Assembly (NCBI RefSeq): GCF_003611035.1
Contig: NZ_CP030033.1
Coordinates: forward strand, 2,356,001-2,420,000
Length of the DNA: 64,000 nucleotides
Direction: 5' to 3'
DNA from: Cryobacterium soli
Lineage (GTDB): Bacteria; Actinomycetota; Actinomycetes; Actinomycetales; Microbacteriaceae
The notes below the pieces were generated by a model. The model was not told the origin of the DNA. It worked only from the letters and a program-made list of their open reading frames with translations, and did no database searches. Shown piece after piece: positions 1 through 64,000 of this stretch. Numbering within the stretch: the stretch's first letter is position 1; each line of letters starts with the position of its first letter. Made by a program: the position numbers and the translations under genes.

Positions 1-982
1 CCGGCCAGGGGGCGTTGAGCAGGGCTGGGTCGAGGTTGCCCTGCACGGGAACCACACCGCCCAGGCGCCGGCTGGCCTCGTCGAGCGGCACCCGGTAGTC
101 CACGCCGACGACGTCGGCTCCGATGCCGTGCATGGCCTTGAGCAGCTCGCCGGTGCCGACACCGAAGTGCACGACAGGCACGTTGCGGCGCACCGACTCG
201 GGGTCCGCGGCCAGGTCGCCGACGTTCTCCACGAAGGTGAGGTCGCGGACGTGGGCGATCGCGGCGGTGGAGGCGGGGGCGACGAAGCGCGTGTAGTCGT
301 CGAGCGAGAGCGCGCCGGCCCAGGAGTCGAACAGCTGGGCGGCGCTGGCTCCCGCGAGCACCTGGGCGCGCAGGAACCGGCCGGTGACGTCGGCGGTCCA
401 GGCCATCAGGGCGGCCCAGGCGTCGGGGTCGGAGTGCATGAGCGTGCGCGCGTGGATGTGGTCCTTGGACGGGCCGCCCTCGACGATGTAGGCGGCCAGG
501 GTGAACGGCGCGCCGGCGAAGCCGATCAGCGGGGTGGAGCCGAGCTCCGCCACCGTGCGGGCGACGGCCTGGCTGATGGGGGCCAGCGCCGTGTCGAGCA
601 CGGCCGGGTCGAGCGCGGTGAGGCGTTCGACATCCGCCGCGGTGCGCACCGCCTGGGCGAGCACCGGGCCCTTGCCTGCGACGATCTCGACCTCGACGCC
701 CACGAGCTTGAGCGGCACGACGATGTCGCTGAAGAGGATGCCGGCGTCCACGCCGTGCCGGCGCACCGGCTGCAGGGTGATCTCGCTGGCCATCTCCGGG
801 TCGAGGCAGGCGTCGAGCATGCGGGTGCCCACCCGCAGTTCGCGGTATTCGGGCAGCGAACGGCCGGCCTGGCGCATGAACCAGACCGGGGTGACGGCCG
901 GACGGGTGCCCTGGTAGGCCCGCACGAGCCGGGAGTCGGAGGTGAGGCCGGAAGAGAGTGGGTGCGTCGCGTCGAGATTCAT
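1..982 (-). CDS. hemE: Uroporphyrinogen decarboxylase (partial, 3' end outside window)
   Basis: HemE decarboxylates the four acetate side chains of uroporphyrinogen III to give coproporphyrinogen III in haem synthesis. Translating the minus strand from the ATG at 982 gives an N-terminus containing [19 protein letters not shown], the signature HemE motif with the active-site arginines. Further on come [19 protein letters not shown], with the catalytic Asp of the FSDI loop, and [16 protein letters not shown]. About 327 codons are present, close to the family's usual length, so only the last part is missing. The gene is divergent from hemA, the first committed step of the C5 haem pathway, with 73 bp between starts. 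A weak purine run (GAAGG) lies just before the ATG. Confidence 0.97.
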
Positions 983-1043
983 CACCTTCGATTCTCCTCT
1001 ACATCCGCTCCGGGAACGATTCGAGGTGCCGCACTACACAACG

Positions 1044-1049
1044 TAGAAT
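1044..1049 (+). promoter_or_regulatory. -10 element of leaderless hemA
   Basis: TAGAAT lies 6 nt before the GTG start of hemA. This spacing puts the transcription start on the first base of the start codon. No Shine-Dalgarno is visible, so a leaderless transcript is inferred. Confidence 0.7.
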
Positions 1050-1055
1050 TGACCG

Positions 1056-2462
1056 GTGTTGATTTGTCTGTCCGCGAACCACAAGAACTCCAGCTTCGAC
1101 GTGCTCGAAAAGCTCTCTGTCGGCGCGGACGAGGCAGCGGGCGGAATGCTCACCGGGCATGACGCGCTCAGCGGCGCCGTAGTGGTGGCCACCTGCAACC
1201 GCTTCGAGGCCTACCTCGACCTGGACGAACCCTTCGGCGTCTCCCCCCTTCCCGCGGTGTATGCCGCGATCGACGCCGTGAGCGCGAGCACCGGTGTGAG
1301 CGCCGCGCTGCTGCGCGACACCCTCGACCTCGTGCACGGCAACGGCGTGGCCGAGCACCTCTTCGCCGTCACCAGCGGACTCGAGTCCGTGGTGGTGGGC
1401 GAAGGCGAGATCGCCGGCCAGGTGCGCCGCGCCCTCGAAGAGGCCCGCGCGGCCGGTACCACGAGCCCCGAGCTCGAGCGCCTCTTCCAGCGTGCCTCGC
1501 AGACCTCTCGCGGGGTGAAGAACCGCACCGGCATCGGCGCCGCCGGGCGTTCACTCGTGCGTCTGTCGCTCGAGCTGGCCGAGAGCCGCGTCACCGACTG
1601 GGCGCGCACCCGGGTGTTGCTGGTGGGCACGGGCCGTTACGCCGGCGCCTCGCTGGCCGCGCTCCGCGACCTGGGCGTCACCGATGTGCGTGTCTACTCC
1701 CCCTCCGGCCGCGCCGAGCGCTTCGCCGCGTCGCACGACATCCAGGCCCTGGCCACGGATGCCGACGCGTTGGCCGCCGAGACCGCGCTGGCCGACCTGA
1801 TCCTCACCTGCACCACGGTAGAGCACCACGTCATCGATGCGGGCATCCTGCTCGCCGGCCGCGCCCTCGTGGCCGCCCGGAAGGCCGCCGCCGAGGCTGC
1901 CCCCTCGGCCGCACAGCTGCGCTCCTGCCCGGTGGGCGCCGATGTGGAGGCCACGCGTCAGCTGGTCATCGACCTCGGCCTGCCGCGCAACGTGGACCCG
2001 GACGTGAGCGAGGTGGACGGCGTCGAACTGCTCGACCTGGAGACCATCCGCATCCACGCGCCGCTCGAAGAACTCAACGCCACCAGCGAGGCCCGCCGCC
2101 TGGTCGACCGCGCCGCCCGCAAGTTCTCGGCCGTGGCCGAGGAGCAGAGCCTGGCCCCCGCTGTCGTGGCGCTGCGCTCCTACGTCTTCGACATCCTCGA
2201 CGCCGAGATCGAACGCGCGCACGCCCGCGGCGACAGCAGCGAGCAGACCGAGTCGGCGCTGCGGCACCTGGCCGGGGTGCTGCTGCACACCCCCATGGTG
2301 CGTTCGCGCGAACTCGCCCGCGCGGGTGAGCAGGATGCGTTTCTGGGCGGGCTCGACGCTCTCTTCGGCATCGATGTGACCCTGCCGGAGGCCAGTGTCG
2401 CCGGCCTGCCGACGGCCCCCGGCGTGGCCGGCGTCACCGACATCTCCAGCGCCGCCTCCTAG
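1056..2462 (+). CDS. hemA: Glutamyl-tRNA reductase
   Basis: The enzyme reduces Glu-tRNA(Glu) to glutamate-1-semialdehyde with NADPH, the entry step of C5 tetrapyrrole synthesis. The 468-residue protein begins [19 protein letters not shown]. It carries [15 protein letters not shown] with the nucleophilic Cys at about residue 47, then [20 protein letters not shown] in the catalytic domain, a Rossmann segment [20 protein letters not shown], and a C-terminal helical dimerisation domain. The NADPH loop reads GTGRYAG rather than the commoner GAGEMG-type loop. The GTG start is chosen because of the TAGAAT hexamer 6 nt upstream. The gene is divergent from hemE, and an alcohol dehydrogenase starts one base after the stop, so the two are probably cotranscribed. 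Confidence 0.96.
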
Positions 2463-2463
2463 C

Positions 2464-3513
2464 GTGCGCGCGGTCTGGTTCGACCGGTTCGGTGCTCTGC
2501 CCGAACTGCGCGAGGTGCCCGACCCGGAGCCCAGCTCCGCCGGCGTCGTGGTGCGGGTGGAGGCCACCGGGCTCTGCCGCAGCGACTGGCACGGCTGGCT
2601 GGGCCACGACGACGGCATCGCTCTGCCGCACGTCCCGGGGCACGAGCTCGTCGGCGTGATCGCGGCCGCAGGGCCTCTCGTCACCCGCTTCGCCGTGGGG
2701 CAGCGGGTCACCGTGCCGTTCGTCTGCGCCTGCGGCGACTGCCCGGAGTGCGCCACCGGCAACGCCCAGGTCTGCCGCAACCAGACCCAGCCCGGTTTCA
2801 CCCACTGGGGTTCCTACGCCGAGAAGGTGGCGCTGCACAACGCCGACGTCAACCTCATTGCCGTGCCGGACGACCTCGACGCCGGTGCCGCGGCGCTGCT
2901 CGGCTGCCGGTTCGCCACCTCCTACCGCGGGCTCGTGCACCAGGCCACGCTGCTCGCCGGCGAGACCCTCGTGGTGATCGGCTGCGGCGGAGTGGGCCTG
3001 TCCGCGGTGATGATCGGCGCGGCCCTCGGGGCCCGGGTGATCGCGGTGGACATCAGCGTGGACGCCCTCGCGGCCGCGGCCCGCGCCGGCGCCGCCTACA
3101 CGGTCAACTCCAGCGGGATGACCGACGCCGCGGTCGTGGACCGGGTGCGTCTGCTCGCCGGCGGCGACGGCGCCCAGGTGTCGGTGGAGGCGCTCGGCCG
3201 GGAGAACACGGTGGGCATCGCCATCCGCTCCCTGGCCACCCGCGGCCGTCACGTGCAGATCGGCCTGCTCGCCGAGGACCCGCGCGTGCCACTGGGTCTG
3301 GTGATCGGCGGGGAGCTCGCCGTGCTCGGCAGCCACGGCATGGCCGCCGGCGACTACCCCGAGCTGATGGCGCTGGTGACCAGTGGCCGGCTGCGCCCGC
3401 AGGACCTGATCAGCCACCGCATCCCGCTCGCCGACGCGCCGGCGGCCCTCGCCGCCATGTCGGCGCCCGAGCCCGCGGCCGGCGTCACCCTGATCGACCT
3501 CACCCTGCCCTAG
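2464..3513 (+). CDS. Zinc-dependent alcohol dehydrogenase family protein
   Basis: This is a 349-residue medium-chain dehydrogenase. The catalytic zinc ligands are visible as GLCRSDWHGW (Cys) and HVPGHELVGV (His-Glu). The structural zinc lobe CACGDCPECATGNAQVC has the four expected cysteines. The Rossmann motif is VIGCGGVGLSAV. The substrate cannot be read from the sequence. Relatives in Actinobacteria are annotated as alcohol or threonine-type dehydrogenases. The GTG at 2464 lies one base after the hemA stop and gives the natural N-terminus RAVWFDRFG. An upstream in-frame ATG inside hemA would add only hemA-overlapping sequence. No link to haem synthesis is obvious beyond cotranscription. Confidence 0.9.
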   Translation: MRAVWFDRFGALPELREVPDPEPSSAGVVVRVEATGLCRSDWHGWLGHDDGIALPHVPGHELVGVIAAAGPLVTRFAVGQRVTVPFVCACGDCPECATGNAQVCRNQTQPGFTHWGSYAEKVALHNADVNLIAVPDDLDAGAAALLGCRFATSYRGLVHQATLLAGETLVVIGCGGVGLSAVMIGAALGARVIAVDISVDALAAAARAGAAYTVNSSGMTDAAVVDRVRLLAGGDGAQVSVEALGRENTVGIAIRSLATRGRHVQIGLLAEDPRVPLGLVIGGELAVLGSHGMAAGDYPELMALVTSGRLRPQDLISHRIPLADAPAALAAMSAPEPAAGVTLIDLTLP

Positions 3514-3623
3514 CCGCACTCCCCGCGGGTACTCGGCCCTGTGCTCCGCCACGAGGTCGGCCACGGGTCGGCTACGAGGTGCGCGGGCGCCACGCCGCTG
3601 CGCCGCTGGCACGCCACACGCGA

Positions 3624-3669
3624 AACGGCGCCTGACCCGCGCCACTCGAAGTGCGGGTCAGGCGCCGTT
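3624..3669. terminator. Bidirectional terminator between ADH and glyS
   Basis: A perfect 17-bp inverted repeat (arms 3624-3640 and 3653-3669, 12-nt loop) begins AACGGCGCCTGACCCGC. It lies between the convergent stops of the dehydrogenase (3513) and glyS (3705), so it can serve both strands. Confidence 0.85.
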
Positions 3670-3704
3670 GCGCGGGCCTCCGGCGGGCGGATGCGGCGGG
3701 GCGG

Positions 3705-5090
3705 TTACGCTCCGCGCAGGCGCACGGCCAGGTAGGCGTCGAGCTCGGCCAGGGGCACGCGCTCCTGCGCCATGGTGTCGCGGTCGCGCACGGTCACGGC
3801 CTGGTCCTCGAGCGAGTCGAAGTCCACCGTGATGCAGTACGGGGTGCCGATCTCGTCCTGGCGGCGGTACCGGCGGCCGATGGCGCCGGCGTCGTCGAAG
3901 TCCACGTTCCAGGACTCGCGCAGGCGTGCGGCCAGCGAGCGGGCCATCGGCGAGAGGGCCTCGTTGCGCGAGAGCGGCAGCACCGCGGCCTTGATCGGGG
4001 CCAGGCGCGGGTCGAGCTTGAGCACGGTGCGCTTGTCGACGCCGCCCTTCGCGTTGGGCACTTCTTCCTCGTGGTAGGCATCCACCAGGAACGCCATCAG
4101 CGAGCGGGTGAGGCCGGCCGCGGGCTCGATCACGTAGGGGATCCAGCGCTCGTTCTTCGTCTGGTCGAAGTAGGAGAGGTCCTTGCCGCTGGCCTCTGAG
4201 TGCGTCTTGAGGTCGAAGTCGGTGCGGTTGGCCACACCCTCGAGCTCGCCGAACTCGCTGCCGGAGAAACCGAAGCGGTACTCGATGTCGACGGTGCGCT
4301 TGGAGTAGTGCGAGAGCTTCTCCTGGGCGTGCTCGAAGAGGCGCAGGTTCTCCGGGTCGATGCCCAGGCCCGTGTACCAACCCATCCTCTGGTCGATCCA
4401 GTACTGGTGCCATTCCTCGTCGGTGCCGGGCTCGACGAAGAATTCCATCTCCATCTGCTCGAACTCACGGGTGCGGAAGATGAAGTTCCCGGGGGTGATC
4501 TCGTTGCGGAAGCTCTTGCCGATCTGGCCGATGCCGAACGGGGGCTTCATACGAGCGGCCTGCAGCACATTCGCGAAGTTCACGAAGATGCCCTGCGCGG
4601 TCTCGGGGCGGAGGTACACCATGCCGGCCTCTTCGTCGACCGGGCCGAGGAAGGTCTTGAGCAGGCCGGAGAAGGCGCGCGGCTCGGTCCAGGTGTGCCG
4701 ATTGCCGCAGTTGGGACAGGCGATGCCGTCGATGCCGCCCTCGGGGGCGCGGCCCTTCTTCTCCTCGAACTCCTCGACGAGGTGGTCCTCGCGGAAGCGC
4801 TTGTGGCAGCTGGTGCACTCGACCAGCGGGTCGGAGAAGACCTCGACGTGGCCGGAGGCCTCCCAGACCTTGCGCGGCAGGATGACGGAGGAGTCCAGGC
4901 CCACGACGTCGTCGCGGCTCGTGACCATGAAGCGCCACCACTGCTTCTTGATGTTCTCCTTGAGCTCCACACCGAGGGGCCCGTAGTCCCAGGCCGACCG
5001 GCTACCGCCGTAGATCTCACCGGCCTGGAAGACGAACCCACGGTGGCGGGCGAGGGCGATGACGGAATCAAGACGGGAAAGTGCGGCCAC
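3705..5090 (-). CDS. glyS: Glycyl-tRNA synthetase (dimeric type)
   Basis: The enzyme charges tRNA(Gly). The 461-residue single-chain alpha2-type class II synthetase starts with [19 protein letters not shown]. It has the zinc-knuckle cysteines CTSCHKRF and [10 protein letters not shown], motif 2 around [21 protein letters not shown], and motif 3 near [10 protein letters not shown]. The C-terminus carries the anticodon-binding domain. The GTG start at 5090 is preceded by GGAG at 5-nt spacing. The dimeric type, rather than the alpha2beta2 GlyQS type, is normal for Actinobacteria. A TAAAAT hexamer at 5156-5161 suggests a leader of about 59 nt. I see no T-box. Confidence 0.97.
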
Positions 5091-5155
5091 GGTGGCTCCA
5101 ATGGTCCAAAAGGATGGTCAAAATGCGGGCGAGGGCCCGGAATACGGATGGATTC

Positions 5156-5161
5156 ATTTTA
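5156..5161 (-). promoter_or_regulatory. Putative glyS -10 element
   Basis: Read on the minus strand the hexamer is TAAAAT, the best -10 match upstream of glyS. No convincing -35 element is visible. Confidence 0.45.
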
Positions 5162-5298
5162 GCGAGGCGGGCGCCACCCCCGATCACGGGCATTGCCAGC
5201 CGCGCACCGCACCCGTACATTCGGAGACGTTCGCCCGACGCAGCGCATTTTCCCGCTCTTCCGTCGTCGCCATCGACCGGCTCCGGGGGGAGGACCGC

Positions 5299-6180
5299 GT
5301 GCTGCAGGACGCTGAGCGAGGCGCGCCAGGTCGCGGCCTACCCGACCTCGGCCTGACCCGCCGCACCGTGCTGGCGTCCCTCGGCCTGTCGCTGGCGCTG
5401 GCCGGATGCGCCGCCCTGACCCCTGAGACCCCTCCCGTGGCCACCCGGGCCGCGGTTATCCCGCCGCCGAGACCGCTCCCCCGGCCGGTGCCCGCCGTGG
5501 CGCCCGGGCCCGTGCCGGCTCTGCTTCCGGCTCCGAACCTGGCCCGGGTTCCCGTGCCGCCGGGCACCCTGTCCGACCTGCCCGGCGACGCCGGCCTGTT
5601 GGCCTGGACCGTGGACGACGGCTCGAGCAGCGAGGTGGTCGCCCGGTATGTGCGGTTCGCCGCCGACACGGGCATCCGCCTCACCTTCTTCGTGACCGGC
5701 TACTACGACGCCTGGACCGACAACGCTGCGCTGCTGCGGCCCTTGGTGGCCACCGGGCAGATCCAGCTGGGCAACCACACCTGGTCGCACCCCGACCTCA
5801 CCACGCTGTCGGATGCCGACGTCAGCGGCGAACTCGGCCGCAACCACGACTTCATCACCGACACCTTCGGCACGGATGCCCGGCCCTATTTCCGCCCGCC
5901 CTACGGCGCGCACGACAACAGGGTGGATGCGCTGGCCGCCGACCTGGGCTACACGGTGCCGACCACCTGGTACGGCTCGCTCTCGGACTCCGGGTTGGAA
6001 ACCGAACAGCAGGTGATCGACTTCGCGACCACCTGGTTCCTGCCAGAGCACATCGTGATCGGCCACCTCAACTTCGAGCCCGTCACCAACGTCTTCCCCC
6101 AGCTGCAGGCCCTCGTGCACGACCGCGGGCTCACCACGGTGACCCTCAACGACGTGTTCACCAGCGCGGCCCATCCGTAG
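5299..6180 (+). CDS. Polysaccharide deacetylase family lipoprotein
   Basis: This is a NodB-fold (carbohydrate esterase 4) deacetylase, presumably acting on cell-wall or exopolysaccharide N-acetyl groups outside the membrane. The GTG at 5299 follows GGGGGAGGA at ideal spacing. It gives a 293-residue protein with a twin-arginine-like segment LTRRTVLASLGLSLALAGC and a lipobox Cys at residue 37, so it is probably a Tat-exported lipoprotein. A Pro-rich linker follows. The NodB motifs are TVDDG (motif 1, with Val in place of the usual Phe), HTWSHPD (motif 2, both zinc histidines) and RPPYG (motif 3). The metal-binding Asp-His-His triad is intact. Divergent from glyS. Confidence 0.9.
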   Translation: MLQDAERGAPGRGLPDLGLTRRTVLASLGLSLALAGCAALTPETPPVATRAAVIPPPRPLPRPVPAVAPGPVPALLPAPNLARVPVPPGTLSDLPGDAGLLAWTVDDGSSSEVVARYVRFAADTGIRLTFFVTGYYDAWTDNAALLRPLVATGQIQLGNHTWSHPDLTTLSDADVSGELGRNHDFITDTFGTDARPYFRPPYGAHDNRVDALAADLGYTVPTTWYGSLSDSGLETEQQVIDFATTWFLPEHIVIGHLNFEPVTNVFPQLQALVHDRGLTTVTLNDVFTSAAHP

Positions 6181-6318
6181 GAAGCGGGTCGTCGACGGGT
6201 GCTCCGGCGACACGCGCAGGGCCGAACCCCCCGACAGGGTGACAGCCGGCTGTTACGGTTGACGGGTAACCCGGCAATTTGCTGTGAGTTTCAGTGTGTA
6301 TCTCAAAGGGGAGTACCA

Positions 6319-8598
6319 ATGGGCGCGACGTCCAGCATTCCGCAAGGCGCAACCGACGAACCAGACCTCACCCAGGACCCGGCGCTGCCGCCGGTGGCCC
6401 TGGATCCGACCATCCACGAGGCCGAGGAGGCCCACTGGACCCCGCTGAAGATCGGCATCTGGGTGGCCATCGCGCTGCTCGGCGGGCTGAGCTGGGTGAT
6501 GCTGGCCGTGGTGCGCGGCGAGACCGTGAACGCCATCTGGTTCGTCTTCGCCGCGCTCTGCACCTACCTGATCGGCTACCGGTTCTACTCCAACTACATC
6601 CAGAAGCACCTGCTCCGGCCGGATGACCGCCGGGCGACCCCCGCCGAATACAAGGCCGACGGCAAGGACTATGCAGCCACCGACCGCCGGGTGCTCTTCG
6701 GCCACCACTTCGCCGCCATCGCCGGCGCCGGCCCCCTGGTGGGCCCGGTGCTCGCCGCGCAGATGGGCTACCTGCCCGGCACGATCTGGATCATCGTGGG
6801 CGTCGTGTTCGCCGGCGCGGTGCAGGACTACCTGGTGCTGTTCTTCTCGATGCGCCGCGGCGGCCGGTCGCTGGGCCAGATGGCCCGTGACGAGCTCGGC
6901 CGGGTCGGCGGCACGGCCGCCCTCATCGCCACCCTCACGATCATGGTCATCATCGTCGCCATCCTCGCCCTCGTCGTGGTCAACGCTCTCGCCGAGAGCG
7001 CCTGGGGCGTCTTCTCGGTCGGCATGACCATCCCGATCGCCCTGTTCATGGGCTGCTACCTGCGGTTCTTCCGGCCGGGCAAGGTCACCGAGATCTCGAT
7101 CATCGGCTTTGTGCTGCTCATCGCCGCGATCGTCGGCGGCGGTGCGATCGCCGGCACCGAGTGGGGCGCCGCCATGTTCCATGTCGAGAAGGTGCCGCTG
7201 GCCATCGGCATCATCGTCTACGGTTTCGTCGCGGCGATCCTGCCGGTCTGGCTGCTGCTGGCCCCGCGCGACTACCTCTCCACCTTCATGAAGATCGGCA
7301 CCATCGGCATGCTCGCCCTGGCGATCGTCATCGTGCGCCCCGAGATCACGGTTCCCGCGGTGAGCGAATTCGCCACCAGCGGCACCGGCCCGGTGGTCAG
7401 CGGAGCGCTGTTCCCGTTCCTCTTCGTCACCATCGCCTGCGGCGCCCTGTCCGGCTTCCACGCGTTGATCGCCTCCGGCACCACACCCAAGCTCATCGAG
7501 AAGGAACGCCAGACCCGGTTCATCGGCTACGGCGGCATGCTGATGGAATCGTTCGTGGCGATCATGGCCCTCGTGGCCGCGCTGTCGATCGACCGCGGCA
7601 TCTACTTCGCCATGAACGCCTCGCCGGCCCTCACCGGCGGCACCGTGGAGGGCGCGGTCACCTTCGTCAACAGCCTCGGCCTGACGGGCGTCAACCTCAC
7701 GCCCGACATGCTCACGCAGACGGCCAAGGACGTCGGCGAAGCATCCATCGTGTCGCGCACCGGCGGCGCCCCGACCCTGTCGGTGGGCCTGGCGCACATC
7801 ATGCAGCAGGTGGCCGGCGGCAGTGGCATGATGGCGTTCTGGTACCACTTCGCGATCATGTTCGAGGCTCTGTTCATCCTCACCGCGGTGGATGCCGGCA
7901 CCCGCGTGGCCCGGTTCATGCTGCAGGACAGCCTGGGCAACTTCTTCCCGAAGTTCAAGGACACCTCCTGGCGCACCGGCGCCTGGCTCACCACCGGCAT
8001 CATGGTGGCGGCCTGGGGCGCGGTGCTCGTGATGGGCGTCACCGACCCGCTCGGCGGCATCAACACGCTGTTCCCGCTGTTCGGCATCGCCAACCAGTTG
8101 CTCGCCGCGATCGCGCTGGCCGTGTGCCTGGCCATCGTGGCCAAGCGCGGCATGTTCCGCTACCTCTGGATCGTCGCGGTGCCCCTGGCCTTCGCAGCCG
8201 TGGTCACCATCACGGCGTCGATCCTGAAGATCTTCTCGAGCGTGCCGTCGGTGGGCTACTTCGCCCAGAACGCGGCGTTCAGCAAGGCGCTGGCCGACGG
8301 GGAGACGAGCTTCGGCACGGCCACCTCGGTCGAGGCGATGGAGGCCGTGGTGCGCAACACCATGGTGCAGGGCATCCTGTCGATCGTGTTCGTCACGCTG
8401 GCCGTGATCGTGATCTTCACCGCCTTGCAGGCCACCTGGAACGCGTGGAAGACGCACTCGAACGCGACGAACGAAGACCTCGCCGTGCCGTCCCGCATCT
8501 TCGCGCCGTCCGGCATCCTGGCCACGCCGGCCGAGAAGGCCACCCAGGCGCTGTGGGATGCCCTCCCCAGCACCAAGCGCAAGGCCCGCGAGCACTGA
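6319..8598 (+). CDS. cstA: Carbon starvation protein CstA (pyruvate/peptide carrier)
   Basis: CstA-family permeases take up pyruvate, and were earlier linked to peptides, when preferred carbon is exhausted. The 759-residue protein has a charged N-terminal tail of about 45 residues and then many membrane helices. It includes the conserved stretch RRVLFGHHFAAIAGAGPLVGPVLAAQMGY and a GCGALSGFHALIASGTTPK-like loop. The ATG at 6319 is preceded by AAAGGGGAG, a strong ribosome-binding site. The upstream region holds a TTGACG that could be a -35, but no clear -10. The stop overlaps the start of a small YbdD-type gene, the usual partner. Confidence 0.96.
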   Translation: MGATSSIPQGATDEPDLTQDPALPPVALDPTIHEAEEAHWTPLKIGIWVAIALLGGLSWVMLAVVRGETVNAIWFVFAALCTYLIGYRFYSNYIQKHLLRPDDRRATPAEYKADGKDYAATDRRVLFGHHFAAIAGAGPLVGPVLAAQMGYLPGTIWIIVGVVFAGAVQDYLVLFFSMRRGGRSLGQMARDELGRVGGTAALIATLTIMVIIVAILALVVVNALAESAWGVFSVGMTIPIALFMGCYLRFFRPGKVTEISIIGFVLLIAAIVGGGAIAGTEWGAAMFHVEKVPLAIGIIVYGFVAAILPVWLLLAPRDYLSTFMKIGTIGMLALAIVIVRPEITVPAVSEFATSGTGPVVSGALFPFLFVTIACGALSGFHALIASGTTPKLIEKERQTRFIGYGGMLMESFVAIMALVAALSIDRGIYFAMNASPALTGGTVEGAVTFVNSLGLTGVNLTPDMLTQTAKDVGEASIVSRTGGAPTLSVGLAHIMQQVAGGSGMMAFWYHFAIMFEALFILTAVDAGTRVARFMLQDSLGNFFPKFKDTSWRTGAWLTTGIMVAAWGAVLVMGVTDPLGGINTLFPLFGIANQLLAAIALAVCLAIVAKRGMFRYLWIVAVPLAFAAVVTITASILKIFSSVPSVGYFAQNAAFSKALADGETSFGTATSVEAMEAVVRNTMVQGILSIVFVTLAVIVIFTALQATWNAWKTHSNATNEDLAVPSRIFAPSGILATPAEKATQALWDALPSTKRKAREH

Positions 8599-8834
8599 TG
8601 TCCGGCACACAGGGCGCCGCGGTGCCTGGGCTGTCGGGTGTGGTCCGCAGCGCCGTGGCCCGGCTCGCCTGGTACATCAGAGCGGTGTCGGGCGAGGACG
8701 CCTACGACAAGTACCGGGCGCACCACGAGTCGGTGCACGGGCCCGGCGAGGCAGAACCGATGCTCACCGAACGGGAGTTCTGGCGCGACCGCGCCGACCG
8801 GCAAGACAGCAACCCGCAGGGCCGCTGCTGCTGA
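8598..8834 (+). CDS. YbdD/YjiX family small protein (DUF466)
   Basis: This is a 78-residue cytoplasmic protein with the family core RLAWYIRAVSGEDAYDKYRAHH and a cysteine pair at the C-terminus (GRCC). In enterobacteria YbdD is needed for CstA-type pyruvate uptake. Here the ATG overlaps the cstA stop by one base (TGATG), so translation is coupled and the same role is inferred. It ends just before a hairpin terminator. Confidence 0.88.
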   Translation: MSGTQGAAVPGLSGVVRSAVARLAWYIRAVSGEDAYDKYRAHHESVHGPGEAEPMLTEREFWRDRADRQDSNPQGRCC

Positions 8835-8856
8835 CCGGCTGCCCGATCTGAGACTC

Positions 8857-8890
8857 ACGGCCCGCCCGGGTGGACATCCGGGCGGGCCGT
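8857..8890 (+). terminator. Terminator after cstA-ybdD
   Basis: Perfect 13-bp arms (8857-8869 and 8878-8890, ACGGCCCGCCCGG and its complement) flank an 8-nt loop. The last base of the hairpin is also the first base of the -10 hexamer of the next gene. Confidence 0.75.
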
Positions 8891-8902
8891 AGCATTGAGG
8901 CG

Positions 8903-9745
8903 ATGACTGATTCAACGAACCCCGTGACCAAGCCCGTCCTGAACAAGGACACCCGGCTCTGCATCTCGTTGGCCGCGCGGCCGAGCAACTTCGGCACCCG
9001 GTTCCACAACTACCTCTACGAGCAGTTCGGGCTGGACTTCGTCTACAAGGCCTTCACCACCACCGACCTGGCCGGCGCCATCGCCGGGGTGCGGGCGCTC
9101 GGCATCCGCGGTTGCTCGGTGTCGATGCCGTTCAAGGAGGACGTGATCGCCCTCGTCGACGAACTCGACGCCTCGGCCACGGCCATCCAGTCGGTGAACA
9201 CCATCGTCAACGACGACGGCTACCTGCGCGCCTACAACACCGACTACATCGCCGCGGCCGACCTGCTGCGAAGCAACGCCCTCGACCCGGCCACGCCGTT
9301 CCTGCTGCGCGGCTCGGGCGGCATGGCCAAGGCCGTCGGCGCGGCGCTGCGCGACACCGGCTTCGCCCACGGCACCATCGTGGCCCGCAACGAGACGCGC
9401 GGCCGGGCGCTGGCCGACGAGCTCGGCTACGGCTGGCAGGCGGAGCCCGGCGACAGCACCGCGGCGCTGCTCGTGAATGTCACTCCGATGGGCATGGCCG
9501 GCGGCGCCCAGGCGGCCGAGTCGGCGTTCACCGACGCGGCCATCGCGGCCGCCGACACGGTCTTCGACGTCGTGGCACTGCCCGCCGAGACCCCGCTGAT
9601 CCTGGCCGCCCGCGCGCAGGGCAAGACCGTCATCACGGGCGCAGAGGTGATCGCTCTGCAGGCGGCCGAGCAGTTCGAGCGCTACACCGGCGTGCGGCCC
9701 ACACCCGAGCAGGTGCAGGCCGCCTCCGCCTTCGCCCGCGCATGA
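8903..9745 (+). CDS. Shikimate 5-dehydrogenase-like oxidoreductase
   Basis: This 280-residue AroE-superfamily protein has the catalytic Lys in SVSMPFKEDV, the conserved NTDYIAA Asp, and a nucleotide-binding loop LRGSGGMAKAVGAAL. It ends with the family's VIALQAAEQFERYTG helix. The N-terminal substrate loop ARPSNFGTRFHNYLY is not the canonical AroE S-x-S form. The true substrate may therefore be a shikimate relative rather than the core aromatic pathway intermediate. The ATG at 8903 has TAGCAT 7 nt upstream and no Shine-Dalgarno, so it is probably leaderless. The stop overlaps a Nudix gene start (ATGA). Confidence 0.85.
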   Translation: MTDSTNPVTKPVLNKDTRLCISLAARPSNFGTRFHNYLYEQFGLDFVYKAFTTTDLAGAIAGVRALGIRGCSVSMPFKEDVIALVDELDASATAIQSVNTIVNDDGYLRAYNTDYIAAADLLRSNALDPATPFLLRGSGGMAKAVGAALRDTGFAHGTIVARNETRGRALADELGYGWQAEPGDSTAALLVNVTPMGMAGGAQAAESAFTDAAIAAADTVFDVVALPAETPLILAARAQGKTVITGAEVIALQAAEQFERYTGVRPTPEQVQAASAFARA

Positions 9746-10256
9746 GCGAGGCGCCAGCCGAGCCGGTGAACGACGGCACGGCGGCTGCGGGCAGGTCAGA
9801 CTCCGACGCAGTGACGGACGGTGCGGCGGCTGAAGGCAAGTCGGACATCCGCACGGCGCATCCGGACATCCTCGTGGCCGCGGTCGCCCTCATCCGCGAG
9901 CGCCGGGTGCTCATGGTCACCGCCGCGGCCGCGACGTGTGGTTCATGCCCGGCGGCAAGATCGACCCCGGTGAGACCGAGGCTGATGCCGCGGCCCGCGA
10001 AGCCTGGGAGGAGGTCGCCGTGCGCGTGGACCCGGTCGCCCTCGTGCCGTTGTTCACGGTCCTGATCCAGGCGCACGGCGAACCAGACGGCCGACTGGTG
10101 CGGATGGCGGTGTTCGGTGCCGAGACCGCCGACGACCCCGCGGCGAGCGCCGAGGTGAGCGCCGTGCACTGGGCATCCAGCGCCGACGAAGGCCGCTGCC
10201 CGCCCGCCGGCGTCGAGGTGCTCCGCCGCCTGCACGCCGCCGACCTCATCGACTGA
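9742..10256 (+). pseudogene. Nudix hydrolase, frameshifted
   Basis: The first frame starts at the ATGA overlap with the upstream gene and reads an Ala/Ser-rich N-terminus and then DILVAAVALIRERRVLMVTA. Around 9921-9930, within a GCC/GCGG run, homology jumps one frame to DVWFMPGGKIDPGETEADA. One missing C would restore the expected TARGRDVWFMPGGKID. The second frame carries the Nudix box GKIDPGETEADAAAREAWEE, followed by VAV where the box normally has x-G-U, and runs to 10256. As given, the gene yields a truncated product. A natural deletion and a sequencing slip in a GC run cannot be told apart. An internal GTG at 9936 could only start a fragment lacking the first strand. Confidence 0.8.
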
Positions 10257-10267
10257 CCCGCCCCACC

Positions 10268-10333
10268 GGCGAACCGTGAGCAAAGACCGCTAGAACCCAA
10301 GGGGTATTTTTGGGGCTTAACTCACAGTTCGCG
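10268..10333. repeat. Palindromic intergenic repeat, family A copy 1
   Basis: The outer arms GGCGAACCGTGAG and CTCACAGTTCGCG pair with one mismatch and enclose a 40-nt core that includes GGGGCTT. The element follows the Nudix gene stop. A second copy with the same arms and core lies at 26799-26850. Confidence 0.75.
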
Positions 10334-10361
10334 GGAGGGGACGCGGGCGTACCCTGCCTGC

Positions 10362-10943
10362 ATGACCGACCACGTGCCCCTGCCCTGGGACCATATCCGG
10401 CTCTGGGAGATCGGACAGTTGCAGACCGACACCGGGCTGGGCCTCGAGCACTGGCTCGCGCGCATCCGGGACGTCGCGCCGACGACGCCCACCGAGCTGC
10501 GCGTCTGGCTCGCTCAGGAGGGGGTGAGCGGATATTCACGGGCGCTCCTGGTACACGAGACGTTCGGTTACCCCAACTCCACCGTGCGGGCCGCCGACCA
10601 GCTGCTTGACGCCCAGTACGCCGACCGTCCGACGCTCCGGCCGATCCTGGACGCCGTGCTGCTCTACGCGGGTGACCTCGACGATGTGGGCATCCGCACG
10701 CATGACACTCACGTAGCGCTGGCAGGCCCAAACCGCACCTTCGCCGTGATCCAACCGACCACCCAGAAACGGGTGGACCTGGGGCTCCGCATCGAGGTTC
10801 CCGCCGCGGCGCCGGACACCCGGCTGCAGCCGGCCACGCACCTCGGGGCCGACTTCCCGGCCAGCATCCCGCTCACCTCGGCCGGCCAGGTGGACTCAGA
10901 GGTCGCCGCCTGGCTCAAGTTCGCCTACGACACCGCCGGCTGA
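10362..10943 (+). CDS. DUF5655 domain protein
   Basis: This is a 193-residue cytoplasmic protein. The N-terminal third (TTPTELRVWLAQEGVSGYSRALLVHETFGYP) resembles the small helical DUF4287-type module. The C-terminal half, with TFAVIQPTTQKRVDLGLRI and a final EVAAWLKFAYDTAG helix, matches the DUF5655 pattern. The biochemical role of this family is not known to me. The start at 10362 has TACCCT 6 nt upstream and no ribosome-binding site, so a leaderless transcript is likely. The gene stands alone between a palindromic repeat and a long intergenic region. Confidence 0.75.
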   Translation: MTDHVPLPWDHIRLWEIGQLQTDTGLGLEHWLARIRDVAPTTPTELRVWLAQEGVSGYSRALLVHETFGYPNSTVRAADQLLDAQYADRPTLRPILDAVLLYAGDLDDVGIRTHDTHVALAGPNRTFAVIQPTTQKRVDLGLRIEVPAAAPDTRLQPATHLGADFPASIPLTSAGQVDSEVAAWLKFAYDTAG

Positions 10944-11301
10944 ACCGGCGACCAACCCGACAGACCTGAATCCGACAAGCCCGAGCCCGACGACACGACG
11001 TCGGTCGAACCGGGCCGAACCCGCGGGGACACCGGGCACGCATGACGGCGAACTATAGCGTCGAGAGCCTGACTCGCACCACCCCCTCAGGGGTCCCGGG
11101 CGGAACTCTCGGTGCCGAGCCCCGTCTTGGCCAGTAGTGGCGCGAGGACGGTCGAACTGCGATTTCGTCACGGAAAAAACTTGATCTTCGGAGTTCACAG
11201 CTTTCTCTTGAACCACTGCGGAGGCCGCATGACGATGGTGCAATCCAGAGAAGGGCGCTCGACGTCCACGTCTCATGATCATCGATTCCTCAAGGAGAAT
11301 C
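10944..11301. other. Intergenic region upstream of the stress-type operon
   Basis: No gene is supported in these 358 bases. There is a short hairpin of the form ACCCC-CTCA-GGGGT near 11080-11093, a TATAGC hexamer near 11054, and an A-run followed by TTGATC near 11180 that could be part of a promoter. No complete promoter can be called. The last 10 bases contain AAGGAG, the ribosome-binding site of the next gene. Confidence 0.4.
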
Positions 11302-12143
<842 letters not shown>

Positions 12144-12147
<4 letters not shown>

Positions 12148-12560
12148 GCGACCTCCCCACCCCCTCCGAACGGAAGGCCGCCGACACCTCCCTCGGCGAC
12201 CTCCTGGGCGAGGTCACCCGGGACGTATCCGATTTGATGCGACAGGAAGTCGCGCTGGCCAAGGCCGAGGTCCGTCAGTCGGCCAGCAAGGCCGGCAAGG
12301 GCGCCGGCCTGTTCGGCGGGGCCGGGTATGCAGGCCACCTCACCGTGCTCTTCCTGTCCCTTGCCGCCTGGTGGGGCCTCGGGCATGTCATGGACATCGC
12401 CTGGGCGGCCGTGATCGTGGCCATTGTGTGGGCCATCGTCGCCGCCGTCCTCTTCGTCCTTGGCCGGCGGGAGCTCAAGGCCGTGCGCGGCGCACCCGAA
12501 ACCGTCGACTCCCTGAAGCAGATTCCAGACGCACTGAAAAGAAACGAGGAAAACCGATGA
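12144..12560 (+). CDS. Holin-X / DUF1469-type membrane protein
   Basis: This is a 138-residue protein. The N-terminal amphipathic segment LGDLLGEVTRDVSDLMRQEVALAKAEVRQS is followed by two adjacent membrane helices (about residues 58-100), the pattern of the putative Actinobacteriota Holin-X family (PF07332). Such proteins are not proven holins and usually sit next to DUF3618 proteins, as here. ATGA overlaps join it to the genes on both sides. A membrane-scaffold or envelope-stress role is inferred from context only. Confidence 0.82.
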
Positions 12561-13144
12561 GCTCCTACAGCACACCTACCCCCGCATCCGACGACCCAGA
12601 GGTCCTGCGGGCCCAGATCGAAGAAACCCGGCGCGAGCTCGGCAGCGACGTCGACGCCCTGGCCGACAAGGTCGCACCGGGCAAGATCGTGCAGCGTCAG
12701 ACCGACAAGGTCAAGGGCGCCTTCGGCTCGATGAAGGACAGGGTCATGGGATCGGCGTCCGACGCCGGGTCATCGCTCGGCGGCGTGGCGGACGAGGCCT
12801 CCGGCGTGGCCAGGAACGTCGCCGACCAAGCGAAGGGCAATCCACTCGCCGTGGGGCTGATCGCCTTCGGTGTGGGCTGGCTGGCCTCCTCGCTGATCCC
12901 CGCGAGCACCGCGGAGAAGAGGATCGCGTCCAACGTCAAGGATGCGGCAGAGCCTCTCGCCCACCAGGTGACGGACGCGGCGAAAGAGGTGGGCGAGAAC
13001 CTCAAGCAGCCGCTGGCCGACGCGGCCGACGCCGTGAAGGGAACGGCGACCGACGCCGCCGGCACCGTGAAGGCCGAAACCACCTCGTCAGCCGACGACG
13101 TGAAGAACGAAGCCAAGCACGCCGGACAGGGCACCGCGGGGTAG
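12557..13144 (+). CDS. DUF3618 domain protein
   Basis: This is a 195-residue protein. The N-terminal DUF3618 signature is DDPEVLRAQIEETRRELGSD, followed by VDALADKVAPGKIVQRQTDKVK. A glycine-rich membrane segment follows (NPLAVGLIAFGVGWLASSLIP), then a C-terminal tail of Ala/Asp/Lys heptad-like repeats (VKGTATDAAGTVKAETTSSA) that looks like a soluble LEA-type helix. The ATG overlaps the preceding stop by four bases. It is the usual partner of holin-X proteins; function unproven. Confidence 0.82.
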   Translation: MSSYSTPTPASDDPEVLRAQIEETRRELGSDVDALADKVAPGKIVQRQTDKVKGAFGSMKDRVMGSASDAGSSLGGVADEASGVARNVADQAKGNPLAVGLIAFGVGWLASSLIPASTAEKRIASNVKDAAEPLAHQVTDAAKEVGENLKQPLADAADAVKGTATDAAGTVKAETTSSADDVKNEAKHAGQGTAG

Positions 13145-13189
13145 CCCTCAGTGCCCGACACGTGATACCGACGACGAGGAGAGTGCCCG

Positions 13190-14251
13190 GTGGCCCGCAA
13201 CGACACGAGTGAGAAGCAGCAGACGGCGCCGTCGCCCGACGATCCGCGCAAGCCGGACTCGCCGGGAGAGGTCGCCAAGCCGTCCTGGAAGTACGCGCTG
13301 CGCAAGACGGCTCGCGAGTTCACCGCGGACCAATGCACCGACCTCGCCGCGGCACTCACCTACTACGCCGTCCTGTCGATCTTCCCGGCGATGATCGCGA
13401 TCATCTCGCTGCTGGGCGTGGTCGGGCAGGGTGAGCGGTCCACCGACACCGTGCTCTCGCTCATCAACCAGGTCGCTCCCGGCGGTACGGCCGATGTGCT
13501 GCGCGGCCCGCTCGAGCAGTTCAGCTCGTCGCCGGCCGCCGGGTTCGCCCTGGTCTTCGGCATCCTGCTGGCCATCTGGTCGGCCTCCGGCTACGTCGGC
13601 GCATTCAGCCGCGCGATGAACCGCATCTACGAGATCGAGGAGGGGCGCCCGTTCTGGAAGCTCCGCCCGGTGCAGCTGGGTGTGACGATCGTGAGCATCC
13701 TGCTGATCCTGATCATGGTCGTGATCCTGATCGTCTCCGGGCCCGTCACGGATGCGGTGGGCAGCGCGCTCGGCCTCGGCGAGACCGTGCAGATCGTCTG
13801 GTCCATCGCGAAATGGCCGATCCTGGCCCTCGCGGCGGTACTGATCATCGCCATCCTCTACTACGCCACCCCGAACGCCAAGCAACCGAAATTCCGCTGG
13901 ATCAGCATGGGGGCCCTGGTCGCGTTGGTGACCCTGGTGATCGCCTCGTTCCTGTTCGGGCTCTATGTCACGAACTTCTCCAACTACGACCGCACCTACG
14001 GCTCCCTGGCCGGAGTCGTGATCTTCCTGTTGTGGCTCTGGATCGCCAACCTCGCCCTGCTCTTCGGCGGTGAATTCGACGCCGAACTGGAACGCGGCCG
14101 ACAGCTGCAGGCCGGCATCGCGGCTGAGGAAGACATCCAGCTGCCGCCTCGGGACACCCGCAAGAGCGACAAGGCCGCCGAGAAGGAACGAGCCGATGTC
14201 GCCGACGGCCGACGCTTGCGCGAAGAAGGTGCCCGGCGCAGCAAGAAGTGA
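13190..14251 (+). CDS. YihY/BrkB family inner-membrane protein
   Basis: The 353-residue protein starts at a GTG behind GAGGAGAG. It has the YihY hallmark DLAAALTYYAVLSIFPAMIAIISLLG, the SGYVGAFSRAMNRIYEIEEGRPFWKLR region, six or so membrane helices, and GSLAGVVIFLLWLWIANLALLFGGEFDAELER near the end. A charged Lys/Arg tail of about 50 residues follows. The molecular function of the family is unsettled (older RNase BN assignments are wrong). It sits 45 bp behind the DUF3618 gene and 88 bp before Mn-catalase, in one orientation, suggesting a shared stress operon. Confidence 0.9.
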   Translation: MARNDTSEKQQTAPSPDDPRKPDSPGEVAKPSWKYALRKTAREFTADQCTDLAAALTYYAVLSIFPAMIAIISLLGVVGQGERSTDTVLSLINQVAPGGTADVLRGPLEQFSSSPAAGFALVFGILLAIWSASGYVGAFSRAMNRIYEIEEGRPFWKLRPVQLGVTIVSILLILIMVVILIVSGPVTDAVGSALGLGETVQIVWSIAKWPILALAAVLIIAILYYATPNAKQPKFRWISMGALVALVTLVIASFLFGLYVTNFSNYDRTYGSLAGVVIFLLWLWIANLALLFGGEFDAELERGRQLQAGIAAEEDIQLPPRDTRKSDKAAEKERADVADGRRLREEGARRSKK

Positions 14252-14339
14252 CGCGTCGGCAGTCCCTCTGCCCTCATCCTCAGTCTCTGCTCCATCTCCC
14301 TGCCATCTGCTCCACCTCCGCGCCACGAAAGGACAACTG

Positions 14340-15293
14340 ATGTACTTCCACGTGCAACGACTCATCCACGACATCGTCCAAGACGAGCCGGACCCGGCCG
14401 CCGCCAACGCCCTGCAGGAAGGCCTCGGCGGGCAGTTCGGCGAGATGCGCACCATGATGCAATACCTGTTCCAGGCGATGAACTTCCGCGGCCCGGCGGC
14501 CAAGCCCTACCGCGACCTGCTGCAGGGCATTGGCACCGAGGAGATCAGCCATGTCGAACTCATCGGCACCACGATCTCCCGGCTGCTGGACGGCTCGCCC
14601 CGGTACAACGGCACGGTGACCGATCCGCTCGACAAGGCCGGCTCCGGCGGCGCGATCCCCCTGGAGATCGCCCTGGACACGAGTAACATCCACCACTACC
14701 TCGTGGGCGCGCAGGGTGCGCTGCCCGTCGATGCCGCAGGCAACCCGTGGAGCGGGAGCTATGTCTACAACTCCGGCAACCTGGTTCTGGATCTGCTCTA
14801 CAACCTCATGCTCGAATCCACGGGCCGGTTGCAGAAGTGCCGGATCTACGAAATGACCGACAACAAGACCGCCCGCTCCACCATCTCGTACCTCATCGTG
14901 CGGGACCAGGCGCACGAGAACGCCTACGCGAAGGCCTTGGAGACCTTGGGCGTGCACTGGAACACCCTGCTGCCGATCCCCAAGACCAACGCGGAGAAGT
15001 TCCCCGAGGTGAAGAAACTGCTCGACCTGAACCTGCACAGCAAGCAGTACACCTTCGACCTCGCAGGTCAGTCGGAGGCGGGCAAGATCTACCAGGGCAT
15101 GTCCCCCTCCAAGGACGGCACCAACCTGGTCGCCGACGAACAGGCCCCGGAAGGCGTGCCCTCGGTGATCGCCCCCGAGCGGATGGAGGAGTTTGCGCCA
15201 GGACTGGACCCCGACCTGCTCGAGCTGATTCAGGCCACCGCGCTGATGGAGATGGCCGAGGTGGACGCCAGCTACGGCCCGGTCACATCGTGA
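14340..15293 (+). CDS. Manganese catalase
   Basis: This non-haem catalase dismutates hydrogen peroxide with a di-manganese centre. The 317-residue protein begins MYFHVQRLIHDIVQDEPDP, typical of the family. Ligand candidates are Glu35 (GEMRTMM), Glu68 and His71 (TEEISHVEL), and the later Glu and His in LESTGRLQKCRIYEM and DQAHENAYAKAL. The C-terminal lid holds EAGKIYQGMSPSKDGTNLVA-like sequence. AAAGGA precedes the ATG. The stop overlaps the next gene's GTG. Its place behind YihY and the holin-X/DUF3618 genes supports an oxidative or envelope stress operon. Confidence 0.95.
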   Translation: MYFHVQRLIHDIVQDEPDPAAANALQEGLGGQFGEMRTMMQYLFQAMNFRGPAAKPYRDLLQGIGTEEISHVELIGTTISRLLDGSPRYNGTVTDPLDKAGSGGAIPLEIALDTSNIHHYLVGAQGALPVDAAGNPWSGSYVYNSGNLVLDLLYNLMLESTGRLQKCRIYEMTDNKTARSTISYLIVRDQAHENAYAKALETLGVHWNTLLPIPKTNAEKFPEVKKLLDLNLHSKQYTFDLAGQSEAGKIYQGMSPSKDGTNLVADEQAPEGVPSVIAPERMEEFAPGLDPDLLELIQATALMEMAEVDASYGPVTS

Positions 15294-16465
15294 GGGCCCT
15301 CACCTGGCAGGGTAAACGTTCTGTCAGCGTCGAAACCGTGCCGGATCCTGTCATCGAAGAGCCCACGGATGTCGTCATCCGGATCACCTCGACGGCCATC
15401 TGCGGTTCGGACCTGCACCTCTACGAGGTCCTTGGACCGTTCCTGTCGGCCGGGGACGTGCTCGGCCACGAGTCCATGGGCGTCGTGGAAGAGGTGGGCG
15501 CCGAGGTGCGCACCCTCCAGCCGGGCGACCGGGTGGTGATCCCGTTCGTGATCGCCTGCGGGCACTGCTTCATGTGCCGGCGCGGGCTGACCACGCAGTG
15601 CGAGACCACCCAGAACCGCGCGCATGACAGCGGTGCCTCGCTCTACGGGTATACCGAGCTGTACGGCTCGGTGCCCGGCGGCCAGGCCGAACGGCTGCGG
15701 GTGCCGCTGGCCGACTTCAACGCGCACAAGGTCGGCCACGACCTGCCCGACGAGCGGTACCTGTTCCTCAGCGACATCCTGCCCACCGCCTGGCAGGGGG
15801 TGTCCTACGCGGACCTGCCCGAAGGCGGCGTACTCGGAGTGCTCGGTCTCGGCCCGGTCGGACAGTTCGTGGGACGCATCGGCCGGCATCTCGGCCACCG
15901 TGTCGTGGCCGTCGACCCGGTCCCCGAGCGCCGCCTGATGGCCGAACGGTACGGCATCGAGGCCCTGGACCTCACCGAGGATGCCCTCGACCAGTTGCGC
16001 GACCGCACCGACGGGCGCGGCCCCGATTCGGTGGTGGATGCGGTGGGCCTCGAGGCTCACGGCGCGCCAGGGGCCGGCTTCGCCCAGGCGGCCGTTGGGC
16101 TGCTGCCGGACGCCCTGGCCAAGAAGGTGATGACCACGGCGGGGCTCGACCGACTCAGCGCCCTGAACCTCGCCTTCGGTTCCGTGCGGCGCGGCGGCAC
16201 CGTCTCGCTCAGCGGCGTCTACGCCGGGGTGGCCGATCCGCTGCCGATGCGCTCGCTCTTCGACAAGCAGGTCACGATCCGGATGGGTCAGTGCAATGTG
16301 CAGCGCTGGCTCGACGAGGTGGTTCCCCTGGTGGAAGACCCGTCCGACCCGCTGGGCGTGCAAGACCTGGTGACGCACCGGGTGCCGCTGGAGAGGGCGC
16401 CGGAGATGTACGAGTTGTTCCAGAAGAAGGAGAAGGGCTGCATCAAGGTTGTGCTGACGCCCTGA
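15290..16465 (+). CDS. Zinc-dependent alcohol dehydrogenase, formaldehyde-dehydrogenase-like
   Basis: This 391-residue medium-chain dehydrogenase has the catalytic zinc site in STAICGSDLHLYEVLG and GDVLGHESMGVVEEVG, the structural zinc cysteines CGHCFMCRRGLTTQC, and a Rossmann loop GLGPVGQFVGR. The long QNRAHDSGASLYGYTELYGSVPGGQAE insertion and overall length match glutathione-independent formaldehyde/threonine-type dehydrogenases often found next to catalases. The substrate cannot be assigned. The GTG overlaps the catalase stop (GTGA), so translation is coupled. Confidence 0.9.
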   Translation: MRALTWQGKRSVSVETVPDPVIEEPTDVVIRITSTAICGSDLHLYEVLGPFLSAGDVLGHESMGVVEEVGAEVRTLQPGDRVVIPFVIACGHCFMCRRGLTTQCETTQNRAHDSGASLYGYTELYGSVPGGQAERLRVPLADFNAHKVGHDLPDERYLFLSDILPTAWQGVSYADLPEGGVLGVLGLGPVGQFVGRIGRHLGHRVVAVDPVPERRLMAERYGIEALDLTEDALDQLRDRTDGRGPDSVVDAVGLEAHGAPGAGFAQAAVGLLPDALAKKVMTTAGLDRLSALNLAFGSVRRGGTVSLSGVYAGVADPLPMRSLFDKQVTIRMGQCNVQRWLDEVVPLVEDPSDPLGVQDLVTHRVPLERAPEMYELFQKKEKGCIKVVLTP

Positions 16466-16502
16466 GGGGGATGCGTGCGGGGACGGGGATGCGGAAACGA
16501 CG

Positions 16503-16871
16503 ATGAAGCGAATCACCTACAACGGCGAGCCGCTCGTTACCGGCTCGAGTGTCAGCGCTGCCCTCGTGCATTATGTGACCCACGTCTCGACCGCGGCGAC
16601 GGCCGTCGCGGTCGAGATCCCGGTTCTGGAGCACAACGGCACCGTGCGCTCGCACACCCTGATCCTCAGTGCGACCACGCAACTGGACGTCAAGGACGTC
16701 GACGGAGTAGCCGACGGGGAGGAGAACAGGTTCCCGGTCCCCCGGTTCCCGCGCACGAGCGAGGAGGCCTTTCCCCTGGCCGCCGCCGACATCTCGACCC
16801 TGGTCCCGATCCTGGACGAGGACCTCCTGACGGGAGCTGACCGGGACGGAACGGACCGGGTGGCGCCCTGA
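16503..16871 (+). CDS. Conserved small protein of unknown function
   Basis: This is a 122-residue protein starting MKRITYNGEPLVTGSSVSAALVHYVTHV. It contains no recognisable motif, signal peptide or membrane segment. The beta-rich first half and acidic tail (LDEDLLTGADRDGTD) suggest a compact soluble domain. It follows the dehydrogenase by 37 bp on the same strand and is probably the last gene of the stress-type operon. Its N-terminus loosely resembles the K-L-I-Y-D-G start of the DUF7882-like protein encoded convergently next door, but I cannot show homology. Confidence 0.7.
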   Translation: MKRITYNGEPLVTGSSVSAALVHYVTHVSTAATAVAVEIPVLEHNGTVRSHTLILSATTQLDVKDVDGVADGEENRFPVPRFPRTSEEAFPLAAADISTLVPILDEDLLTGADRDGTDRVAP

Positions 16872-16894
16872 CCCGACTGGCAGCATCCGGCCCG

Positions 16895-17191
16895 TCAGCT
16901 TCCCGGTTCGGCACTGAGCAGCAGCCCGTGCCCGCTGTTGGCCGACAGCGTCAGCGCCTCGATCCACGCCCGGTTGAGACTCGGGGTTTTCCCGCCGTAG
17001 TACTTGAAATACAGGGGGATGCCCGGATGCAGCCACACACTGGACCGGCCTGCGCCAACCGTGGGCGAGTCGTTCCAGGACAGGAAGAAGCTCTCGCCCC
17101 GGCGCAGCTTGGAACCGATGACGACCTGCAGGTGCACGAGGGCGCGGTCGTCGAATTCGACCTCGATACCGTCGTAGATGAGCTTTCCGAT
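16895..17191 (-). CDS. DUF7882-like small protein with a predicted ATC start codon
   Basis: The 98-residue product reads GKLIYDGIEVEFDDRALVHLQ from its second codon. The core is GESFFLSWND, SVWLHPGIPLYFKYYGG and the helix SLNRAWIEALTLSANSGHG. This matches a small family common in Microbacteriaceae whose members start M-G-K-L-I-Y. Here the codon in the Met position is ATC (17191-17189). AAAGGAG (17205-17199) lies exactly 7 nt upstream, where it would serve this start. The first conventional start in frame is a GTG at 17137, which would remove the conserved first strand. The gene follows nnrD on the same strand. Function unknown. Confidence 0.72.
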   Translation of the reverse strand: MGKLIYDGIEVEFDDRALVHLQVVIGSKLRRGESFFLSWNDSPTVGAGRSSVWLHPGIPLYFKYYGGKTPSLNRAWIEALTLSANSGHGLLLSAEPGS

Positions 17192-17217
17192 GATGTGACT
17201 CCTTTGGTGTGCCGGTC

Positions 17218-18117
17218 TCAGGCCCGCTGGCCCAGTTCGGCCAGTAGTGCGGGCAGCTCGAGCACGAGTTCGCGGGCGAGGTACCCGGTGGGGCCTACCC
17301 CGGCATTCAACCTGTCGCCCGCCGCGGCGTGCAGGTAGGTGCCCCAGCAGGCCGCCTGTGCGGGGCCGGCGCCGCGGGCGAGCAGGCCGGCGATGGCGCC
17401 GGCAAGCACGTCTCCGCTGCCCGAGGTGGCCAGTCCGCCCTGGCCGGTGCCCGCCAGCCAGAGCTGCCCGTCGGGAGCGGCGATGACGCCCTGGCAGCTC
17501 ACGGTGGCCGCATAGCGGGTCGCGATCTCGGCGATGTCGTCGCAGAGGTCCTCCGGACCGCCGTCGGGGGCAGCCGTGAGTTCGCGGCCGAGCAGCACCG
17601 CCGCCTCGGCCGGGTTAGGGGTCAGTACCAGCTCCTCGGCCGAATGGTACCCGTCGCCGAGGCCCGGCAACGCGCCAAGGGCATAGGCGTCCAGGAGCAG
17701 CCGGGTGTCGCTGCCCAGCAGCCCGGGCAGAACACTCAGCAGCGCTCGCGCCTCCTCGGCGTCGTCGAGGCCGCTGCCGACCACGACGGCGTCGGCCGCC
17801 CGGAGCTCGGCGGCGAGCGCCTCGAGGCCACCGCCCCGCACCGAACCGGCGGTGGTCTCCGCGAGGCCCACCACACCGCTCTCCGGCAGCACCACGGCAA
17901 GGGGCACCGCGACGGATGCCGCGACACCTAGCGTGAGCCGGCCGGCGCCCACCCGCAGCGCGGCGGTTCCGGCCAACAGCGCCGCGCCCGGCGACTTGCG
18001 TGCCCCGCCGATCACCACGATCTGGCCGCGGTCGTACTTGGACCGGGCGCCGGCGGGCACCGGCCACTCCCGCAGCAGGTCGGGGGTGATCACCACGGGG
18101 TCAGAACGGGAGGACAT
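17218..18117 (-). CDS. nnrD: ADP-dependent NAD(P)H-hydrate dehydratase
   Basis: The enzyme repairs hydrated NADH/NADPH using ADP. The 299-residue ribokinase-like (CARKD/YjeF C-terminal) protein has YDRGQIVVIGGARKSPGAALL, VLTPNPAEAAVLL and the nucleotide-binding loop GGLATSGSGDVLAGAIAGLL. The YjeF-N epimerase domain is absent, so the epimerase must be encoded elsewhere. The ATG lies inside the end of the phosphatase gene (17-nt overlap), indicating coupled translation. Confidence 0.93.
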   Translation of the reverse strand: MSSRSDPVVITPDLLREWPVPAGARSKYDRGQIVVIGGARKSPGAALLAGTAALRVGAGRLTLGVAASVAVPLAVVLPESGVVGLAETTAGSVRGGGLEALAAELRAADAVVVGSGLDDAEEARALLSVLPGLLGSDTRLLLDAYALGALPGLGDGYHSAEELVLTPNPAEAAVLLGRELTAAPDGGPEDLCDDIAEIATRYAATVSCQGVIAAPDGQLWLAGTGQGGLATSGSGDVLAGAIAGLLARGAGPAQAACWGTYLHAAAGDRLNAGVGPTGYLARELVLELPALLAELGQRA

Positions 18118-18883
18118 CGTCGTCCTTCGAGGTGTGCGACGTCACGTCTGCTCCCGCCGTGAGCAGGTGCGAGACGTCGTTGTAGCCGTCGACCTGCCAC
18201 GGTGCCCCCTGGTCCGGGCGCACCAGCCGGGTGATCGAGCCGTTGAGCAGAGGATCAGTGGCGGCCAGGCGCAGGGCATCGGGTTCGGCCAGGCCCTCGC
18301 AGACCACCCGGAACAACAGGATCACGGCGTCGTGCGACACCACCAGGGCGGTCGGGCCGGTGTCGTCGGCGTCGAGAACGGCCAGGAACGAGCGGATGCG
18401 CAGCGCGACATCCGCCCAGGACTCGCCCCCGGGCGGCCGGTAGTAGAACTTCCCCAGCCGGCGGCGACGGGCTGCCTCGATCGGCAGCCGGTGCTCCACT
18501 CCGCGGTGGGTGAGCAGGTCGAGGACGCCGAGTTCCCGGTCGCGCAGCCTCTCGTCGGTGACGAGCCGGCGATCCCCTGGCCGGCCGGCCAGCGCGATGC
18601 CCGCGGTCTCCGCGGCCCGGCGGTACGGCGACACCCAGACCGAGTCGGGGTACTCCTCCCGCGGCCGGGAATCGAACCAGCGGCGGAGCGCGGTGGCCTG
18701 CTCTGTTCCCGTGGTCGTCAGCGGAACATCCGCGTCGCGCACCGGCATGTCGATGATCTCGGCGCCGGCGGCTTCGGCGGCTGAGGCGGCCACGTTCGCG
18801 GCGCTCTCGCCGTGCCGCACGAGAATCAGGGTGCGCGCTCCGCCGGGCTGATCGACGAGGGCTCTGAGCCCGCCTTTCTTCAT
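18101..18883 (-). CDS. Histidine phosphatase superfamily protein
   Basis: This 260-residue phosphoglycerate-mutase-like protein has the catalytic loop TLILVRHGESAAN, the YRRAAETAGIAL second arginine segment, ERLRDRELGVLDLL, GGESWADVALRIRSFL, and ALVVSHDAVILLFR with the second catalytic His. The substrate is unknown. GAGGAAG lies just before the ATG. It forms an operon with nnrD and the DUF7882-like gene downstream, and is separated from the upstream SDR gene by a strong terminator. Confidence 0.9.
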   Translation of the reverse strand: MKKGGLRALVDQPGGARTLILVRHGESAANVAASAAEAAGAEIIDMPVRDADVPLTTTGTEQATALRRWFDSRPREEYPDSVWVSPYRRAAETAGIALAGRPGDRRLVTDERLRDRELGVLDLLTHRGVEHRLPIEAARRRRLGKFYYRPPGGESWADVALRIRSFLAVLDADDTGPTALVVSHDAVILLFRVVCEGLAEPDALRLAATDPLLNGSITRLVRPDQGAPWQVDGYNDVSHLLTAGADVTSHTSKDDDVLPF

Positions 18884-18918
18884 TTCTTCCTCCGCGCTGA
18901 GAAGTGAGTCGAGTCGTG

Positions 18919-18945
18919 CCGGGTGGTCACGTCGTGACCACCCGG
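18919..18945 (-). terminator. Terminator downstream of SDR gene
   Basis: Perfect 12-bp arms (18919-18930 and 18934-18945, CCGGGTGGTCAC and its complement) flank a 3-nt loop. It sits between the SDR stop and the phosphatase start on the same strand, so the two are separate transcripts. Confidence 0.75.
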
Positions 18946-18974
18946 GTGGCGCAGCACCGTGCCCGAGTGCGCCG

Positions 18975-19853
18975 CTAGAAGCCGCGGCCTCCCGTCACAG
19001 GCACGACGGCGCCCGAGATGTAGGAGGCCTCCGGCGAGGCCAGGAACACGTACGCTGAAGCCAGCTCGGCCGGCTGGCCGGCGCGGCCCAGCGGGGTCTC
19101 CTGGCCGAAGGTGGGCAGTTTGTCGGGCCAGGACGTCGCCGGGATCAGCGGCGTCCAGATCGGGCCCGGCGCCACGGCGTTCACCCGCACACCCGTTGAG
19201 CCCAGCTGCTGGGCGAGCGCCTGGGTGAAGGCCACCAGGGCGGCCTTGGTCATCGCGTAGTCGATGAGCTCGGGCGACGGGCTGGACGCCTGGATGGACG
19301 ACGTCGAGATGATCGACGAGCCCGGCGCCAGGTGCGGGATGGCCGTACGCGCGATCCACAGGGTGGCATAGAGATTGGTCTTGAACACCCGGTCGAACTC
19401 CTGGGTCGAGAGGTTCTCCAGACCGTCGCGGTTCTCCTGGTAGGCGGCGTTCAGCACAAGGATGTCGAGGCCGCCGAGCTCGGTCACGGTCTGATTGACG
19501 ATCGAGATGCAGTGCCCCTCCTCGCGGATGTCGCCGGGCAGCAGGAGTGCTGTGCGACCGGCGTCGCGGATCACGGCGGCGGTCTCCTCGGCATCCGCCT
19601 GTTCTTCGGGCAGGTAGGAGATGGCGACGTCGGCGCCCTCCCTGGCGTACGCGATGGCCACGGCCCGGCCGATGCCGGAGTCACCGCCGGTGATCAGCGC
19701 GCGCTTGCCGGTGAGCTTGCCGCTGCCCCGGTAGGTCTCTTCGCCGTGATCGGGTCGCGGCTCGGTCGCCGCGGTGAGACCGGGCTGCTCCTGCTCCTGC
19801 TTGGGGAATCCGTCGGAGAAATACTTGGTGGTTGGATCTTCGCTGCGAGTCAT
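18975..19853 (-). CDS. SDR family oxidoreductase (YghA/glucose-dehydrogenase-like)
   Basis: This is a 292-residue short-chain dehydrogenase with the N-terminal extension typical of the YghA/YhdF type. It has the cofactor motif ALITGGDSGIGRAVAIAYARE, an NAAYQ motif (NNAG equivalent), catalytic Ser in ISTSSIQAS, and YAMTKAAL carrying the Tyr and Lys of the YxxxK active site. It ends SPEASYISGAVVPVTGG. The ATG at 19853 follows AAGGAG at good spacing. Relatives are often in general-stress regulons. The substrate is unknown. Confidence 0.92.
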   Translation of the reverse strand: MTRSEDPTTKYFSDGFPKQEQEQPGLTAATEPRPDHGEETYRGSGKLTGKRALITGGDSGIGRAVAIAYAREGADVAISYLPEEQADAEETAAVIRDAGRTALLLPGDIREEGHCISIVNQTVTELGGLDILVLNAAYQENRDGLENLSTQEFDRVFKTNLYATLWIARTAIPHLAPGSSIISTSSIQASSPSPELIDYAMTKAALVAFTQALAQQLGSTGVRVNAVAPGPIWTPLIPATSWPDKLPTFGQETPLGRAGQPAELASAYVFLASPEASYISGAVVPVTGGRGF

Positions 19854-20071
19854 GCTGGGCTCCTTGAATGACGTCGGTGTGTCCCTCATCTGCGTCGGGC
19901 AGGGTTCACTACGAATAAGACGGAACTGCACCCGGAAACGTCATGGTTTCGGTGCCCCGGCGTGACGTCACGGCGCGGCGAACGCCGGAGTCCGAACGCG
20001 TGCGCGGTCGGGGAGCCCCGCCTCATGGGCGACGCGCACTCAGCGGTGCAGGATGCCGTGCCCTCGCACGG

Positions 20072-21571
20072 TCACGTGCGGCTCGCCGGGGCTGCCGGCG
20101 TCACATCGGTCAGGTGGTCGCCGCCTGCCAGCGGCTCCGCTTCCTGCCGGCGCACGGCAGCGCGCCCGAGCAGCAGCGTGCCGCCGAAGCCGATCACCAG
20201 GGCCGCGAGCACACCGAGGTTGGCGAAGGCCCAGTCGCCGTCCCGGCCGCCGAGACCGAGGGGCTCGAGGAGGTAGCCCTGCCAGGCCAACCAACCGGCG
20301 AACCCGTTGGTGACCAGGCCCCAGCCCACGACCGAGCCGAGGCTGATGAGCACGATCGCGAGCACCCGCACCCGCCCGTACCGGCCGGCGGGGTCGAAGA
20401 GGTCGGCGGCAGAGTAGCCGGTGCGGCGCATCAGCACGTCGGCCATGAAGATGCCGCACCAGGCGGCGACGGGCACGCCCAGGGTGATCAGGAAGCCCTG
20501 GAACGGGCCGAGGAAGTCGGCCGCGAAGAAGACCACGTAGATCGAGCCGAGCACCATGAGCACCCCGTCGATCCCGGCCGCCACGGAGCGGGGCACCCGC
20601 ACGCCGGCGCTGAGCAGCGCCAGGCCGGAGGAGTAGATATCGAGCACGGCCCCGCCGACGAGACCGAGCACGGCGGTGAGGGCGAATGGGATCAGGAACC
20701 ACACCGGCAGGATCGTGGTGAGCGCGCCGATCGGGTCGAGCGCGATGGCCGCGCTCAGCTCGGGCGAGGACCCGGCCAGGAGGAGCCCGAACATCAGGAG
20801 GATCACGGGGGCCAGGGAGGCGCCGAAGGTGGTCCACCCGACGACGCCGGCGCTGGACGCCGACCGCGGCAGGTACCGAGAGTAGTCGGCTGCCGCGTTG
20901 ACCCAGCCCAGCCCGAATCCGGTCATCATGAACACCAGCGCCCCGATCACCTGCGGCGTGGACCCGGCCGGGATCGCCGCGAGGGTGGCCCCGTCGATCT
21001 GGCCGACGGTGAGCACGATGTACACCACGGTGAGCACGCCGGTGACGACGGTGATCCACATCTGCAGCTTCATGATGAAGTCGAAGCCGATGATGCCGCC
21101 GGTCACGATGAGGGCGGCCACGACGAGCAGCGCCACGACCTTGGTCGCATCCCCGCCCTCCCAGCCGAGTTCGCGCAAGACCGTGGCGGTGGCCAGCACG
21201 GCCAGGGACGCGAGGACCGTCTCCCATCCCACGGTGAGCAACCAGGACAGCGCGGAGGGAACCCGGCTGCCGGTGACGCCGAACGCGGCCCTGGTCAGGG
21301 TCATGGTGGGCGCATGCCCGCGCTTGCCGGCCAGGGCGATGAACCCGCAGAACAAAAAGGACACGACGATGCCGACCAGGCCCACGATCGTGGCCTGCCA
21401 GAACGAGATGCCGAAGCCGAGCAGGAAGGATCCGTAGCTCACGCCGAGGACCGACACGTTGGCCGCGAACCAGGGCCAGAAGAGGTCCCGAGGCCGGCCG
21501 CGGTGCTCGCTCTGATCGATCGAGTTGATGCCGTTCTGCTCCACACTCAGCGCTGTGCTCTGGTCGCTCAT
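20072..21571 (-). CDS. NCS1-family purine/cytosine permease-like transporter
   Basis: This 499-residue membrane protein has about twelve helices and typical NCS1 segments: RPRDLFWPWFAANVSVLGVSYG, RAAFGVTGSRVPSALSWLLTVGWE and GLGWVNAAADYSRYLPRSAS. It ends with a cytoplasmic tail. NCS1 carriers import nucleobases, hydantoins or related compounds with a proton or sodium ion. The ligand cannot be assigned. The ATG has TAGTCT 6 nt upstream and no ribosome-binding site (leaderless), and the gene is divergent from a VOC protein gene 55 bp away. Confidence 0.9.
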   Translation of the reverse strand: MSDQSTALSVEQNGINSIDQSEHRGRPRDLFWPWFAANVSVLGVSYGSFLLGFGISFWQATIVGLVGIVVSFLFCGFIALAGKRGHAPTMTLTRAAFGVTGSRVPSALSWLLTVGWETVLASLAVLATATVLRELGWEGGDATKVVALLVVAALIVTGGIIGFDFIMKLQMWITVVTGVLTVVYIVLTVGQIDGATLAAIPAGSTPQVIGALVFMMTGFGLGWVNAAADYSRYLPRSASSAGVVGWTTFGASLAPVILLMFGLLLAGSSPELSAAIALDPIGALTTILPVWFLIPFALTAVLGLVGGAVLDIYSSGLALLSAGVRVPRSVAAGIDGVLMVLGSIYVVFFAADFLGPFQGFLITLGVPVAAWCGIFMADVLMRRTGYSAADLFDPAGRYGRVRVLAIVLISLGSVVGWGLVTNGFAGWLAWQGYLLEPLGLGGRDGDWAFANLGVLAALVIGFGGTLLLGRAAVRRQEAEPLAGGDHLTDVTPAAPASRT

Positions 21572-21626
21572 GCGACGAGACTACTCGCACGATAGCCGCG
21601 CGGCGGATTGCGACTATGGTGCCTAC

Positions 21627-22019
21627 ATGGAGCCGAAACTCTTCGCCTACCTCAGCTACCAGGACGCCCCCGCGGCTCTGTCCTGGCTGGCCGGGTTGGG
21701 ATTCACTTCGGTGCGGCGGCAAGACGGCGACGTCGATCAAGTGGTGCACGCGGAGGTGCGCCTGGGCGACGTGGTGCTCATGATCTCCACGGCGGATGCC
21801 GCCTACGCGACCCCGGCGCTGCTCGGCCGCTCCACCGGTCGCGGGCTGTACCTGCTGGTCGACGACGTGGACGCGATGTTCCACCGGGCATTGGCGGCCG
21901 GAGGCACTGCGGTCTTCGACCCGGAGGACACCGAGTGGGGCACCCGGCGGGCGCGGGTGCTGGACCCGGAGGGAAACGAATGGAGCTTCGGGACCTATGA
22001 GCCCGGCGCCACCTGGTGA
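21627..22019 (+). CDS. VOC (glyoxalase/bleomycin-resistance) superfamily protein
   Basis: This single-domain 130-residue VOC protein has the paired beta-alpha-beta-beta-beta pattern: LSYQDAPAALSWLAGLGFTS, VVHAEVRLGDVVLMIS, GLYLLVDDVDAMFHRALAAGG and DTEWGTRRARVLDPEGNEWSFGTY. The closing N-E-W-x-F-G-T-Y motif is typical of this subgroup. Function could be binding or simple metal-dependent chemistry. TATGGT lies 6 nt before the ATG, so it is predicted leaderless. The next gene starts 18 bp after the stop. Confidence 0.87.
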   Translation: MEPKLFAYLSYQDAPAALSWLAGLGFTSVRRQDGDVDQVVHAEVRLGDVVLMISTADAAYATPALLGRSTGRGLYLLVDDVDAMFHRALAAGGTAVFDPEDTEWGTRRARVLDPEGNEWSFGTYEPGATW

Positions 22020-22037
22020 GCCGGACGGACGGCCGCT

Positions 22038-22613
22038 GTGAGCGTGGAGGCCGGGCGGGTACATCCGGCAGACCGCTCGGAATGGCGGGCCTGGCTACAG
22101 CGGAACCACCCGGTCATGGACGGCGTGTGGCTGGTCACCTGGCGCCCGAGCTCGGGGATGCCGGTGCTCTCGTACGAGGACGCGGTGAGTGAAGCCCTCG
22201 CCGTGGGTTGGGTGGACAGCAAGGGCGCCCGGCTCGATGACCGGCGCACCATGCTCTACTTCGCCCCGCGGCGGCGCGGAAGCTCGTGGTCCCGGCCGAA
22301 CAAGCAGCGCATCGAGCGGCTCCGCGCCGAGGGGCTGATGCGGCCGGCCGGTGAGGCGGCGGTGCTCGCGGCCCAAGCGGACGGCTCGTGGAGCCGGCTC
22401 GACGAGGTGGAGGACCTGATCGTGCCGCCCGACTTGGCCGAGGCACTGGCCGCACACACCGGCGCCCGCCAGAACTGGGATGCCTTCCCGCGCTCCCCCC
22501 GCCGGGCGATGCTGGAGTGGATCGTGCTCGCCAAGCGCCCGGAGACCCGCGCCGCGCGCATCCGGTCGGTCGCCGACGCGGCCGCGCGCAACGCCCGCGC
22601 CCGCGCCCGCTGA
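22038..22613 (+). CDS. YdeI/OmpD-associated (OmdA) family protein
   Basis: The 191-residue protein carries the family signature HPVMDGVWLVTWRPSSG, YEDAVSEALAVGWVDSKGARLDD, RRTMLYFAPRRRGSSWSRPNKQRIERL and a C-terminal SPRRAMLEWIVLAKRPETRAARI. Homologues are annotated as bacteriocin-protection proteins, but that rests on little experiment. The GTG follows the VOC gene closely, suggesting cotranscription. The C-terminus is an Ala-Arg repeat tail. Confidence 0.87.
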   Translation: MSVEAGRVHPADRSEWRAWLQRNHPVMDGVWLVTWRPSSGMPVLSYEDAVSEALAVGWVDSKGARLDDRRTMLYFAPRRRGSSWSRPNKQRIERLRAEGLMRPAGEAAVLAAQADGSWSRLDEVEDLIVPPDLAEALAAHTGARQNWDAFPRSPRRAMLEWIVLAKRPETRAARIRSVADAAARNARARAR

Positions 22614-22623
22614 TCCTTCTCGG

Positions 22624-22712
22624 TGGTCGAGCTCGTCGAGACCTCGCGAGATATCGGCGCCCTTCTGCCGCGCTTCGCAGGTCGTGTCACCAGGTCTCGA
22701 CAAGCTCAACCA
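22624..22712. repeat. GGTCGAG-type palindromic intergenic element
   Basis: 21-nt arms (22624-22644 and 22692-22712, TGGTCGAGCTCGTCGAGACC-type) pair with two mismatches around a 47-nt core. Elements with this GGTCGAG/GTCGAGACC core are widespread between genes of Microbacteriaceae and Micrococcaceae. Here it lies between convergent genes and may help terminate both. Confidence 0.7.
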
Positions 22713-22759
22713 GCGATCGGGGCCACGTCGATCCCGATGGCCGGCGGCGCGGGGAAAGG

Positions 22760-23590
22760 TCAGTGCACGTATTCGAGCAGGTCGATGCCGAACGAGCGCA
22801 TGCCGTCGAGCACCGAGAGGCGCGAGGAGAGCGAGTGGTCGTCGAAGAAGATCGACACCGCGTAGGCCACGCCGGCGCGGGGGCCGCGGAGCACGCCCAC
22901 CTCGCTGCGCACCCCGTTGTCGGTGCCCGTCTTGTTCACCAGCAGCACACCGTGCGACGGTTCCCGGTGCGCGTGCGGGGAGAACCCGAAGGCGCTGGCG
23001 ACCATGGAGAGGTCGGAGTTCAGCGACAGCCAGCCGAGCACCTTCTCGCTGGCCTCCTCGTCGAGGATCTCGCCGCGGGCCAAAGCAGTGAACAGCCAGG
23101 TGAGTTCGCGGGCGCTGCCGACCGACAGGTTGGGCGCGTCATCGGGTCCGCGGCTGTCCCGCACCAGGTCGAGCAGGCCCGTGCCCGACAGGCCGAGCTC
23201 CTCGGTGCGGCGGCGCACGGTCTCCAGGCCCACGGCGCGCAGCAGCACATTGGTGGCCAGGTTGTCGTTGGTGGCGCCGACGAGCGCGGCGAGGTCGGCG
23301 ACCGGAAGCGACGGGGCCTGCAGGTGCTGCCACAGACCGGAGCCGTCCACCGAGTCCCGGACGGTGCGGTCGAGGATCGTGTAGGCGCCGAAATCGGCAT
23401 CGCGCAGCCGCGAGGCGACCTCGATGAGCAGAAGCACCGTGCCGACGCCGGCGGTGGGCATCACGACGTGGTCGTCGACGGAGAAGAGCACCCGGCCGGT
23501 CGCCAGATCGGTGGCCCGGGCGGACACCTGGGCGCCGCCCATCGCGAGTTCGCCGAGCGACTGGAAACCGCGCTCGAAGCTGGACGGCAC
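22760..23590 (-). CDS. Class A beta-lactamase-fold protein lacking catalytic Ser and Lys
   Basis: The 276-residue protein is built like a class A beta-lactamase or serine hydrolase of Actinobacteria: VSARATDLATGRVLFSVDDHVVMP, then the helix that normally begins with S-x-x-K, then a TNDNLATNVLL segment, and KTGTDNGV near residue 220. The S-x-x-K position reads G48-V-G-T51, and the S-D-N triad reads N-D-N. Only K-T-G remains, so hydrolysis by the usual route is not expected. The start is uncertain: GTG at 23590 fits the domain edge, and an in-frame GTG at 23614 is possible. No signal peptide is seen. Confidence 0.75.
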   Translation of the reverse strand: MPSSFERGFQSLGELAMGGAQVSARATDLATGRVLFSVDDHVVMPTAGVGTVLLLIEVASRLRDADFGAYTILDRTVRDSVDGSGLWQHLQAPSLPVADLAALVGATNDNLATNVLLRAVGLETVRRRTEELGLSGTGLLDLVRDSRGPDDAPNLSVGSARELTWLFTALARGEILDEEASEKVLGWLSLNSDLSMVASAFGFSPHAHREPSHGVLLVNKTGTDNGVRSEVGVLRGPRAGVAYAVSIFFDDHSLSSRLSVLDGMRSFGIDLLEYVH

Positions 23591-23749
23591 GGATGATTCC
23601 CGGTGCCTGCCCACGCGTTCGACAGCGTGCCGCGAACGGCGTTCGGATTCCTGTGCTGGCACGACCACTGCTGCTCTGTCCTCCGCCTGTCGGTGCTGTT
23701 GAGCCCCCGCGAACACACTAGTCCACCGGTCGCTGGCCGGTCATGGGCG

Positions 23750-25714
23750 CTACCAGATCGTGACGCGCTTCTCCGGGGCGAGCCACGCGGCATCCGTCTC
23801 GGTCACGCCGAACGCCGTGTAGTACTCGTCGATGTTGCGCACGATCTGGTTGCAGCGGAATTCATTGGGCGAGTGTGGGTCGATTGCCAGCAGGCGGATG
23901 GCTTCTTCGTCGCGCAGTTTCATCTGCCAGGCCTGCGCCCAGGAGAGGAAGAACCGCTGGGCGCCGGTGAGGTCGTCGATCACGGGAGGTTCGGCGCCCT
24001 CGAGGGAGAGCAGGTAGGCCTTCCAGGCGATGGAGAGGCCGCCGAGGTCGCCGATGTTCTCGCCGATGGTGAGGGCGCCGTTCACGTGGTGCTCGGGCAC
24101 CTGGGCGGGCGCGAGGGCGTCGTACTGCTCGATGAGCGAGGCGGTGCGCTGCTCGAACGCGGTGCGGTCGGCCTCGGTCCACCAATCGGTGAGCCGGCCG
24201 TCGCCGTCGTACTTGGAGCCCTGATCGTCGAAGCCGTGCCCGATCTCGTGGCCGATGACCGCGCCGATCGCGCCGTAGTTGGCGGCGGCATCCCGGTTCA
24301 CGTCGAAGAACGGCACCTGCAGGATGGCGGCGGGAAACACGATCTCGTTGAACCCCGGGTTGTAGTACGCGTTGATGGTCTGCGGGGTCATGAACCACTC
24401 GTCGCGGTCGAGCGGGTTGCCGATCTTGCCCAGTTCGCGGTGGAACTCGAACTCGCCGGCGGCGCGCACGTTCTTGATCAGGTCGCCCGGGTCGATCGCC
24501 AGGGTGGAGTAGTCACGCCACTTGACCGGGTAGCCGATCTTGGGGGTGAACTTGTCGAGCTTCTCGAGCGCCCGAGCGCGGGTCTCCGCGGTCATCCAGT
24601 CCAGGCCGGTGATGCTGGCCCGGTAGGCCTCGACGAGGTAGCCGACCAGCACGTCCATGCTGGTCTTGGCGTCGGGCGAGAAGTGCCGCTCGACGTAGAT
24701 GCGCCCCACGGCCTCGCCCAGGGAGCCCTCAACCAGGGAAACGCCGCGCTTCCAGCGCGCCCGCATCTGTGGCGTGCCGGTGAGGGTGCGGCCGTAGAAG
24801 TCGAAGTTGGCCTCGACGAACTCGCTCGAGAGATAGGAGGCGCTGGAGCGGATGACCTGCCAGCGCAGCCAGTCGCGCCACGAGTCGAGGCGGTCCTCGG
24901 TGAGCATCTCGGCCAGGCCCACCACGAAGCTGGGCTCGCGCACGACAACCTCGGCGAAGGCCACAGCCGGGGCGTCCAGGCCCTCGAGCCAGAGGTCGAG
25001 GTCGGCCCCCGCGGCGAGCGCGGACAGCTGGTCCCAGGTCTTGAGGTTGTAGGTCTTCTCACTGTCGCGGGTGCGCACGTTGTCCCAGTGGTGACTGGCC
25101 AGCTCGGTTTCGAGGGCGAAGATGCGCGCGGCGCGCGCCGGGGCGTCGTCGACGCCGCCGAGGGTGAGCATCCGCTCGACGAAGGCCAGGTACGCCTCGC
25201 GCACGCTCGCGAACTTCTCGTCACGGTAGTAGGACTCGTCGGGCAGGCCGAGGCCGGCCTGCTCGACGAAGACCAGATAGCGCTCGGGATTGCCCGGGTC
25301 GTTGTCGACGTAGAGCTGGAACGTGCCGGCGACGCCCGCACGCTCGAGGCGGCCCAGGGTGGCCAGGAACACCGGCACGCTGCTGATGCCGTCGACGGTG
25401 GCCAGGTCTGCGGCGAGCGGGGTGGCGCCGAGCTGCTCGATGCGCTCCTCGTCCATGAAGCTGGCGTACATGTCGCCGAACTTGCGCTCCTCGGTTCCCT
25501 CGGCGGCCGTCTGCGCCTCGAGGATGATCTCCTGCACGGCCTTCTCGGCCTCTTCGGCGAGGAGATAGAAGGACCCCCAGCGCGCCTTGTCGTTCGGGAT
25601 CTCCGTGCGGGCGATCCACTTGCCGTTCACGTGGCGGAAGAGGTCGTCCTGCGGGCGCACGCCCGGGTCGAGTTCGTCGGTGTCGATTCCGGATGCAGTC
25701 GCCTGATCAGTCAT
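23750..25714 (-). CDS. M13 family metallopeptidase (neprilysin/PepO-like)
   Basis: The 654-residue zinc endopeptidase has VIGHEIGHGFDDQGSKYDG (HExxH zinc site near residue 490) and GENIGDLGGLSIAWKAY (third ligand Glu near residue 552). It also has NAYYNPGFNEIVFPAAILQ and the C-terminal NEFRCNQIVRN motif. It has no signal peptide, so it is probably a cytoplasmic oligopeptidase as in other Actinobacteria. TAGGCT lies 6 nt before the ATG, giving a leaderless start. The lactamase-like gene follows 159 bp downstream. Confidence 0.95.
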   Translation of the reverse strand: MTDQATASGIDTDELDPGVRPQDDLFRHVNGKWIARTEIPNDKARWGSFYLLAEEAEKAVQEIILEAQTAAEGTEERKFGDMYASFMDEERIEQLGATPLAADLATVDGISSVPVFLATLGRLERAGVAGTFQLYVDNDPGNPERYLVFVEQAGLGLPDESYYRDEKFASVREAYLAFVERMLTLGGVDDAPARAARIFALETELASHHWDNVRTRDSEKTYNLKTWDQLSALAAGADLDLWLEGLDAPAVAFAEVVVREPSFVVGLAEMLTEDRLDSWRDWLRWQVIRSSASYLSSEFVEANFDFYGRTLTGTPQMRARWKRGVSLVEGSLGEAVGRIYVERHFSPDAKTSMDVLVGYLVEAYRASITGLDWMTAETRARALEKLDKFTPKIGYPVKWRDYSTLAIDPGDLIKNVRAAGEFEFHRELGKIGNPLDRDEWFMTPQTINAYYNPGFNEIVFPAAILQVPFFDVNRDAAANYGAIGAVIGHEIGHGFDDQGSKYDGDGRLTDWWTEADRTAFEQRTASLIEQYDALAPAQVPEHHVNGALTIGENIGDLGGLSIAWKAYLLSLEGAEPPVIDDLTGAQRFFLSWAQAWQMKLRDEEAIRLLAIDPHSPNEFRCNQIVRNIDEYYTAFGVTETDAAWLAPEKRVTIW

Positions 25715-25853
25715 CGCACCAGCCTAAACCTCGTGCTGGGTATTTCCCCCGGAGTGGGACCATCGGCCATGGTGGCGGATGCGGCGGGCGTGGGAGCATG
25801 AGCCAGGACGGCGCTCCAGACGGGTCGCCATCGAACCGACCCAGGAGATTCCC

Positions 25854-26783
25854 ATGCGCGTCATCACACTGCCCGAGTTCGGCTCCGCTATCGAACTGAT
25901 CGAGATTGACACTCCCCAGCCGCAGAACGGGGAGGTGCGGGTGCGCGTGCACGCCGCATCCGTCAACGGTTTCGACCTGGCCGTGGCCGCCGGGTCCCTC
26001 GACGGAGTGCTCGAGCACCGCTTCCCCGTGGTGCTCGGCAAGGACTTCGCCGGCGTCGTGGACGCGCTCGGCGAAGGCGTCACCGACTACGCGGTGGGCG
26101 ACCGGGTCTTCGGCGTCGTCACCAAGGCGCACGTGGGCGACGGCTCGTTCGGCGAGTTCGTCACCGTGCCCACCGCGACCGGGCTGGCCAAGCTGCCCGT
26201 CGAGGTCGACTTCGCCCGGGGCGCCGCGCTGGGCCTGGCCGGCACCGCCGCCCAGGCCGCGGTGGATGCCGCCGAGCTGACCGAGGGAAGCACCGTGCTG
26301 ATCGTGGGCGCCACCGGAGGCGTGGGCAACCAGGCCGTGCAGCTGGCCGTCGCGGCCGGCGCCACCGTGATCGCCACCGCCCGCACCGCGCTGGGCATCG
26401 CGCAGGTGCGGATGCTCGGCGCCACCGAGATCGTGGACCACACCCAGAACATCTCCCAGGCGGTGCGCACCCTGCACGCCGACGGCGTGGACGTGGTGCT
26501 GCACTTCGCGGGCGACGCTGCCACCGTGTTGCCGGCGCTCCGCTCCGGCGGCCGGTTCGTCTCCACCCTGATCGCCTCGCCCGAGCAGCTGAGCGTCGTC
26601 GACGCCGTCGTGGTGCCGATCTACGCCGACCCCACCCCCGCGGTACTCGGCCGCCTGGCCGACAGCCTGGCCGCCGGCCGCACGACCGTGACCGTGCAGG
26701 GCAGCTACGCGCTGGCCGATGTGGCCGAGGCCTTCGAGGCCTTCAGCGACGGAGCCCGCGGCAAGCTCGTCATCCTCCCCTAG
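25854..26783 (+). CDS. NADP-dependent quinone oxidoreductase-like protein
   Basis: This zinc-free medium-chain reductase of 309 residues begins MRVITLPEFGSAIELIEIDTPQP. It has VRVHAASVNGFDLAVAAG, VVLGKDFAGVVDALGEGV and the cofactor loop VLIVGATGGVGNQAVQLA. The zinc ligands of alcohol dehydrogenases are absent, as in quinone oxidoreductases. AGGAG at 25843-25847 serves the ATG. It ends 15 bp before a palindromic repeat that may act as its terminator. Confidence 0.9.
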   Translation: MRVITLPEFGSAIELIEIDTPQPQNGEVRVRVHAASVNGFDLAVAAGSLDGVLEHRFPVVLGKDFAGVVDALGEGVTDYAVGDRVFGVVTKAHVGDGSFGEFVTVPTATGLAKLPVEVDFARGAALGLAGTAAQAAVDAAELTEGSTVLIVGATGGVGNQAVQLAVAAGATVIATARTALGIAQVRMLGATEIVDHTQNISQAVRTLHADGVDVVLHFAGDAATVLPALRSGGRFVSTLIASPEQLSVVDAVVVPIYADPTPAVLGRLADSLAAGRTTVTVQGSYALADVAEAFEAFSDGARGKLVILP

Positions 26784-26798
26784 TCCCTCCCTCCCTCC

Positions 26799-26850
26799 CG
26801 CGAACCGTGAGAGAAGCCCCGAGTTTTTGGGGCTTTTCCCACGGTTCGCG
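26799..26850. repeat. Palindromic intergenic repeat, family A copy 2 (terminator-like)
   Basis: The perfect outer arms CGCGAACCGTG (26799-26809) and its complement (26840-26850) enclose an inner stem AAGCCCC/GGGGCTT (26814-26820, 26829-26835) and a T-rich loop. The element is related to 10268-10333, also downstream of a gene. Confidence 0.8.
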
Positions 26851-26890
26851 GCATGGGCGGGGCGCGGGCCGGCGAAACTAGAGTGGACGC

Positions 26891-28243
26891 ATCGAACTTC
26901 TACGCCCCCGCGCCCTCTTTCTGCGCCCCCGCCCCATCGACCGGGACATCCTCCGGCTGGCCGTGCCTGCCCTAGGGGCCCTCGTGGCCGAACCGATGTT
27001 CCTGCTGGCCGACTCGGCCATGGTCGGGCACCTGGGCGCCGTGCCATTGGCCGGACTCGGCTTGGCCAGCGCGGTGCTGCAGACCATCATCGGGCTGATG
27101 GTGTTCCTCGCGTACAGCACCACCCCCGCCGTGGCCCGCTGGCTGGGCGCGGGCGACCGGCGCCGCGCGGTGGCCGTGGGCATCGACGGGCTCTGGCTGG
27201 CGTTGGGTCTGGGGCTCGCGCTGGGCGCGGCGGGCTGGTTCGCGGCCCCCGGTCTCGTCGCCCTGTTCGGCGCCGAGCCCGCGGTCACCGCAGCTGCCGC
27301 GGACTACCTGGGGCTGTCGATGCTCGGGGTGCCGGCCATGCTGCTGGTCTTCGCCGCCACCGGGCTGCTGCGCGGGCTGCAGGACACCCGCACGCCGCTC
27401 TGGGTCGCTGGCCTGGGCTTCCTGGTCAACATCCTGCTCAATCTCTGGTTCATCTACGGCCTGGGCCTGGGCCTGGTGGGCTCGGCGCTGGGCACCGTGA
27501 TCGCCCAGTGGGGCATGGTGGCCGTCTACCTCGTCGTGGTCGGGCGGCATGCCCGCCGGGAACGCGCGGCGCTCCGGCCGCACCGCGCGGGTCTGCTCCG
27601 CGGGGCGTCGAGCGGGGGCTGGCTGTTCCTGCGCACCGCGAGCCTGCGCGCGGCCATGCTGCTGGCCGTGTTCGTGGCCACCAGCCTGGGCTCACCGGAG
27701 CTGGCGGCATTCCAGATCGCGATGACCCTCTTCGCCACGCTGGCGTTCGCCCTCGACGCCCTCGCCATCGCCGCCCAGGCACTGGTGGGCCGAGGCCTCG
27801 GCGCCGGGGATGCCGAGCAGGTGGGCCGGGTGCTGCGCCGGTGCCTGGAGTGGGGCATCGGCGGCGGGGTGCTGCTCGGCCTGATCGTGATCGCCGTGAG
27901 CGGCGTGCTCGGCGGCGTCTTCACCAGTGCCACCGAGGTCACCGAGCTGCTGCCACCGACCCTGATCGTGCTGGGCCTGTCTGTGCCGTTGGGTGGCCTG
28001 GTCTTCGTGCTCGACGGCGTGCTGATCGGCGCGGGCGACGCGCGCTACCTCGCCCTCAGCGGCCTGGTCAATCTCGCCGCCTTCCTGCCGATGGCGGGGG
28101 CCGTGCTGCTCTGGGCGCCCAGCGGGGCGACCGGGTTGGCCTGGTTGATGGCCGCCTTCGTCTTCGGTTTCCTCGGCGCCCGCGCGGTGACCCTCTCCCT
28201 GCGCGCCCACGGCACCCGCTGGGTGCGCCTCGGCGCCCGCTGA
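26891..28243 (+). CDS. MATE family efflux transporter (DinF-like), predicted ATC start
   Basis: This is a proton- or sodium-coupled multidrug exporter with twelve helices. The conserved N-terminal DRDILRLAVPALGALVAEPMF region, GVPAMLLVFAATGLLRGLQDTRTP and LDALAIAAQALVGRGLGAGD mark the DinF/MATE family. The first ordinary start in frame, GTG at 26963, begins in the middle of that N-terminal helix. Upstream, TAGAGT at 26879-26884 is followed after 6 nt by ATC at 26891, in frame, with a stop codon just before. No ATG, GTG or TTG lies between. The leaderless geometry shared by many genes here makes ATC the best start (450 residues). Confidence 0.8.
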   Translation: MELLRPRALFLRPRPIDRDILRLAVPALGALVAEPMFLLADSAMVGHLGAVPLAGLGLASAVLQTIIGLMVFLAYSTTPAVARWLGAGDRRRAVAVGIDGLWLALGLGLALGAAGWFAAPGLVALFGAEPAVTAAAADYLGLSMLGVPAMLLVFAATGLLRGLQDTRTPLWVAGLGFLVNILLNLWFIYGLGLGLVGSALGTVIAQWGMVAVYLVVVGRHARRERAALRPHRAGLLRGASSGGWLFLRTASLRAAMLLAVFVATSLGSPELAAFQIAMTLFATLAFALDALAIAAQALVGRGLGAGDAEQVGRVLRRCLEWGIGGGVLLGLIVIAVSGVLGGVFTSATEVTELLPPTLIVLGLSVPLGGLVFVLDGVLIGAGDARYLALSGLVNLAAFLPMAGAVLLWAPSGATGLAWLMAAFVFGFLGARAVTLSLRAHGTRWVRLGAR

Positions 28244-28265
28244 CCTACCGCTGTAGCGTGGGGGA

Positions 28266-29498
28266 ATGACGCAGACACTCCCGCGGCGCGTGCTCACCCG
28301 GTGGCGCACCAGCGTGTTCGCACTGTTCTTCGTGAGCGGGCTCGGCCTCGCGTCATGGGTGTCCCGCATCCCCACCGTGCGCGACGACCTGTCGCTCCGC
28401 ACCGACCAGGTGGGGCTGCTCATCTTCGGGCTCTCGGCCGGCTCGGTCATCGGCCTGGTCTCGGCCGTCTGGCTGCTGGCGGCGCTGGGCGCCCGCCGGG
28501 CCATGGTGCTCTGCGTTGCGGTCTCATCGGCCGGTCTCGTGGTCGTCGGCACCGCCGCCACCTTCTGGGGGTCGGCGCCGCTCGCCTTCGCCGGCCTGGC
28601 CCTGGTGGGCTTCGGGCTGGGGTCGCTCGACGTGATGATGAACGTGGAAGGCGCCGCCGTCGAACGGGAGCTCGGCGTCACCCTGATGCCTCTGCTGCAC
28701 GCCTGCTTCAGCCTGGGCACCGTCGCCGGCGCGCTGCTCGGCGCCGGAGCCGCGGCCACGGGAGTTGCCGTGGCGGGCCATCTCGGTCTCATCGCCGTGT
28801 TCGCCGTGGTGACGGCCGCGATCGCGGTGCGGTTCGTGCCGCTCCGGCCCACCCTCGGCGACGTCGCCTCCCCCGACGACCACACCGTGGTGCGGCCGAA
28901 CTGGCGTGAGCGGATGCGCACGAGCCTGGCCGTCTGGCGCGACTCGAGCATCCTGCTCATCGGGGTGATCGTGCTCGGCATGACCTTCGCCGAGGGGTCG
29001 GCGAGCGACTGGTTGGCCCTGGCCGTGGTGGACGGCCACGGGCAGAGTGACGCGACAGGGGCCCTGGTCTTCGGCGTCTTCGTGACGGCGATGACCGTGG
29101 GCCGGGTGGCCGGCGGGCCGGTGCTCGACCGGCTGGGCCGGGTGCCGGTGCTGCGGGCCTGCTCGGCGCTGGGCGTCTTTGGGCTGCTGCTGGTGATCCT
29201 CGCCCCCTCCACGCCGCTGCTCATCGTGGGCACCGTGCTCTGGGGCCTTGGTGCGTCGCTGGGCTTCCCTGTGGGCATGTCGGCCGCGGCCGACGACACC
29301 GCCAACGCGGCCGCCCGGGTGAGCGCCGTCGCCATGATCGGGTATTTCGCCTTCCTGGTCGGGCCACCCGTTCTGGGCCTGATCGGCGAGCAGTGGGGCA
29401 TCCTGAACGCGCTGTACGTGATCGTGCTGCTCATGGCGGTGGCCGGACTGGCCGCCCCGGCCGCCCGCGAGCGCGCGAGCAACCGCGCCGCCGGTTAA
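28266..29498 (+). CDS. MFS transporter (YbjJ-like)
   Basis: This 410-residue twelve-helix major facilitator starts TRWRTSVFALFFVSGLGLASWVSRIP. It has the motif GFGLGSLDVMMNVEGAAVERELG and LMPLLHACFSLGTVAGALLGAG, seen in the YbjJ/fucose-permease-like subgroup of sugar or drug transporters. The substrate is unknown. TAGCGT lies 6 nt before the ATG. The G-run between them is too close to act as a normal ribosome-binding site, so the gene is probably leaderless. It follows the MATE gene by 22 bp. Confidence 0.9.
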   Translation: MTQTLPRRVLTRWRTSVFALFFVSGLGLASWVSRIPTVRDDLSLRTDQVGLLIFGLSAGSVIGLVSAVWLLAALGARRAMVLCVAVSSAGLVVVGTAATFWGSAPLAFAGLALVGFGLGSLDVMMNVEGAAVERELGVTLMPLLHACFSLGTVAGALLGAGAAATGVAVAGHLGLIAVFAVVTAAIAVRFVPLRPTLGDVASPDDHTVVRPNWRERMRTSLAVWRDSSILLIGVIVLGMTFAEGSASDWLALAVVDGHGQSDATGALVFGVFVTAMTVGRVAGGPVLDRLGRVPVLRACSALGVFGLLLVILAPSTPLLIVGTVLWGLGASLGFPVGMSAAADDTANAAARVSAVAMIGYFAFLVGPPVLGLIGEQWGILNALYVIVLLMAVAGLAAPAARERASNRAAG

Positions 29499-29507
29499 GC
29501 TCGTTCA

Positions 29508-30203
29508 GTGCGCCTCGTAATAGCTCAGTGTTCAGTTGACTACGCCGGACGGCTCAGCGCGCATTTGCCGCTGGCCACCCGCCTGCTCATGCTCAAGTCC
29601 GACGGCAGCCTGCTCGTGCACTCCGACGGCGGCTCCTACAAGCCGTTGAACTGGATGAGCCCACCGTGCAGCCTGGCCGTCTCGCAGCCTGACGAGCTGC
29701 AAGTGGAGGCCGGCATCACCGAGCTGTGGACGGTGACGCACGCCAAGACCGCCGACCAGCTCATCGTGAGCATCTACGAGGTGCAGCATGACTCCGCGCA
29801 CGAGCTCGGCGTCGACCCCGGTCTGATCAAGGACGGTGTCGAGGCGCACCTGCAGAAGCTGCTCGCCGAGCACATCCACCTGCTCGGCGACGGCCACACG
29901 CTGGTGCGCCGCGAATACATGACCGCGATCGGTCCGGTCGACATCCTGGCCCGGGATGCCTCGGGCGCCTCGGTGGCCGTGGAGCTCAAGCGCCGCGGCG
30001 ACATCGACGGCGTCGAACAGCTCACCCGCTACCTCGAGCTGATGAACCGCGACCCGCACCTCGCGCCCGTGGTGGGCGTGTTCGCCGCGCAGCAGATCAA
30101 GCCGCAGGCGCGGATGCTGGCCGAGGACCGTGGCATCCGCTGCCTGGTGCTCGACTACGACGCGATGCGCGGCCTGGACGACACGGCCTCGAAGCTCTTC
30201 TAG
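29508..30203 (+). CDS. nucS: Mismatch-specific endonuclease NucS/EndoMS
   Basis: NucS cuts both strands at mismatches and provides the non-canonical mismatch repair of Actinobacteria lacking MutS and MutL. The 231-residue protein has the N-terminal DNA-binding half ([16 protein letters not shown]) and a RecB-like nuclease domain. Catalytic residues lie in [36 protein letters not shown], with the D, E-x-K and Q characteristic of the fold. TAAGCT lies 6 nt before the GTG with no ribosome-binding site. A palindromic repeat follows the stop. Confidence 0.95.
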
Positions 30204-30210
30204 GCCCGAC

Positions 30211-30270
30211 TGTTCCCCGCACGGACAATTGGTCCCGGCATACCGGGCGCAATAGTCCGGAGTGGCAACA
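30211..30270. repeat. Palindromic intergenic repeat, family B copy 1
   Basis: This is a 60-bp interrupted palindrome with core CGGACAATTG...CAATAGTCCG around CCCGG...CCGGG. The ends TGTT and AACA are also complementary. It starts 8 bp after the nucS stop. A close relative lies at 57751-57810 after gntK. Confidence 0.75.
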
Positions 30271-30377
30271 ATTACGGCAGGCTCCGGGCGGGAGACGGCT
30301 GGGAATGGCGTGTCGCTCATACCCTGATCAAGCCTCACATGCAAGGGTTTGCTCCTTACGGCCCTAAGATGTTGCGA

Positions 30378-31046
30378 GTGAACCCCACCTTGACGCGCAC
30401 CTGGAGCGCCATCCTCTTCGACCTCGACGGAACCATCACGGACTCCGCCCCGGCCATCACGAACTCGTTGGCCCGCACCTTTGCCCTGCTGGGCCGCCCG
30501 GTCCCCTCTGACACCGAGCTGATGGCCTACGTCGGCCCGCCCCTGCTCGCGGCCTTCGGCGAGTACGCCGGCATGACCCCCGACGAGGCCCTCGAGGCCC
30601 TGGCCGTGTACCGCGCCGACTACCAGGGCCCGGCCTCGCTCGACACCGCGGTGTACCCGGGCGTCGCCGGCCTGCTCGAGCGCATCCACGAGGCCGGCAT
30701 CCCGCTGGGCCTAGCCACGAGCAAGCCCGAGCACACCGCCATCGCGATCCTCGAGCACTTCGACCTGGCCCAGTACTTCACCGTCATGGTCGGCGCCACC
30801 GAGAACGAGACCCGCAGCGCCAAGGCCGACATCGTCGAAGAGGCCCTCGTGCGCTTCACGGCGGCCGGCGTGGACACCTCCGCGGTCGTCATGGTGGGCG
30901 ACCGCAGCTACGACGCCGAGGGCGCCGCGGCCAACGGAGTGCCCACGATCCTCGTCGAGTGGGGCTACGGCTCCCCCGCGGAGGCCGCGCTGGCCACCGC
31001 CGTTGTGCACTCCACCGACCAGCTCGGCAAACTGCTGCTCGGCTGA
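30378..31046 (+). CDS. HAD family hydrolase (phosphoglycolate-phosphatase-like)
   Basis: This 222-residue HAD phosphatase has motif I AILFDLDGTITDSAPA, a helical cap, motif II GLATSKPEH, motif III with K in ENETRSAKADIVEEAL, and motif IV VVMVGDRSYDAEGAAAN. It fits the Gph/PpaX subgroup; the substrate is not certain. TAAGAT at 30365-30370 is 7 nt before the GTG at 30378, the preferred leaderless start. An in-frame ATG at 30369 overlaps that hexamer. A U-tract terminator follows. Confidence 0.9.
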   Translation: MNPTLTRTWSAILFDLDGTITDSAPAITNSLARTFALLGRPVPSDTELMAYVGPPLLAAFGEYAGMTPDEALEALAVYRADYQGPASLDTAVYPGVAGLLERIHEAGIPLGLATSKPEHTAIAILEHFDLAQYFTVMVGATENETRSAKADIVEEALVRFTAAGVDTSAVVMVGDRSYDAEGAAANGVPTILVEWGYGSPAEAALATAVVHSTDQLGKLLLG

Positions 31047-31108
31047 CCAGCCCTCGCGCAACATCCGCGCCGCCCAACGAGTGCGTGCGGTGCTCCCGGT
31101 TGCAGCAC

Positions 31109-31143
31109 AGTGCCCCTTCACACATCGTGAAGGGGCACTTTTT
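31109..31143 (+). terminator. Intrinsic terminator after HAD gene
   Basis: 13-bp arms AGTGCCCCTTCAC (31109-31121) and its complement (31127-31139) flank a 5-nt loop and are followed by five T residues. This is one of the few U-tract terminators in the window. Confidence 0.92.
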
Positions 31144-31279
31144 CGCACGTCAGCGAGTTCGTCGGCGCTGAATTGCCGCATCCGGCCCTGTCAGCAGCGC
31201 TGAAGGAGCCGTTCGGCGCAACTCGCGGATGCGCCGGGAGGCCCCAGATCACCCATACCGAGGTTCGTCGTGGCCGTCG

Positions 31280-32005
31280 TCAGCCAAGCTGCGCGTTCAG
31301 CTTGTCGTAGAAGACCCGGGGGTCTCCGGCCAGCGAGGCCTTGACCATGGCACTCCAGTCGTCGACGATGACCTCGATCGCACCGGTCGCCAAGCCGTCG
31401 AGCGTCGCCCGTGCCACCTCACGGGGGTGGATCATCGCCCCCTGGTACCCGGCCATGATGTCGGTGTCAGCAGCTCCGAGGTGCACGCCCTGCACGAGGG
31501 TGTTCTGCCCGGCCAGTTCTTGCCTCACCGCGTTGGTCATGTTCCATTCGGCGGCCTTCGCGACACCGTAAGCGCCGTTTCCCGGCGCCTGGAACCACGA
31601 CAGCGCTGAGAGCACGTTACTGATGGAGCCGCCGCCGTTCGCGGCGAGAACCGGGGCGAACTCCCGGATGACGTCGAGAGTGCCCCAGAAGTGGGTGTCC
31701 AGCTCGCGCCGGATACCGGCGAGGTCTCCGGTGACGAGAGGCGTGCCGGTCGAGATCCCCGCGTTGTTGATGAGCAGGGTCACATCGGATGCGTCCCGTG
31801 CCGCAGCGACGATCGAAGCATGGTCGGTCAGATCCAGTCGAAGTACGTCCACACCGGGTGCGTCGATCGACTCCGGCCGCCGGGCGGTTGCATAGATCTT
31901 CTTCACCCCGCGAGCCCGGAGCTCGTCGACGAATTGCCTGCCGATGCCCCGATTCGCTCCGGTGACGAGTGCAACCTGGTCCGTAAAAATCACTATGTCT
32001 CTCAT
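31280..32005 (-). CDS. SDR family oxidoreductase
   Basis: This 241-residue classical short-chain dehydrogenase has ALVTGANRGIGRQFVDELRARG, the NNAG motif in LLINNAGIS, an active-site segment SNVLSALSW, and YGVAKAAEW carrying the Tyr and Lys. The start at ATG 32005 gives MRDIVIFTDQVALVTG. An upstream GTG extension is possible but adds no conserved residues. It is divergent from a MerR regulator 79 bp away, which probably controls it. The substrate is unknown. Confidence 0.87.
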   Translation of the reverse strand: MRDIVIFTDQVALVTGANRGIGRQFVDELRARGVKKIYATARRPESIDAPGVDVLRLDLTDHASIVAAARDASDVTLLINNAGISTGTPLVTGDLAGIRRELDTHFWGTLDVIREFAPVLAANGGGSISNVLSALSWFQAPGNGAYGVAKAAEWNMTNAVRQELAGQNTLVQGVHLGAADTDIMAGYQGAMIHPREVARATLDGLATGAIEVIVDDWSAMVKASLAGDPRVFYDKLNAQLG

Positions 32006-32056
32006 TTCATCTCTGGTCGGCACTGTGGGCACGACCTGGTGAGAGTTACACTAAGA

Positions 32057-32075
32057 CCTGACGTTGACGTGAAGG
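32057..32075. promoter_or_regulatory. Imperfect dyad in the MerR/SDR divergent promoter
   Basis: CCTGACGTTGACGTGAAGG contains a central ACGT-TG-ACGT dyad with CCT/AGG ends. It lies 10 bp before the MerR gene and within the only space available for both promoters, so it is a candidate MerR-family operator. Confidence 0.5.
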
Positions 32076-32084
32076 GCAAGTCTC

Positions 32085-32492
32085 ATGGCAGAAGTGATGA
32101 AAAAACTCCGGATCGGAGACGTCGCGAGCCGAGCGGGCGTGAGTTCACGCGCGTTGCGCTATTACGAGGAGAAACATCTCCTGATGCCCGAGCGATCCGC
32201 AAGCGGCCAGCGGGTCTATGACATCTCTGCGGTGGACCGCGTGCTGTTCATTCAGCAGTTGTTCGCCGCGGGGCTCTCCAGCCGCACGATCCTCGACGTT
32301 CTCCCATGCATGGATTCCGGGCACGCAAGCCCGGAGATCCTGGACGTCCTTGTGGCGGAACGAGACCGCATCGCGCTCGGCATAGCAGAGCTGAGTCAGG
32401 CACACGCCGAGCTCGAGAGAATGATCTCCGTGACCGTCGAATCCAATCCGGACATCCGCCACACGAGTCAGAGCGCCGCAGCCGTCCTCTGA
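32085..32492 (+). CDS. MerR family transcriptional regulator
   Basis: The 135-residue protein has the N-terminal MerR winged helix LRIGDVASRAGVSSRALRYYEEKHLL, then RVYDISAVDRVLFIQQLFAAGLS and a C-terminal coiled coil for dimerisation. There is only one Cys (VLPCMDSG), so a metal- or thiol-sensing site is not evident. It resembles the small MerR proteins that control a neighbouring oxidoreductase. AAGGG precedes the ATG by 10 nt. It is divergent from the SDR gene, and the convergent hxlA follows. Confidence 0.92.
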   Translation: MAEVMKKLRIGDVASRAGVSSRALRYYEEKHLLMPERSASGQRVYDISAVDRVLFIQQLFAAGLSSRTILDVLPCMDSGHASPEILDVLVAERDRIALGIAELSQAHAELERMISVTVESNPDIRHTSQSAAAVL

Positions 32493-32550
32493 GCAGGACC
32501 GAGACCAGCGAGCCGAGAGCGATGGCTCCCGGCTCGCCGAGGTCGGTTGG

Positions 32551-33174
32551 TCAGGCGATGGCGGCGCGCAGCTCGGCCGCCGCGGCGGCCGGGTCGGCGG
32601 CGCTGTAGATGGCGCTGCCCGCGACGGCGACGGATGCCCCGGCGCGCTGCACCGAGGCGATGGTCGACGCGGAGACCCCGCCTGCCAGGGAGAACGGCAC
32701 CTTGGCGGTCTCACCGGCAGTGAGCAGGGTGTCCAGGGAGAAGCCGTCCTCGGCCTGCTCGTCCAGGCCCGCGTGCATCTCCACGAAGACGGCGCCGAGC
32801 GCGGTGACCTCGCGGGCGCGGGTGACCTTGTCGGCCACGCCGATGAGGTCCACGACGATGCCCTTGTTGTGCTTGGTCGCGGCCGTGACCGCGCCCACGA
32901 TGGTGCTGTCGCCGGCCGTGCCGAGCACGGTGACGAGGTCGGCGCCAGCGGTGAAGGCGAGGTCGGCCTCGAGCTCACCGGCATCCATGGTCTTGAGATC
33001 GGCGAACACGATCTTGTCGGGGTGCGCCTGCTTGATGGCCGTGACGGCGCGCATGCCCTCGGCCTTGATGAGGGGCGTGCCGAGCTCGATGATGTCGACG
33101 TGCGGGGCGACCTGGCCGGCCAGGGTCAGCGCGTCGGCGGTGGTGAGAACGTCCATTGCAACCTGAAGCTTCAT
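32551..33174 (-). CDS. hxlA: 3-Hexulose-6-phosphate synthase
   Basis: HPS condenses formaldehyde with ribulose 5-phosphate to hexulose 6-phosphate, the fixation step of the ribulose monophosphate pathway. The 207-residue TIM-barrel protein of the OMP-decarboxylase/KGPDC superfamily has MKLQVAMDVLTTADALTLAG and the D-x-K-x-x-D signature FADLKTMDAGELE. It also has VVDLIGVADKVTRARE, FVEMHAGLDEQAE and FSLAGGVSASTI. It is transcribed 57 bp after hxlB. In a non-methylotroph this pair usually detoxifies formaldehyde or supplies pentose phosphates. Confidence 0.94.
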   Translation of the reverse strand: MKLQVAMDVLTTADALTLAGQVAPHVDIIELGTPLIKAEGMRAVTAIKQAHPDKIVFADLKTMDAGELEADLAFTAGADLVTVLGTAGDSTIVGAVTAATKHNKGIVVDLIGVADKVTRAREVTALGAVFVEMHAGLDEQAEDGFSLDTLLTAGETAKVPFSLAGGVSASTIASVQRAGASVAVAGSAIYSAADPAAAAAELRAAIA

Positions 33175-33231
33175 GGGGAACTGCTTTCTGTCTATCGGTG
33201 GGTCGTGCGGGAAAGGAGGGGGGACGCGGGG

Positions 33232-33942
33232 CTACTCGAGGTTGGCGTGCCGCGGCCAGAGCTCGGCGGCGGTGATGCCGGATGCCTGCCAGAGAGTGTG
33301 GAAGACGGCGTCGCCGAGCAGGAGCACGGCCTGCTCGAACAGGCCGCCGGAGTATTGCTCCGACCGGGTGCCGCCGTGGTCCTGCTTCTCGGCCGCGGGA
33401 ACGAGCACCGTGACGTCGGCCAGGCCGGCCAGCGGGGAGGATGCGGCCGTCGTGAGGGCCAGCACGGTCGCGCCCACTCCGTGCGCGGTCTCGGCGGCCC
33501 GCACGATGCCGGCCGTGCTGCCGGAGCCGCTGGCGACCAGGAGCACATCGGTGGCCGTGATCGCAGGCGTCGTGACGTCGCCGACCACGTGCACGTGCAG
33601 GCCGAGGTGCATCAGGCGCATGGCCGTCATCTTGAGCGCAAGTCCCGACCGGCCGGCGCCGAGCACGAAGACCCGGTCGGCCGCGCGCAGCCGGTTCGCC
33701 ACGGCGTCGAGGTTCGCGGCGATGCCGGAGTTCGCGGCAGCGTCGGCGTTCACGGCACTGCCGGCGTCGGCACCGTCGGGCGCGGCCAGGCGTGCGGCCA
33801 GCGCCGTGTTCTCGGCCAGGATCGTTTGGAGCGACGAGAGCACGCCGAGCGGGGAAGCAGGGGCGACCTCGGTGGCGGCAGGAGCGGCACCGGTCGAAGC
33901 GACGGGTGGCACGGGAGGGTGGAGGGGTTCGGTGCGGGCCAT
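33232..33942 (-). CDS. hxlB: 6-Phospho-3-hexuloisomerase
   Basis: PHI isomerises hexulose 6-phosphate to fructose 6-phosphate. The 236-residue SIS-domain protein has VFVLGAGRSGLALKMTAMRLMHLGLHVHVVGD, VLLVASGSGSTAGIVRAAE and the catalytic-region EQYSGGLFEQAVLLLGD. The Ala/Pro-rich N-terminal extension of about 35 residues from the ATG at 33942 is unusual, so an internal start is possible, but GAGGG adjoins this ATG. It is the first gene of the hxlBA operon, divergent from an ATPase-LuxR regulator, with a perfect dyad between them. Confidence 0.92.
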   Translation of the reverse strand: MARTEPLHPPVPPVASTGAAPAATEVAPASPLGVLSSLQTILAENTALAARLAAPDGADAGSAVNADAAANSGIAANLDAVANRLRAADRVFVLGAGRSGLALKMTAMRLMHLGLHVHVVGDVTTPAITATDVLLVASGSGSTAGIVRAAETAHGVGATVLALTTAASSPLAGLADVTVLVPAAEKQDHGGTRSEQYSGGLFEQAVLLLGDAVFHTLWQASGITAAELWPRHANLE

Positions 33943-33993
33943 CCCTCTATGGTTGCCGCCGGCGGGTAGGCATGCGGCCCACCGAACGGGGAG

Positions 33994-34019
33994 CCGCCCT
34001 ACCCGGACGGGTAGGGCGG
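33994..34019. promoter_or_regulatory. Perfect operator-like dyad between hxlB and its regulator
   Basis: Arms CCGCCCTACCCG and CGGGTAGGGCGG flank a 2-bp centre. A further half-site CGGGTAGG lies at 33963-33970. The dyad is about 50 bp upstream of the regulator's inferred transcription start and 52 bp upstream of the hxlB ATG, consistent with control of one or both genes. Confidence 0.75.
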
Positions 34020-34056
34020 GGCGGGATCTACCGTGGATTCGGGATAGGCTGATCGG

Positions 34057-35328
34057 ATGAAAGCGCTCGGAACGTCCCGTTCGATCGAACTGCTCGGCTC
34101 CCTGCAGACCGTGATCGCCAGCCCCCTGCCCGAGATCGCGGGTCACTTCTCCGAGCTGTTGCGGCCCCTGCTCGGTCACAGCGCCCTCGTGATCTTCACC
34201 GAAGACTGCACCGGCCGGCCGCAGAAGAAGGCCGGCGACAAGGCGATCATGGACGAGGTCACGCTGCCCGAGCTGGACGCCGTGCGCCGCGCCTTGGCCG
34301 CAGACGCCTCAGACCCCTGGGGCCGGCGGGCCGTGATCGGCGGGTCCGACCGCCCCATCACGGCCTGGACCGCGTCGACGGGCGCCCTGCTGGTGCTCAC
34401 CGACCCCGAGCTCACGGCGGCCGGAGCCGCAGACCCGGAATCGACCCTCGCCATGATCGGTCGGCTCTGGCAGCTCGTGGCCACGAGCATCCGCCAGCAG
34501 GTGGCCGCGGCCGCCCCCGCCTACCTACAAGACTCCCGGGCGGCGTCGGCCGAACGCGCCAAGCTCATTGCCGACCTCACGGATGCCCACTCGACCACCC
34601 TCGAGTCGCTGCTGGCGGTGCTCCGCGCGCCCAGTGTGAGCGCCGAGGCCGCCCGCCAGACCGCGATCGAACTCGCGGCCAGCGCCATGGTCAGCCTGCG
34701 GGCCGTGTCCGACCGGGACCGCTCGCTGGCCGAGGAACCGGTGGCACAGGCTTTCGCCCGGCTGCGCGACGATCTGCGGCCCCTCGTGCGCTTCGGCGAC
34801 CTCGACGTGCAGTTCATCGAGCCGCCCGCGAACGGACGCGCCCTGCCCGGCGAGGTGGCGCACGCCGGCCGGGCGATCGTGCGCGGCGCCGTGCTCGCCC
34901 TGGTCGAGCAGTCCGGCGTGAGCCGGGTGCGGGTGCAGTGGGACTGCGACGGCAGCAACCTGCTCATCCAGATCCGGGACGACGGCGCCGGCGCCCTCAC
35001 GGCAGACTCCCCCGGAGTCAGCCCGCTCACGGCCCGGGTGGCCGCACTCGGCGGCAGCTTCGACGTGCAGGCCACCGCCGGCTGGGGCTCTGAACTGACA
35101 GTGGCACTGCCGCTGGATGCGCCCCTGGCGCCGCTCAGCCCCGCCGCGGAGTGGGGACTGAGCCCGCGCGAGCAGGGCGTCCTGGCCCTGGTGGCCTCCG
35201 GTGCCCGCAACAAGGCCATCGCCGCCGAACTGGTGATCAGCGAGAACACAGTGAAGTTCCACGTGGCCAATCTGCTGCGCAAGGTGGGCGCGTCCACCCG
35301 CTCCGAGCTGGCCGCGCTGGCGCGCTGA
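34057..35328 (+). CDS. Transcription regulator with GHKL-ATPase-like and LuxR-type HTH domains
   Basis: This 423-residue protein has an N-terminal half resembling a degenerate GAF/sensor region. A histidine-kinase-like helical segment follows (AERAKLIADLTDAHSTTLESLL, without an obvious phospho-acceptor His box). Then comes an ATPase-like lobe with IQIRDDGAGALT and LTARVAALGGSFDVQATAGWGSELTVALP. The C-terminal LuxR/NarL helix-turn-helix (LSPREQGVLALVASGARNKA to the end, about residues 366-423) includes IAAELVISENTVKFHVANLL. Thus a kinase-like module and a DNA-binding module sit in one chain. TAGGCT lies 6 nt before the ATG. It is divergent from hxlBA and presumably their regulator. Confidence 0.85.
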   Translation: MKALGTSRSIELLGSLQTVIASPLPEIAGHFSELLRPLLGHSALVIFTEDCTGRPQKKAGDKAIMDEVTLPELDAVRRALAADASDPWGRRAVIGGSDRPITAWTASTGALLVLTDPELTAAGAADPESTLAMIGRLWQLVATSIRQQVAAAAPAYLQDSRAASAERAKLIADLTDAHSTTLESLLAVLRAPSVSAEAARQTAIELAASAMVSLRAVSDRDRSLAEEPVAQAFARLRDDLRPLVRFGDLDVQFIEPPANGRALPGEVAHAGRAIVRGAVLALVEQSGVSRVRVQWDCDGSNLLIQIRDDGAGALTADSPGVSPLTARVAALGGSFDVQATAGWGSELTVALPLDAPLAPLSPAAEWGLSPREQGVLALVASGARNKAIAAELVISENTVKFHVANLLRKVGASTRSELAALAR

Positions 35329-35471
35329 CCGCGCCAGAAACGACCGCAGATAAAAGGACTTCGGCGGCGAACCAGGACGCAATCTGCAATCCCGTCCCCC
35401 TAACCGCACTCTTGCCTCTGGAGCCTGCGGATCGGGAGACCAGGGCGGGCGCAGAGGCTCCCGCGAACGAC

Positions 35472-37193
35472 TTACTCCCGGGGCAACCGGATGGTCGAAG
35501 TCCAGCCGAAGTCGGCCGCATCCGTGCCGCCGCCGGCCACTGCGGCCCGGCTGACGTGGCTGCGGGCGTGCTCGATCGCCGCGTCGAGGTCGGTGAAGAG
35601 GTGGTTGCGGTGCCGCAGGCTCGTGATCACGCCCACCCGGGTGACGAGCTTGAGGTGCCGCGGCTGGATGCCCTTGACGAGCACGGTGATGCCGCGGCGT
35701 TCGAGCGCCTGGATCATCTCGGTGATCACCCGGGCCCCTGTGGCGTCGAGGATCTGCAGCTGCGACATGCGGATGATCACGACGGTGATGTGGCTGGTCT
35801 GGTTGACGCGTTCGAGCATCCGCTCGGCCGCCCCGAAGAACAGGGCGCCGTCGAGCCGGAACAGGGCGATGCGCTCGTCCCCGGGCTGGGGCTCGCCCGG
35901 CAGTTCCTCACGGTGCACGCCGCTGGAGGCCGACACCGAGCGCAGCGCGAAGAATCCTGCCACCAGGATGCCGATGCCCACGGCCACGATGAGGTCGACC
36001 GACACCGTCACGAGAGCGGTGATCACGAAGACCGTGGCGTCGGAGCCGGTCGAACCGATGATGCTGCGCACCGTGGCGACCGAGATCATCCGCGCCGCGG
36101 TCATTATGAGCACCCCGGACAGCGCCGCGAGCGGGATCTGCGAGACCACCCCGGTGGCCAGGTAGACCACGCCGATCAGCACGATCGAGTGCACGATAGC
36201 CGCCAGCCTGGTGCGGCCGCCCGAGCGGATGTTGACCGCGGTGCGCGCGATCGCTCCCGTGGCCGGCATGCCGCCGAAGAAGCCCGACGCGACGGAGGCC
36301 AGCCCCTGGCCGACGAGCTCGCGGTCGGCATCGTACGGGCCGGTGTCTGAGAGCGTCACGGCGACCCGCGCCGAGAGCAGTGACTCGATGGCGGCGAGCG
36401 CCGCGATGGTGAGCGCGGGCCCCACTAGAGACCCGAGCGTGCCCAGGTCGAACTGCGGCAGCATGGGCGAGGGCAGCGAGCTCGGCAGCTCGCCGATGCG
36501 GGCCAGCGGCAGGTCGGCGAGGTTGGCGATGACGGTGACCACGATGATGGCCACGATCGAGCCGGGCAGCTTCTTGTGCACCAGCGGGGCCAGCAGCATG
36601 ATCGCCGCGACGAGGAGCACCATGCCAACGGGCACGATCACGGTGGACCAGTCGACGGTCTGGAAGGACTGCACGGCGGCGACGAACGCATTGCTGCTCT
36701 CGCCGGCCTTCGACCCGATCGCGGCGGGCACCTGCTGCAGGAAGATGATGACGGCGATTCCGAGGGTGAACCCCTCGATCACCGGCCAGGGGATGAAGGT
36801 GACGGCGCGGCCGAGCTTGAGGGCGCCGGCGGCGATGACAACGAGGCCCGCCATGAGGCTGAGAACCGCCACGACGCCCACTCCGTGCGCGGCCACCACC
36901 GGGCCGAGCACGACGACCATGGCGCCGGTGGGGCCGGAGACCTGGATGTTGGAGCCGCCGAACACGGCCGCGATGACGCCGGCCACGATGGCGGTGATGA
37001 GCCCGCTCTCGGCCCCGGCGCCGGAGCTGACGCCGAACGCCAGAGCGAGCGGCAGCGCGATGATGCCCACCGTGAGGCCGGCGACGATGTCGCCGCGCCA
37101 GGTGCGCTTGACGTCGCGGTAGTCCTGCCAGCTGGGCAGCAACGCCCGCAGGTAGCGGCCGGTGCGGCCGGCGGCGGTGCCGATGGCACTCAT
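35472..37193 (-). CDS. SulP family anion transporter with STAS domain
   Basis: This 573-residue protein has the SulP signature DIVAGLTVGIIALPLALAFGVSSG near the N-terminus, FGGSNIQVSGPTGAMVVVL, and a later GGMPATGAIARTAVNIRSGGRTRLAAI. A C-terminal cytoplasmic STAS domain runs over about the last 130 residues (VVIIRMSQLQILDATGARVI). The substrate may be sulfate or bicarbonate; the sequence alone does not decide. Its ATG overlaps the ArsR stop (ATGA), so the pair is one operon. Confidence 0.93.
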   Translation of the reverse strand: MSAIGTAAGRTGRYLRALLPSWQDYRDVKRTWRGDIVAGLTVGIIALPLALAFGVSSGAGAESGLITAIVAGVIAAVFGGSNIQVSGPTGAMVVVLGPVVAAHGVGVVAVLSLMAGLVVIAAGALKLGRAVTFIPWPVIEGFTLGIAVIIFLQQVPAAIGSKAGESSNAFVAAVQSFQTVDWSTVIVPVGMVLLVAAIMLLAPLVHKKLPGSIVAIIVVTVIANLADLPLARIGELPSSLPSPMLPQFDLGTLGSLVGPALTIAALAAIESLLSARVAVTLSDTGPYDADRELVGQGLASVASGFFGGMPATGAIARTAVNIRSGGRTRLAAIVHSIVLIGVVYLATGVVSQIPLAALSGVLIMTAARMISVATVRSIIGSTGSDATVFVITALVTVSVDLIVAVGIGILVAGFFALRSVSASSGVHREELPGEPQPGDERIALFRLDGALFFGAAERMLERVNQTSHITVVIIRMSQLQILDATGARVITEMIQALERRGITVLVKGIQPRHLKLVTRVGVITSLRHRNHLFTDLDAAIEHARSHVSRAAVAGGGTDAADFGWTSTIRLPRE

Positions 37194-37612
37194 CGGGTCA
37201 CCGCGTCGCTTGACGCGGCACCGGCGGGAACGAGACTGGGCAGCCCCACCGTGTTGGCCAGGTTCTGCTGGGTGGTCTCGAGGATCTCGACGAGCAGCTG
37301 CCGGGCGACCGCGAGCAGGTCGGCCACCTGCGGATAGGCCAGCCGGTAGAACACGAGGCTGCCGCGGCGCTCGGCCAGCACCAGGTTGTGCCGGCGTAGC
37401 ACCGACAGGTGCTGCGAGAGGTGCGAGGCCTCCAGACCGGTATCGGTGAGCAGGTCGGTCACTGACAGGTCGCCGGTGGCGTTGGCGAGAACCTCGAGCA
37501 CCCGCACCCGCACCGGATGCGCAAGCCCTTTGAAGAGGTTGGCCTTGACCTCGTAGAGCGGGCGGTTGGCATCCGTGAAGGTGTCATTGATGGTCTGACT
37601 CAGCGGTTCCAT
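37190..37612 (-). CDS. ArsR/SmtB family transcriptional regulator
   Basis: This 140-residue winged-helix regulator has KANLFKGLAHPVRVRVLEVLANA, SVTDLLTDTGLEASHLSQHLSVLRRHNLVLAERRGSLVFYRLA and a C-terminal helix. There are no cysteines, so a thiol- or persulfide-sensing mechanism is not possible and any metal site would need other ligands. TATGAT lies exactly 6 nt before the ATG with no ribosome-binding site (leaderless). It is cotranscribed with the SulP transporter, and a DosR-like dyad is centred about 42 bp upstream of the start. Confidence 0.92.
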   Translation of the reverse strand: MEPLSQTINDTFTDANRPLYEVKANLFKGLAHPVRVRVLEVLANATGDLSVTDLLTDTGLEASHLSQHLSVLRRHNLVLAERRGSLVFYRLAYPQVADLLAVARQLLVEILETTQQNLANTVGLPSLVPAGAASSDAVTR

Positions 37613-37643
37613 AAATTCATCATATCGCACATGCGTGCGTGCC

Positions 37644-37664
37644 GACCGGACCTTGGTCCCGGTC
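37644..37664 (-). promoter_or_regulatory. DosR/DevR-like dyad upstream of arsR-sulP
   Basis: The dyad is CGGAC-CTTG-GTCCC extended to GACCGG...CCGGTC. Its centre is 41-42 bp upstream of the inferred leaderless start of arsR. It matches the GGGAC-N4-GTCCC form seen at 44954-44967. Confidence 0.55.
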
Positions 37665-37974
37665 AGCGAGCTCACGATCGCCCAGTTCGTGGCCGGGCCG
37701 AGCGCCAGGATCGTGGCCGCGCCTGAGCATCCTGCAGGCCGGGCTGCGGCGTTCGACGTTGATCGAGGCCGGCCTCCGGAGTGCGATGCCGGTCGCGGCC
37801 CTGCACGGCGAGTCCACACGTATGCGGCAGTGGGCCTGAGGCCGGGTGCGCCGCTACTGCGCAGCACGAATGCGCTCTGCGACACGGATGACGTGCCGCA
37901 GGAACTGCAGTACCGCTAGTGCTCGGCCAGCCGCACGTATTTCGGGCCGGCACGCGCAACCGGTGAGGGAGCGG
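37665..37974. other. Intergenic region without supported gene
   Basis: These 310 bases contain several overlapping short open frames on both strands. None has a ribosome-binding site, leaderless geometry or recognisable motif. The high GC and lack of stops look like decayed coding sequence, but I cannot name a parent. Confidence 0.4.
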
Positions 37975-38133
37975 CTATTCGGCGTTCGGGTCGGCCACGG
38001 TGGGGGGCGAACCAGCGGACGGCAGGTAGCCGATGGGCGCCGAGCGGTGGGTACGCATGTAGTACTCGCGCTTCAGGCTCTCCCAGCGGTCGGTGGTGAC
38101 GGCGTTGGCCGAGGTCGACTTTTGGTCGGACAC
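37975..38133 (-). CDS. Small hypothetical protein (52 aa)
   Basis: The GTG at 38133 begins SDQKSTSANAVTTDRWESLK, followed by REYYMRTHRSAPIGYLPSAG and a Pro-rich tail. AGAAAGAG lies about 7 nt upstream as a plausible ribosome-binding site. The composition is that of a real soluble peptide (aromatic and charged residues, a WESLKREYY helix). It has no known domain and stands alone. A longer frame continues upstream, but the start at 38133 fits best. Confidence 0.5.
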   Translation of the reverse strand: MSDQKSTSANAVTTDRWESLKREYYMRTHRSAPIGYLPSAGSPPTVADPNAE

Positions 38134-38329
38134 GAGGGACTCTTTCTCTTGATGCACATTCACGAAAATCGAGCGGCTTTCGACTGCGTGAGGCAGGGCG
38201 TCAATCAAGCGAAGGTGCCGAGATGAATCTGGCGCCACTGTCGGTGGGTTCGGTCACCATCGACCAGCTCGGCCTCAGCGATTCTGGAGGCCGTGAAGCC
38301 AGTTTAGGACTCCGATCGAGCTCCACCAG

Positions 38330-38343
38330 AGGACCAAAGTCCC
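38330..38343. promoter_or_regulatory. DosR/DevR-like dyad upstream of the FKBP gene
   Basis: AGGAC-CAAA-GTCCC (GGGAC-TTTG-GTCCT on the other strand) lies in the 314-bp gap 38134-38447, otherwise without genes. It is about 105 bp before the FKBP start, farther than in the other two operons, so function here is less certain. Confidence 0.45.
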
Positions 38344-38447
38344 GTCTTGCGGGGGCCGCGGCCACTCCGCGGACACCCCCGATTCAGCACATCCATAGGT
38401 GCAGGGTCCAGACTGTACGAGGCCCGACCCTGACTGGAGACTTCTGC

Positions 38448-39425
38448 GTGCGCACACTTCCTACCTTCCTGACCATGACGGCAGTCGCCGCCCTCGCCCT
38501 CACGGGCTGCGCGGCTTCGCCCGACACGGCGGCGACGCCCTCGGCGACGGCCGCTGCCGCGCTTGAGTGCACGGATCCCGGCAGCACCTCGGATGCGGTG
38601 ACCGTGGCCGGCGATGCCGGCGTCGAACCGACCGTCACCTTCGACACCCCGCTCGCCGCTAAGGCGACCGAACGCACTGTCGTGACCGAGGGCACCGGCG
38701 ACGCCGTTGAGGAAGGCGACTCCGTCTCCATCTCCTACGCCGCGTACAACGCCACCACCGGGGCCAAGCTGAGCTCCGCCGGCTACGGCGAGGAGGCCGG
38801 GCTCACGGTCAACGTGGTCGACAACCAGAGCGTCATCAGCGGCATCCTCAAGGGTGTCGCCTGCTCCAACGTCGGTGACCGCGTCGCCGTGGTCATCCCA
38901 CCGGCCGACGGCTTCGGCGAGACCGGCAACACCGACCTGGGCGTTGCGGCCACCGACCAGATGCTCTTCGTGATCGACATCAAGGACAAGGTGCCTACCC
39001 GCGCCACCGGCACCGACCAGGAGCCGCAGGATGGCTTCCCCACCGTGAAGCTCGCCGACGACGGCGCCCCCACTGTGACGGTGCCCGAGACCGATCCGCC
39101 CACCGACCTCGCGGTCGAGGTGCTCAAGAAGGGCGACGGGGCGACCGTGGCGGATGGCGGCACCGTCACCGTGCAGTACGCCGGCGTCATCTGGGGCACC
39201 GGCAAGGTGTTCGACCAGAGCTGGGGCAAGGGCGGTCCGACCTCCTTCTCCACCTCCGAGGTCATCCCCGGCTTCGGCCAGGGCCTGGTCGGCCAGACCG
39301 TCGGCTCTCAGGTTGTCATCGTCATCCCGCCCGCACTGGGTTACGGCGATACGGGCAACGACACGGCCGGCATCAGCGGCACCGACACCCTGGTCTTCGT
39401 CGTGGACATCCTCGCCACCGCCTAA
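38448..39425 (+). CDS. FKBP-type peptidyl-prolyl isomerase lipoprotein, two domains
   Basis: The 325-residue secreted lipoprotein has signal MRTLPTFLTMTAVAALALTGC with lipobox Cys21, then a Ser/Thr/Ala linker. A first, divergent FKBP domain (about residues 70-180, EGDSVSISYAAYNATTGAKL) is followed by a second, better conserved one (about 225-325, GGTVTVQYAGVIWGTGKVFDQSW, VIPGFGQGLVGQTVGSQVVIVIPPALGYGD). It probably assists folding of exported proteins. GGAGA precedes the GTG by 7 nt. A hairpin terminator follows. Confidence 0.93.
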   Translation: MRTLPTFLTMTAVAALALTGCAASPDTAATPSATAAAALECTDPGSTSDAVTVAGDAGVEPTVTFDTPLAAKATERTVVTEGTGDAVEEGDSVSISYAAYNATTGAKLSSAGYGEEAGLTVNVVDNQSVISGILKGVACSNVGDRVAVVIPPADGFGETGNTDLGVAATDQMLFVIDIKDKVPTRATGTDQEPQDGFPTVKLADDGAPTVTVPETDPPTDLAVEVLKKGDGATVADGGTVTVQYAGVIWGTGKVFDQSWGKGGPTSFSTSEVIPGFGQGLVGQTVGSQVVIVIPPALGYGDTGNDTAGISGTDTLVFVVDILATA

Positions 39426-39441
39426 GACCCGCGTATAACCG

Positions 39442-39480
39442 GCCGGGCACCCTGCGCAGCGACTGCACAGGGTGCCCGGC
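39442..39480 (+). terminator. Terminator after FKBP gene
   Basis: Perfect 13-bp arms GCCGGGCACCCTG (39442-39454) and its complement (39468-39480) flank a 13-nt loop. The next promoter (TAGTCT at 39481-39486) begins at its edge. Confidence 0.8.
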
Positions 39481-39510
39481 TAGTCTGTTGACAAGCCGCT
39501 TTCTGCGGTT

Positions 39511-39552
39511 CCGGACGACGGATCAGTACCCGGTAAGCGACAAGACTGGCCA
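39511..39552 (+). ncRNA. Guanidine-III (ykkC-III) riboswitch
   Basis: The segment carries the class III core in order: CCGGACGA, a short variable loop, GTACCCGGT, and GACAAGACTGG. This is an excellent match to the conserved ykkC-III pseudoknot. It lies in a leader of about 75 nt between a TAGTCT -10 (39481-39486) and an SMR exporter gene. The GGGAG ribosome-binding site (39554-39558) directly abuts the aptamer. Guanidine binding would be expected to expose the site and turn on translation of the exporter. Confidence 0.9.
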
Positions 39553-39567
39553 CGGGAGTGGTGTCTG

Positions 39568-39891
39568 ATGTCCTGGCTGATCCTGATCGTCTCCGGAGTT
39601 CTCGAAGCCGTCTGGGCCACGGCCCTCGGCAAGTCCGAGAGCTTCACCAAGCTCTGGCCCACCGTGGTGTTCGGCGTGGCGCTGGTGCTCAGCATGGCCG
39701 GACTCGCGGTGGCGATGCGCTCGATCCCGATCGGCACGGCCTACGCCGTGTGGGTGGGCATCGGTGCGGCGCTCACGGTGCTGTACGCGATGGTGTTCGG
39801 CGGCGAGCCGGCCTCGCTGCTCAAGGTCCTGCTCATCCTGGGTCTCGTCGGCTGCGTCATCGGCCTCAAGCTCGTCGACGGCGGCCACTGA
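39568..39891 (+). CDS. SMR family guanidinium exporter (Gdx/SugE type)
   Basis: The 107-residue, four-helix small multidrug resistance protein has the essential Glu13 in GVLEAVWATALGKSESFTKL. AYAVWVGIGAALTVLYAMVFGGEPAS is typical of the Gdx/SugE branch rather than the quaternary-amine EmrE branch. The guanidine-III riboswitch directly upstream makes guanidinium the likely substrate, exported in exchange for protons by an antiparallel dimer. Single gene; convergent with the HNH nuclease. Confidence 0.93.
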   Translation: MSWLILIVSGVLEAVWATALGKSESFTKLWPTVVFGVALVLSMAGLAVAMRSIPIGTAYAVWVGIGAALTVLYAMVFGGEPASLLKVLLILGLVGCVIGLKLVDGGH

Positions 39892-39915
39892 CCCGCCCCT
39901 GCGCCGCCCTGTGGG

Positions 39916-41661
39916 TCAGTGCTCGCGGTGTTCCTGCTCGCGTTGTTCCTGCGCGCCGAGTTCCTGCTGCTCGAGCGCTGCGGGGCTCTTGCTGTGGAGC
40001 TCGATCAGGCGTTGCCCGGGATCGACTGTGACGGGTGGTCGTAACCAGTAGTGGCCCTGGTGTTCGAAGACCTGCCAGCCCTGGTTGTGCAACAGCCGGT
40101 GATGCGGGTTGCACAGCAGGATGCCGAGGCGGATGTCGGTGCGTCCGTCGTCGCGTTTCCAATGATCGATGTGGTGGGCCTCGGTTTGGGAGGGCGGTTT
40201 GGCGCAGTCTCCCCACATGCAGCCGCCGTCGCGGGCGGCCAGGGCGATGCGCTGGGCCATCGTGAACAGCCGCTCTTCCCGGCCGACATCCAGCGGATGG
40301 CCAGATGGGTCGAAGTTGATGTCCAGAGTGCCGGAGTCGCAGATCAACCGGTCGATGGTTTCCTGGGAGACCGGGGCGGGGTTGCCTTCGATGTAGCCGT
40401 GGCCAGTGCCGTCGGGAAGGGGAACGAGGACATCGTCCGACTCTGGTGGTGGTCCTTCTCCTGGTGCGGCGTGGCCTGTCGTGGCGTGGCCTGGCGTGGA
40501 TTCTCCGACCTGCCTCGACTGCTCTGGTGCAGAATCACCTGCGGCGGGCCCGGTGGGGCGCTGCGTCTTGAGGATGCGGACGGCGGGGGTGCGGCCGCCG
40601 AGCATGCGGTGGGGGTTGACGGTGCCGCCGGCCTTGATCAGCTCGATGAACCCGTCGGCGGTGAGCTGGTCGGTGCTGCGGGGGTCGTCTTGCACGGCTT
40701 TGGCCCAGGCGGCCCGCTCGGGGTCGACGAAGTGCACCCCGCCGCGGCGGGGCCCGGTGAGGCTGTCGGCGACGGAGCGAATGTACTCGCCCTGCTCGGG
40801 TGGGAAGAGCCCGTTGATGCGGACCTGCCCGGTTTCAAGGGTCCAGATCCGCAGGAACCGGTCGTCCCAGGCTTTCTGTTCGCGTTTGCCGATACCGGCC
40901 TCATCGAGACGGTCGCGCATCCGCCGGGCACGGCGGATCAACTGATCAATAGTGAGAGTGCGGGCTTCCTCCAGCAGTGTCTTGAGGTTTGTGGCGAGGA
41001 TGTCAGCGGTGACGACGGTGTCGATATCGCCCAGTCCCGTTCGGATCGCGTGCGCCTGCGCGGCGGAGAGGCTCCCGTCGGCGACCGCATGGGCGATCGG
41101 GGTGTGCCAGGGCAGCGCCGGAATCTCCACCGGGGCCAGAGCCGGAGATGCGTCGCTCCCGTCGCCCGCGCCGGCATCAGCGTCGGTGTCGGCCCGGCCA
41201 TCGGCGTCGGCCTGGGCGCGGGCCGCGGCGGCTTCCGCGGCGTCACTGTCGGCGAGCATCCGGCCGACATCGGCGAGCTTTCGGGCGTCGGCTTTGCTGG
41301 CCCCGGTGAGGTCCTGCATCAGGTCGCCCGGGTTGAGGAACCCCTGTTGCGCGGCGAGGCCGGACTGGCCCAGCTCGGGGCGTGAGCGGTGCGCGACGGC
41401 TTTGGCCACCCATACCGATCGGGTGGTGGTCATCGCCTGCAGGCGGGTGATCTCGCGTTGGGCGGCGAGCAGCTCAGCATCCGGCAGGGCGTCGAAGTCG
41501 GCGCTGCAGGCCCCGAATCGGGTGACCGCGCCGGCTGCGGCCACCAGCGAATCGAGCCCTGTGCCGGCAGACGTGCCGGCAGACGTATCGGCAGGCGAAA
41601 CGGCAGGCACAAGGGACTTCGGCGAGGTGTCGGCGACGAAGGTGTCTGCGATGGTGGACAT
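39916..41661 (-). CDS. DUF222/HNH endonuclease (13E12 repeat family)
   Basis: This 581-residue protein has an N-terminal DUF222 region (about residues 60-330, with AVAHRSRPELGQSGLAAQQGF and ARTLTIDQLIRRARRMRDRLD) and a Ser/Pro/Gly-rich linker containing His-Ala-Thr repeats. The C-terminal HNH nuclease module is RIALAARDGGCMWGDCAKPPSQTEAHHIDHWKRDDGRTDI, then LGILLCNPHHRLLHNQGW. Such genes occur in many copies in Actinobacteria, often associated with mobile DNA, but no intein or transposase is nearby. TATTCT lies 6 nt before the ATG (leaderless). The biological role is unknown. Confidence 0.92.
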   Translation of the reverse strand: MSTIADTFVADTSPKSLVPAVSPADTSAGTSAGTGLDSLVAAAGAVTRFGACSADFDALPDAELLAAQREITRLQAMTTTRSVWVAKAVAHRSRPELGQSGLAAQQGFLNPGDLMQDLTGASKADARKLADVGRMLADSDAAEAAAARAQADADGRADTDADAGAGDGSDASPALAPVEIPALPWHTPIAHAVADGSLSAAQAHAIRTGLGDIDTVVTADILATNLKTLLEEARTLTIDQLIRRARRMRDRLDEAGIGKREQKAWDDRFLRIWTLETGQVRINGLFPPEQGEYIRSVADSLTGPRRGGVHFVDPERAAWAKAVQDDPRSTDQLTADGFIELIKAGGTVNPHRMLGGRTPAVRILKTQRPTGPAAGDSAPEQSRQVGESTPGHATTGHAAPGEGPPPESDDVLVPLPDGTGHGYIEGNPAPVSQETIDRLICDSGTLDINFDPSGHPLDVGREERLFTMAQRIALAARDGGCMWGDCAKPPSQTEAHHIDHWKRDDGRTDIRLGILLCNPHHRLLHNQGWQVFEHQGHYWLRPPVTVDPGQRLIELHSKSPAALEQQELGAQEQREQEHREH

Positions 41662-41802
41662 ACAGTGAGAATAGCTCGATATCGCAATTTTGTGTGTTGG
41701 ATCTGCACATTGTGGATAAGTATTCTGGCGTAGGAAAACGGCTTTAGACAGGACTTTATCTTCAGCGCGGCCCGGAGTCTCAGGGCGTGCGGGAACGAAG
41801 GC

Positions 41803-42213
41803 TCAGACTGCCGACGGCGGCCGCTGCAGGTCTTCGCCGAGCGCTTCAGCCGGGTCGCTTCCGATGGCGATGATGTGATTCTGGGCATCCACGTGCACGA
41901 CCGTGGGCACATATGCCCTGGCCTTCTTGTCGCCCATCTGGGCGTAGGAGATGATGATGACCAGATCGCCCTCGTGCGCCATCCGTGCCGCAGCCCCGTT
42001 GACGCCGATCACACCGCTACCGCGTTCGCCCGCGATCAGATAGGTCTCGAAGCGCGCGCCATTGTTGACGTTCACGATGCTGACGAGTTCGCCGGGAAGC
42101 AGGTCGGCGGCATCCAGCAGGTCGAGGTCGACCGTCAGCGACCCGACGTAGTGCAGGGCGGAGTGCGTCACTGTGGCGCGGTGGATCTTGGACTTGAACA
42201 TGGTGCGGCGCAT
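41803..42213 (-). CDS. panD: Aspartate 1-decarboxylase
   Basis: This pyruvoyl enzyme makes beta-alanine for pantothenate. The 136-residue proenzyme [20 protein letters not shown] continues [19 protein letters not shown]. The Gly-Ser self-cleavage site is present (the Ser becomes the pyruvoyl group), as are Lys9-region and Tyr58-region residues in this alignment. [30 protein letters not shown] completes the double-psi barrel. ATG 42213 is preferred; ATG 42201 is an alternative. It is not next to panB/panC and is divergent from uvrA2. Confidence 0.95.
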
Positions 42214-42345
42214 GGGAGCGGGGCCTTTCCGGATCAACCTCTCCACGATACGCCCTCCGTGCGGGGGACGTCGGGCGCAGGCCACGGGCGCCGACCCGGA
42301 GGCTTCCCCGGGCCTCTGTCAGGGGGTCGAACTAAAGTTGATCGA

Positions 42346-44931
42346 ATGCCTTACTCTCCCGAGACCATTCCGGCCAACCCCGCCAGCTCCGCCGATCACC
42401 CCGGCTCCGACGGCTTCGTGCGCGTACGCGGCGCGCGGGAGAACAACCTGCGCGACGTCGACGTCGACGTCCCCCGCGACGCCATCGTCGCCTTCACGGG
42501 CGTCTCCGGCTCCGGCAAGTCCTCGCTCGCCTTCGGCACCATCTTCGCCGAGGCCCAGCGTCGTTTCTTCGAGTCCGTGGCGCCCTACGCGCGGCGCCTG
42601 ATCCAGCAGGGCCACACCCCGCACGTCGACCTCATCACCGGGCTACCGCCCGCCGTCGCGCTGCAGCAGCGCCGGGGGTCGCCCAGTTCACGCTCCAGCG
42701 TCGGCACGGTCACCACACTGTCCAACTCGATGCGGATGCTGTACTCCCGCGCCGGCACCTACCCGGCCGGGTCCGACCTGCGCCTGGACTCCGACGCGTT
42801 CTCGCCCAATACGGCTACCGGTGCCTGCCCGGTGTGCCACGGTCTGGGCATCTCGCACACCGTGACCGAGTCGCTGCTGGTGCCCGACGCGAGCCTGAGC
42901 ATCCGTGACGGCGCGATCGCGGCCTGGCCCGGCGCCTGGCAGGGCAAGAACCTGCGTGACGTGACCGCGGGGCTGGGCTACGACATCGACGTGCCCTGGG
43001 CGTCGCTCAGCCCGGAGGACCGCGACTGGCTGCTCTACACGGAGGAGCAGCCCGTTGTGGAGGTCACCCCGCAGCGCGACAGGGTGGCCAAGCCCTACAA
43101 GGGCCGGTTCTGGAGCGCGAAGAGCTACGTGATGCATACCCTGGCCGACTCGAAGAGCGCCCAGATGCGCCAGCGGGTGCTCGCCTTCGTGCAGACCGGC
43201 CCGTGCGAACTCTGTGGCGGCAGCGGCCTGCGGGCCGAAGCCCTCGCGGTGACGTTCGCCGGTCGACCGATCAACGAGCTCAACGCCCTCACCCTCAGCG
43301 AGCTCGCCGACGTCCTCCGCCCGACAGCGGAACTCACCGATGCAGCCAGCTCACACCGCTCCATCCAGTCCGGCGAGGTCACCGAGGTGGCCGTCACCGT
43401 GGCCGGCGACCTGGTGCGCCGGCTGACGGTGCTCATCGATCTCGGGCTCGGCTACCTCAGCCTGGGCCGCGCCACCCCCACCCTCTCCCCGGGCGAGATG
43501 CAGCGCCTGCGCATCGCCACCCAGCTGCGCAGCGGCCTGTTCGGCGTGATCTACGTACTCGACGAACCCTCCGCCGGCCTGCACCCCGCCGACGCCGAGC
43601 CGCTGCTGCTGGTGCTCGAACAGCTCAAGGCATCCGGCAATTCGGTCTTCGTGGTCGAGCACAATATGGATGTCGTGCGCCGCGCCGACTGGCTCGTGGA
43701 CGTGGGGCCGCGAGCCGGCGACGGCGGCGGCGAGGTGCTCTACAGCGGGCCGGTCGGCGGCCTGGCCGAGGTCGAGACCTCGGTCACCCGCGGCTACCTG
43801 TTCCCGACGAGCCCGAGCGAGGCGCCGCCGGCACCGCGCGAGGCTGCCGCCTGGCTGGGCCTGACCGGCGTCACCCGACATAACCTTGTCGATCTCGACG
43901 TTCAGGTGCCCCTGGGCGTACTCACGGCCGTCACCGGGGTCTCAGGGTCGGGCAAGTCGACCCTGGTCAGCAAGGTGCTCGCGGATGCCGTGGGCCGGGA
44001 GCTCCGCCAAGGCTCTGTCGACGCCGTGCCCGCGGGCGCTGCCGCGGTCGATGCCGACGACGACGAGGCGACCGACGAGGACGAGGCCGGCACCGACCGG
44101 GCCACCACGATCGTCGACGCCGTCACCGGAGCCGGCGCCATCGACCGGCTGGTGCGCGTGGACCAGAAGCCCATCGGCCGGACCCCGCGGTCCAACCTGG
44201 CCACCTACACGGGCCTCTTCGACGCCGTGCGCGCCACCTTCGCGGCCACAGCGGCGGCTAAATCGGCCGGGTTCACCGCGAGCCGGTTCTCCTTCAACGT
44301 GGCCGGCGGTCGCTGCGACACCTGCCTGGGCGAGGGCTTCGTCGCCGTCGAGCTGCTCTTCCTGCCCGGCAGCTACGCGCCATGCCCCGCATGCGGCGGC
44401 TCCCGGTACAACGCCGAGACCCTCGCGGTGCACTACAACGGCAAGTCCGTCGCGGATGTGCTCGGCCTCACGGTGGATGCCGCCGCAGCCTTTCTCGCCG
44501 ACGTGCCCAGCGCCTCCCGCAGCCTGGAGACCCTGCGCGAGGTGGGCCTGGGCTACCTGCGGCTCGGCCAGCCCGCCACCGAGCTCTCCGGCGGCGAAGC
44601 GCAACGCATCAAGCTGGCCACCGAACTGCAGCGCGCCCGCCGCGGGCACACGCTGTACCTGCTTGACGAACCCACCACCGGGTTGCATCCAGCCGATGTG
44701 GACCTCCTGATGACACAGCTCGGCCGGCTCGTCGACGCCGGCAACACCGTGGTCGTGGTGGAGCACGACATGGGCGTGGTGGCCGCCGCTGACTGGGTCA
44801 TCGACCTGGGGCCGTCCGGCGGTACTGCGGGCGGGCGCATCGTGGCCGAGGGCACCCCGGCCACCGTGGCGGCGCATCCGCACAGCCGCACTGCCCCGTA
44901 CCTCGCCCGACGCTTGGAGCTAGCTGTGTAA
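42346..44931 (+). CDS. Class II UvrA-like ABC ATPase (UvrA2/DrrC-type)
   Basis: The 861-residue protein has two UvrA ATPase halves: Walker A GVSGSGKSSLAF and GVSGSGKSTLV, signatures LSPGEMQRLRIA and LSGGEAQRIKLA, Walker B VLDEPSAGLHP and LLDEPTTGLHP. Zinc modules are CPVCHG, CELCGGSG, CDTCLGEG and CPACGGSRY. It is shorter than housekeeping UvrA (about 950) and lacks the UvrB-binding insertion, as in class II UvrAs tied to drug or DNA-damage tolerance. An acidic insert (DADDDEATDEDEAG) lies in the second half. The second signature-type loop of the first half has Pro in place of Gly (LSPGE). TAAAGT lies 7 nt before the ATG. Confidence 0.93.
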   Translation: MPYSPETIPANPASSADHPGSDGFVRVRGARENNLRDVDVDVPRDAIVAFTGVSGSGKSSLAFGTIFAEAQRRFFESVAPYARRLIQQGHTPHVDLITGLPPAVALQQRRGSPSSRSSVGTVTTLSNSMRMLYSRAGTYPAGSDLRLDSDAFSPNTATGACPVCHGLGISHTVTESLLVPDASLSIRDGAIAAWPGAWQGKNLRDVTAGLGYDIDVPWASLSPEDRDWLLYTEEQPVVEVTPQRDRVAKPYKGRFWSAKSYVMHTLADSKSAQMRQRVLAFVQTGPCELCGGSGLRAEALAVTFAGRPINELNALTLSELADVLRPTAELTDAASSHRSIQSGEVTEVAVTVAGDLVRRLTVLIDLGLGYLSLGRATPTLSPGEMQRLRIATQLRSGLFGVIYVLDEPSAGLHPADAEPLLLVLEQLKASGNSVFVVEHNMDVVRRADWLVDVGPRAGDGGGEVLYSGPVGGLAEVETSVTRGYLFPTSPSEAPPAPREAAAWLGLTGVTRHNLVDLDVQVPLGVLTAVTGVSGSGKSTLVSKVLADAVGRELRQGSVDAVPAGAAAVDADDDEATDEDEAGTDRATTIVDAVTGAGAIDRLVRVDQKPIGRTPRSNLATYTGLFDAVRATFAATAAAKSAGFTASRFSFNVAGGRCDTCLGEGFVAVELLFLPGSYAPCPACGGSRYNAETLAVHYNGKSVADVLGLTVDAAAAFLADVPSASRSLETLREVGLGYLRLGQPATELSGGEAQRIKLATELQRARRGHTLYLLDEPTTGLHPADVDLLMTQLGRLVDAGNTVVVVEHDMGVVAAADWVIDLGPSGGTAGGRIVAEGTPATVAAHPHSRTAPYLARRLELAV

Positions 44932-44953
44932 AGGGCGTCTCACCCGGTCAAAC

Positions 44954-44967
44954 GGGACTTTGGTCCC
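44954..44967 (+). promoter_or_regulatory. DosR/DevR-like box, perfect dyad
   Basis: GGGAC-TTTG-GTCCC is a perfect 5-4-5 dyad. TAAGCT at 44991-44996 is the likely -10. The box centre is about 42 bp upstream of the implied start, the classical activator position. Confidence 0.65.
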
Positions 44968-45014
44968 CACTCCCGGTTCGGCGGCAATTCTAAGCTGAGC
45001 CGGGAGTTGAGAAA

Positions 45015-46241
45015 ATGAAGCGCAGCACGCTGTTCCGCCGCTCGCCCGGCCCGCTCGAGACGAGCCGCACCGGCGACTTCGGCTATCTGCAGCCGGGCGA
45101 GGTCTATCTCGATGCCGCCTGCCAGAGCCTCCGGCCGCAGAGCGTCATCGACGCCCTCACCGACTACTACACGAGCTACAACGCCTGCGGCGGACGCGTG
45201 AAGTACGCCTGGGGACAGAAGGTTGACGCCCAGGTGGCCGACACCCGCAAGGCGGTCCTCGGCCTGCTTGGACTCTCGGCCAGGAACCACGCCGTCTCGT
45301 TCACGCTCAACACCACCTACGGCCTCAATCTGCTGTTGCAGCAGCTTCCGCTGGGGCGTTTCGACCGCGTCGTGACCAGCCACATCGAGCACAACTCGGT
45401 GTTCCTGCCCACCATCACGGCCGCCCGCCGGCTGGGCGTTGAACGCCTGGTGCTGGATCGCGCCGCCGACGGCGCCCTGATCTACGAGCCGGCGCAGCTC
45501 GAGAAGGCCGTCGTGGTCGTCAACGCGGCGTCCAACATCGACGGCCGGCAACTCACCAACCTCAGCGACCTGGTGCGCGACACCCACGCCCGCGGCGGCA
45601 TCGTCATCGTCGACGCCGCGCAGGCCATGGGGCATGCGCGGGCGCTGCTGCAGAAGACCGACGCGGATGCACTCTGCTTCTCCGCACACAAGATGTACGG
45701 CGCGAGTCTCGGCGTCGTCGTGGCCCGGCACGAGCTGCTGGCCTCGCTCGAGCTCACCTTCGTGGGCGGCGGCATGGTGCAGGACGTGCGCGAAGAGGAC
45801 TTCGACCTCGTGCAGGGTGACCCTGCGGCGCTGCTCGAACCGGGCCTGCAGGCGTGGGGCGAGATCATCGCGCTCGGCCGGGCGATCGAGTGGCTCGGCG
45901 GCATCCGCCCCGGCGGTCTCAACCCCGCCGAGCACATCAGCGGCCTCTCCACCCGACTCTTCGACGGTCTCGCCGCGGTCCCAGGGCTCACCCTGCTGAA
46001 CGACGTGCCCAGCCCGGTGATCAGCGTCTACGCGCCTGCGCATGACTCGCACCGGCTCGCGGTGTTCCTCTCGCACTCCCAGATCATGGTGCGCAGCGGC
46101 TATTTCTGTGCGCACCACCACCTCAAGGAGCAGCTCGGCCTCCCGCCGCTGCTGCGGTTCTCCCTCGGCCTGCACTCGACGGAGGCGGACATCGACTCCG
46201 CCACCGGGGCCCTCACTCGGCTGATGAAAGGCCTCTCCTAA
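45015..46241 (+). CDS. Class V aminotransferase, cysteine-desulfurase-like
   Basis: This 408-residue PLP enzyme of the NifS/SufS superfamily has the PLP-lysine in CFSAHKMYGASLGVVVARHE (Lys226) and VIVDAAQAMGHA with the PLP-contacting Asp. HIEHNSVFLP matches the family's SxxEHHANxxP site. RSGYFCAHHHL aligns with the R-x-G-x-x-C loop of SufS, so the catalytic Cys (Cys365) is present and persulfide formation is plausible. The N-terminus FGYLQPGEVYLDAACQSLRP departs from SufS. There is no SufBCD or IscU nearby. The partner is a membrane thioredoxin-fold protein whose GTG directly follows the stop. GGGAG lies 8 nt before the ATG. Confidence 0.85.
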   Translation: MKRSTLFRRSPGPLETSRTGDFGYLQPGEVYLDAACQSLRPQSVIDALTDYYTSYNACGGRVKYAWGQKVDAQVADTRKAVLGLLGLSARNHAVSFTLNTTYGLNLLLQQLPLGRFDRVVTSHIEHNSVFLPTITAARRLGVERLVLDRAADGALIYEPAQLEKAVVVVNAASNIDGRQLTNLSDLVRDTHARGGIVIVDAAQAMGHARALLQKTDADALCFSAHKMYGASLGVVVARHELLASLELTFVGGGMVQDVREEDFDLVQGDPAALLEPGLQAWGEIIALGRAIEWLGGIRPGGLNPAEHISGLSTRLFDGLAAVPGLTLLNDVPSPVISVYAPAHDSHRLAVFLSHSQIMVRSGYFCAHHHLKEQLGLPPLLRFSLGLHSTEADIDSATGALTRLMKGLS

Positions 46242-47300
46242 GTGTTCTGCATCGCGGCATTCATCATCCTGGTCATTATGGCCGCCTTCTCGGCGCGGTA
46301 CCGGCGCTACGTCGGTAAGGCCTGGAACTGCACGTGGCGGAAGGTCACCTTCCGGCCCTGCGACACCACCTTCAAGCAGGACATCAAGGATCACCTGCTC
46401 GCCCCGGTCGCCGCTCGTCGGCCCGGCCTGGTGAAGCCGGCCAGCATCGGCCTGGAGATCCTCGCCGTGCTGGTTCTGCTCACCACCATCTGGTCTGGCT
46501 ACACAGTGGTCAAGAGCGCCGTCAACCTCTACGTCTACGGCACCTGCAACAAGCAGGATTCGGCATCCTGCACGCTGGGCGCCGAAGCTTGCTCGATCCC
46601 CGACGAGACCCCCGGCTTCATGGAGTCACTGGGTGCGTTCGATGTGGTCGGCGCCTTCGGCAACGAGTTCGCCAGCCTCGGCGAGACCTTCGCGGCCATT
46701 CCGGCCCGCCTCCAGAACTGGACCTCAGAGGACTACCTGCCGGCCAACGCCACCTACCTCACCGAGGATGCCGCCAACCCGATCGCCGTCGAGGTCATCG
46801 ACCCGGGCTGCACCTTCTGCAAGGCGCTCTTCGCGAACATCGAGGAGTCCGGCTTCGAGTCCACCCACAACCTCACCTACATCGCGTACCCGATCAAGGG
46901 CACCGACGGCTACAAGTTCCCCAACTCGCTGCTCGTGACGCAGTACCTCGAGGCCCTGCGGCTGCACCCGCTGGACGGCGCCGACACCCCTGTCGACTGG
47001 CAGATGCTCAAGCGCATCTTCACCGAGAAGACGGATGCCGGCCTGCCCTGGCAGGGTGCGATCAACTCCATGGATGCCAAGGAGGCCACCTCCACCCTGG
47101 TGGGCTGGCTCGACGAGTTCGGCCTGAGCGCCGACCAGATCGACGTGGTCGTGGCCGAGGCCGGCTCGGACAAGGTGACCGACATCATCGACGCCAACAA
47201 GACGCTCGTGGAAGAGAAGATCGCGACCATCAAGATTCCCACGATCATCTTCGACGGCCGGCGCCACGACGGCCTGGTCTCGGTCGACGGCCTGCGCTGA
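46242..47300 (+). CDS. Membrane-anchored thioredoxin-fold protein with CxxC, desulfurase partner
   Basis: This is a 352-residue protein. A first membrane helix (residues 2-18) is followed by a basic loop YRRYVGKAWNCTWRKVTFRP with Cys30 and Cys40. A second helix (about 69-95) leads to a segment with Cys102, 110 and 117, and a thioredoxin/DsbA-like domain with PGCTFCKALF (Cys190-Cys193) and KIPTIIFDG near the end. Positive charges place the first loop in the cytoplasm and the CxxC domain outside. The start GTG (FCIAAFIIL) directly follows the desulfurase stop. Proteins of this shape recur with the same partner in diverse bacteria as far as I recall, but no function is known to me. Confidence 0.8.
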   Translation: MFCIAAFIILVIMAAFSARYRRYVGKAWNCTWRKVTFRPCDTTFKQDIKDHLLAPVAARRPGLVKPASIGLEILAVLVLLTTIWSGYTVVKSAVNLYVYGTCNKQDSASCTLGAEACSIPDETPGFMESLGAFDVVGAFGNEFASLGETFAAIPARLQNWTSEDYLPANATYLTEDAANPIAVEVIDPGCTFCKALFANIEESGFESTHNLTYIAYPIKGTDGYKFPNSLLVTQYLEALRLHPLDGADTPVDWQMLKRIFTEKTDAGLPWQGAINSMDAKEATSTLVGWLDEFGLSADQIDVVVAEAGSDKVTDIIDANKTLVEEKIATIKIPTIIFDGRRHDGLVSVDGLR

Positions 47301-47312
47301 CCCCCGGCCGCC

Positions 47313-47370
47313 GGTCGAGCGCAGCCGCTGGTCGAGCGCAGCCGCTGGTCGAGCGCAGCCGCTGGTCGAG
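47313..47370. repeat. 17-bp tandem repeat
   Basis: The unit GGTCGAGCGCAGCCGCT is repeated at 47313, 47330 and 47347 with a partial fourth at 47364. The GGTCGAG core is also that of the palindrome at 22624-22712. Confidence 0.9.
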
Positions 47371-47502
47371 CCTGCCAGCCCCCTGACCCGAACTCAAGAC
47401 GCACGCTGCATCCGGTCGTCGACTCACGAGGTCCCGACAGGCTCGACCAACGCGCAGGGCGTCGTCGAGGTCGACTCGCGTTCGGGTCAGGGGGCTGGCA
47501 GG
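47371..47502. repeat. 23-bp perfect inverted repeat spanning the end of the ABC ATPase gene
   Basis: Arms 47371-47393 and 47480-47502 are exact complements (CCTGCCAGCCCCCTGACCCG plus AAC). The right arm contains the last codons and stop of the ATPase gene. The 86-bp loop includes further GTCGAG-type sequence. It may act as a terminator for both convergent operons. Confidence 0.75.
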
Positions 47503-48236
47503 CGCGGCACGGCCGCGACGAGGCGCCGGGTGTAGTCCTCGCGGGGCGCGGTCAGGATGCTCGCGGTCGGCCCGGACTCCACCACCCGGCCCTGGTTGAG
47601 CACCACGGTCTGCTCGCACAGCGCCGCGATGGCGCTGAGGTCGTGCGAGACCATCAGGATGGCCAAGCCCGTGGAGGCCCGCAGCTCGGCGAGCAGGTCG
47701 ATCACCTGGATGCGCGTGGTCACGTCGAGCGCACTCACCGGCTCGTCCGCGAGCAGCAGTCGCGGGTGGCACACGGTGGCCCTGGCGATGGCGATGCGCT
47801 GCCGTTGGCCGCCGGAGAACTCGTGCGGGTACCGGCCGAGCACATCGGCGGGCAGCCCCACCGCGGCGAGCGCCGCCGTCACCTGCGCCCGCGCCTTGTC
47901 ACCGCGGGCCAGCCCGAGTGAGCGCAGCGGTTCGGCCACGATGCTCTCGATGTTCTGGCGGGGGTCCAGCGACGAATACGGGTCCTGGAACACGGTCTGC
48001 ACGGCGGCCCGGAACCGCCGGATCGACGCCGGCGCGATCGGCTGCCCCTCGAAGAGCACCGACCCTGTGGTGGGCCGGGCCAGCGCGAGCATGAGCCGCA
48101 CGATGGTGGACTTGCCGCTGCCCGATTCGCCGACCAGGCCCACACTCTGCCCTGCGGCCACGCCGATCGACACGTCGTCGAGGGCGAGCGCGCCCGCCCG
48201 GTACCGGTAGGAGACATTGCGCAGTTCCAGGATCAT
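47487..48236 (-). CDS. ABC transporter ATP-binding protein (oligopeptide/DppF-like)
   Basis: This 249-residue ATPase has Walker A GESGSGKSTIVRLML, the Q-loop and YSSLDPRQNIESIVAEPL region, signature FSGGQRQRIAIARA, Walker B LLLADEPVSALDV, and switch His in MVSHDLSAIAALCEQ. The LDPRQ motif is typical of oligo/dipeptide (DppF/OppF) importers. It is the last gene of a six-gene operon, overlapping the preceding ATPase by four bases. Its 3' end lies inside a 23-bp inverted repeat. Confidence 0.92.
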   Translation of the reverse strand: MILELRNVSYRYRAGALALDDVSIGVAAGQSVGLVGESGSGKSTIVRLMLALARPTTGSVLFEGQPIAPASIRRFRAAVQTVFQDPYSSLDPRQNIESIVAEPLRSLGLARGDKARAQVTAALAAVGLPADVLGRYPHEFSGGQRQRIAIARATVCHPRLLLADEPVSALDVTTRIQVIDLLAELRASTGLAILMVSHDLSAIAALCEQTVVLNQGRVVESGPTASILTAPREDYTRRLVAAVPRLPAP

Positions 48237-49024
48237 GCGCGCTCCCCCAGCATCTCGTCCAGCGACCGGGCGCTCCGCACGAGTTCGGCGGTGTACGGAT
48301 GCTGCGGTGCCCGCAACAGGTCCCCGATCGCCCCGCGTTCCACGGCGCTGCCCGCCGACATGACAATGACGTCGGTGGTCATCGCCGAGACCACCGCGAG
48401 GTCGTGGCTGATGAACAGCAACGCCATGCCACGCGCCTCGACGAGGTCACCGAGGAGGCGCAGCACCTGCGACTGAACCGTCACATCCAGTGCCGTGGTC
48501 GGTTCGTCGGCGATGAGCAGCTGCGGGCGGCTGGCCAGGGCGATCGCGATGGCCGCCCGTTGCCGCTGACCGCCGGAGATCTCGTGCGGGTAGGCGCGGC
48601 TGAGGCGCCCGTCGTCGAGGCTCACCTCGGCGAGCGCCTCGGCGACGCCCGCGCGGAGGGCGCTGCCGGTCAGACCACGGTGCCTCCGGAGGGGTTCGGC
48701 CACCTGCCGGCCGATGCGCATCAACGGGTCGAGCGCGGTGAGCGGCTCCTGGAACACGACGGAGGCCACCCGGCCGCGAAGCGGGACGAGCGTGCGTTCA
48801 GCGGCTCCCACGACCTCTACCCCGTCCAGTCGAACACTGCCGCTGGCCGTGAGACCCGGGGCGAGCAGCCCGGTCACGGCCAGCGAGGTCACCGACTTGC
48901 CGGAGCCGGATTCGCCGATGAGCCCCAGGCGGGCGCCGGCGGCCAGGTCGAAGCTGAGGTCGTGCACGAGGACGCGGCCCGTGGAGGTGCGCACGCCGAG
49001 ATTCGTCACAGAGAGCAGGGTCAT
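48233..49024 (-). CDS. ABC transporter ATP-binding protein (oligopeptide/DppD-like)
   Basis: The 263-residue ATPase has Walker A GESGSGKSVTSLAVTG, FQEPLTALDPLMRIGRQVAEPL, signature ISGGQRQRAAIAIAL, Walker B LLIADEPTTALDV and FISHDLAVVSAM. It pairs with the DppF-like ATPase to power peptide or related solute import. Four-base overlaps join it to both neighbours. The C-terminus is shorter than in OppD proteins that have an extra zinc/FeS-like tail. Confidence 0.92.
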   Translation of the reverse strand: MTLLSVTNLGVRTSTGRVLVHDLSFDLAAGARLGLIGESGSGKSVTSLAVTGLLAPGLTASGSVRLDGVEVVGAAERTLVPLRGRVASVVFQEPLTALDPLMRIGRQVAEPLRRHRGLTGSALRAGVAEALAEVSLDDGRLSRAYPHEISGGQRQRAAIAIALASRPQLLIADEPTTALDVTVQSQVLRLLGDLVEARGMALLFISHDLAVVSAMTTDVIVMSAGSAVERGAIGDLLRAPQHPYTAELVRSARSLDEMLGERA

Positions 49025-49878
49025 CGGCTGTCCCGTCGGGAGGGGTCGGCGACGTCGCGCAGGCCGTCGGCGATGAAGTTGACGCCGATCACGAGCATGA
49101 TCAGGGCGATGCCCGGAGCCACGGCGCCGAGCGGGGCGGTCACGACGGTTCCCTGGGCCTCCTGCAGCAGCCGGCCCCAGGAGGCGTTGGGCGGCGGGGC
49201 GCCGAGCCCCAGGTACGACAGACTGGCCTCGGCGAGCACCGCCACCCCGAACTGCAGGGCGAGGTTCACGCTCAGGGTCGGCCAGATGTTGGGCAGGATG
49301 TGCCGGAGCACGATGCCGGGCCAGCGGGTGCCCGAGGTGCGGGCCGCCGTGACGTACTGCTCGGCGAGCACCCGCTTGGTGAGCACCCGGGTGAGCCGGG
49401 CCACCACGGCCGACATCGCCAGGCCGATCGCGACGATCACGGAGACGAGCGAGGCGCCCTGCGCGGCCACGATGAGCATCGCCAGCAGCAGCACCGGGAA
49501 GGCGATCACCACGTCGAGAGCGGCCGAGATGGTGTCGTCGAGCCAGTCCGCCGCGAACGCGGCGAGCAGGCCGATCGTGACACCCAGCAGGGCGCCGACG
49601 GCGACGGCGCCCAGGCCCACCACCAGGGCGATGCGGGCGCCGATCATGAGCTGGGTCGCGAGATCCCGGCCGAGCTTGTCGGTGCCGAGCCAGTGCGCAG
49701 GGTTGGCGCCCTCCAGCCGGCTCCCGGTCGTGTCCGCCGGGGCGTACGGCAGCCAGACCAGGGAGAGCAGGGCGATCGCCACGACCACGCCCACGAGCAC
49801 CAGCCCCACCCCGAGGGTCCAGGAACGACTCCGGCGCGGGGCGACGACGCTGGACTCGGCCAGCACGGGGGCGCTCAT
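49021..49878 (-). CDS. ABC transporter permease (DppC-like)
   Basis: This 285-residue inner-membrane permease has a cytoplasmic N-tail, first helix LVLVGVVVAIALLSLVW, the ANPAHWLGTDKLGRDLATQLMIGAR segment characteristic of DppC/OppC, and the EAA-type loop YVTAARTSGTRWPGIVLRHILPN. About six helices are present. It overlaps both neighbours by four bases. Confidence 0.93.
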   Translation of the reverse strand: MSAPVLAESSVVAPRRSRSWTLGVGLVLVGVVVAIALLSLVWLPYAPADTTGSRLEGANPAHWLGTDKLGRDLATQLMIGARIALVVGLGAVAVGALLGVTIGLLAAFAADWLDDTISAALDVVIAFPVLLLAMLIVAAQGASLVSVIVAIGLAMSAVVARLTRVLTKRVLAEQYVTAARTSGTRWPGIVLRHILPNIWPTLSVNLALQFGVAVLAEASLSYLGLGAPPPNASWGRLLQEAQGTVVTAPLGAVAPGIALIMLVIGVNFIADGLRDVADPSRRDSR

Positions 49879-50837
49879 CGGTTACCCGAAATGCTCACGC
49901 GCAGGCGCGGGTCGACCAGTCGCTGCGCCACGTCACCGAGGAAGCCGATGACGAGCACCACGAGGGTGCTCACGAAGAGCACGCCCTGGATGTTCGGGTA
50001 GTCGTGCTGCTGGATCGCCTTGAGCAGCATGCTGCCCAGGCCCGGCAGGCTGAAGACGCTCTCCACCACCACGGCGCCGAGGAACGTCGTGGCCAGCTCG
50101 ATGCCGAGGATCGCAATCACCGGCACGGCGCCGTTGCGCAGCCCGTGCCGCCAGAGCGCCTCACCGCGGCCGGAGCCCTGGGCGCGGGCCGAGCGCAGGT
50201 AGTCGCTGCCGAGCACGTCGAGCGTCGCCGACCGCACGTACCGGGTGAGCGAGGCGCTCATCACCACGGCCACCGTGATCACGGGCAGGGCCAGCGACCG
50301 CAGCGCATCGGCCGGATCGGCCCAGTCGTCCCGGGGGAACCCGCCGGAGGGTAGCCAGCGCAGGCCCACCGAGAACACGCTCACCAGCAAGATGCCCACC
50401 CAGAACACGGGCACGGCCACGCCGAGCTGCGAGATACCGGAGATGAGGATGCCGTACCAACGGTCGGCCCTGGTGGCGGCGACGAAGCCGGCCACCAGCG
50501 AGATCACCAGGGCCAGCGCGAAGGCCAGCAGGGTGAGCGGCACCGTGACCGCGAGGCGCGCCGAGATCTCCGGGCCCACGGGCAGCGAGCTGATGAACGA
50601 CTCACCGAGGTCGAAGCGGGCGAGCTGGCCGAACCAGGTCGCGAACTGTTCGAGCACCGGGCGGTCGGCGCCCACCTGGGCCTGCGCGGCCGCGATCTGA
50701 TCCGGCGTGGCGGTGACCGAGAGCAGAGCATTCGAGGGATCCCCCGGCAGCAGCCTCAGCAGCACGAAGATGGCCACCATGGCGATGACGAAAGACACCA
50801 GGAGGAAGGCGCTCCGGCGCAATAGGTAGGAAATCAT
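49875..50837 (-). CDS. ABC transporter permease (DppB-like)
   Basis: This 320-residue permease starts MISYLLRRSAFLLVSFVIAMVAIFVLLRLLPGDP, the DppB hallmark. It has GVAVPVFWVGILLVSVFSV and the EAA-type loop YLRSARAQGSGRGEALWRHGLRN. It ends FLGDVAQRLVDPRLRVS. A hairpin separates it from the binding-protein gene upstream. TTGAGG lies shortly before the ATG as a weak ribosome-binding site. Confidence 0.93.
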   Translation of the reverse strand: MISYLLRRSAFLLVSFVIAMVAIFVLLRLLPGDPSNALLSVTATPDQIAAAQAQVGADRPVLEQFATWFGQLARFDLGESFISSLPVGPEISARLAVTVPLTLLAFALALVISLVAGFVAATRADRWYGILISGISQLGVAVPVFWVGILLVSVFSVGLRWLPSGGFPRDDWADPADALRSLALPVITVAVVMSASLTRYVRSATLDVLGSDYLRSARAQGSGRGEALWRHGLRNGAVPVIAILGIELATTFLGAVVVESVFSLPGLGSMLLKAIQQHDYPNIQGVLFVSTLVVLVIGFLGDVAQRLVDPRLRVSISGNR

Positions 50838-50847
50838 GCGACCTCAA

Positions 50848-50874
50848 GGCTAGCCCCCGCGAAGGGGGCCAGCC
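50848..50874 (-). terminator. Intra-operon hairpin after the binding-protein gene
   Basis: GGCTAGCCCCC and GGGGGCCAGCC form an 11-bp stem with one mismatch and a 5-nt loop. Such hairpins between a binding-protein gene and its permease genes often keep the upstream message more abundant. Confidence 0.6.
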
Positions 50875-50891
50875 GTGCCGGTTGGTACCGG

Positions 50892-52388
50892 TTAGTTCAG
50901 GGCGATGTCGTAGACGAAGAACTGCGAGTTGAGCCCGTTGACCGGGTATCCGCTCACATCGCTCGCCGCCACGACGATCTGCGGGTAGAGGTACAGCCAG
51001 ACGCTCGCGGCATCCTGCGCGATCTGCTCATTGACGAGCTTGAGCTTGGCGGTCTGCTCATCCGTGGTGGTGGACGCCTCGGCCTCGGCGACCCACTGGG
51101 TCACCTGCGGGTTGTTGTAGCCCCAGTAGAAGTCGGGGTTGCCGTACCAGACCACGTCGCGGTCGTTGACGTGTTCCTGCAGCGTCGCGGTGAAGTCCTG
51201 GGCCTTGTAGACCTTGGTGTACCACTCGTCGGCGCTGATGGTGTTGATGTTCACGGTCACGCCGACCTTGGCCAGCTCGCTCTTGACGAACTCGGCGACC
51301 ACGGGGTGCGGGTCGTAGCTGGGGGTGTCCAGGGTGAACTCGAAGCCGTCCGGCTGTCCGCCAGAGGCCAGCAGCTGCTTGGCCAGGTCGGGGTCGTAGG
51401 GGTTCACCTGCGTGAGGTCCTCGTACCAGGGGTCGGTCGGGGGCACCATCGAACCGATCAGGGTGCCGTAGTCACCCCAGATCGAGTTCAACAGCTTCTT
51501 GGTGTCGATGGCCGAGTAGAGCGCCTTCCGCACGTCCACGTTGTCGAACGGGGCGACGCGGTCGTTGAAGACCAGGATCTCCTTGGTGGTGGAGTCGCCG
51601 TCGCTGACGACGTAATCGGCATTGTCGGTGAACTGGCTGAGCGCGTCCGGGCTCTGCACGCTCGTGACGATGTCGACCTCGCCGGTGAGCAGCGCGTTGC
51701 TCAGCGCGGTGGCGTCGGTGAAGTAGTTGAACACCACCTCGCTGTTCGCGGCCGCATCTCCCCAGTAGCCGTCGAAACGGGTCAGGCTCAGCGAGCTGCC
51801 GCGCTTCCAGTCCCCCAGCGTGTACGGGCCGGTGCCGTCCTCGGTGCTCTCGAGGTCGGTGGCGTCGGCGTTGATGATCCAGACGTAGCTGAGGTTGTAG
51901 ATGAAGGAGATCGAGCGCTCGGCGAGCGTCACGACCACCGTTGCATCATCCGGCGTCTCGATGCTCGTGATCGCGCCGAAGCTGCTCTTGCGCGCGGACT
52001 GCGAGTCGTCGGCGAGCACGGCGTCGATGCTGGCCTTCACGTCGGCGGAGGTGAGCGCCTTGCCCGAGTGGAAGGTCACGCCGTCCTGCAGCGTGAAGGT
52101 GTAGGTGAGGCCGTCGTCGCTCACGGTGTTGCTCGCGGCGAGCAGGGGCGCGACGCTGCCGTCGTCGGTGAGCTTGTAGAGGCCCTCATAGACGTTGCCG
52201 TTGAACGCCTCGGTGACGCCCTGGCCGCCGCCGCCGAAGTTGCTCAGGTTCTGCGGCTCGTAGAGCGATCCGATTTCGATCGTCGCGTCGCCGGCGGATG
52301 CGGTCGACGAGTCGGCGCCGCTGGCGCAGCCGGCCAGCAACAGGGTGGTTGCGAGGCCGAGCGCGACGAACGCGATGTTCTTTTTCAT
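50892..52388 (-). CDS. ABC transporter substrate-binding lipoprotein (family 5)
   Basis: The 498-residue solute-binding protein of the peptide/nickel family has signal MKKNIAFVALGLATTLLLAGC with lipid-modified Cys21. Then come YEGLYKLTDDGSVAPLLAASNTVSDDGLTYTFTLQDGVTFHSG, the SBP_bac_5 signature, and GTGPYTLGDWKRGSSLSLTRF. The ligand is not predictable, but the family serves oligopeptides and similar compounds. It is encoded between DUF1684 and the permease genes. Confidence 0.94.
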   Translation of the reverse strand: MKKNIAFVALGLATTLLLAGCASGADSSTASAGDATIEIGSLYEPQNLSNFGGGGQGVTEAFNGNVYEGLYKLTDDGSVAPLLAASNTVSDDGLTYTFTLQDGVTFHSGKALTSADVKASIDAVLADDSQSARKSSFGAITSIETPDDATVVVTLAERSISFIYNLSYVWIINADATDLESTEDGTGPYTLGDWKRGSSLSLTRFDGYWGDAAANSEVVFNYFTDATALSNALLTGEVDIVTSVQSPDALSQFTDNADYVVSDGDSTTKEILVFNDRVAPFDNVDVRKALYSAIDTKKLLNSIWGDYGTLIGSMVPPTDPWYEDLTQVNPYDPDLAKQLLASGGQPDGFEFTLDTPSYDPHPVVAEFVKSELAKVGVTVNINTISADEWYTKVYKAQDFTATLQEHVNDRDVVWYGNPDFYWGYNNPQVTQWVAEAEASTTTDEQTAKLKLVNEQIAQDAASVWLYLYPQIVVAASDVSGYPVNGLNSQFFVYDIALN

Positions 52389-52397
52389 GGTGCTCCT

Positions 52398-52425
52398 GGG
52401 TGCTGTGTGCGGGGTGCTGTGTGCG
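52398..52425. repeat. 14-bp direct repeat
   Basis: GGGTGCTGTGTGCG occurs twice in tandem, followed by a degenerate third copy, in the 86-bp gap between the DUF1684 gene and the binding-protein gene. Confidence 0.85.
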
Positions 52426-52474
52426 GGGTGTGACGTGTGGGGAGGAGTTGCGGGCTTGGCGCCGGCAGATCGGG

Positions 52475-53251
52475 TTAGAGGGCGTAGATGTCGAAGTCGC
52501 CGCCGAAGACGACCTCGCGCTCGCCTGCCTCGATGGGCCCGGTGAAGCGGTTCTGCGCCGGCGGCAGCGGACAGTTGTACTGCACCGAGAAGCCGCAGGG
52601 CGGCACGAAGGCCCGGTTGAAGTCCAGCGTGACCGGTCCGGCGTCACCGAAGCCCAGACCGTCGGCCGTCTCGGGCCGGCGCACGAAGAGGAAGCGACCC
52701 GACGAGTACGTGGCGGTGTCGCCGGTCTGCCGGTTCGTCGCGTCGCCGAAGACCAGCAGCAGGGTGCCGTCGTCGTCGAAAGCGCTCAGCGAGTAGTCGA
52801 CGCCGTCGCGGCTGAAGGTGATGTCGCCGGGCACCGGCAGCTGGCGGCTGCCGCCGTTGTCACGGATGTGCTCGAACGGGATCGTGCGTTCCGCCGCGAC
52901 GGGCGTGAACTGCGCCTCGATCACCCAGTCGGGGTTGTAGTCGAAGGCCGTGATGGCATCGAAGGCCTGCACCGCGGGCGAGGCTGAGTCCCAGAGCCGA
53001 AGCCCGTGCTCCGGTTCACCGGTGTCGAGGTTCCGGCGGGTGAGGGCGGTCACGGTCACGGTGGCGGGCGCCTCGGCTGTGGCCAGGGCGAAAGCCTCGG
53101 CGGGGTCGGCTCCGGCGGGCAGCCAGCGGGTTTCGATGAGCGCGAGATTGCCCGTCGCGGCGGTCACGGCGCGGCGCCTGGCCGCATGCCAGCGCAGCAG
53201 GGCGGCGAGGAGGGCTTCGCTGTTCGGGGCGGCTGAGGAGGGCACGGTCAT
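52475..53251 (-). CDS. DUF1684 family protein
   Basis: This is a 258-residue protein. The family core is visible as FDYNPDWVIEAQFTPV, PGDITFSRDGVDYSLSAFDDDGTLLLVFGDATN, SSGRFLFV, and the closing LDFNRAFVPPCGFSVQYNCPLPPAQNRFTGPIEAGER, a conserved P-P-C/Y-N-C-P-L-P-P-x-N motif. Its function is not established. It lacks a signal peptide. Here it heads the oligopeptide-type transporter operon on the minus strand, suggesting that it handles or modifies what the transporter imports. Divergent from the GNAT-AAA+ gene. Confidence 0.85.
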   Translation of the reverse strand: MTVPSSAAPNSEALLAALLRWHAARRRAVTAATGNLALIETRWLPAGADPAEAFALATAEAPATVTVTALTRRNLDTGEPEHGLRLWDSASPAVQAFDAITAFDYNPDWVIEAQFTPVAAERTIPFEHIRDNGGSRQLPVPGDITFSRDGVDYSLSAFDDDGTLLLVFGDATNRQTGDTATYSSGRFLFVRRPETADGLGFGDAGPVTLDFNRAFVPPCGFSVQYNCPLPPAQNRFTGPIEAGEREVVFGGDFDIYAL

Positions 53252-53332
53252 GGCAATCTCATTTTCTGGTAGCGCGGGCGGCGGGGCACAATCGTGTGTC
53301 GCCGCATGACTGGTGAAAGTCGCAAACGGTGC

Positions 53333-53344
53333 CGGAATATTCCG
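53333..53344. promoter_or_regulatory. Perfect 12-bp palindrome in the DUF1684/GNAT-AAA divergent region
   Basis: CGGAATATTCCG is an AT-centred palindrome, striking in a GC-rich spacer. It lies 82 bp from the DUF1684 start and 122 bp from the GNAT-AAA start. No regulator gene is adjacent. A second small palindrome, CACAGCTGTG, lies at 53444-53453. Confidence 0.45.
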
Positions 53345-53465
53345 AATCGGTTGCTGACCGGCCCACCCACCGGCCTGCCGCGCCGCTTGCGCTCCCCGGC
53401 ACGATGACGCACAGTGCTTCCAGACGGGACACCGGCGCCCGTCCACAGCTGTGAAGGGGCACCGA

Positions 53466-54752
53466 GTGAACGAGTGGCGCATCCGGGACTTCCACGCCGA
53501 CGACCTGGACGGCATCCTTCGGCTGTGGGAGGAGATCAGCGCCGCCCGCACCGATCACGTGTATGCGTTGTCCGAGGTGCTCGCCTCCTGCCAGAAGGAC
53601 GACGCCGTGGTGGCGGTGCACGGCGACGAAGTGGTCGGCGCCGCGGTGGGCCGGGCCGCCCACGCCCAGGGCTGGATCGTGTTCCTCGCCACGACCGGGC
53701 CATGGCAGAGCCGTGGGATCGGCTCGGCCCTGCTGGCCGCCCTGGAACAACGGATGGCGCCGCACGGCCTCACCAAGCTCTCGGCACTGATGCCGGAGAC
53801 CGCCACCAGGGTCGACGCGTTCCTCAACCGCGGCTTCGAGGTGAAGAGTCACCTCAGTTACTTCGAGCGCCGCATTCCGGTGCAGGGCCAGGAGCTCAGG
53901 GCTTTGGCCGATCTGGGCGGGCGCCTCCTGCCGCGGGACCTGTGGGCGGGCGTTGGCGGCATGGTGCGGGAGAAGGAGCTGCTCGAGCGGCGCCTGGTGA
54001 TGCCGCTGGCCAGACCAGAGATGGCCGACCGGTACGGCGTCATGCCGCCCAAGGCCGTGGTGCTGTTCGGCCCGCCCGGCACCGGCAAGACCACCTTCGC
54101 CAAGGCCATCGCCTCCCGGCTGGACTGGCCGTTCGTCGAGGTCTTCCCCTCCAGGCTGGCCACCGACCCGCAGGGGCTCGCCGGGGCGTTGCGCGAGACG
54201 TTCCACCGGATCGGCGAGCTCGACCACGTCGTGGTCTTCATCGACGAGGTCGAGGAGATCGCCGCCAAGCGCGGCGGCGAACCGCCCTCCCCGCTGCAGG
54301 GCGTGACCAACGAGCTGCTCAAGCTCATCCCCGCCTTCCGGGAACAGTCCGGGCGGTTGCTGGTCTGCGCCACCAACTTCATCCGCACCCTCGACTCGGC
54401 GTTCCTGCGGCACGGCCGGTTCGACTACGTCGTGCCGATCGGGCTGCCGGATGCCGCCGCCCGGCAGGCCATCTGGGAACGGTACATCCCGGCCGCGGTC
54501 GCCGGCACTGTCGACCTGTCGGCGTTGGTGGCGGCCAGCGACGGTTTCTCGCCGGCCGACATCGAGTACGCCGCCCGCCGGGCGTCGCAGCAGGCGCTCG
54601 AGGAGGCCTTGTCCCGCGGTGTGGCCGAGTCGGCGCCGGGCGGGCCAGGCACGGCGGACTACCTGGCCGCCATCCTCGGCACCCGCATGACGGTGTCGGC
54701 GCAGGTCGCGGCCGAGTTCCTCGAGGACATCGAGCGGCTCGCGCGGCTCTGA
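53466..54752 (+). CDS. GNAT acetyltransferase fused to an AAA+ ATPase
   Basis: This is a 428-residue two-domain protein. Residues 1-140 are a GNAT fold: WRIRDFHADDLDGILRLWEE, VVAVHGDEVVGAAVGRA, the acetyl-CoA loop QSRGIGSALLAALEQ (residues 81-95) and FLNRGFEVKSHLSYFERRI. Residues about 165-428 are a FtsH/CDC48-like AAA+ domain: PKAVVLFGPPGTGKTTFAKAI (Walker A near 202), VVVFIDEVEEIAAKRGG (Walker B near 256), and RHGRFDYVVPIGLPDAAARQAIW with the arginine finger. AAGGGG precedes the GTG by about 6 nt; an upstream GTG at 53451 is less likely. Targets are unknown. Confidence 0.87.
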   Translation: MNEWRIRDFHADDLDGILRLWEEISAARTDHVYALSEVLASCQKDDAVVAVHGDEVVGAAVGRAAHAQGWIVFLATTGPWQSRGIGSALLAALEQRMAPHGLTKLSALMPETATRVDAFLNRGFEVKSHLSYFERRIPVQGQELRALADLGGRLLPRDLWAGVGGMVREKELLERRLVMPLARPEMADRYGVMPPKAVVLFGPPGTGKTTFAKAIASRLDWPFVEVFPSRLATDPQGLAGALRETFHRIGELDHVVVFIDEVEEIAAKRGGEPPSPLQGVTNELLKLIPAFREQSGRLLVCATNFIRTLDSAFLRHGRFDYVVPIGLPDAAARQAIWERYIPAAVAGTVDLSALVAASDGFSPADIEYAARRASQQALEEALSRGVAESAPGGPGTADYLAAILGTRMTVSAQVAAEFLEDIERLARL

Positions 54753-54759
54753 TTCCCGG

Positions 54760-55497
54760 CTAGCCCGCGGTCGCGGAGCCGGCCGACTCCTGCACGAACT
54801 CGGCGAGGGTGGCCTCGAGGGTGGCGTACGCCCAGTGGTAGGCGGCATCCTCGTCGCCGGCGACGATGGCGGCGGCCAGGTCGTTGTGCCGGTGCGCGGA
54901 TGCCGGGGTGTACTCGGTGATCGTGAACCGTTTCTCCTGCTCCCTGGTGCGCAGCAGCGCCGCCACGGTACCCGCGAAGTGCCCCATCACCGCGTTGCCG
55001 GAGCCCTGCAGGATCAGGGTGTGGAACTCCACGTCGGCCTCGAGGTACCGCCGGCCGTCCTGGGCCGTGTCGGCCTCCACCATCACGGCGGCGGCCAGGG
55101 AGATGGCGGCGCGTTCTGCGGGCGTCATCAGCCGGGCGCTCAGCCGGGCGGCCACCGGTTCGATGCCCAGCCGCAGTTCGAGCATCTCGCGCATCTGGGC
55201 GAAGTAGTCGCCCTGGCCGCGCCACTGGATGATCTGCGGGTTGAAGAGGTCCCACCGGTCGCGCGTCAGCACCTGGGTACCCACGCGTTGGCGCGGCTCC
55301 ACCATCCCCACCGACTGCAACACCCGCAGCGCCTCCCGCAGCACCGACCGGGACACCGTGAATCGTTCGCTCAGCCGGTCCAGGTTGAGGATGTCGCCGG
55401 GAGCATGCACCCCGTCGACGATCTCCTGGCCGAGGGCGTTCACCACCTGGGCGTGCAAGCCCCGGTCCCGCCACGTTTCGGCGCCCACTGCAGCCAT
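54760..55497 (-). CDS. GntR/FCD family transcriptional regulator of gluconate genes
   Basis: The 245-residue regulator has the N-terminal winged helix LNLDRLSERFTVSRSVLREALRVLQSVGMVEPRQRVGT and a C-terminal FCD helical ligand domain with metal ligands plausible in EADVEFHTLIL and SAHRHNDLAAAI. It is divergent from gntP-gntK, so gluconate or a phosphogluconate is the expected effector and repression the expected mode. GAGG lies 8 nt before the ATG. The stop is 7 bp from the convergent GNAT-AAA stop. Confidence 0.9.
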   Translation of the reverse strand: MAAVGAETWRDRGLHAQVVNALGQEIVDGVHAPGDILNLDRLSERFTVSRSVLREALRVLQSVGMVEPRQRVGTQVLTRDRWDLFNPQIIQWRGQGDYFAQMREMLELRLGIEPVAARLSARLMTPAERAAISLAAAVMVEADTAQDGRRYLEADVEFHTLILQGSGNAVMGHFAGTVAALLRTREQEKRFTITEYTPASAHRHNDLAAAIVAGDEDAAYHWAYATLEATLAEFVQESAGSATAG

Positions 55498-55582
55498 CCG
55501 TCACACCTCTACTCACTCGGGACGAGCCGAAGCCGCACCGATTCTTCACCGGCCGCGTCATCGCAGCCTGCCGGAAACGCCC

Positions 55583-55645
55583 TTGACCACGTCGCCACCG
55601 TTGTGTAACACTTCATAAATCAGATTAATCAGATTAATCAGATCA
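55583..55645 (+). promoter_or_regulatory. gntP promoter and triple operator repeat
   Basis: A TTGACC -35 (55583-55588) and TAACAC -10 (55606-55611) are 17 bp apart. Directly downstream, 55619-55645 holds ATCAGATTA repeated with a 9-bp period (three AATCAGAT units) enclosing two GATTAATC palindromes. AT-rich dyads just past the start suit binding and blockage by the divergent GntR-family repressor. Confidence 0.7.
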
Positions 55646-55750
55646 CGTGTTTCTCCTTTCACTATGCCGCATCACGCGCCGTGACAGGACCCACGTGCTC
55701 AGCACATGACGAAGGGGTCGCAGGGACGCGGCCTCGGAACGGATTTCGAG

Positions 55751-57145
55751 ATGAATGTGACCCGTGCGATTCAGGCGGTCGAACCGGTGGTTCCGGCCGG
55801 GAGTACCACCCAGCTCATCCTGGCGGCGGTGATCGGCGTCGCTGTGATCATCGTGCTGATCACCTGGCTCAAGGTGCACCCCTTCCTGGCCCTGTCCATC
55901 GGCGCCGTCGGTGTGGGCGTCGGTGCGGGCATGGCCCCGAACGCCGCGGTCACCAGCTTCGGCGCCGGCTTCGGTGCCACCATGGCCGGGGTGGGTGTGC
56001 TCGTGGGCTTCGGCGCCATGTTCGGCAAGCTGCTGGCCGACTCCGGTGGAGCCGACCGCATCGTCGACGCCCTGGTGACCCGGTCGAGCGTGCGCACGCT
56101 GCCGTGGACCATGGCGCTCATCGGCGGACTGATCGGGCTGCCGATGTTCTTCGAGGTCGGCCTGGTGCTCCTCATCCCCGTGATCATCCTCGTCGCGCGC
56201 CGCAGCGGCCAGTCGCTCATCCGCATCGCGATCCCGGCGCTGGCCGGCCTGTCGGTCATGCACGGCCTCGTACCGCCGCATCCAGGGCCCCTCGTCGCCG
56301 TCACCACCCTGAACGCCAACCTCGGCCTCACCCTGGCCATCGGCGTGCTCATCGCCATCCCCACCGTCATCATCTCCGGCCCGCTGTTCAGCAAGTTCGC
56401 GGCCCGCTGGGTCAAGGTGCCGGTGCCCGAGATGTTCATCACCGCAGCCGACCAGGGCCTCGATGAGAACGTCAAGCGCCCCGGCTTCCTCGCCACGATC
56501 TCGGGAATCCTGCTGCCCGTCGTACTGATGTTGGCCCGCTCGATCGCCGACGCCATCAACCCCGGCTCCACCGACCCGCTCAACTCCGCCCTGGACTTCC
56601 TCGGCACCCCGATGATCGCCCTCGGCATCGCCGTGATCTACGCCATGATCGTCTACGGCCGCGGCGGCGGCATGGACCGCGCGGCCGTCTCGAAGTCGCT
56701 CGCCGACTCGCTTCCCCCGATCGCCGGCATCCTGCTCATCGTCGGCGCCGGCGGTGGCTTCAAGCAGGTACTCATCGACACCGGCATCGGAACCGTCATC
56801 GCCGACGCAGTGAACGGCTCGAGCATCTCGGTGCTGATCCTGGCCTGGGTCGTCGCCGCACTCGTGCGCGTCGCCACGGGTTCGGCCACCGTCGCCACGG
56901 TGACCGCCGCCGGCATCCTCGCGCCGGTCGCCGCCAGCCTCGGTGCCACGGATGTGTCACTCATGGTTCTGGCCATCGGCGCCGGTTCGCTCTTCCTCTC
57001 CCACGTCAACGACGCGGGCTTCTGGCTGGTCAAGGAGTACCTGGGCACGAGCGTGCCGCAGACCCTGAAGACCTGGACCGTCATGGAATGCCTCATCTCC
57101 GTGACCGGCCTTGCCGGTGTCCTCCTCCTGAACATTGTGATCTAG
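55751..57145 (+). CDS. gntP: Gluconate:proton symporter (GntP family)
   Basis: This 464-residue permease has about twelve helices. GntP-family segments are TWLKVHPFLALSIGAVGVGV, GFGATMAGVGVLVGFGAMFGKLLADSGGADRIV, GLPMFFEVGLVLLIPVI, HGLVPPHPGPLVAV and VRVATGSATVATVTAAGI. It ends SHVNDAGFWLVKEYLGTSVPQTLKTW. The ATG at 55751 is preferred; an in-frame ATG at 55706 would add a tail without homology. It is followed by gluconokinase after 2 bp and controlled from the promoter at 55583. Confidence 0.95.
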   Translation: MNVTRAIQAVEPVVPAGSTTQLILAAVIGVAVIIVLITWLKVHPFLALSIGAVGVGVGAGMAPNAAVTSFGAGFGATMAGVGVLVGFGAMFGKLLADSGGADRIVDALVTRSSVRTLPWTMALIGGLIGLPMFFEVGLVLLIPVIILVARRSGQSLIRIAIPALAGLSVMHGLVPPHPGPLVAVTTLNANLGLTLAIGVLIAIPTVIISGPLFSKFAARWVKVPVPEMFITAADQGLDENVKRPGFLATISGILLPVVLMLARSIADAINPGSTDPLNSALDFLGTPMIALGIAVIYAMIVYGRGGGMDRAAVSKSLADSLPPIAGILLIVGAGGGFKQVLIDTGIGTVIADAVNGSSISVLILAWVVAALVRVATGSATVATVTAAGILAPVAASLGATDVSLMVLAIGAGSLFLSHVNDAGFWLVKEYLGTSVPQTLKTWTVMECLISVTGLAGVLLLNIVI

Positions 57146-57147
57146 CC

Positions 57148-57726
57148 ATGTATGACAATCAGCAGCCCGTGCTCGTGATCATGGGCATCTCCGGCTCCGG
57201 CAAGTCCACCGTCGCCGGCATCCTCGCCGGCCAGCTCGGCTGGGACCTCGAGGAAGGCGATGACCTGCACCCCCAGGAGAACATCGACAAGATGTCCTCC
57301 GGCGAGCCGCTCAACGACGAGGACCGCGCCCCGTGGCTCGACACGATCTCGTCGTGGATCATCGAGCACACCATGGCGGGCGTGCCCGGCATCATCACCT
57401 GCTCGGCGCTCAAGCGTCGCTACCGGGACGTGCTGCGGGAGCACAACGTGATCTTCGTGCACCTGACCGGATCGAAAGACCTGATCGGACGACGCCTGGC
57501 CACCCGGCACGACCACTACATGCCCACCTCGCTGCTCGACTCGCAGGTGGCCACGCTCGAGGTGCCGGGCCCGGACGAGAACGCGATCACCATTGACGCG
57601 GGCCGCAAGCCCGCCGAGGAGGCCGCCGAGATCGTCCGCCGCCTGGGCCTGACGCCCAGCCCCGGCTCTTCGAGCTTCGGCGCCCGCGACCCCGGCCAGT
57701 CCTCGGTCGTGCGCCCCGCGGTCTAA
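57148..57726 (+). CDS. gntK: Gluconokinase
   Basis: The kinase phosphorylates gluconate to 6-phosphogluconate for the pentose phosphate pathway. The 192-residue P-loop protein has VLVIMGISGSGKSTVAGILAGQLGW, EEGDDLHPQENIDKMSSGEPLNDEDRAPWL, TCSALKRRYRDVLREHN, and FVHLTGSKDLIGRRLATRHDHYMPTSLLDSQ. A tail of about 20 residues beyond the usual C-terminus is Ser/Pro-rich. The start is 2 bp after the gntP stop. A palindromic repeat follows. Confidence 0.96.
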   Translation: MYDNQQPVLVIMGISGSGKSTVAGILAGQLGWDLEEGDDLHPQENIDKMSSGEPLNDEDRAPWLDTISSWIIEHTMAGVPGIITCSALKRRYRDVLREHNVIFVHLTGSKDLIGRRLATRHDHYMPTSLLDSQVATLEVPGPDENAITIDAGRKPAEEAAEIVRRLGLTPSPGSSSFGARDPGQSSVVRPAV

Positions 57727-57750
57727 CGCGAGCGCCCTCCCTCCCGCATC

Positions 57751-57810
57751 TGGTCCCGCTGCGGACAATTGCGCCCGGTACGCCGGGCGCAATCGTCCGT
57801 TTCGGGAACA
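57751..57810. repeat. Palindromic intergenic repeat, family B copy 2
   Basis: The core GCGGACAATTGCGCCCGG and its near-complement GCCGGGCGCAATCGTCCG flank a 3-nt loop. Outer TCCCG and CGGGA also pair. It starts 25 bp after the gntK stop and is related to 30211-30270 after nucS. Confidence 0.8.
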
Positions 57811-57892
57811 GTTTGCGCGTGAAGTGAGCGCCGGCCGGGCGGCAGCGGATGCGCGGCAGTAGAGCGCAGCGTCAGAGGTGCGGCGGCTCGGG

Positions 57893-58522
57893 TCAGGCCA
57901 GCGCGGGATGCCCGGCCGGCAGCGAGTGGCGCTGGCCGGCGGCGTGGAGCTTGAGGTTCTTCGCCTCCCAGTCGCCCAGCGCCTGGCGCACCGGACCCAG
58001 CGCCCGGGTCTCGGGGCAGGCGGCGACCGACGTGCCGCATCCGCAGTGCTGTGGGTCGGCGGGGTTCACGGTATGCAGCCGGTCGATCTGCCAGAGCACG
58101 GCCATCGCGGCATCCGTGCGGCGCTGGCCCAGCTCGGCCTTGCGCTCGGCGCGCTTGAGCACCTCGGTCTCGAGCAGGCCGCGTAGCCCGGCGTCGGGGC
58201 CGCGGTCGAAGCGACCGGCCACGATGCCGGTGAGGTCGGCCACCTGCGCGGCGAGCGCGGCGATCTCGGCATCACGTTCGGCGATCGTGGCGGTGCTGGT
58301 GGCCTCGAGCTCGTGCAGGGTCTCCTGTTGGGCGGCGAACTGCCCGAGCCAGAGCTTGATGTGGTCGGCGTCGCGCTGCTCGGCCTTCTCGGCGCCGAGG
58401 TGGCGCAGGCAGTGGCCGCACACCACCTGATCGGTCGCCGAGGTGAAATGGAACGGCTGCAGCGACTGGCAGCAGAAGCACTGCGCCAGCACATTCACAT
58501 ACAGCGGGTACGAGTGGGCCAC
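57893..58522 (-). CDS. Zinc-ribbon and coiled-coil protein of unknown function
   Basis: This is a 209-residue protein. The N-terminal ribbon is CFCCQSLQPFHFTSATDQVVCGHCLRHLG (two CxxC pairs). A long heptad-rich helix follows (about residues 45-120, ETLHELEATSTATIAERDAEIAAL). The C-terminal part has a second Cys cluster (HCGCGTSVAACPE). It is probably cytoplasmic and dimeric. The GTG at 58522 is preceded by GGAGA, with a TAGGCT hexamer at 58554-58559 as likely -10. It adjoins a 94-bp tandem repeat array. No domain assignment is known to me. Confidence 0.72.
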   Translation of the reverse strand: MAHSYPLYVNVLAQCFCCQSLQPFHFTSATDQVVCGHCLRHLGAEKAEQRDADHIKLWLGQFAAQQETLHELEATSTATIAERDAEIAALAAQVADLTGIVAGRFDRGPDAGLRGLLETEVLKRAERKAELGQRRTDAAMAVLWQIDRLHTVNPADPQHCGCGTSVAACPETRALGPVRQALGDWEAKNLKLHAAGQRHSLPAGHPALA

Positions 58523-58580
58523 AGGGTCTCCAGGGTCGAGGTGCTGTCTCCGAGCCTAGCCGGGCGCCCCTTCGCCCGAT

Positions 58581-58827
58581 TCGCGAGAGCGGCGAAATGG
58601 TCACCACAGCACAACGAGGCAACCGTATGACCGCTCTCGCGAAACCACCCCACCTGTTCGCGGAGCCGCTCCGCTCGCGAGAGCGGCGAAACGGTCACCA
58701 CAGCACAACGAGGCAACCGTATGACCGCTCTCGCGAAACCACCCCACCTGTTCGCGGAGCCGCTCCGCTCGCGAGAGCGGCGAAATGGTCACCACAGCAC
58801 AACGAGGCAACCGTATGACCGCTCTCA
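58581..58827. repeat. 94-bp tandem repeat, about 2.6 copies
   Basis: Units begin at 58581, 58675 and 58769 and are nearly identical (AAATGG in copies 1 and 3, AAACGG in copy 2). Each unit contains inverted arms CGCGAGAGCGG and CCGCTCTCGCG about 40 nt apart. The third copy stops after the second arm, where the sequence diverges. The array fills the space between the stop of a DinB gene and the start of the zinc-ribbon gene on the same strand. Short frames across it are repeats of one another and not credible genes. Confidence 0.95.
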
Positions 58828-58870
58828 CGGACCGTGGTGCCGCTCCCGGCCGCCGGGCGCCCGGCACGGC

Positions 58871-59386
58871 TCAGTGCAGGCCGGCCCGCTGCGCCAGCCC
58901 GCGCACGAAGGCGGCCTGGCCGGCGTGCTCCAGGTCGTCGCCGATCACGCTGACCAGCCGCACGGCCACGGTCACCGGTGGCGTCCAGCGGGTGTCGACC
59001 ACGCGGCCGAAGTCGTCTTCGCGCAGGGTGCCCAGGTAGGCGATGGTGCGCTCGTGCACGGCATCGAAGTAGCCGCGCAGCAGGTCGGAGCCCGCCCGCA
59101 CGGCCGCGACCTCGCCCGCGCTCTGGCGGTACCCGGTCGCACCGACAGCGAAGGGCAGGTCGAAGCGCTTCTGCCAGCCGGCGGTCGTCCAGAGCTGGGG
59201 CTCGCCCATGAGGTCGGCGACGTGGTCGTCCTGCACCCGGGTGAGGTGCCAGACCAGCCAGGCGATGGTGTTCGCCTCGGGGTCCGCACGGAACTCGAGC
59301 AGATCGGACCCGGCGCCCAAGAGCACGGCATGCACCGCCTCCTGCACCCGGCCGAAGGCATCCGTCATCAGATCGGTCGACAGCAT
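58871..59386 (-). CDS. DinB superfamily protein (DUF664-type)
   Basis: The 171-residue four-helix protein of the DinB/mycothiol-dependent enzyme fold has MLSTDLMTDAFGRVQEAVHAVL, the metal-binding His in TIAWLVWHLTRVQDDHVADL, FDAVHERTIAYLGTL and a final VIGDDLEHAGQAAFVRGL with further His. Three histidines could form the usual metal site. GGAGG lies 6 nt before the ATG, a strong ribosome-binding site. Mycothiol-linked chemistry is possible for this family in Actinobacteria but not shown here. Confidence 0.88.
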   Translation of the reverse strand: MLSTDLMTDAFGRVQEAVHAVLLGAGSDLLEFRADPEANTIAWLVWHLTRVQDDHVADLMGEPQLWTTAGWQKRFDLPFAVGATGYRQSAGEVAAVRAGSDLLRGYFDAVHERTIAYLGTLREDDFGRVVDTRWTPPVTVAVRLVSVIGDDLEHAGQAAFVRGLAQRAGLH

Positions 59387-59542
59387 TCGGTACCTCCAGT
59401 GGATTGAGGCCCACCCTAGTCCGACGAGGTCTGATCTGAGCTGCGCGGGCACAGCGCCGGTACGCGGGTGGCACGCCACGCGCGCATCGGCGCCCCTCCC
59501 GCGCGTCCGACACCGGGTGCACCCGGCCAGCATGGGCGCCAC

Positions 59543-59560
59543 TGTCTCGTATACGAGACA
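59543..59560. promoter_or_regulatory. Perfect 18-bp palindrome upstream of hut genes
   Basis: TGTCTCGTATACGAGACA is a perfect palindrome centred 62 bp before the hutH ATG. The GTATAC centre resembles GntR/HutC-type operators. No regulator gene is inside the window, so it may lie beyond the right edge or elsewhere. Confidence 0.75.
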
Positions 59561-59613
59561 CCAACCGGGTGAAAGCCGCTGCGCCGGGCCACGCGCAGGA
59601 GTCAGATAGGAGC

Positions 59614-61194
59614 ATGCACACCGTCGACACTGTCCTGCCCGCCGCCAGCACCGCTCCTGCGCCCGTCACCGTGGGCACCGGCCCGGTCTCGGTGGCGGAT
59701 GTCGTGGCCGTCGCCCGCCACGACGCCCCCGTGCGTATCGGCGACGATGCCCGCGCCGCCGTGGCCGCCAGCCGCGCCACCATCGAGATCCTCGCCACCG
59801 ACGTGCAACCGCACTACGGCATCTCCACCGGGTTCGGCGCCCTGGCCACGACCTTCATCACCGCGGCCGACCGAACCCGGCTGCAGCAGAGCCTGGTGCG
59901 CTCGCACGCGGCCGGCTCCGGCGCCGAGGTGGAGCGGGAGACCGTGCGCGCGCTCATGTTGCTGCGCCTGTCGACCCTGCTCACCGGGCGCACGGGCATC
60001 CGCCTGTCGACGGCCGAGGCCTACGCGGGCCTGCTCAACGCCGGCATCACCCCGATCGTGCGCGAGTACGGTTCGCTCGGTTGCTCGGGCGACCTGGCCC
60101 CGCTGGCGCACTGCGCCCTGGCGCTGATGGGCGAGGGCACCGTGCGCGACCGTGCCGGCATCCAGCTGCCCGCCGCCGACGCCCTCGCCGCGGCCGGCCT
60201 CGAGCCCGTGCTGCTGGCCGAGAAGGAGGGTCTGGCCCTCATCAACGGCACCGACGGCATGCTCGGCCAGCTCAGCCTGGCCCTGCACGACCTGCACACC
60301 CTGCTCAGCACCGCCGATGTGGCCGCCGCCATGAGCATCGAGGCGTTGCTCGGCACGGATGCCGTCTTCGCCGCCGACCTCGCCGGCCTCCGCCCGCAGC
60401 TGGGCCAGCAGGCTGCCGCCACGAACCTGCGCCACTTGCTCGCCGGCTCCCCCATCGTGGCGAGCCACAAGGGACCGGAGTGCACCCGCGTGCAGGACGC
60501 CTATTCGCTGCGCTGCGCCCCGCAGGTGCACGGCGCCGCCCGCGACACGATCGAGCACGCCGAACGCATCGCCGACCGCGAACTGGCCAGCGCCATCGAC
60601 AACCCCGTCGTCACGGTCGACGGCCGGGTCGAGTCCAACGGCAATTTCCACGGCGCCCCGGTCGCGTACGTGCTCGACTTCCTCGCCATCGCCGTGGCCG
60701 ACGTGGCCAGCATGTCCGAGCGCCGCACCGACCGGATGCTCGACCCGGCCCGCAGCAACGGCCTGCCCGCTTTTCTCGCCCACGACGTGGGGGTCGACTC
60801 CGGCCTGATGATCGCCCAGTACACCGCTGCGGGCATCGTCTCCGAGCTCAAGCGCCTCGCGGTGCCGGCCTCGGTCGACTCGATCCCGTCCTCAGCCATG
60901 CAGGAGGACCACGTGTCGATGGGCTGGCACGCCGCGCGCAAGCTGCGCACCGGCATCGACGGGCTGGCCCGGGTGCTCGGCATCGAGGTGATGACCGCGA
61001 GCCGTGCCCTCGACCTGCGCGCACCCCTGACGCCCGGCCCCGCCACCGGCGCCGTGGTCGCCGAGGTGCGCCGCGAGGTCGCCGGCCCCGGACCGGACCG
61101 GTTCCTCTCCCCCGACATCGAGTCCGTCGCCTCCTCCGTGCGGAGCGGCGCCGTGCTCGCCGCCGCGCAGAGCGTCACCGGCGCGCTGTACTGA
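59614..61194 (+). CDS. hutH: Histidine ammonia-lyase
   Basis: The enzyme deaminates L-histidine to urocanate, the first step of histidine use. The 526-residue MIO-type lyase has [16 protein letters not shown] with the catalytic Tyr, and [19 protein letters not shown] holding the cofactor triad. [35 protein letters not shown] and [19 protein letters not shown] follow. The triad is Cys157-Ser158-Gly159 rather than the standard Ala-Ser-Gly. AGGAG lies one base before the ATG (GCAGGAG is also present farther upstream). It is the first gene of the hut operon; hutU follows after 40 bp. Confidence 0.96.
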
Positions 61195-61234
61195 CCCGTC
61201 CCATCCCGCAGCTCTCGAGAAAGCAGACCCGCTC

Positions 61235-63031
61235 ATGCCCGACCTGACCGAGACCGGCACCACTACCCCAGTGACGGATGCGACGCCCGCCGACCAGCAT
61301 CCGCCCCGCGTCGTGCGCGCCGCTCGCGGCACCACACTCACCGCCAAGAGCTGGCAGACCGAGGGCCCGCTGAGGATGCTGATGAACAACCTCGACCCCG
61401 AGGTGGCCGAGCACCCGGAGAAGCTCGTCGTCTACGGCGGCACCGGCAAGGCCGCCCGCAATTGGGAGGCCTACGACGCGATCGTGCGCACCCTCACCAC
61501 GCTCGAGAAGGACGAGACGCTGCTCGTGCAGTCCGGCAAGCCCGTGGGCGTGTTCCGTACCCACGAGTGGGCGCCGCGGGTACTGATCGCCAACTCCAAC
61601 CTCGTCGGCGACTGGGCCACCTGGCCGGAATTCCGCAAGCTCGAGGCCCTCGGCCTCACCATGTACGGCCAGATGACCGCCGGCTCCTGGATCTACATCG
61701 GCACCCAGGGCATCCTGCAGGGCACCTACGAGACCTTCGCCGCCGTGGCCGCGAAGAGGTTCAACGGCACCCTGGCCGGCACCCTCACCCTCACCGGCGG
61801 CGCCGGCGGCATGGGCGGCGCCCAGCCCATGGCGGTCACGCTCAACGAGGGTGTCGTGCTCATCGTCGACGTGGACCCGTCGCGCCTTCAGCGCCGGGTG
61901 GAACACGGCTACCTCGACGAGATGACCGACGACATCGACGACGCGATCACCCGGGTGCTCGCCGCCAAGGCAGAACGCCGGCCGCTGTCGGTGGGCCTGG
62001 TCGGCAACGCCGCAACGGTCTTCGCCGAGCTGCGCGCCCGCGAGGTGCCCATCGACATCGTCACCGACCAGACCAGCGCGCACGACCCGCTCGCCTACCT
62101 GCCCGAGGGCGTGACGGTGGCCGAGTGGCACGCCTACGCGGCCGAGAAGCCTGAGGAGTTCACCGAACGGGCCCGCGCCGCGATGGCCAAACACGTGCAG
62201 GCCATGGTCGATTTCCAGGATGCCGGCGCCGAGGTCTTCGACTACGGCAACTCCATCCGGGCCGAGGCGCTGCTCGGCGGTTGCGAGCGGGCATTCGACT
62301 TCCCCGGCTTCGTGCCCGCCTACATCCGCCCGCTCTTTGCCGAGGGCAAGGGCCCGTTCCGCTGGGCCGCGCTCTCCGGCGACCCGGCGGATATTGCGGC
62401 CACCGATAAGGCCATCGTCGACCTGTTCCCCGACGACGAACACCTGCGCCGCTGGATCACCGCCGCCGGCGAGAAGGTGCACTTCGAGGGCCTGCCCGCC
62501 CGCATCTGCTGGCTCGGTTACCAGGAGCGCCACCTGGCCGGCCTCAAGTTCAATGAGATGGTCGCCTCCGGGGAACTCAGCGCCCCGATCGTCATCGGCC
62601 GCGACCACCTCGACTCCGGCTCGGTGGCCTCGCCCTACCGCGAGACCGAGGGCATGAAAGACGGCTCGGATGCGATCGCCGACTGGCCCCTGCTGAATGC
62701 CCTGCTCAACACAGCCTCCGGCGCCACCTGGGTGTCGATCCACCACGGCGGCGGGGTTGGCATCGGCCGCAGCATCCACGCCGGCCAGGTGATCGTGGCC
62801 GACGGCACCCCGCTGGCCGCCGAGAAGATCTCCCGAGTGCTCGTGAACGACCCCGGCACCGGCGTGATGCGGCACGTCGACGCCGGCTACGAGCGCGCCG
62901 AGGAGGTCGCCCGCGAGCGCGGCCTGCGGGTTCCGATGTGGGAGACGGATGCGGCAGCAACGGATGCGCCCGCTGCTCCGGCCCCTGCCGCGCCCGTTTC
63001 TGCCGCGCCGGCGGATGCGCCCGATGCCTGA
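61235..63031 (+). CDS. hutU: Urocanate hydratase
   Basis: The enzyme converts urocanate to imidazolonepropionate using tightly bound NAD+. The 598-residue protein has [69 protein letters not shown], the NAD loop [15 protein letters not shown], and the Cys in [29 protein letters not shown] is near the end. It is about 40 residues longer than the typical enzyme because of a hydrophilic N-tail and an Ala-Pro-rich C-tail. The stop overlaps the next gene's start. Confidence 0.97.
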
Positions 63032-64000
63032 CCTCATCGCCCACGGGGTTCTCGCCGGTCTCGACGAGATCGCCGGCACCGGCCGCGACCTGCGCGCCGG
63101 CGGCTACTCGCGGCACCTCTGGCAGAGCGCCGAACTCGAGCTGCGCGCCTGGTTCACCGAACGCGCCGAACGGCTCGGCCTGGCCGTTGACACCGACCGC
63201 AACGGCAACATCTGGGCCTGGTGGGGAGCGCAGGGGCCGGACGCCGTGGTGCTGGGCAGTCACCTCGACTCCGTGCCGGGAGGCGGCGCCTACGACGGGC
63301 CGCTCGGGGTGGTCTCCGCACTCGAGGCCGTCGCCCGGCTGCAGGCCACCGGCTTCGTGCCCAGCCGGCCGTGCGCGGTGCTGGTCTTCGCCGAGGAGGA
63401 GGGCTCGAGGTTCGGAGTCGCCTGCCTGGGCTCGCGGTTGCTCTCGGGCGCCATCGATGCCGACCACGCCCGAAACCTCACCGACCGGGCGGGCGTCACC
63501 CTCGCCGAGGCGGCTGCCACCGCCGGTCTCGACCCGGTGCACCTCGGTCGCGACAGCGAGGCACTGGACCGAATCGGCATATTCCTCGAACTGCATGTGG
63601 AACAGGGCCGTGGCCTGATCGACTTCGGTGAACCCCTCGCGGTGGCCTCCTCGATCCTCGCGCACGGCCGCTGGCGCATGAGCTTCACCGGCCAGGGCAA
63701 CCACGCCGGCGCCACCCTGATGGCCGACCGCCGCGACCCGATGGTCGCCGCGGCGCAGGCCATCCTGGCCGTGCAGGAGGCGGCGCTGGCCAGCCCGGGC
63801 GCCCGCGCCACCGTCGGCCGCATCGAGGCCGTGCCCGGCGGCACCAACGTGATCCCGTCCGCGGTGACCGCCTGGCTCGACGCCCGCGCCGAGACCGACG
63901 ACGCGGCCCGCGCCATGGTCGCCGACATCACGGGCCGGCTGCAAGCCCAGCACACGGCCTGCGCCGCCACGGTCGTGGAGGAGTCCTGGACCGGCACCGT
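63024..64000 (+). CDS. M20 family amidohydrolase (allantoate/N-carbamoyl-amino-acid type), partial
   Basis: The gene runs off the right edge; about 325 residues are visible. Metal-binding motifs are [20 protein letters not shown] (His, Asp) and [10 protein letters not shown] (Glu-Glu). Later come FLELHVEQG (His/Glu ligand), [15 protein letters not shown] and [19 protein letters not shown], the allantoate amidohydrolase/carbamoylase pattern. The ATG at 63024 overlaps the hutU stop by eight bases, so it belongs to the hut operon. A role in a formimino- or formyl-glutamate step is inferred from position only. Confidence 0.9.

Follow-up and report, generated by a model that had tools for sequence, protein, structure and literature searches.

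Layout of the locus

The window, as we call the whole 64,000-nucleotide stretch of DNA analyzed here, belongs to a genome (G000) of 4.39 Mb in one contig, and its near relatives by DNA search are Cryobacterium species. It carries two adjacent genes, for a desulfurase and a membrane protein. The Cryobacterium loci fall into group A (L001-L008 and the window, with membrane proteins 83-89% identical) and group B (L009-L023, 69-73%); the desulfurase tree includes some of these loci and leaves the position of L009 unsettled. The coordinates of both genes in a preliminary description of this DNA proved right (45015-46241 for 408 aa and 46242-47300 for 352 aa). The features, in window positions, are as follows.

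42346-44931, UvrA-like gene, the immediate upstream neighbor of the pair; conserved only in group A
44951..44970, plus strand, palindrome similar to a DosR box, present only in group A
45015..46241, plus strand, type II, SufS-like cysteine desulfurase of 408 aa that has Cys36 and Cys58 as extra cysteines
45120..45122, plus strand, codon of Cys36 (DxAC motif), found in paired desulfurases (48/48 paired rows covering the site)
45186..45188, plus strand, codon of Cys58 (CxxR; 49/49 paired rows covering the site; alignment to SufS)
45690..45692, plus strand, codon of Lys226, the PLP lysine (17/17 rows)
46107..46109, plus strand, codon of Cys365, the persulfide cysteine (50/50 paired rows)
46242..47300, plus strand, predicted two-TM membrane protein, 352 aa, with a cytosolic cysteine loop and an extracytoplasmic DsbA/ScsC-like domain
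46248..46250, plus strand, codon of Cys3, at the predicted outer end of TM1 (231/231 rows reaching the site)
46296..46439, plus strand, predicted basic cytosolic loop, residues 19-66, with Cys30 (46329-46331) and Cys40 (46359-46361)
46545..46592, plus strand, Cys102, Cys110 and Cys117, predicted extracytoplasmic, just past TM2 (237/237)
46713..47297, plus strand, DsbA/ScsC-like thioredoxin domain, residues 158-352, with the CxxC of Cys190/Cys193 and the presumed cis-Pro333

A translational fusion of the two genes had also been described. A GTG does follow the desulfurase TAA immediately, but the products are two separate adjacent proteins. The TAA abuts the start codon of the membrane protein in 20 of 20 Cryobacterium sequences listed (window included), this codon being GTG in 19 and ATG in L014, and AAAGG or AAGGG lies a few bases 5′ of it in these sequences. 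At 47305-47370 of the window, short tandem GGTCGAGCGCAGCCGCT-like repeats were seen by eye, with the pair on one side and opposing ABC transporter genes on the other.

A desulfurase with two extra cysteines

The first gene encodes a class-V PLP enzyme (PF00266, E 5.6e-59) that has the PLP lysine and the persulfide cysteine of this fold, in agreement with its earlier assignment as a NifS/SufS-like enzyme with Lys226 and Cys365. Both residues, along with His126, Asp200, Gln203, Arg360, and Arg381, are invariant in the 17 rows of alignment A4 (window included); judged by this alignment, the catalytic residues for cysteine desulfuration are intact. The enzyme scores below the NCBIfam cut-off for SufS (193.5 vs 475.1 bits, TIGR01979), and a stronger, separate PF00266 match exists besides it.

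The preliminary description overlooked Cys36 and Cys58 of the desulfurase, as well as Cys3 of the membrane protein. Cys36 and Cys58 are missing from the canonical SufS of G000, G062, and G568, genomes that hold the pair, and Cys36 is also missing from three unpaired desulfurases. Arg61, three residues downstream of Cys58, aligns with the arginine in the persulfide-gating loop of SufS (Arg56 in E. coli). This SufS arginine can touch the sulfur of the substrate, seems to keep SufE from approaching closely, and meets SufE on the neighboring subunit in the SufS-SufE complex (PMC11408855). By its position, Cys58 may serve as an internal relay.

A membrane protein with cysteines predicted on both sides

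For the membrane protein, Pfam gives no match even at E up to 1, not to a SufE- or SufU-type domain either, and NCBIfam none over cut-off. Two hydrophobic segments at its N terminus enclose a loop of charge +9 (12 basic and 3 acidic residues), and the stretch after them is of charge −6. All 335 homologues scored, with 25 left out, have the loop as their more positive side. This charge bias agrees with the two-helix topology drawn earlier, with the basic cysteine loop inside and the CxxC outside; Cys30 and Cys40 are predicted to lie inside and Cys102, Cys110, Cys117, Cys190, and Cys193 outside. None of the conserved cysteines is predicted to sit mid-membrane. In its fold, the outer domain resembles DsbA and ScsC, the latter a copper-sensitivity suppressor.

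All seven of these cysteines are invariant in 237 window-type sequences from the best-120 lists (236 of 240 fetched, four shorter ones being left out, plus the window), and the proline at the presumed cis-Pro position is invariant as well. The conservation of Cys365 (50/50) and of Cys30, Cys40, and the CxxC (237/237 in these lists), which the preliminary description had left to be checked, is thus confirmed. A sister type (120 sequences, the best 120 listed) has the same N-terminal module, with cysteines at positions 3, 30, 40, 102, 111, 129, 165, and 168; its Cys3 is present in 119/119 rows reaching it and the remaining seven in 120/120. The conservation counts rest on the best 120 of 610, the best 120 of 502, and the best 120 of 1229 matches. 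The sister-type relatives L051, L053, L055, and L056 reach the Pfam gathering score for DsbA, which the window protein misses (PF01323/PF13462). L051, a distant member, has SxxC instead of CxxC.

Adjacency, distribution, and ancestry

Cryobacterium, a group of cold-loving soil bacteria, has the pair, as do other Microbacteriaceae and several lineages of the tiny, uncultured Patescibacteria. Within the genus, 29 of 57 genomes have the membrane gene; in the family 2 of 120 do, and in the window's phylum 1 of 396, that one being the window's own. In the class of the Peribacteraceae genome G568, it occurs in 11 of 242 genomes, and in the phylum of G568, in 16 of 332.

The adjacency seen in the window extends to other genomes: the desulfurase lies directly upstream of the membrane gene in 24 of 25 genome_contigs loci. 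Furthermore, in 42 two-gene loci (28 from Patescibacteria, 13 Cryobacterium sequences counting the window, and G062), both genes are always on the same strand. The intergenic gap ranges from −4 to 56 nt in 40 of them; it is wider in L062 (152 nt) and in L070 (1155 nt), where an opposing ORF intervenes. Of the 30 Patescibacteria loci, this set leaves out two, namely L079, which begins at the membrane gene, and L072, whose genome (G956) has the desulfurase on a different contig. The pair genes of G940 lie on two contig ends.

When 332 Patescibacteria genomes were searched with the desulfurase profile (E up to 1e-100), the 19 matches comprised the same 16 that have the membrane gene and three others. 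Those 16 desulfurases all have Cys58, and Cys36 is present in the 15 of 15 that reach the site; the other three (G1057, G655, and G649) have canonical motifs and no membrane gene. Among these 332 genomes, the desulfurase subtype therefore co-occurs exactly with the membrane protein (16). Since the two genes stay together as a conserved pair in Actinomycetota and Patescibacteria alike, chance is excluded on this comparison as the origin of the pair. Of the three findings named beforehand as refuting, rare adjacency and unconserved cysteines were contradicted by the sequences and a cytoplasmic CxxC domain by prediction; a dedicated desulfurase-membrane pair is therefore well supported. In the desulfurase tree, Microbacteriaceae rows nest within Patescibacteria rows (midpoint root, with a long-branch warning); a transfer between the phyla of Patescibacteria and Microbacteriaceae, in either direction, is likely.

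Other vehicles and tallies were set aside. Phage carriage found no match in viral_contigs by the A1 search, and plasmid carriage a single weak partial match (E 2e-3). The sister-type profile A3 matches 255 of 285 genomes in the class of G943, a tally uninformative on the pair: among the matches listed, only those in G943, G1161, G1120, and G1139 are full length, G1293 and G1262 also have the N-terminal module, and the remaining ones cover the DsbA domain only.

Individual loci show peculiarities of their own. Both genes are interrupted in the assembly of L022 (C. breve ERMR7:08; 6819-9057), through either sequencing error or decay. Besides its intact pair (L003), C. adonitolivorans has another copy of the membrane gene, a broken remnant with no desulfurase beside it (L025:4217-4802). 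The desulfurase of G062 (L126:2962-4179) has an in-frame TAG, and a SufB-type match of this genome (C12) also has one TAG; assembly error, decay, or recoding may account for them. Small cysteine-containing membrane proteins, alike by eye, lie 5′ of the sister-type pair at L075:11211-11708 and L076:11859-12269.

Gene neighborhoods

A UvrA-like gene (PF17755) lies directly upstream of the pair in the window, L001-L005, L007, L008, L127, L128, and L129, and not in L006. The palindrome upstream of the pair had been called a perfect DosR-like box; it fits all 14 core positions, but the full consensus at 17 of 20. With up to 3 mismatches allowed, 0.02 such boxes would be expected by chance. With up to 4 allowed, the box is found upstream in 6 of 23 Cryobacterium sequences, which are the window and five group A relatives (6/9 in group A, 0/14 in group B). 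The box being confined to the window's group, control by hypoxia or nitric oxide through DosR finds no support as a general feature, and DosR/hypoxia control was rejected as the key to function.

Upstream of the pair, the 15 group B loci have a multicopper oxidase gene (11 loci), an F510_1955 family gene (12), and a CopM/DUF305 gene (11), families that were verified on L011 and L012 only; L009, L010, and L022 are without all three. In L012, the multicopper oxidase ORF ends 23 nt 5′ of the desulfurase.

Of the 30 Patescibacteria pair genomes, 10 have a P-type ATPase domain no more than 10 kb from the pair (1.53 expected, P 9.6e-7), and in 7 the distance is 5 kb or less (0.78 expected, P 8e-6); these P values assume independent genomes, random gene placement, and rounded genome sizes, and related genomes (G678, G596) make the true values larger. 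Nine of the ten nearby ATPases have the CPC or CPH heavy-metal motif, the exception being that of G571. Besides, CDF and ACR3 genes lie near the pair in L076, a CDF gene in L077, and a DUF305 gene in L066. The reference genes for the Patescibacteria counts were chosen from these same loci; by the references tested, 20 of the 30 loci have no metal gene in the stretch examined, some stretches being short, and the same references find no copper or metal gene in the window. Some genome neighborhoods point to copper/heavy-metal stress, not to DosR control. At L067:7304-8577 (Patescibacteria), an HMA domain gene and a DsbD_2-cupredoxin fusion beside the pair make up a copper-handling set.

No SufBCD gene had been noticed near the pair, and the SufB/D matches indeed lie elsewhere in the genome (G000:C1:253459-255381, vs 2356001-2420000 for the window). 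SufB/D was not matched in 9 of 25 Patescibacteria pair genomes, some of which incomplete MAGs could explain. Fe-S assembly as the main role was rejected on the separate SufB/D, the stronger PF00266 match, and these nine genomes.

A proposed thiol relay and its alternatives

We read the pair as a putative thiol system for metal stress, the membrane protein being the presumed dedicated acceptor of the desulfurase. Its two genes, adjacent and inherited together, sometimes by copper/metal-resistance genes, point to a hitherto unnamed system tying the inner sulfur supply to outer thiol chemistry. Type II desulfurases bury their persulfide and require a transpersulfurase (PMC10011822). Although no SufE/U domain was found in it, the membrane protein is proposed as the acceptor because it is the constant companion of the desulfurase and has an invariant, predicted cytosolic dithiol. 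Its cytosolic loop would likely take up sulfur in place of SufE or SufU, and Cys58 in the gating loop would likely pass sulfur between Cys365 and this loop. In the third and weakest step, the loading state of Cys30/Cys40 would be coupled to the outer thiols, recharging the ScsC-like domain, which would then repair metal-damaged thiols or hold Cu(I). Thiol repair and Cu(I) handling are known for ScsC (PMC8900818; PMC5524982). By analogy, the ScsC/DsbA-like outer domain and the metal-gene neighbors suggest repair of metal-oxidized thiols or Cu(I) handling here.

That sulfur or electrons pass through the membrane protein was suggested in the preliminary description. The dedicated pair stands; the passage itself gains no support from the predicted lack of a mid-membrane cysteine or from a model of both proteins as a fused chain, which gave a pTM of 0.56 with no confident docking. 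The linker of this chain was one residue, and the predicted topology sets the joined ends on opposite membrane sides; the model therefore neither supports nor refutes docking. By sequence, sulfur, reductant, or oxidant could each be the moving species. A dedicated thiol/sulfur relay that shields the cell surface, with copper and other soft metals as the probable threat, is quite possible, if short of probable. More tentatively, we envisage a cysteine-powered transmembrane relay, in which the three-cysteine desulfurase would charge the ScsC-like domain by way of the membrane acceptor, as sulfur or redox equivalents. The relay would serve metal defense or disulfide control and would dispense with DsbD, DsbB, and quinone.

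Alternatively, the pair would be a persulfide-powered oxidase: the sulfane sulfur of Cys365 would oxidize Cys30/Cys40 and leave as H2S, and the resulting disulfide would drive disulfide formation outside, so that, in cells that lack DsbB/VKOR, cysteine would accept electrons where quinone otherwise does. This reading is kept alive because VKOR scores over cut-off in just 3 of 25 Patescibacteria pair genomes and not in the other 22; the eight invariant cysteines (best-120 lists) could make four pairs, and L066, L067, L075, and L123 each have a gene for a soluble DsbA-like protein next to the pair or immediately upstream. However, the Patescibacteria MAGs are incomplete, persulfide is a weak oxidant, and all three actinobacterial pair genomes tested hold VKOR, so that an oxidase is not needed there; we consider it unlikely. 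Rather less likely again is that the two proteins are co-regulated and uncoupled, the extra desulfurase mending Fe-S clusters and the ScsC-like protein mending disulfides in metal stress. Copper attacks both Fe-S clusters and extracytoplasmic thiols, and the metal-gene neighbors fit such a division of labor. It would, however, leave the invariant, predicted cytosolic Cys30/Cys40 unexplained, and the exact co-occurrence of desulfurase subtype and partner in 332 genomes, the special Cys36/Cys58, and the nine of 25 Patescibacteria pair genomes in which no SufB/D was matched all argue against it.

Desulfurase chemistry can also release sulfide, and efflux genes for Cu, Zn/Cd, and As lie close to some pairs. 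The acceptor loop might then free H2S or persulfide at the membrane for metal precipitation or for a Cu-S site on the outer domain. Yet H2S passes membranes unaided, which would make an elaborate outer thiol domain needless, and no labile-sulfur protein was recognized nearby; this supply role appears doubtful, slightly more so than uncoupled action. A signaling role, in which the outer cysteines would sense the metal or redox state and tune the inner desulfurase, shares the same topology and cysteines and suits the lack of a cysteine bridging the membrane, but the DsbA-type fold, the CxxC, and the invariant proline at the cis-Pro position exceed the needs of a sensor, and we regard it as improbable.

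Relation to known systems

The cysteine desulfurases known to us serve cytosolic acceptors. If the proposed link to an extracytoplasmic thioredoxin domain is true, it would be a new outward route for sulfur or redox power, and the relay would be a new way of powering thiol chemistry outside the cell across Patescibacteria and Microbacteriaceae. It would also suggest how Patescibacteria manage their surface thiols when 22 of 25 pair genomes have no VKOR over cut-off. Searches of open-licence papers listed none that describes the pair in its title or at the start of its abstract. Each half resembles a known kind, and the window membrane protein, which matches no Pfam or NCBIfam model, would gain a function.

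Like SufS-SufE/SufU and CsdA-CsdE (type II enzymes with a transpersulfurase), the window desulfurase is a homologous enzyme with the PLP lysine, the persulfide cysteine, conserved arginines, and a dedicated partner. In contrast to those systems, the partner here is a membrane protein, Cys36/Cys58 are added, the score is below the SufS cut-off, and SufB/D lie elsewhere. With ScsC, the membrane protein shares a DsbA-type thioredoxin domain with a CxxC; whereas ScsC is soluble and periplasmic, the window protein is anchored by two TM helices, has a predicted cytosolic cysteine loop, and is paired with a desulfurase, the Scs loci having ScsB (PMC8900818). Like the DsbD/ScsB/CcdA relays, it would join cytosolic and extracytoplasmic thiols, but it has two TM helices, no predicted mid-membrane cysteine pair, and no Pfam match to such a family. 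Also close are patescibacterial DsbA-family proteins named 'protein-disulfide isomerase' (P0241-P0360). Their outer domain is shorter and recognized as PF13462/PF01323, whereas they share the same N-terminal module and the same eight cysteines, and a desulfurase lies directly upstream in the loci where both genes are readable.
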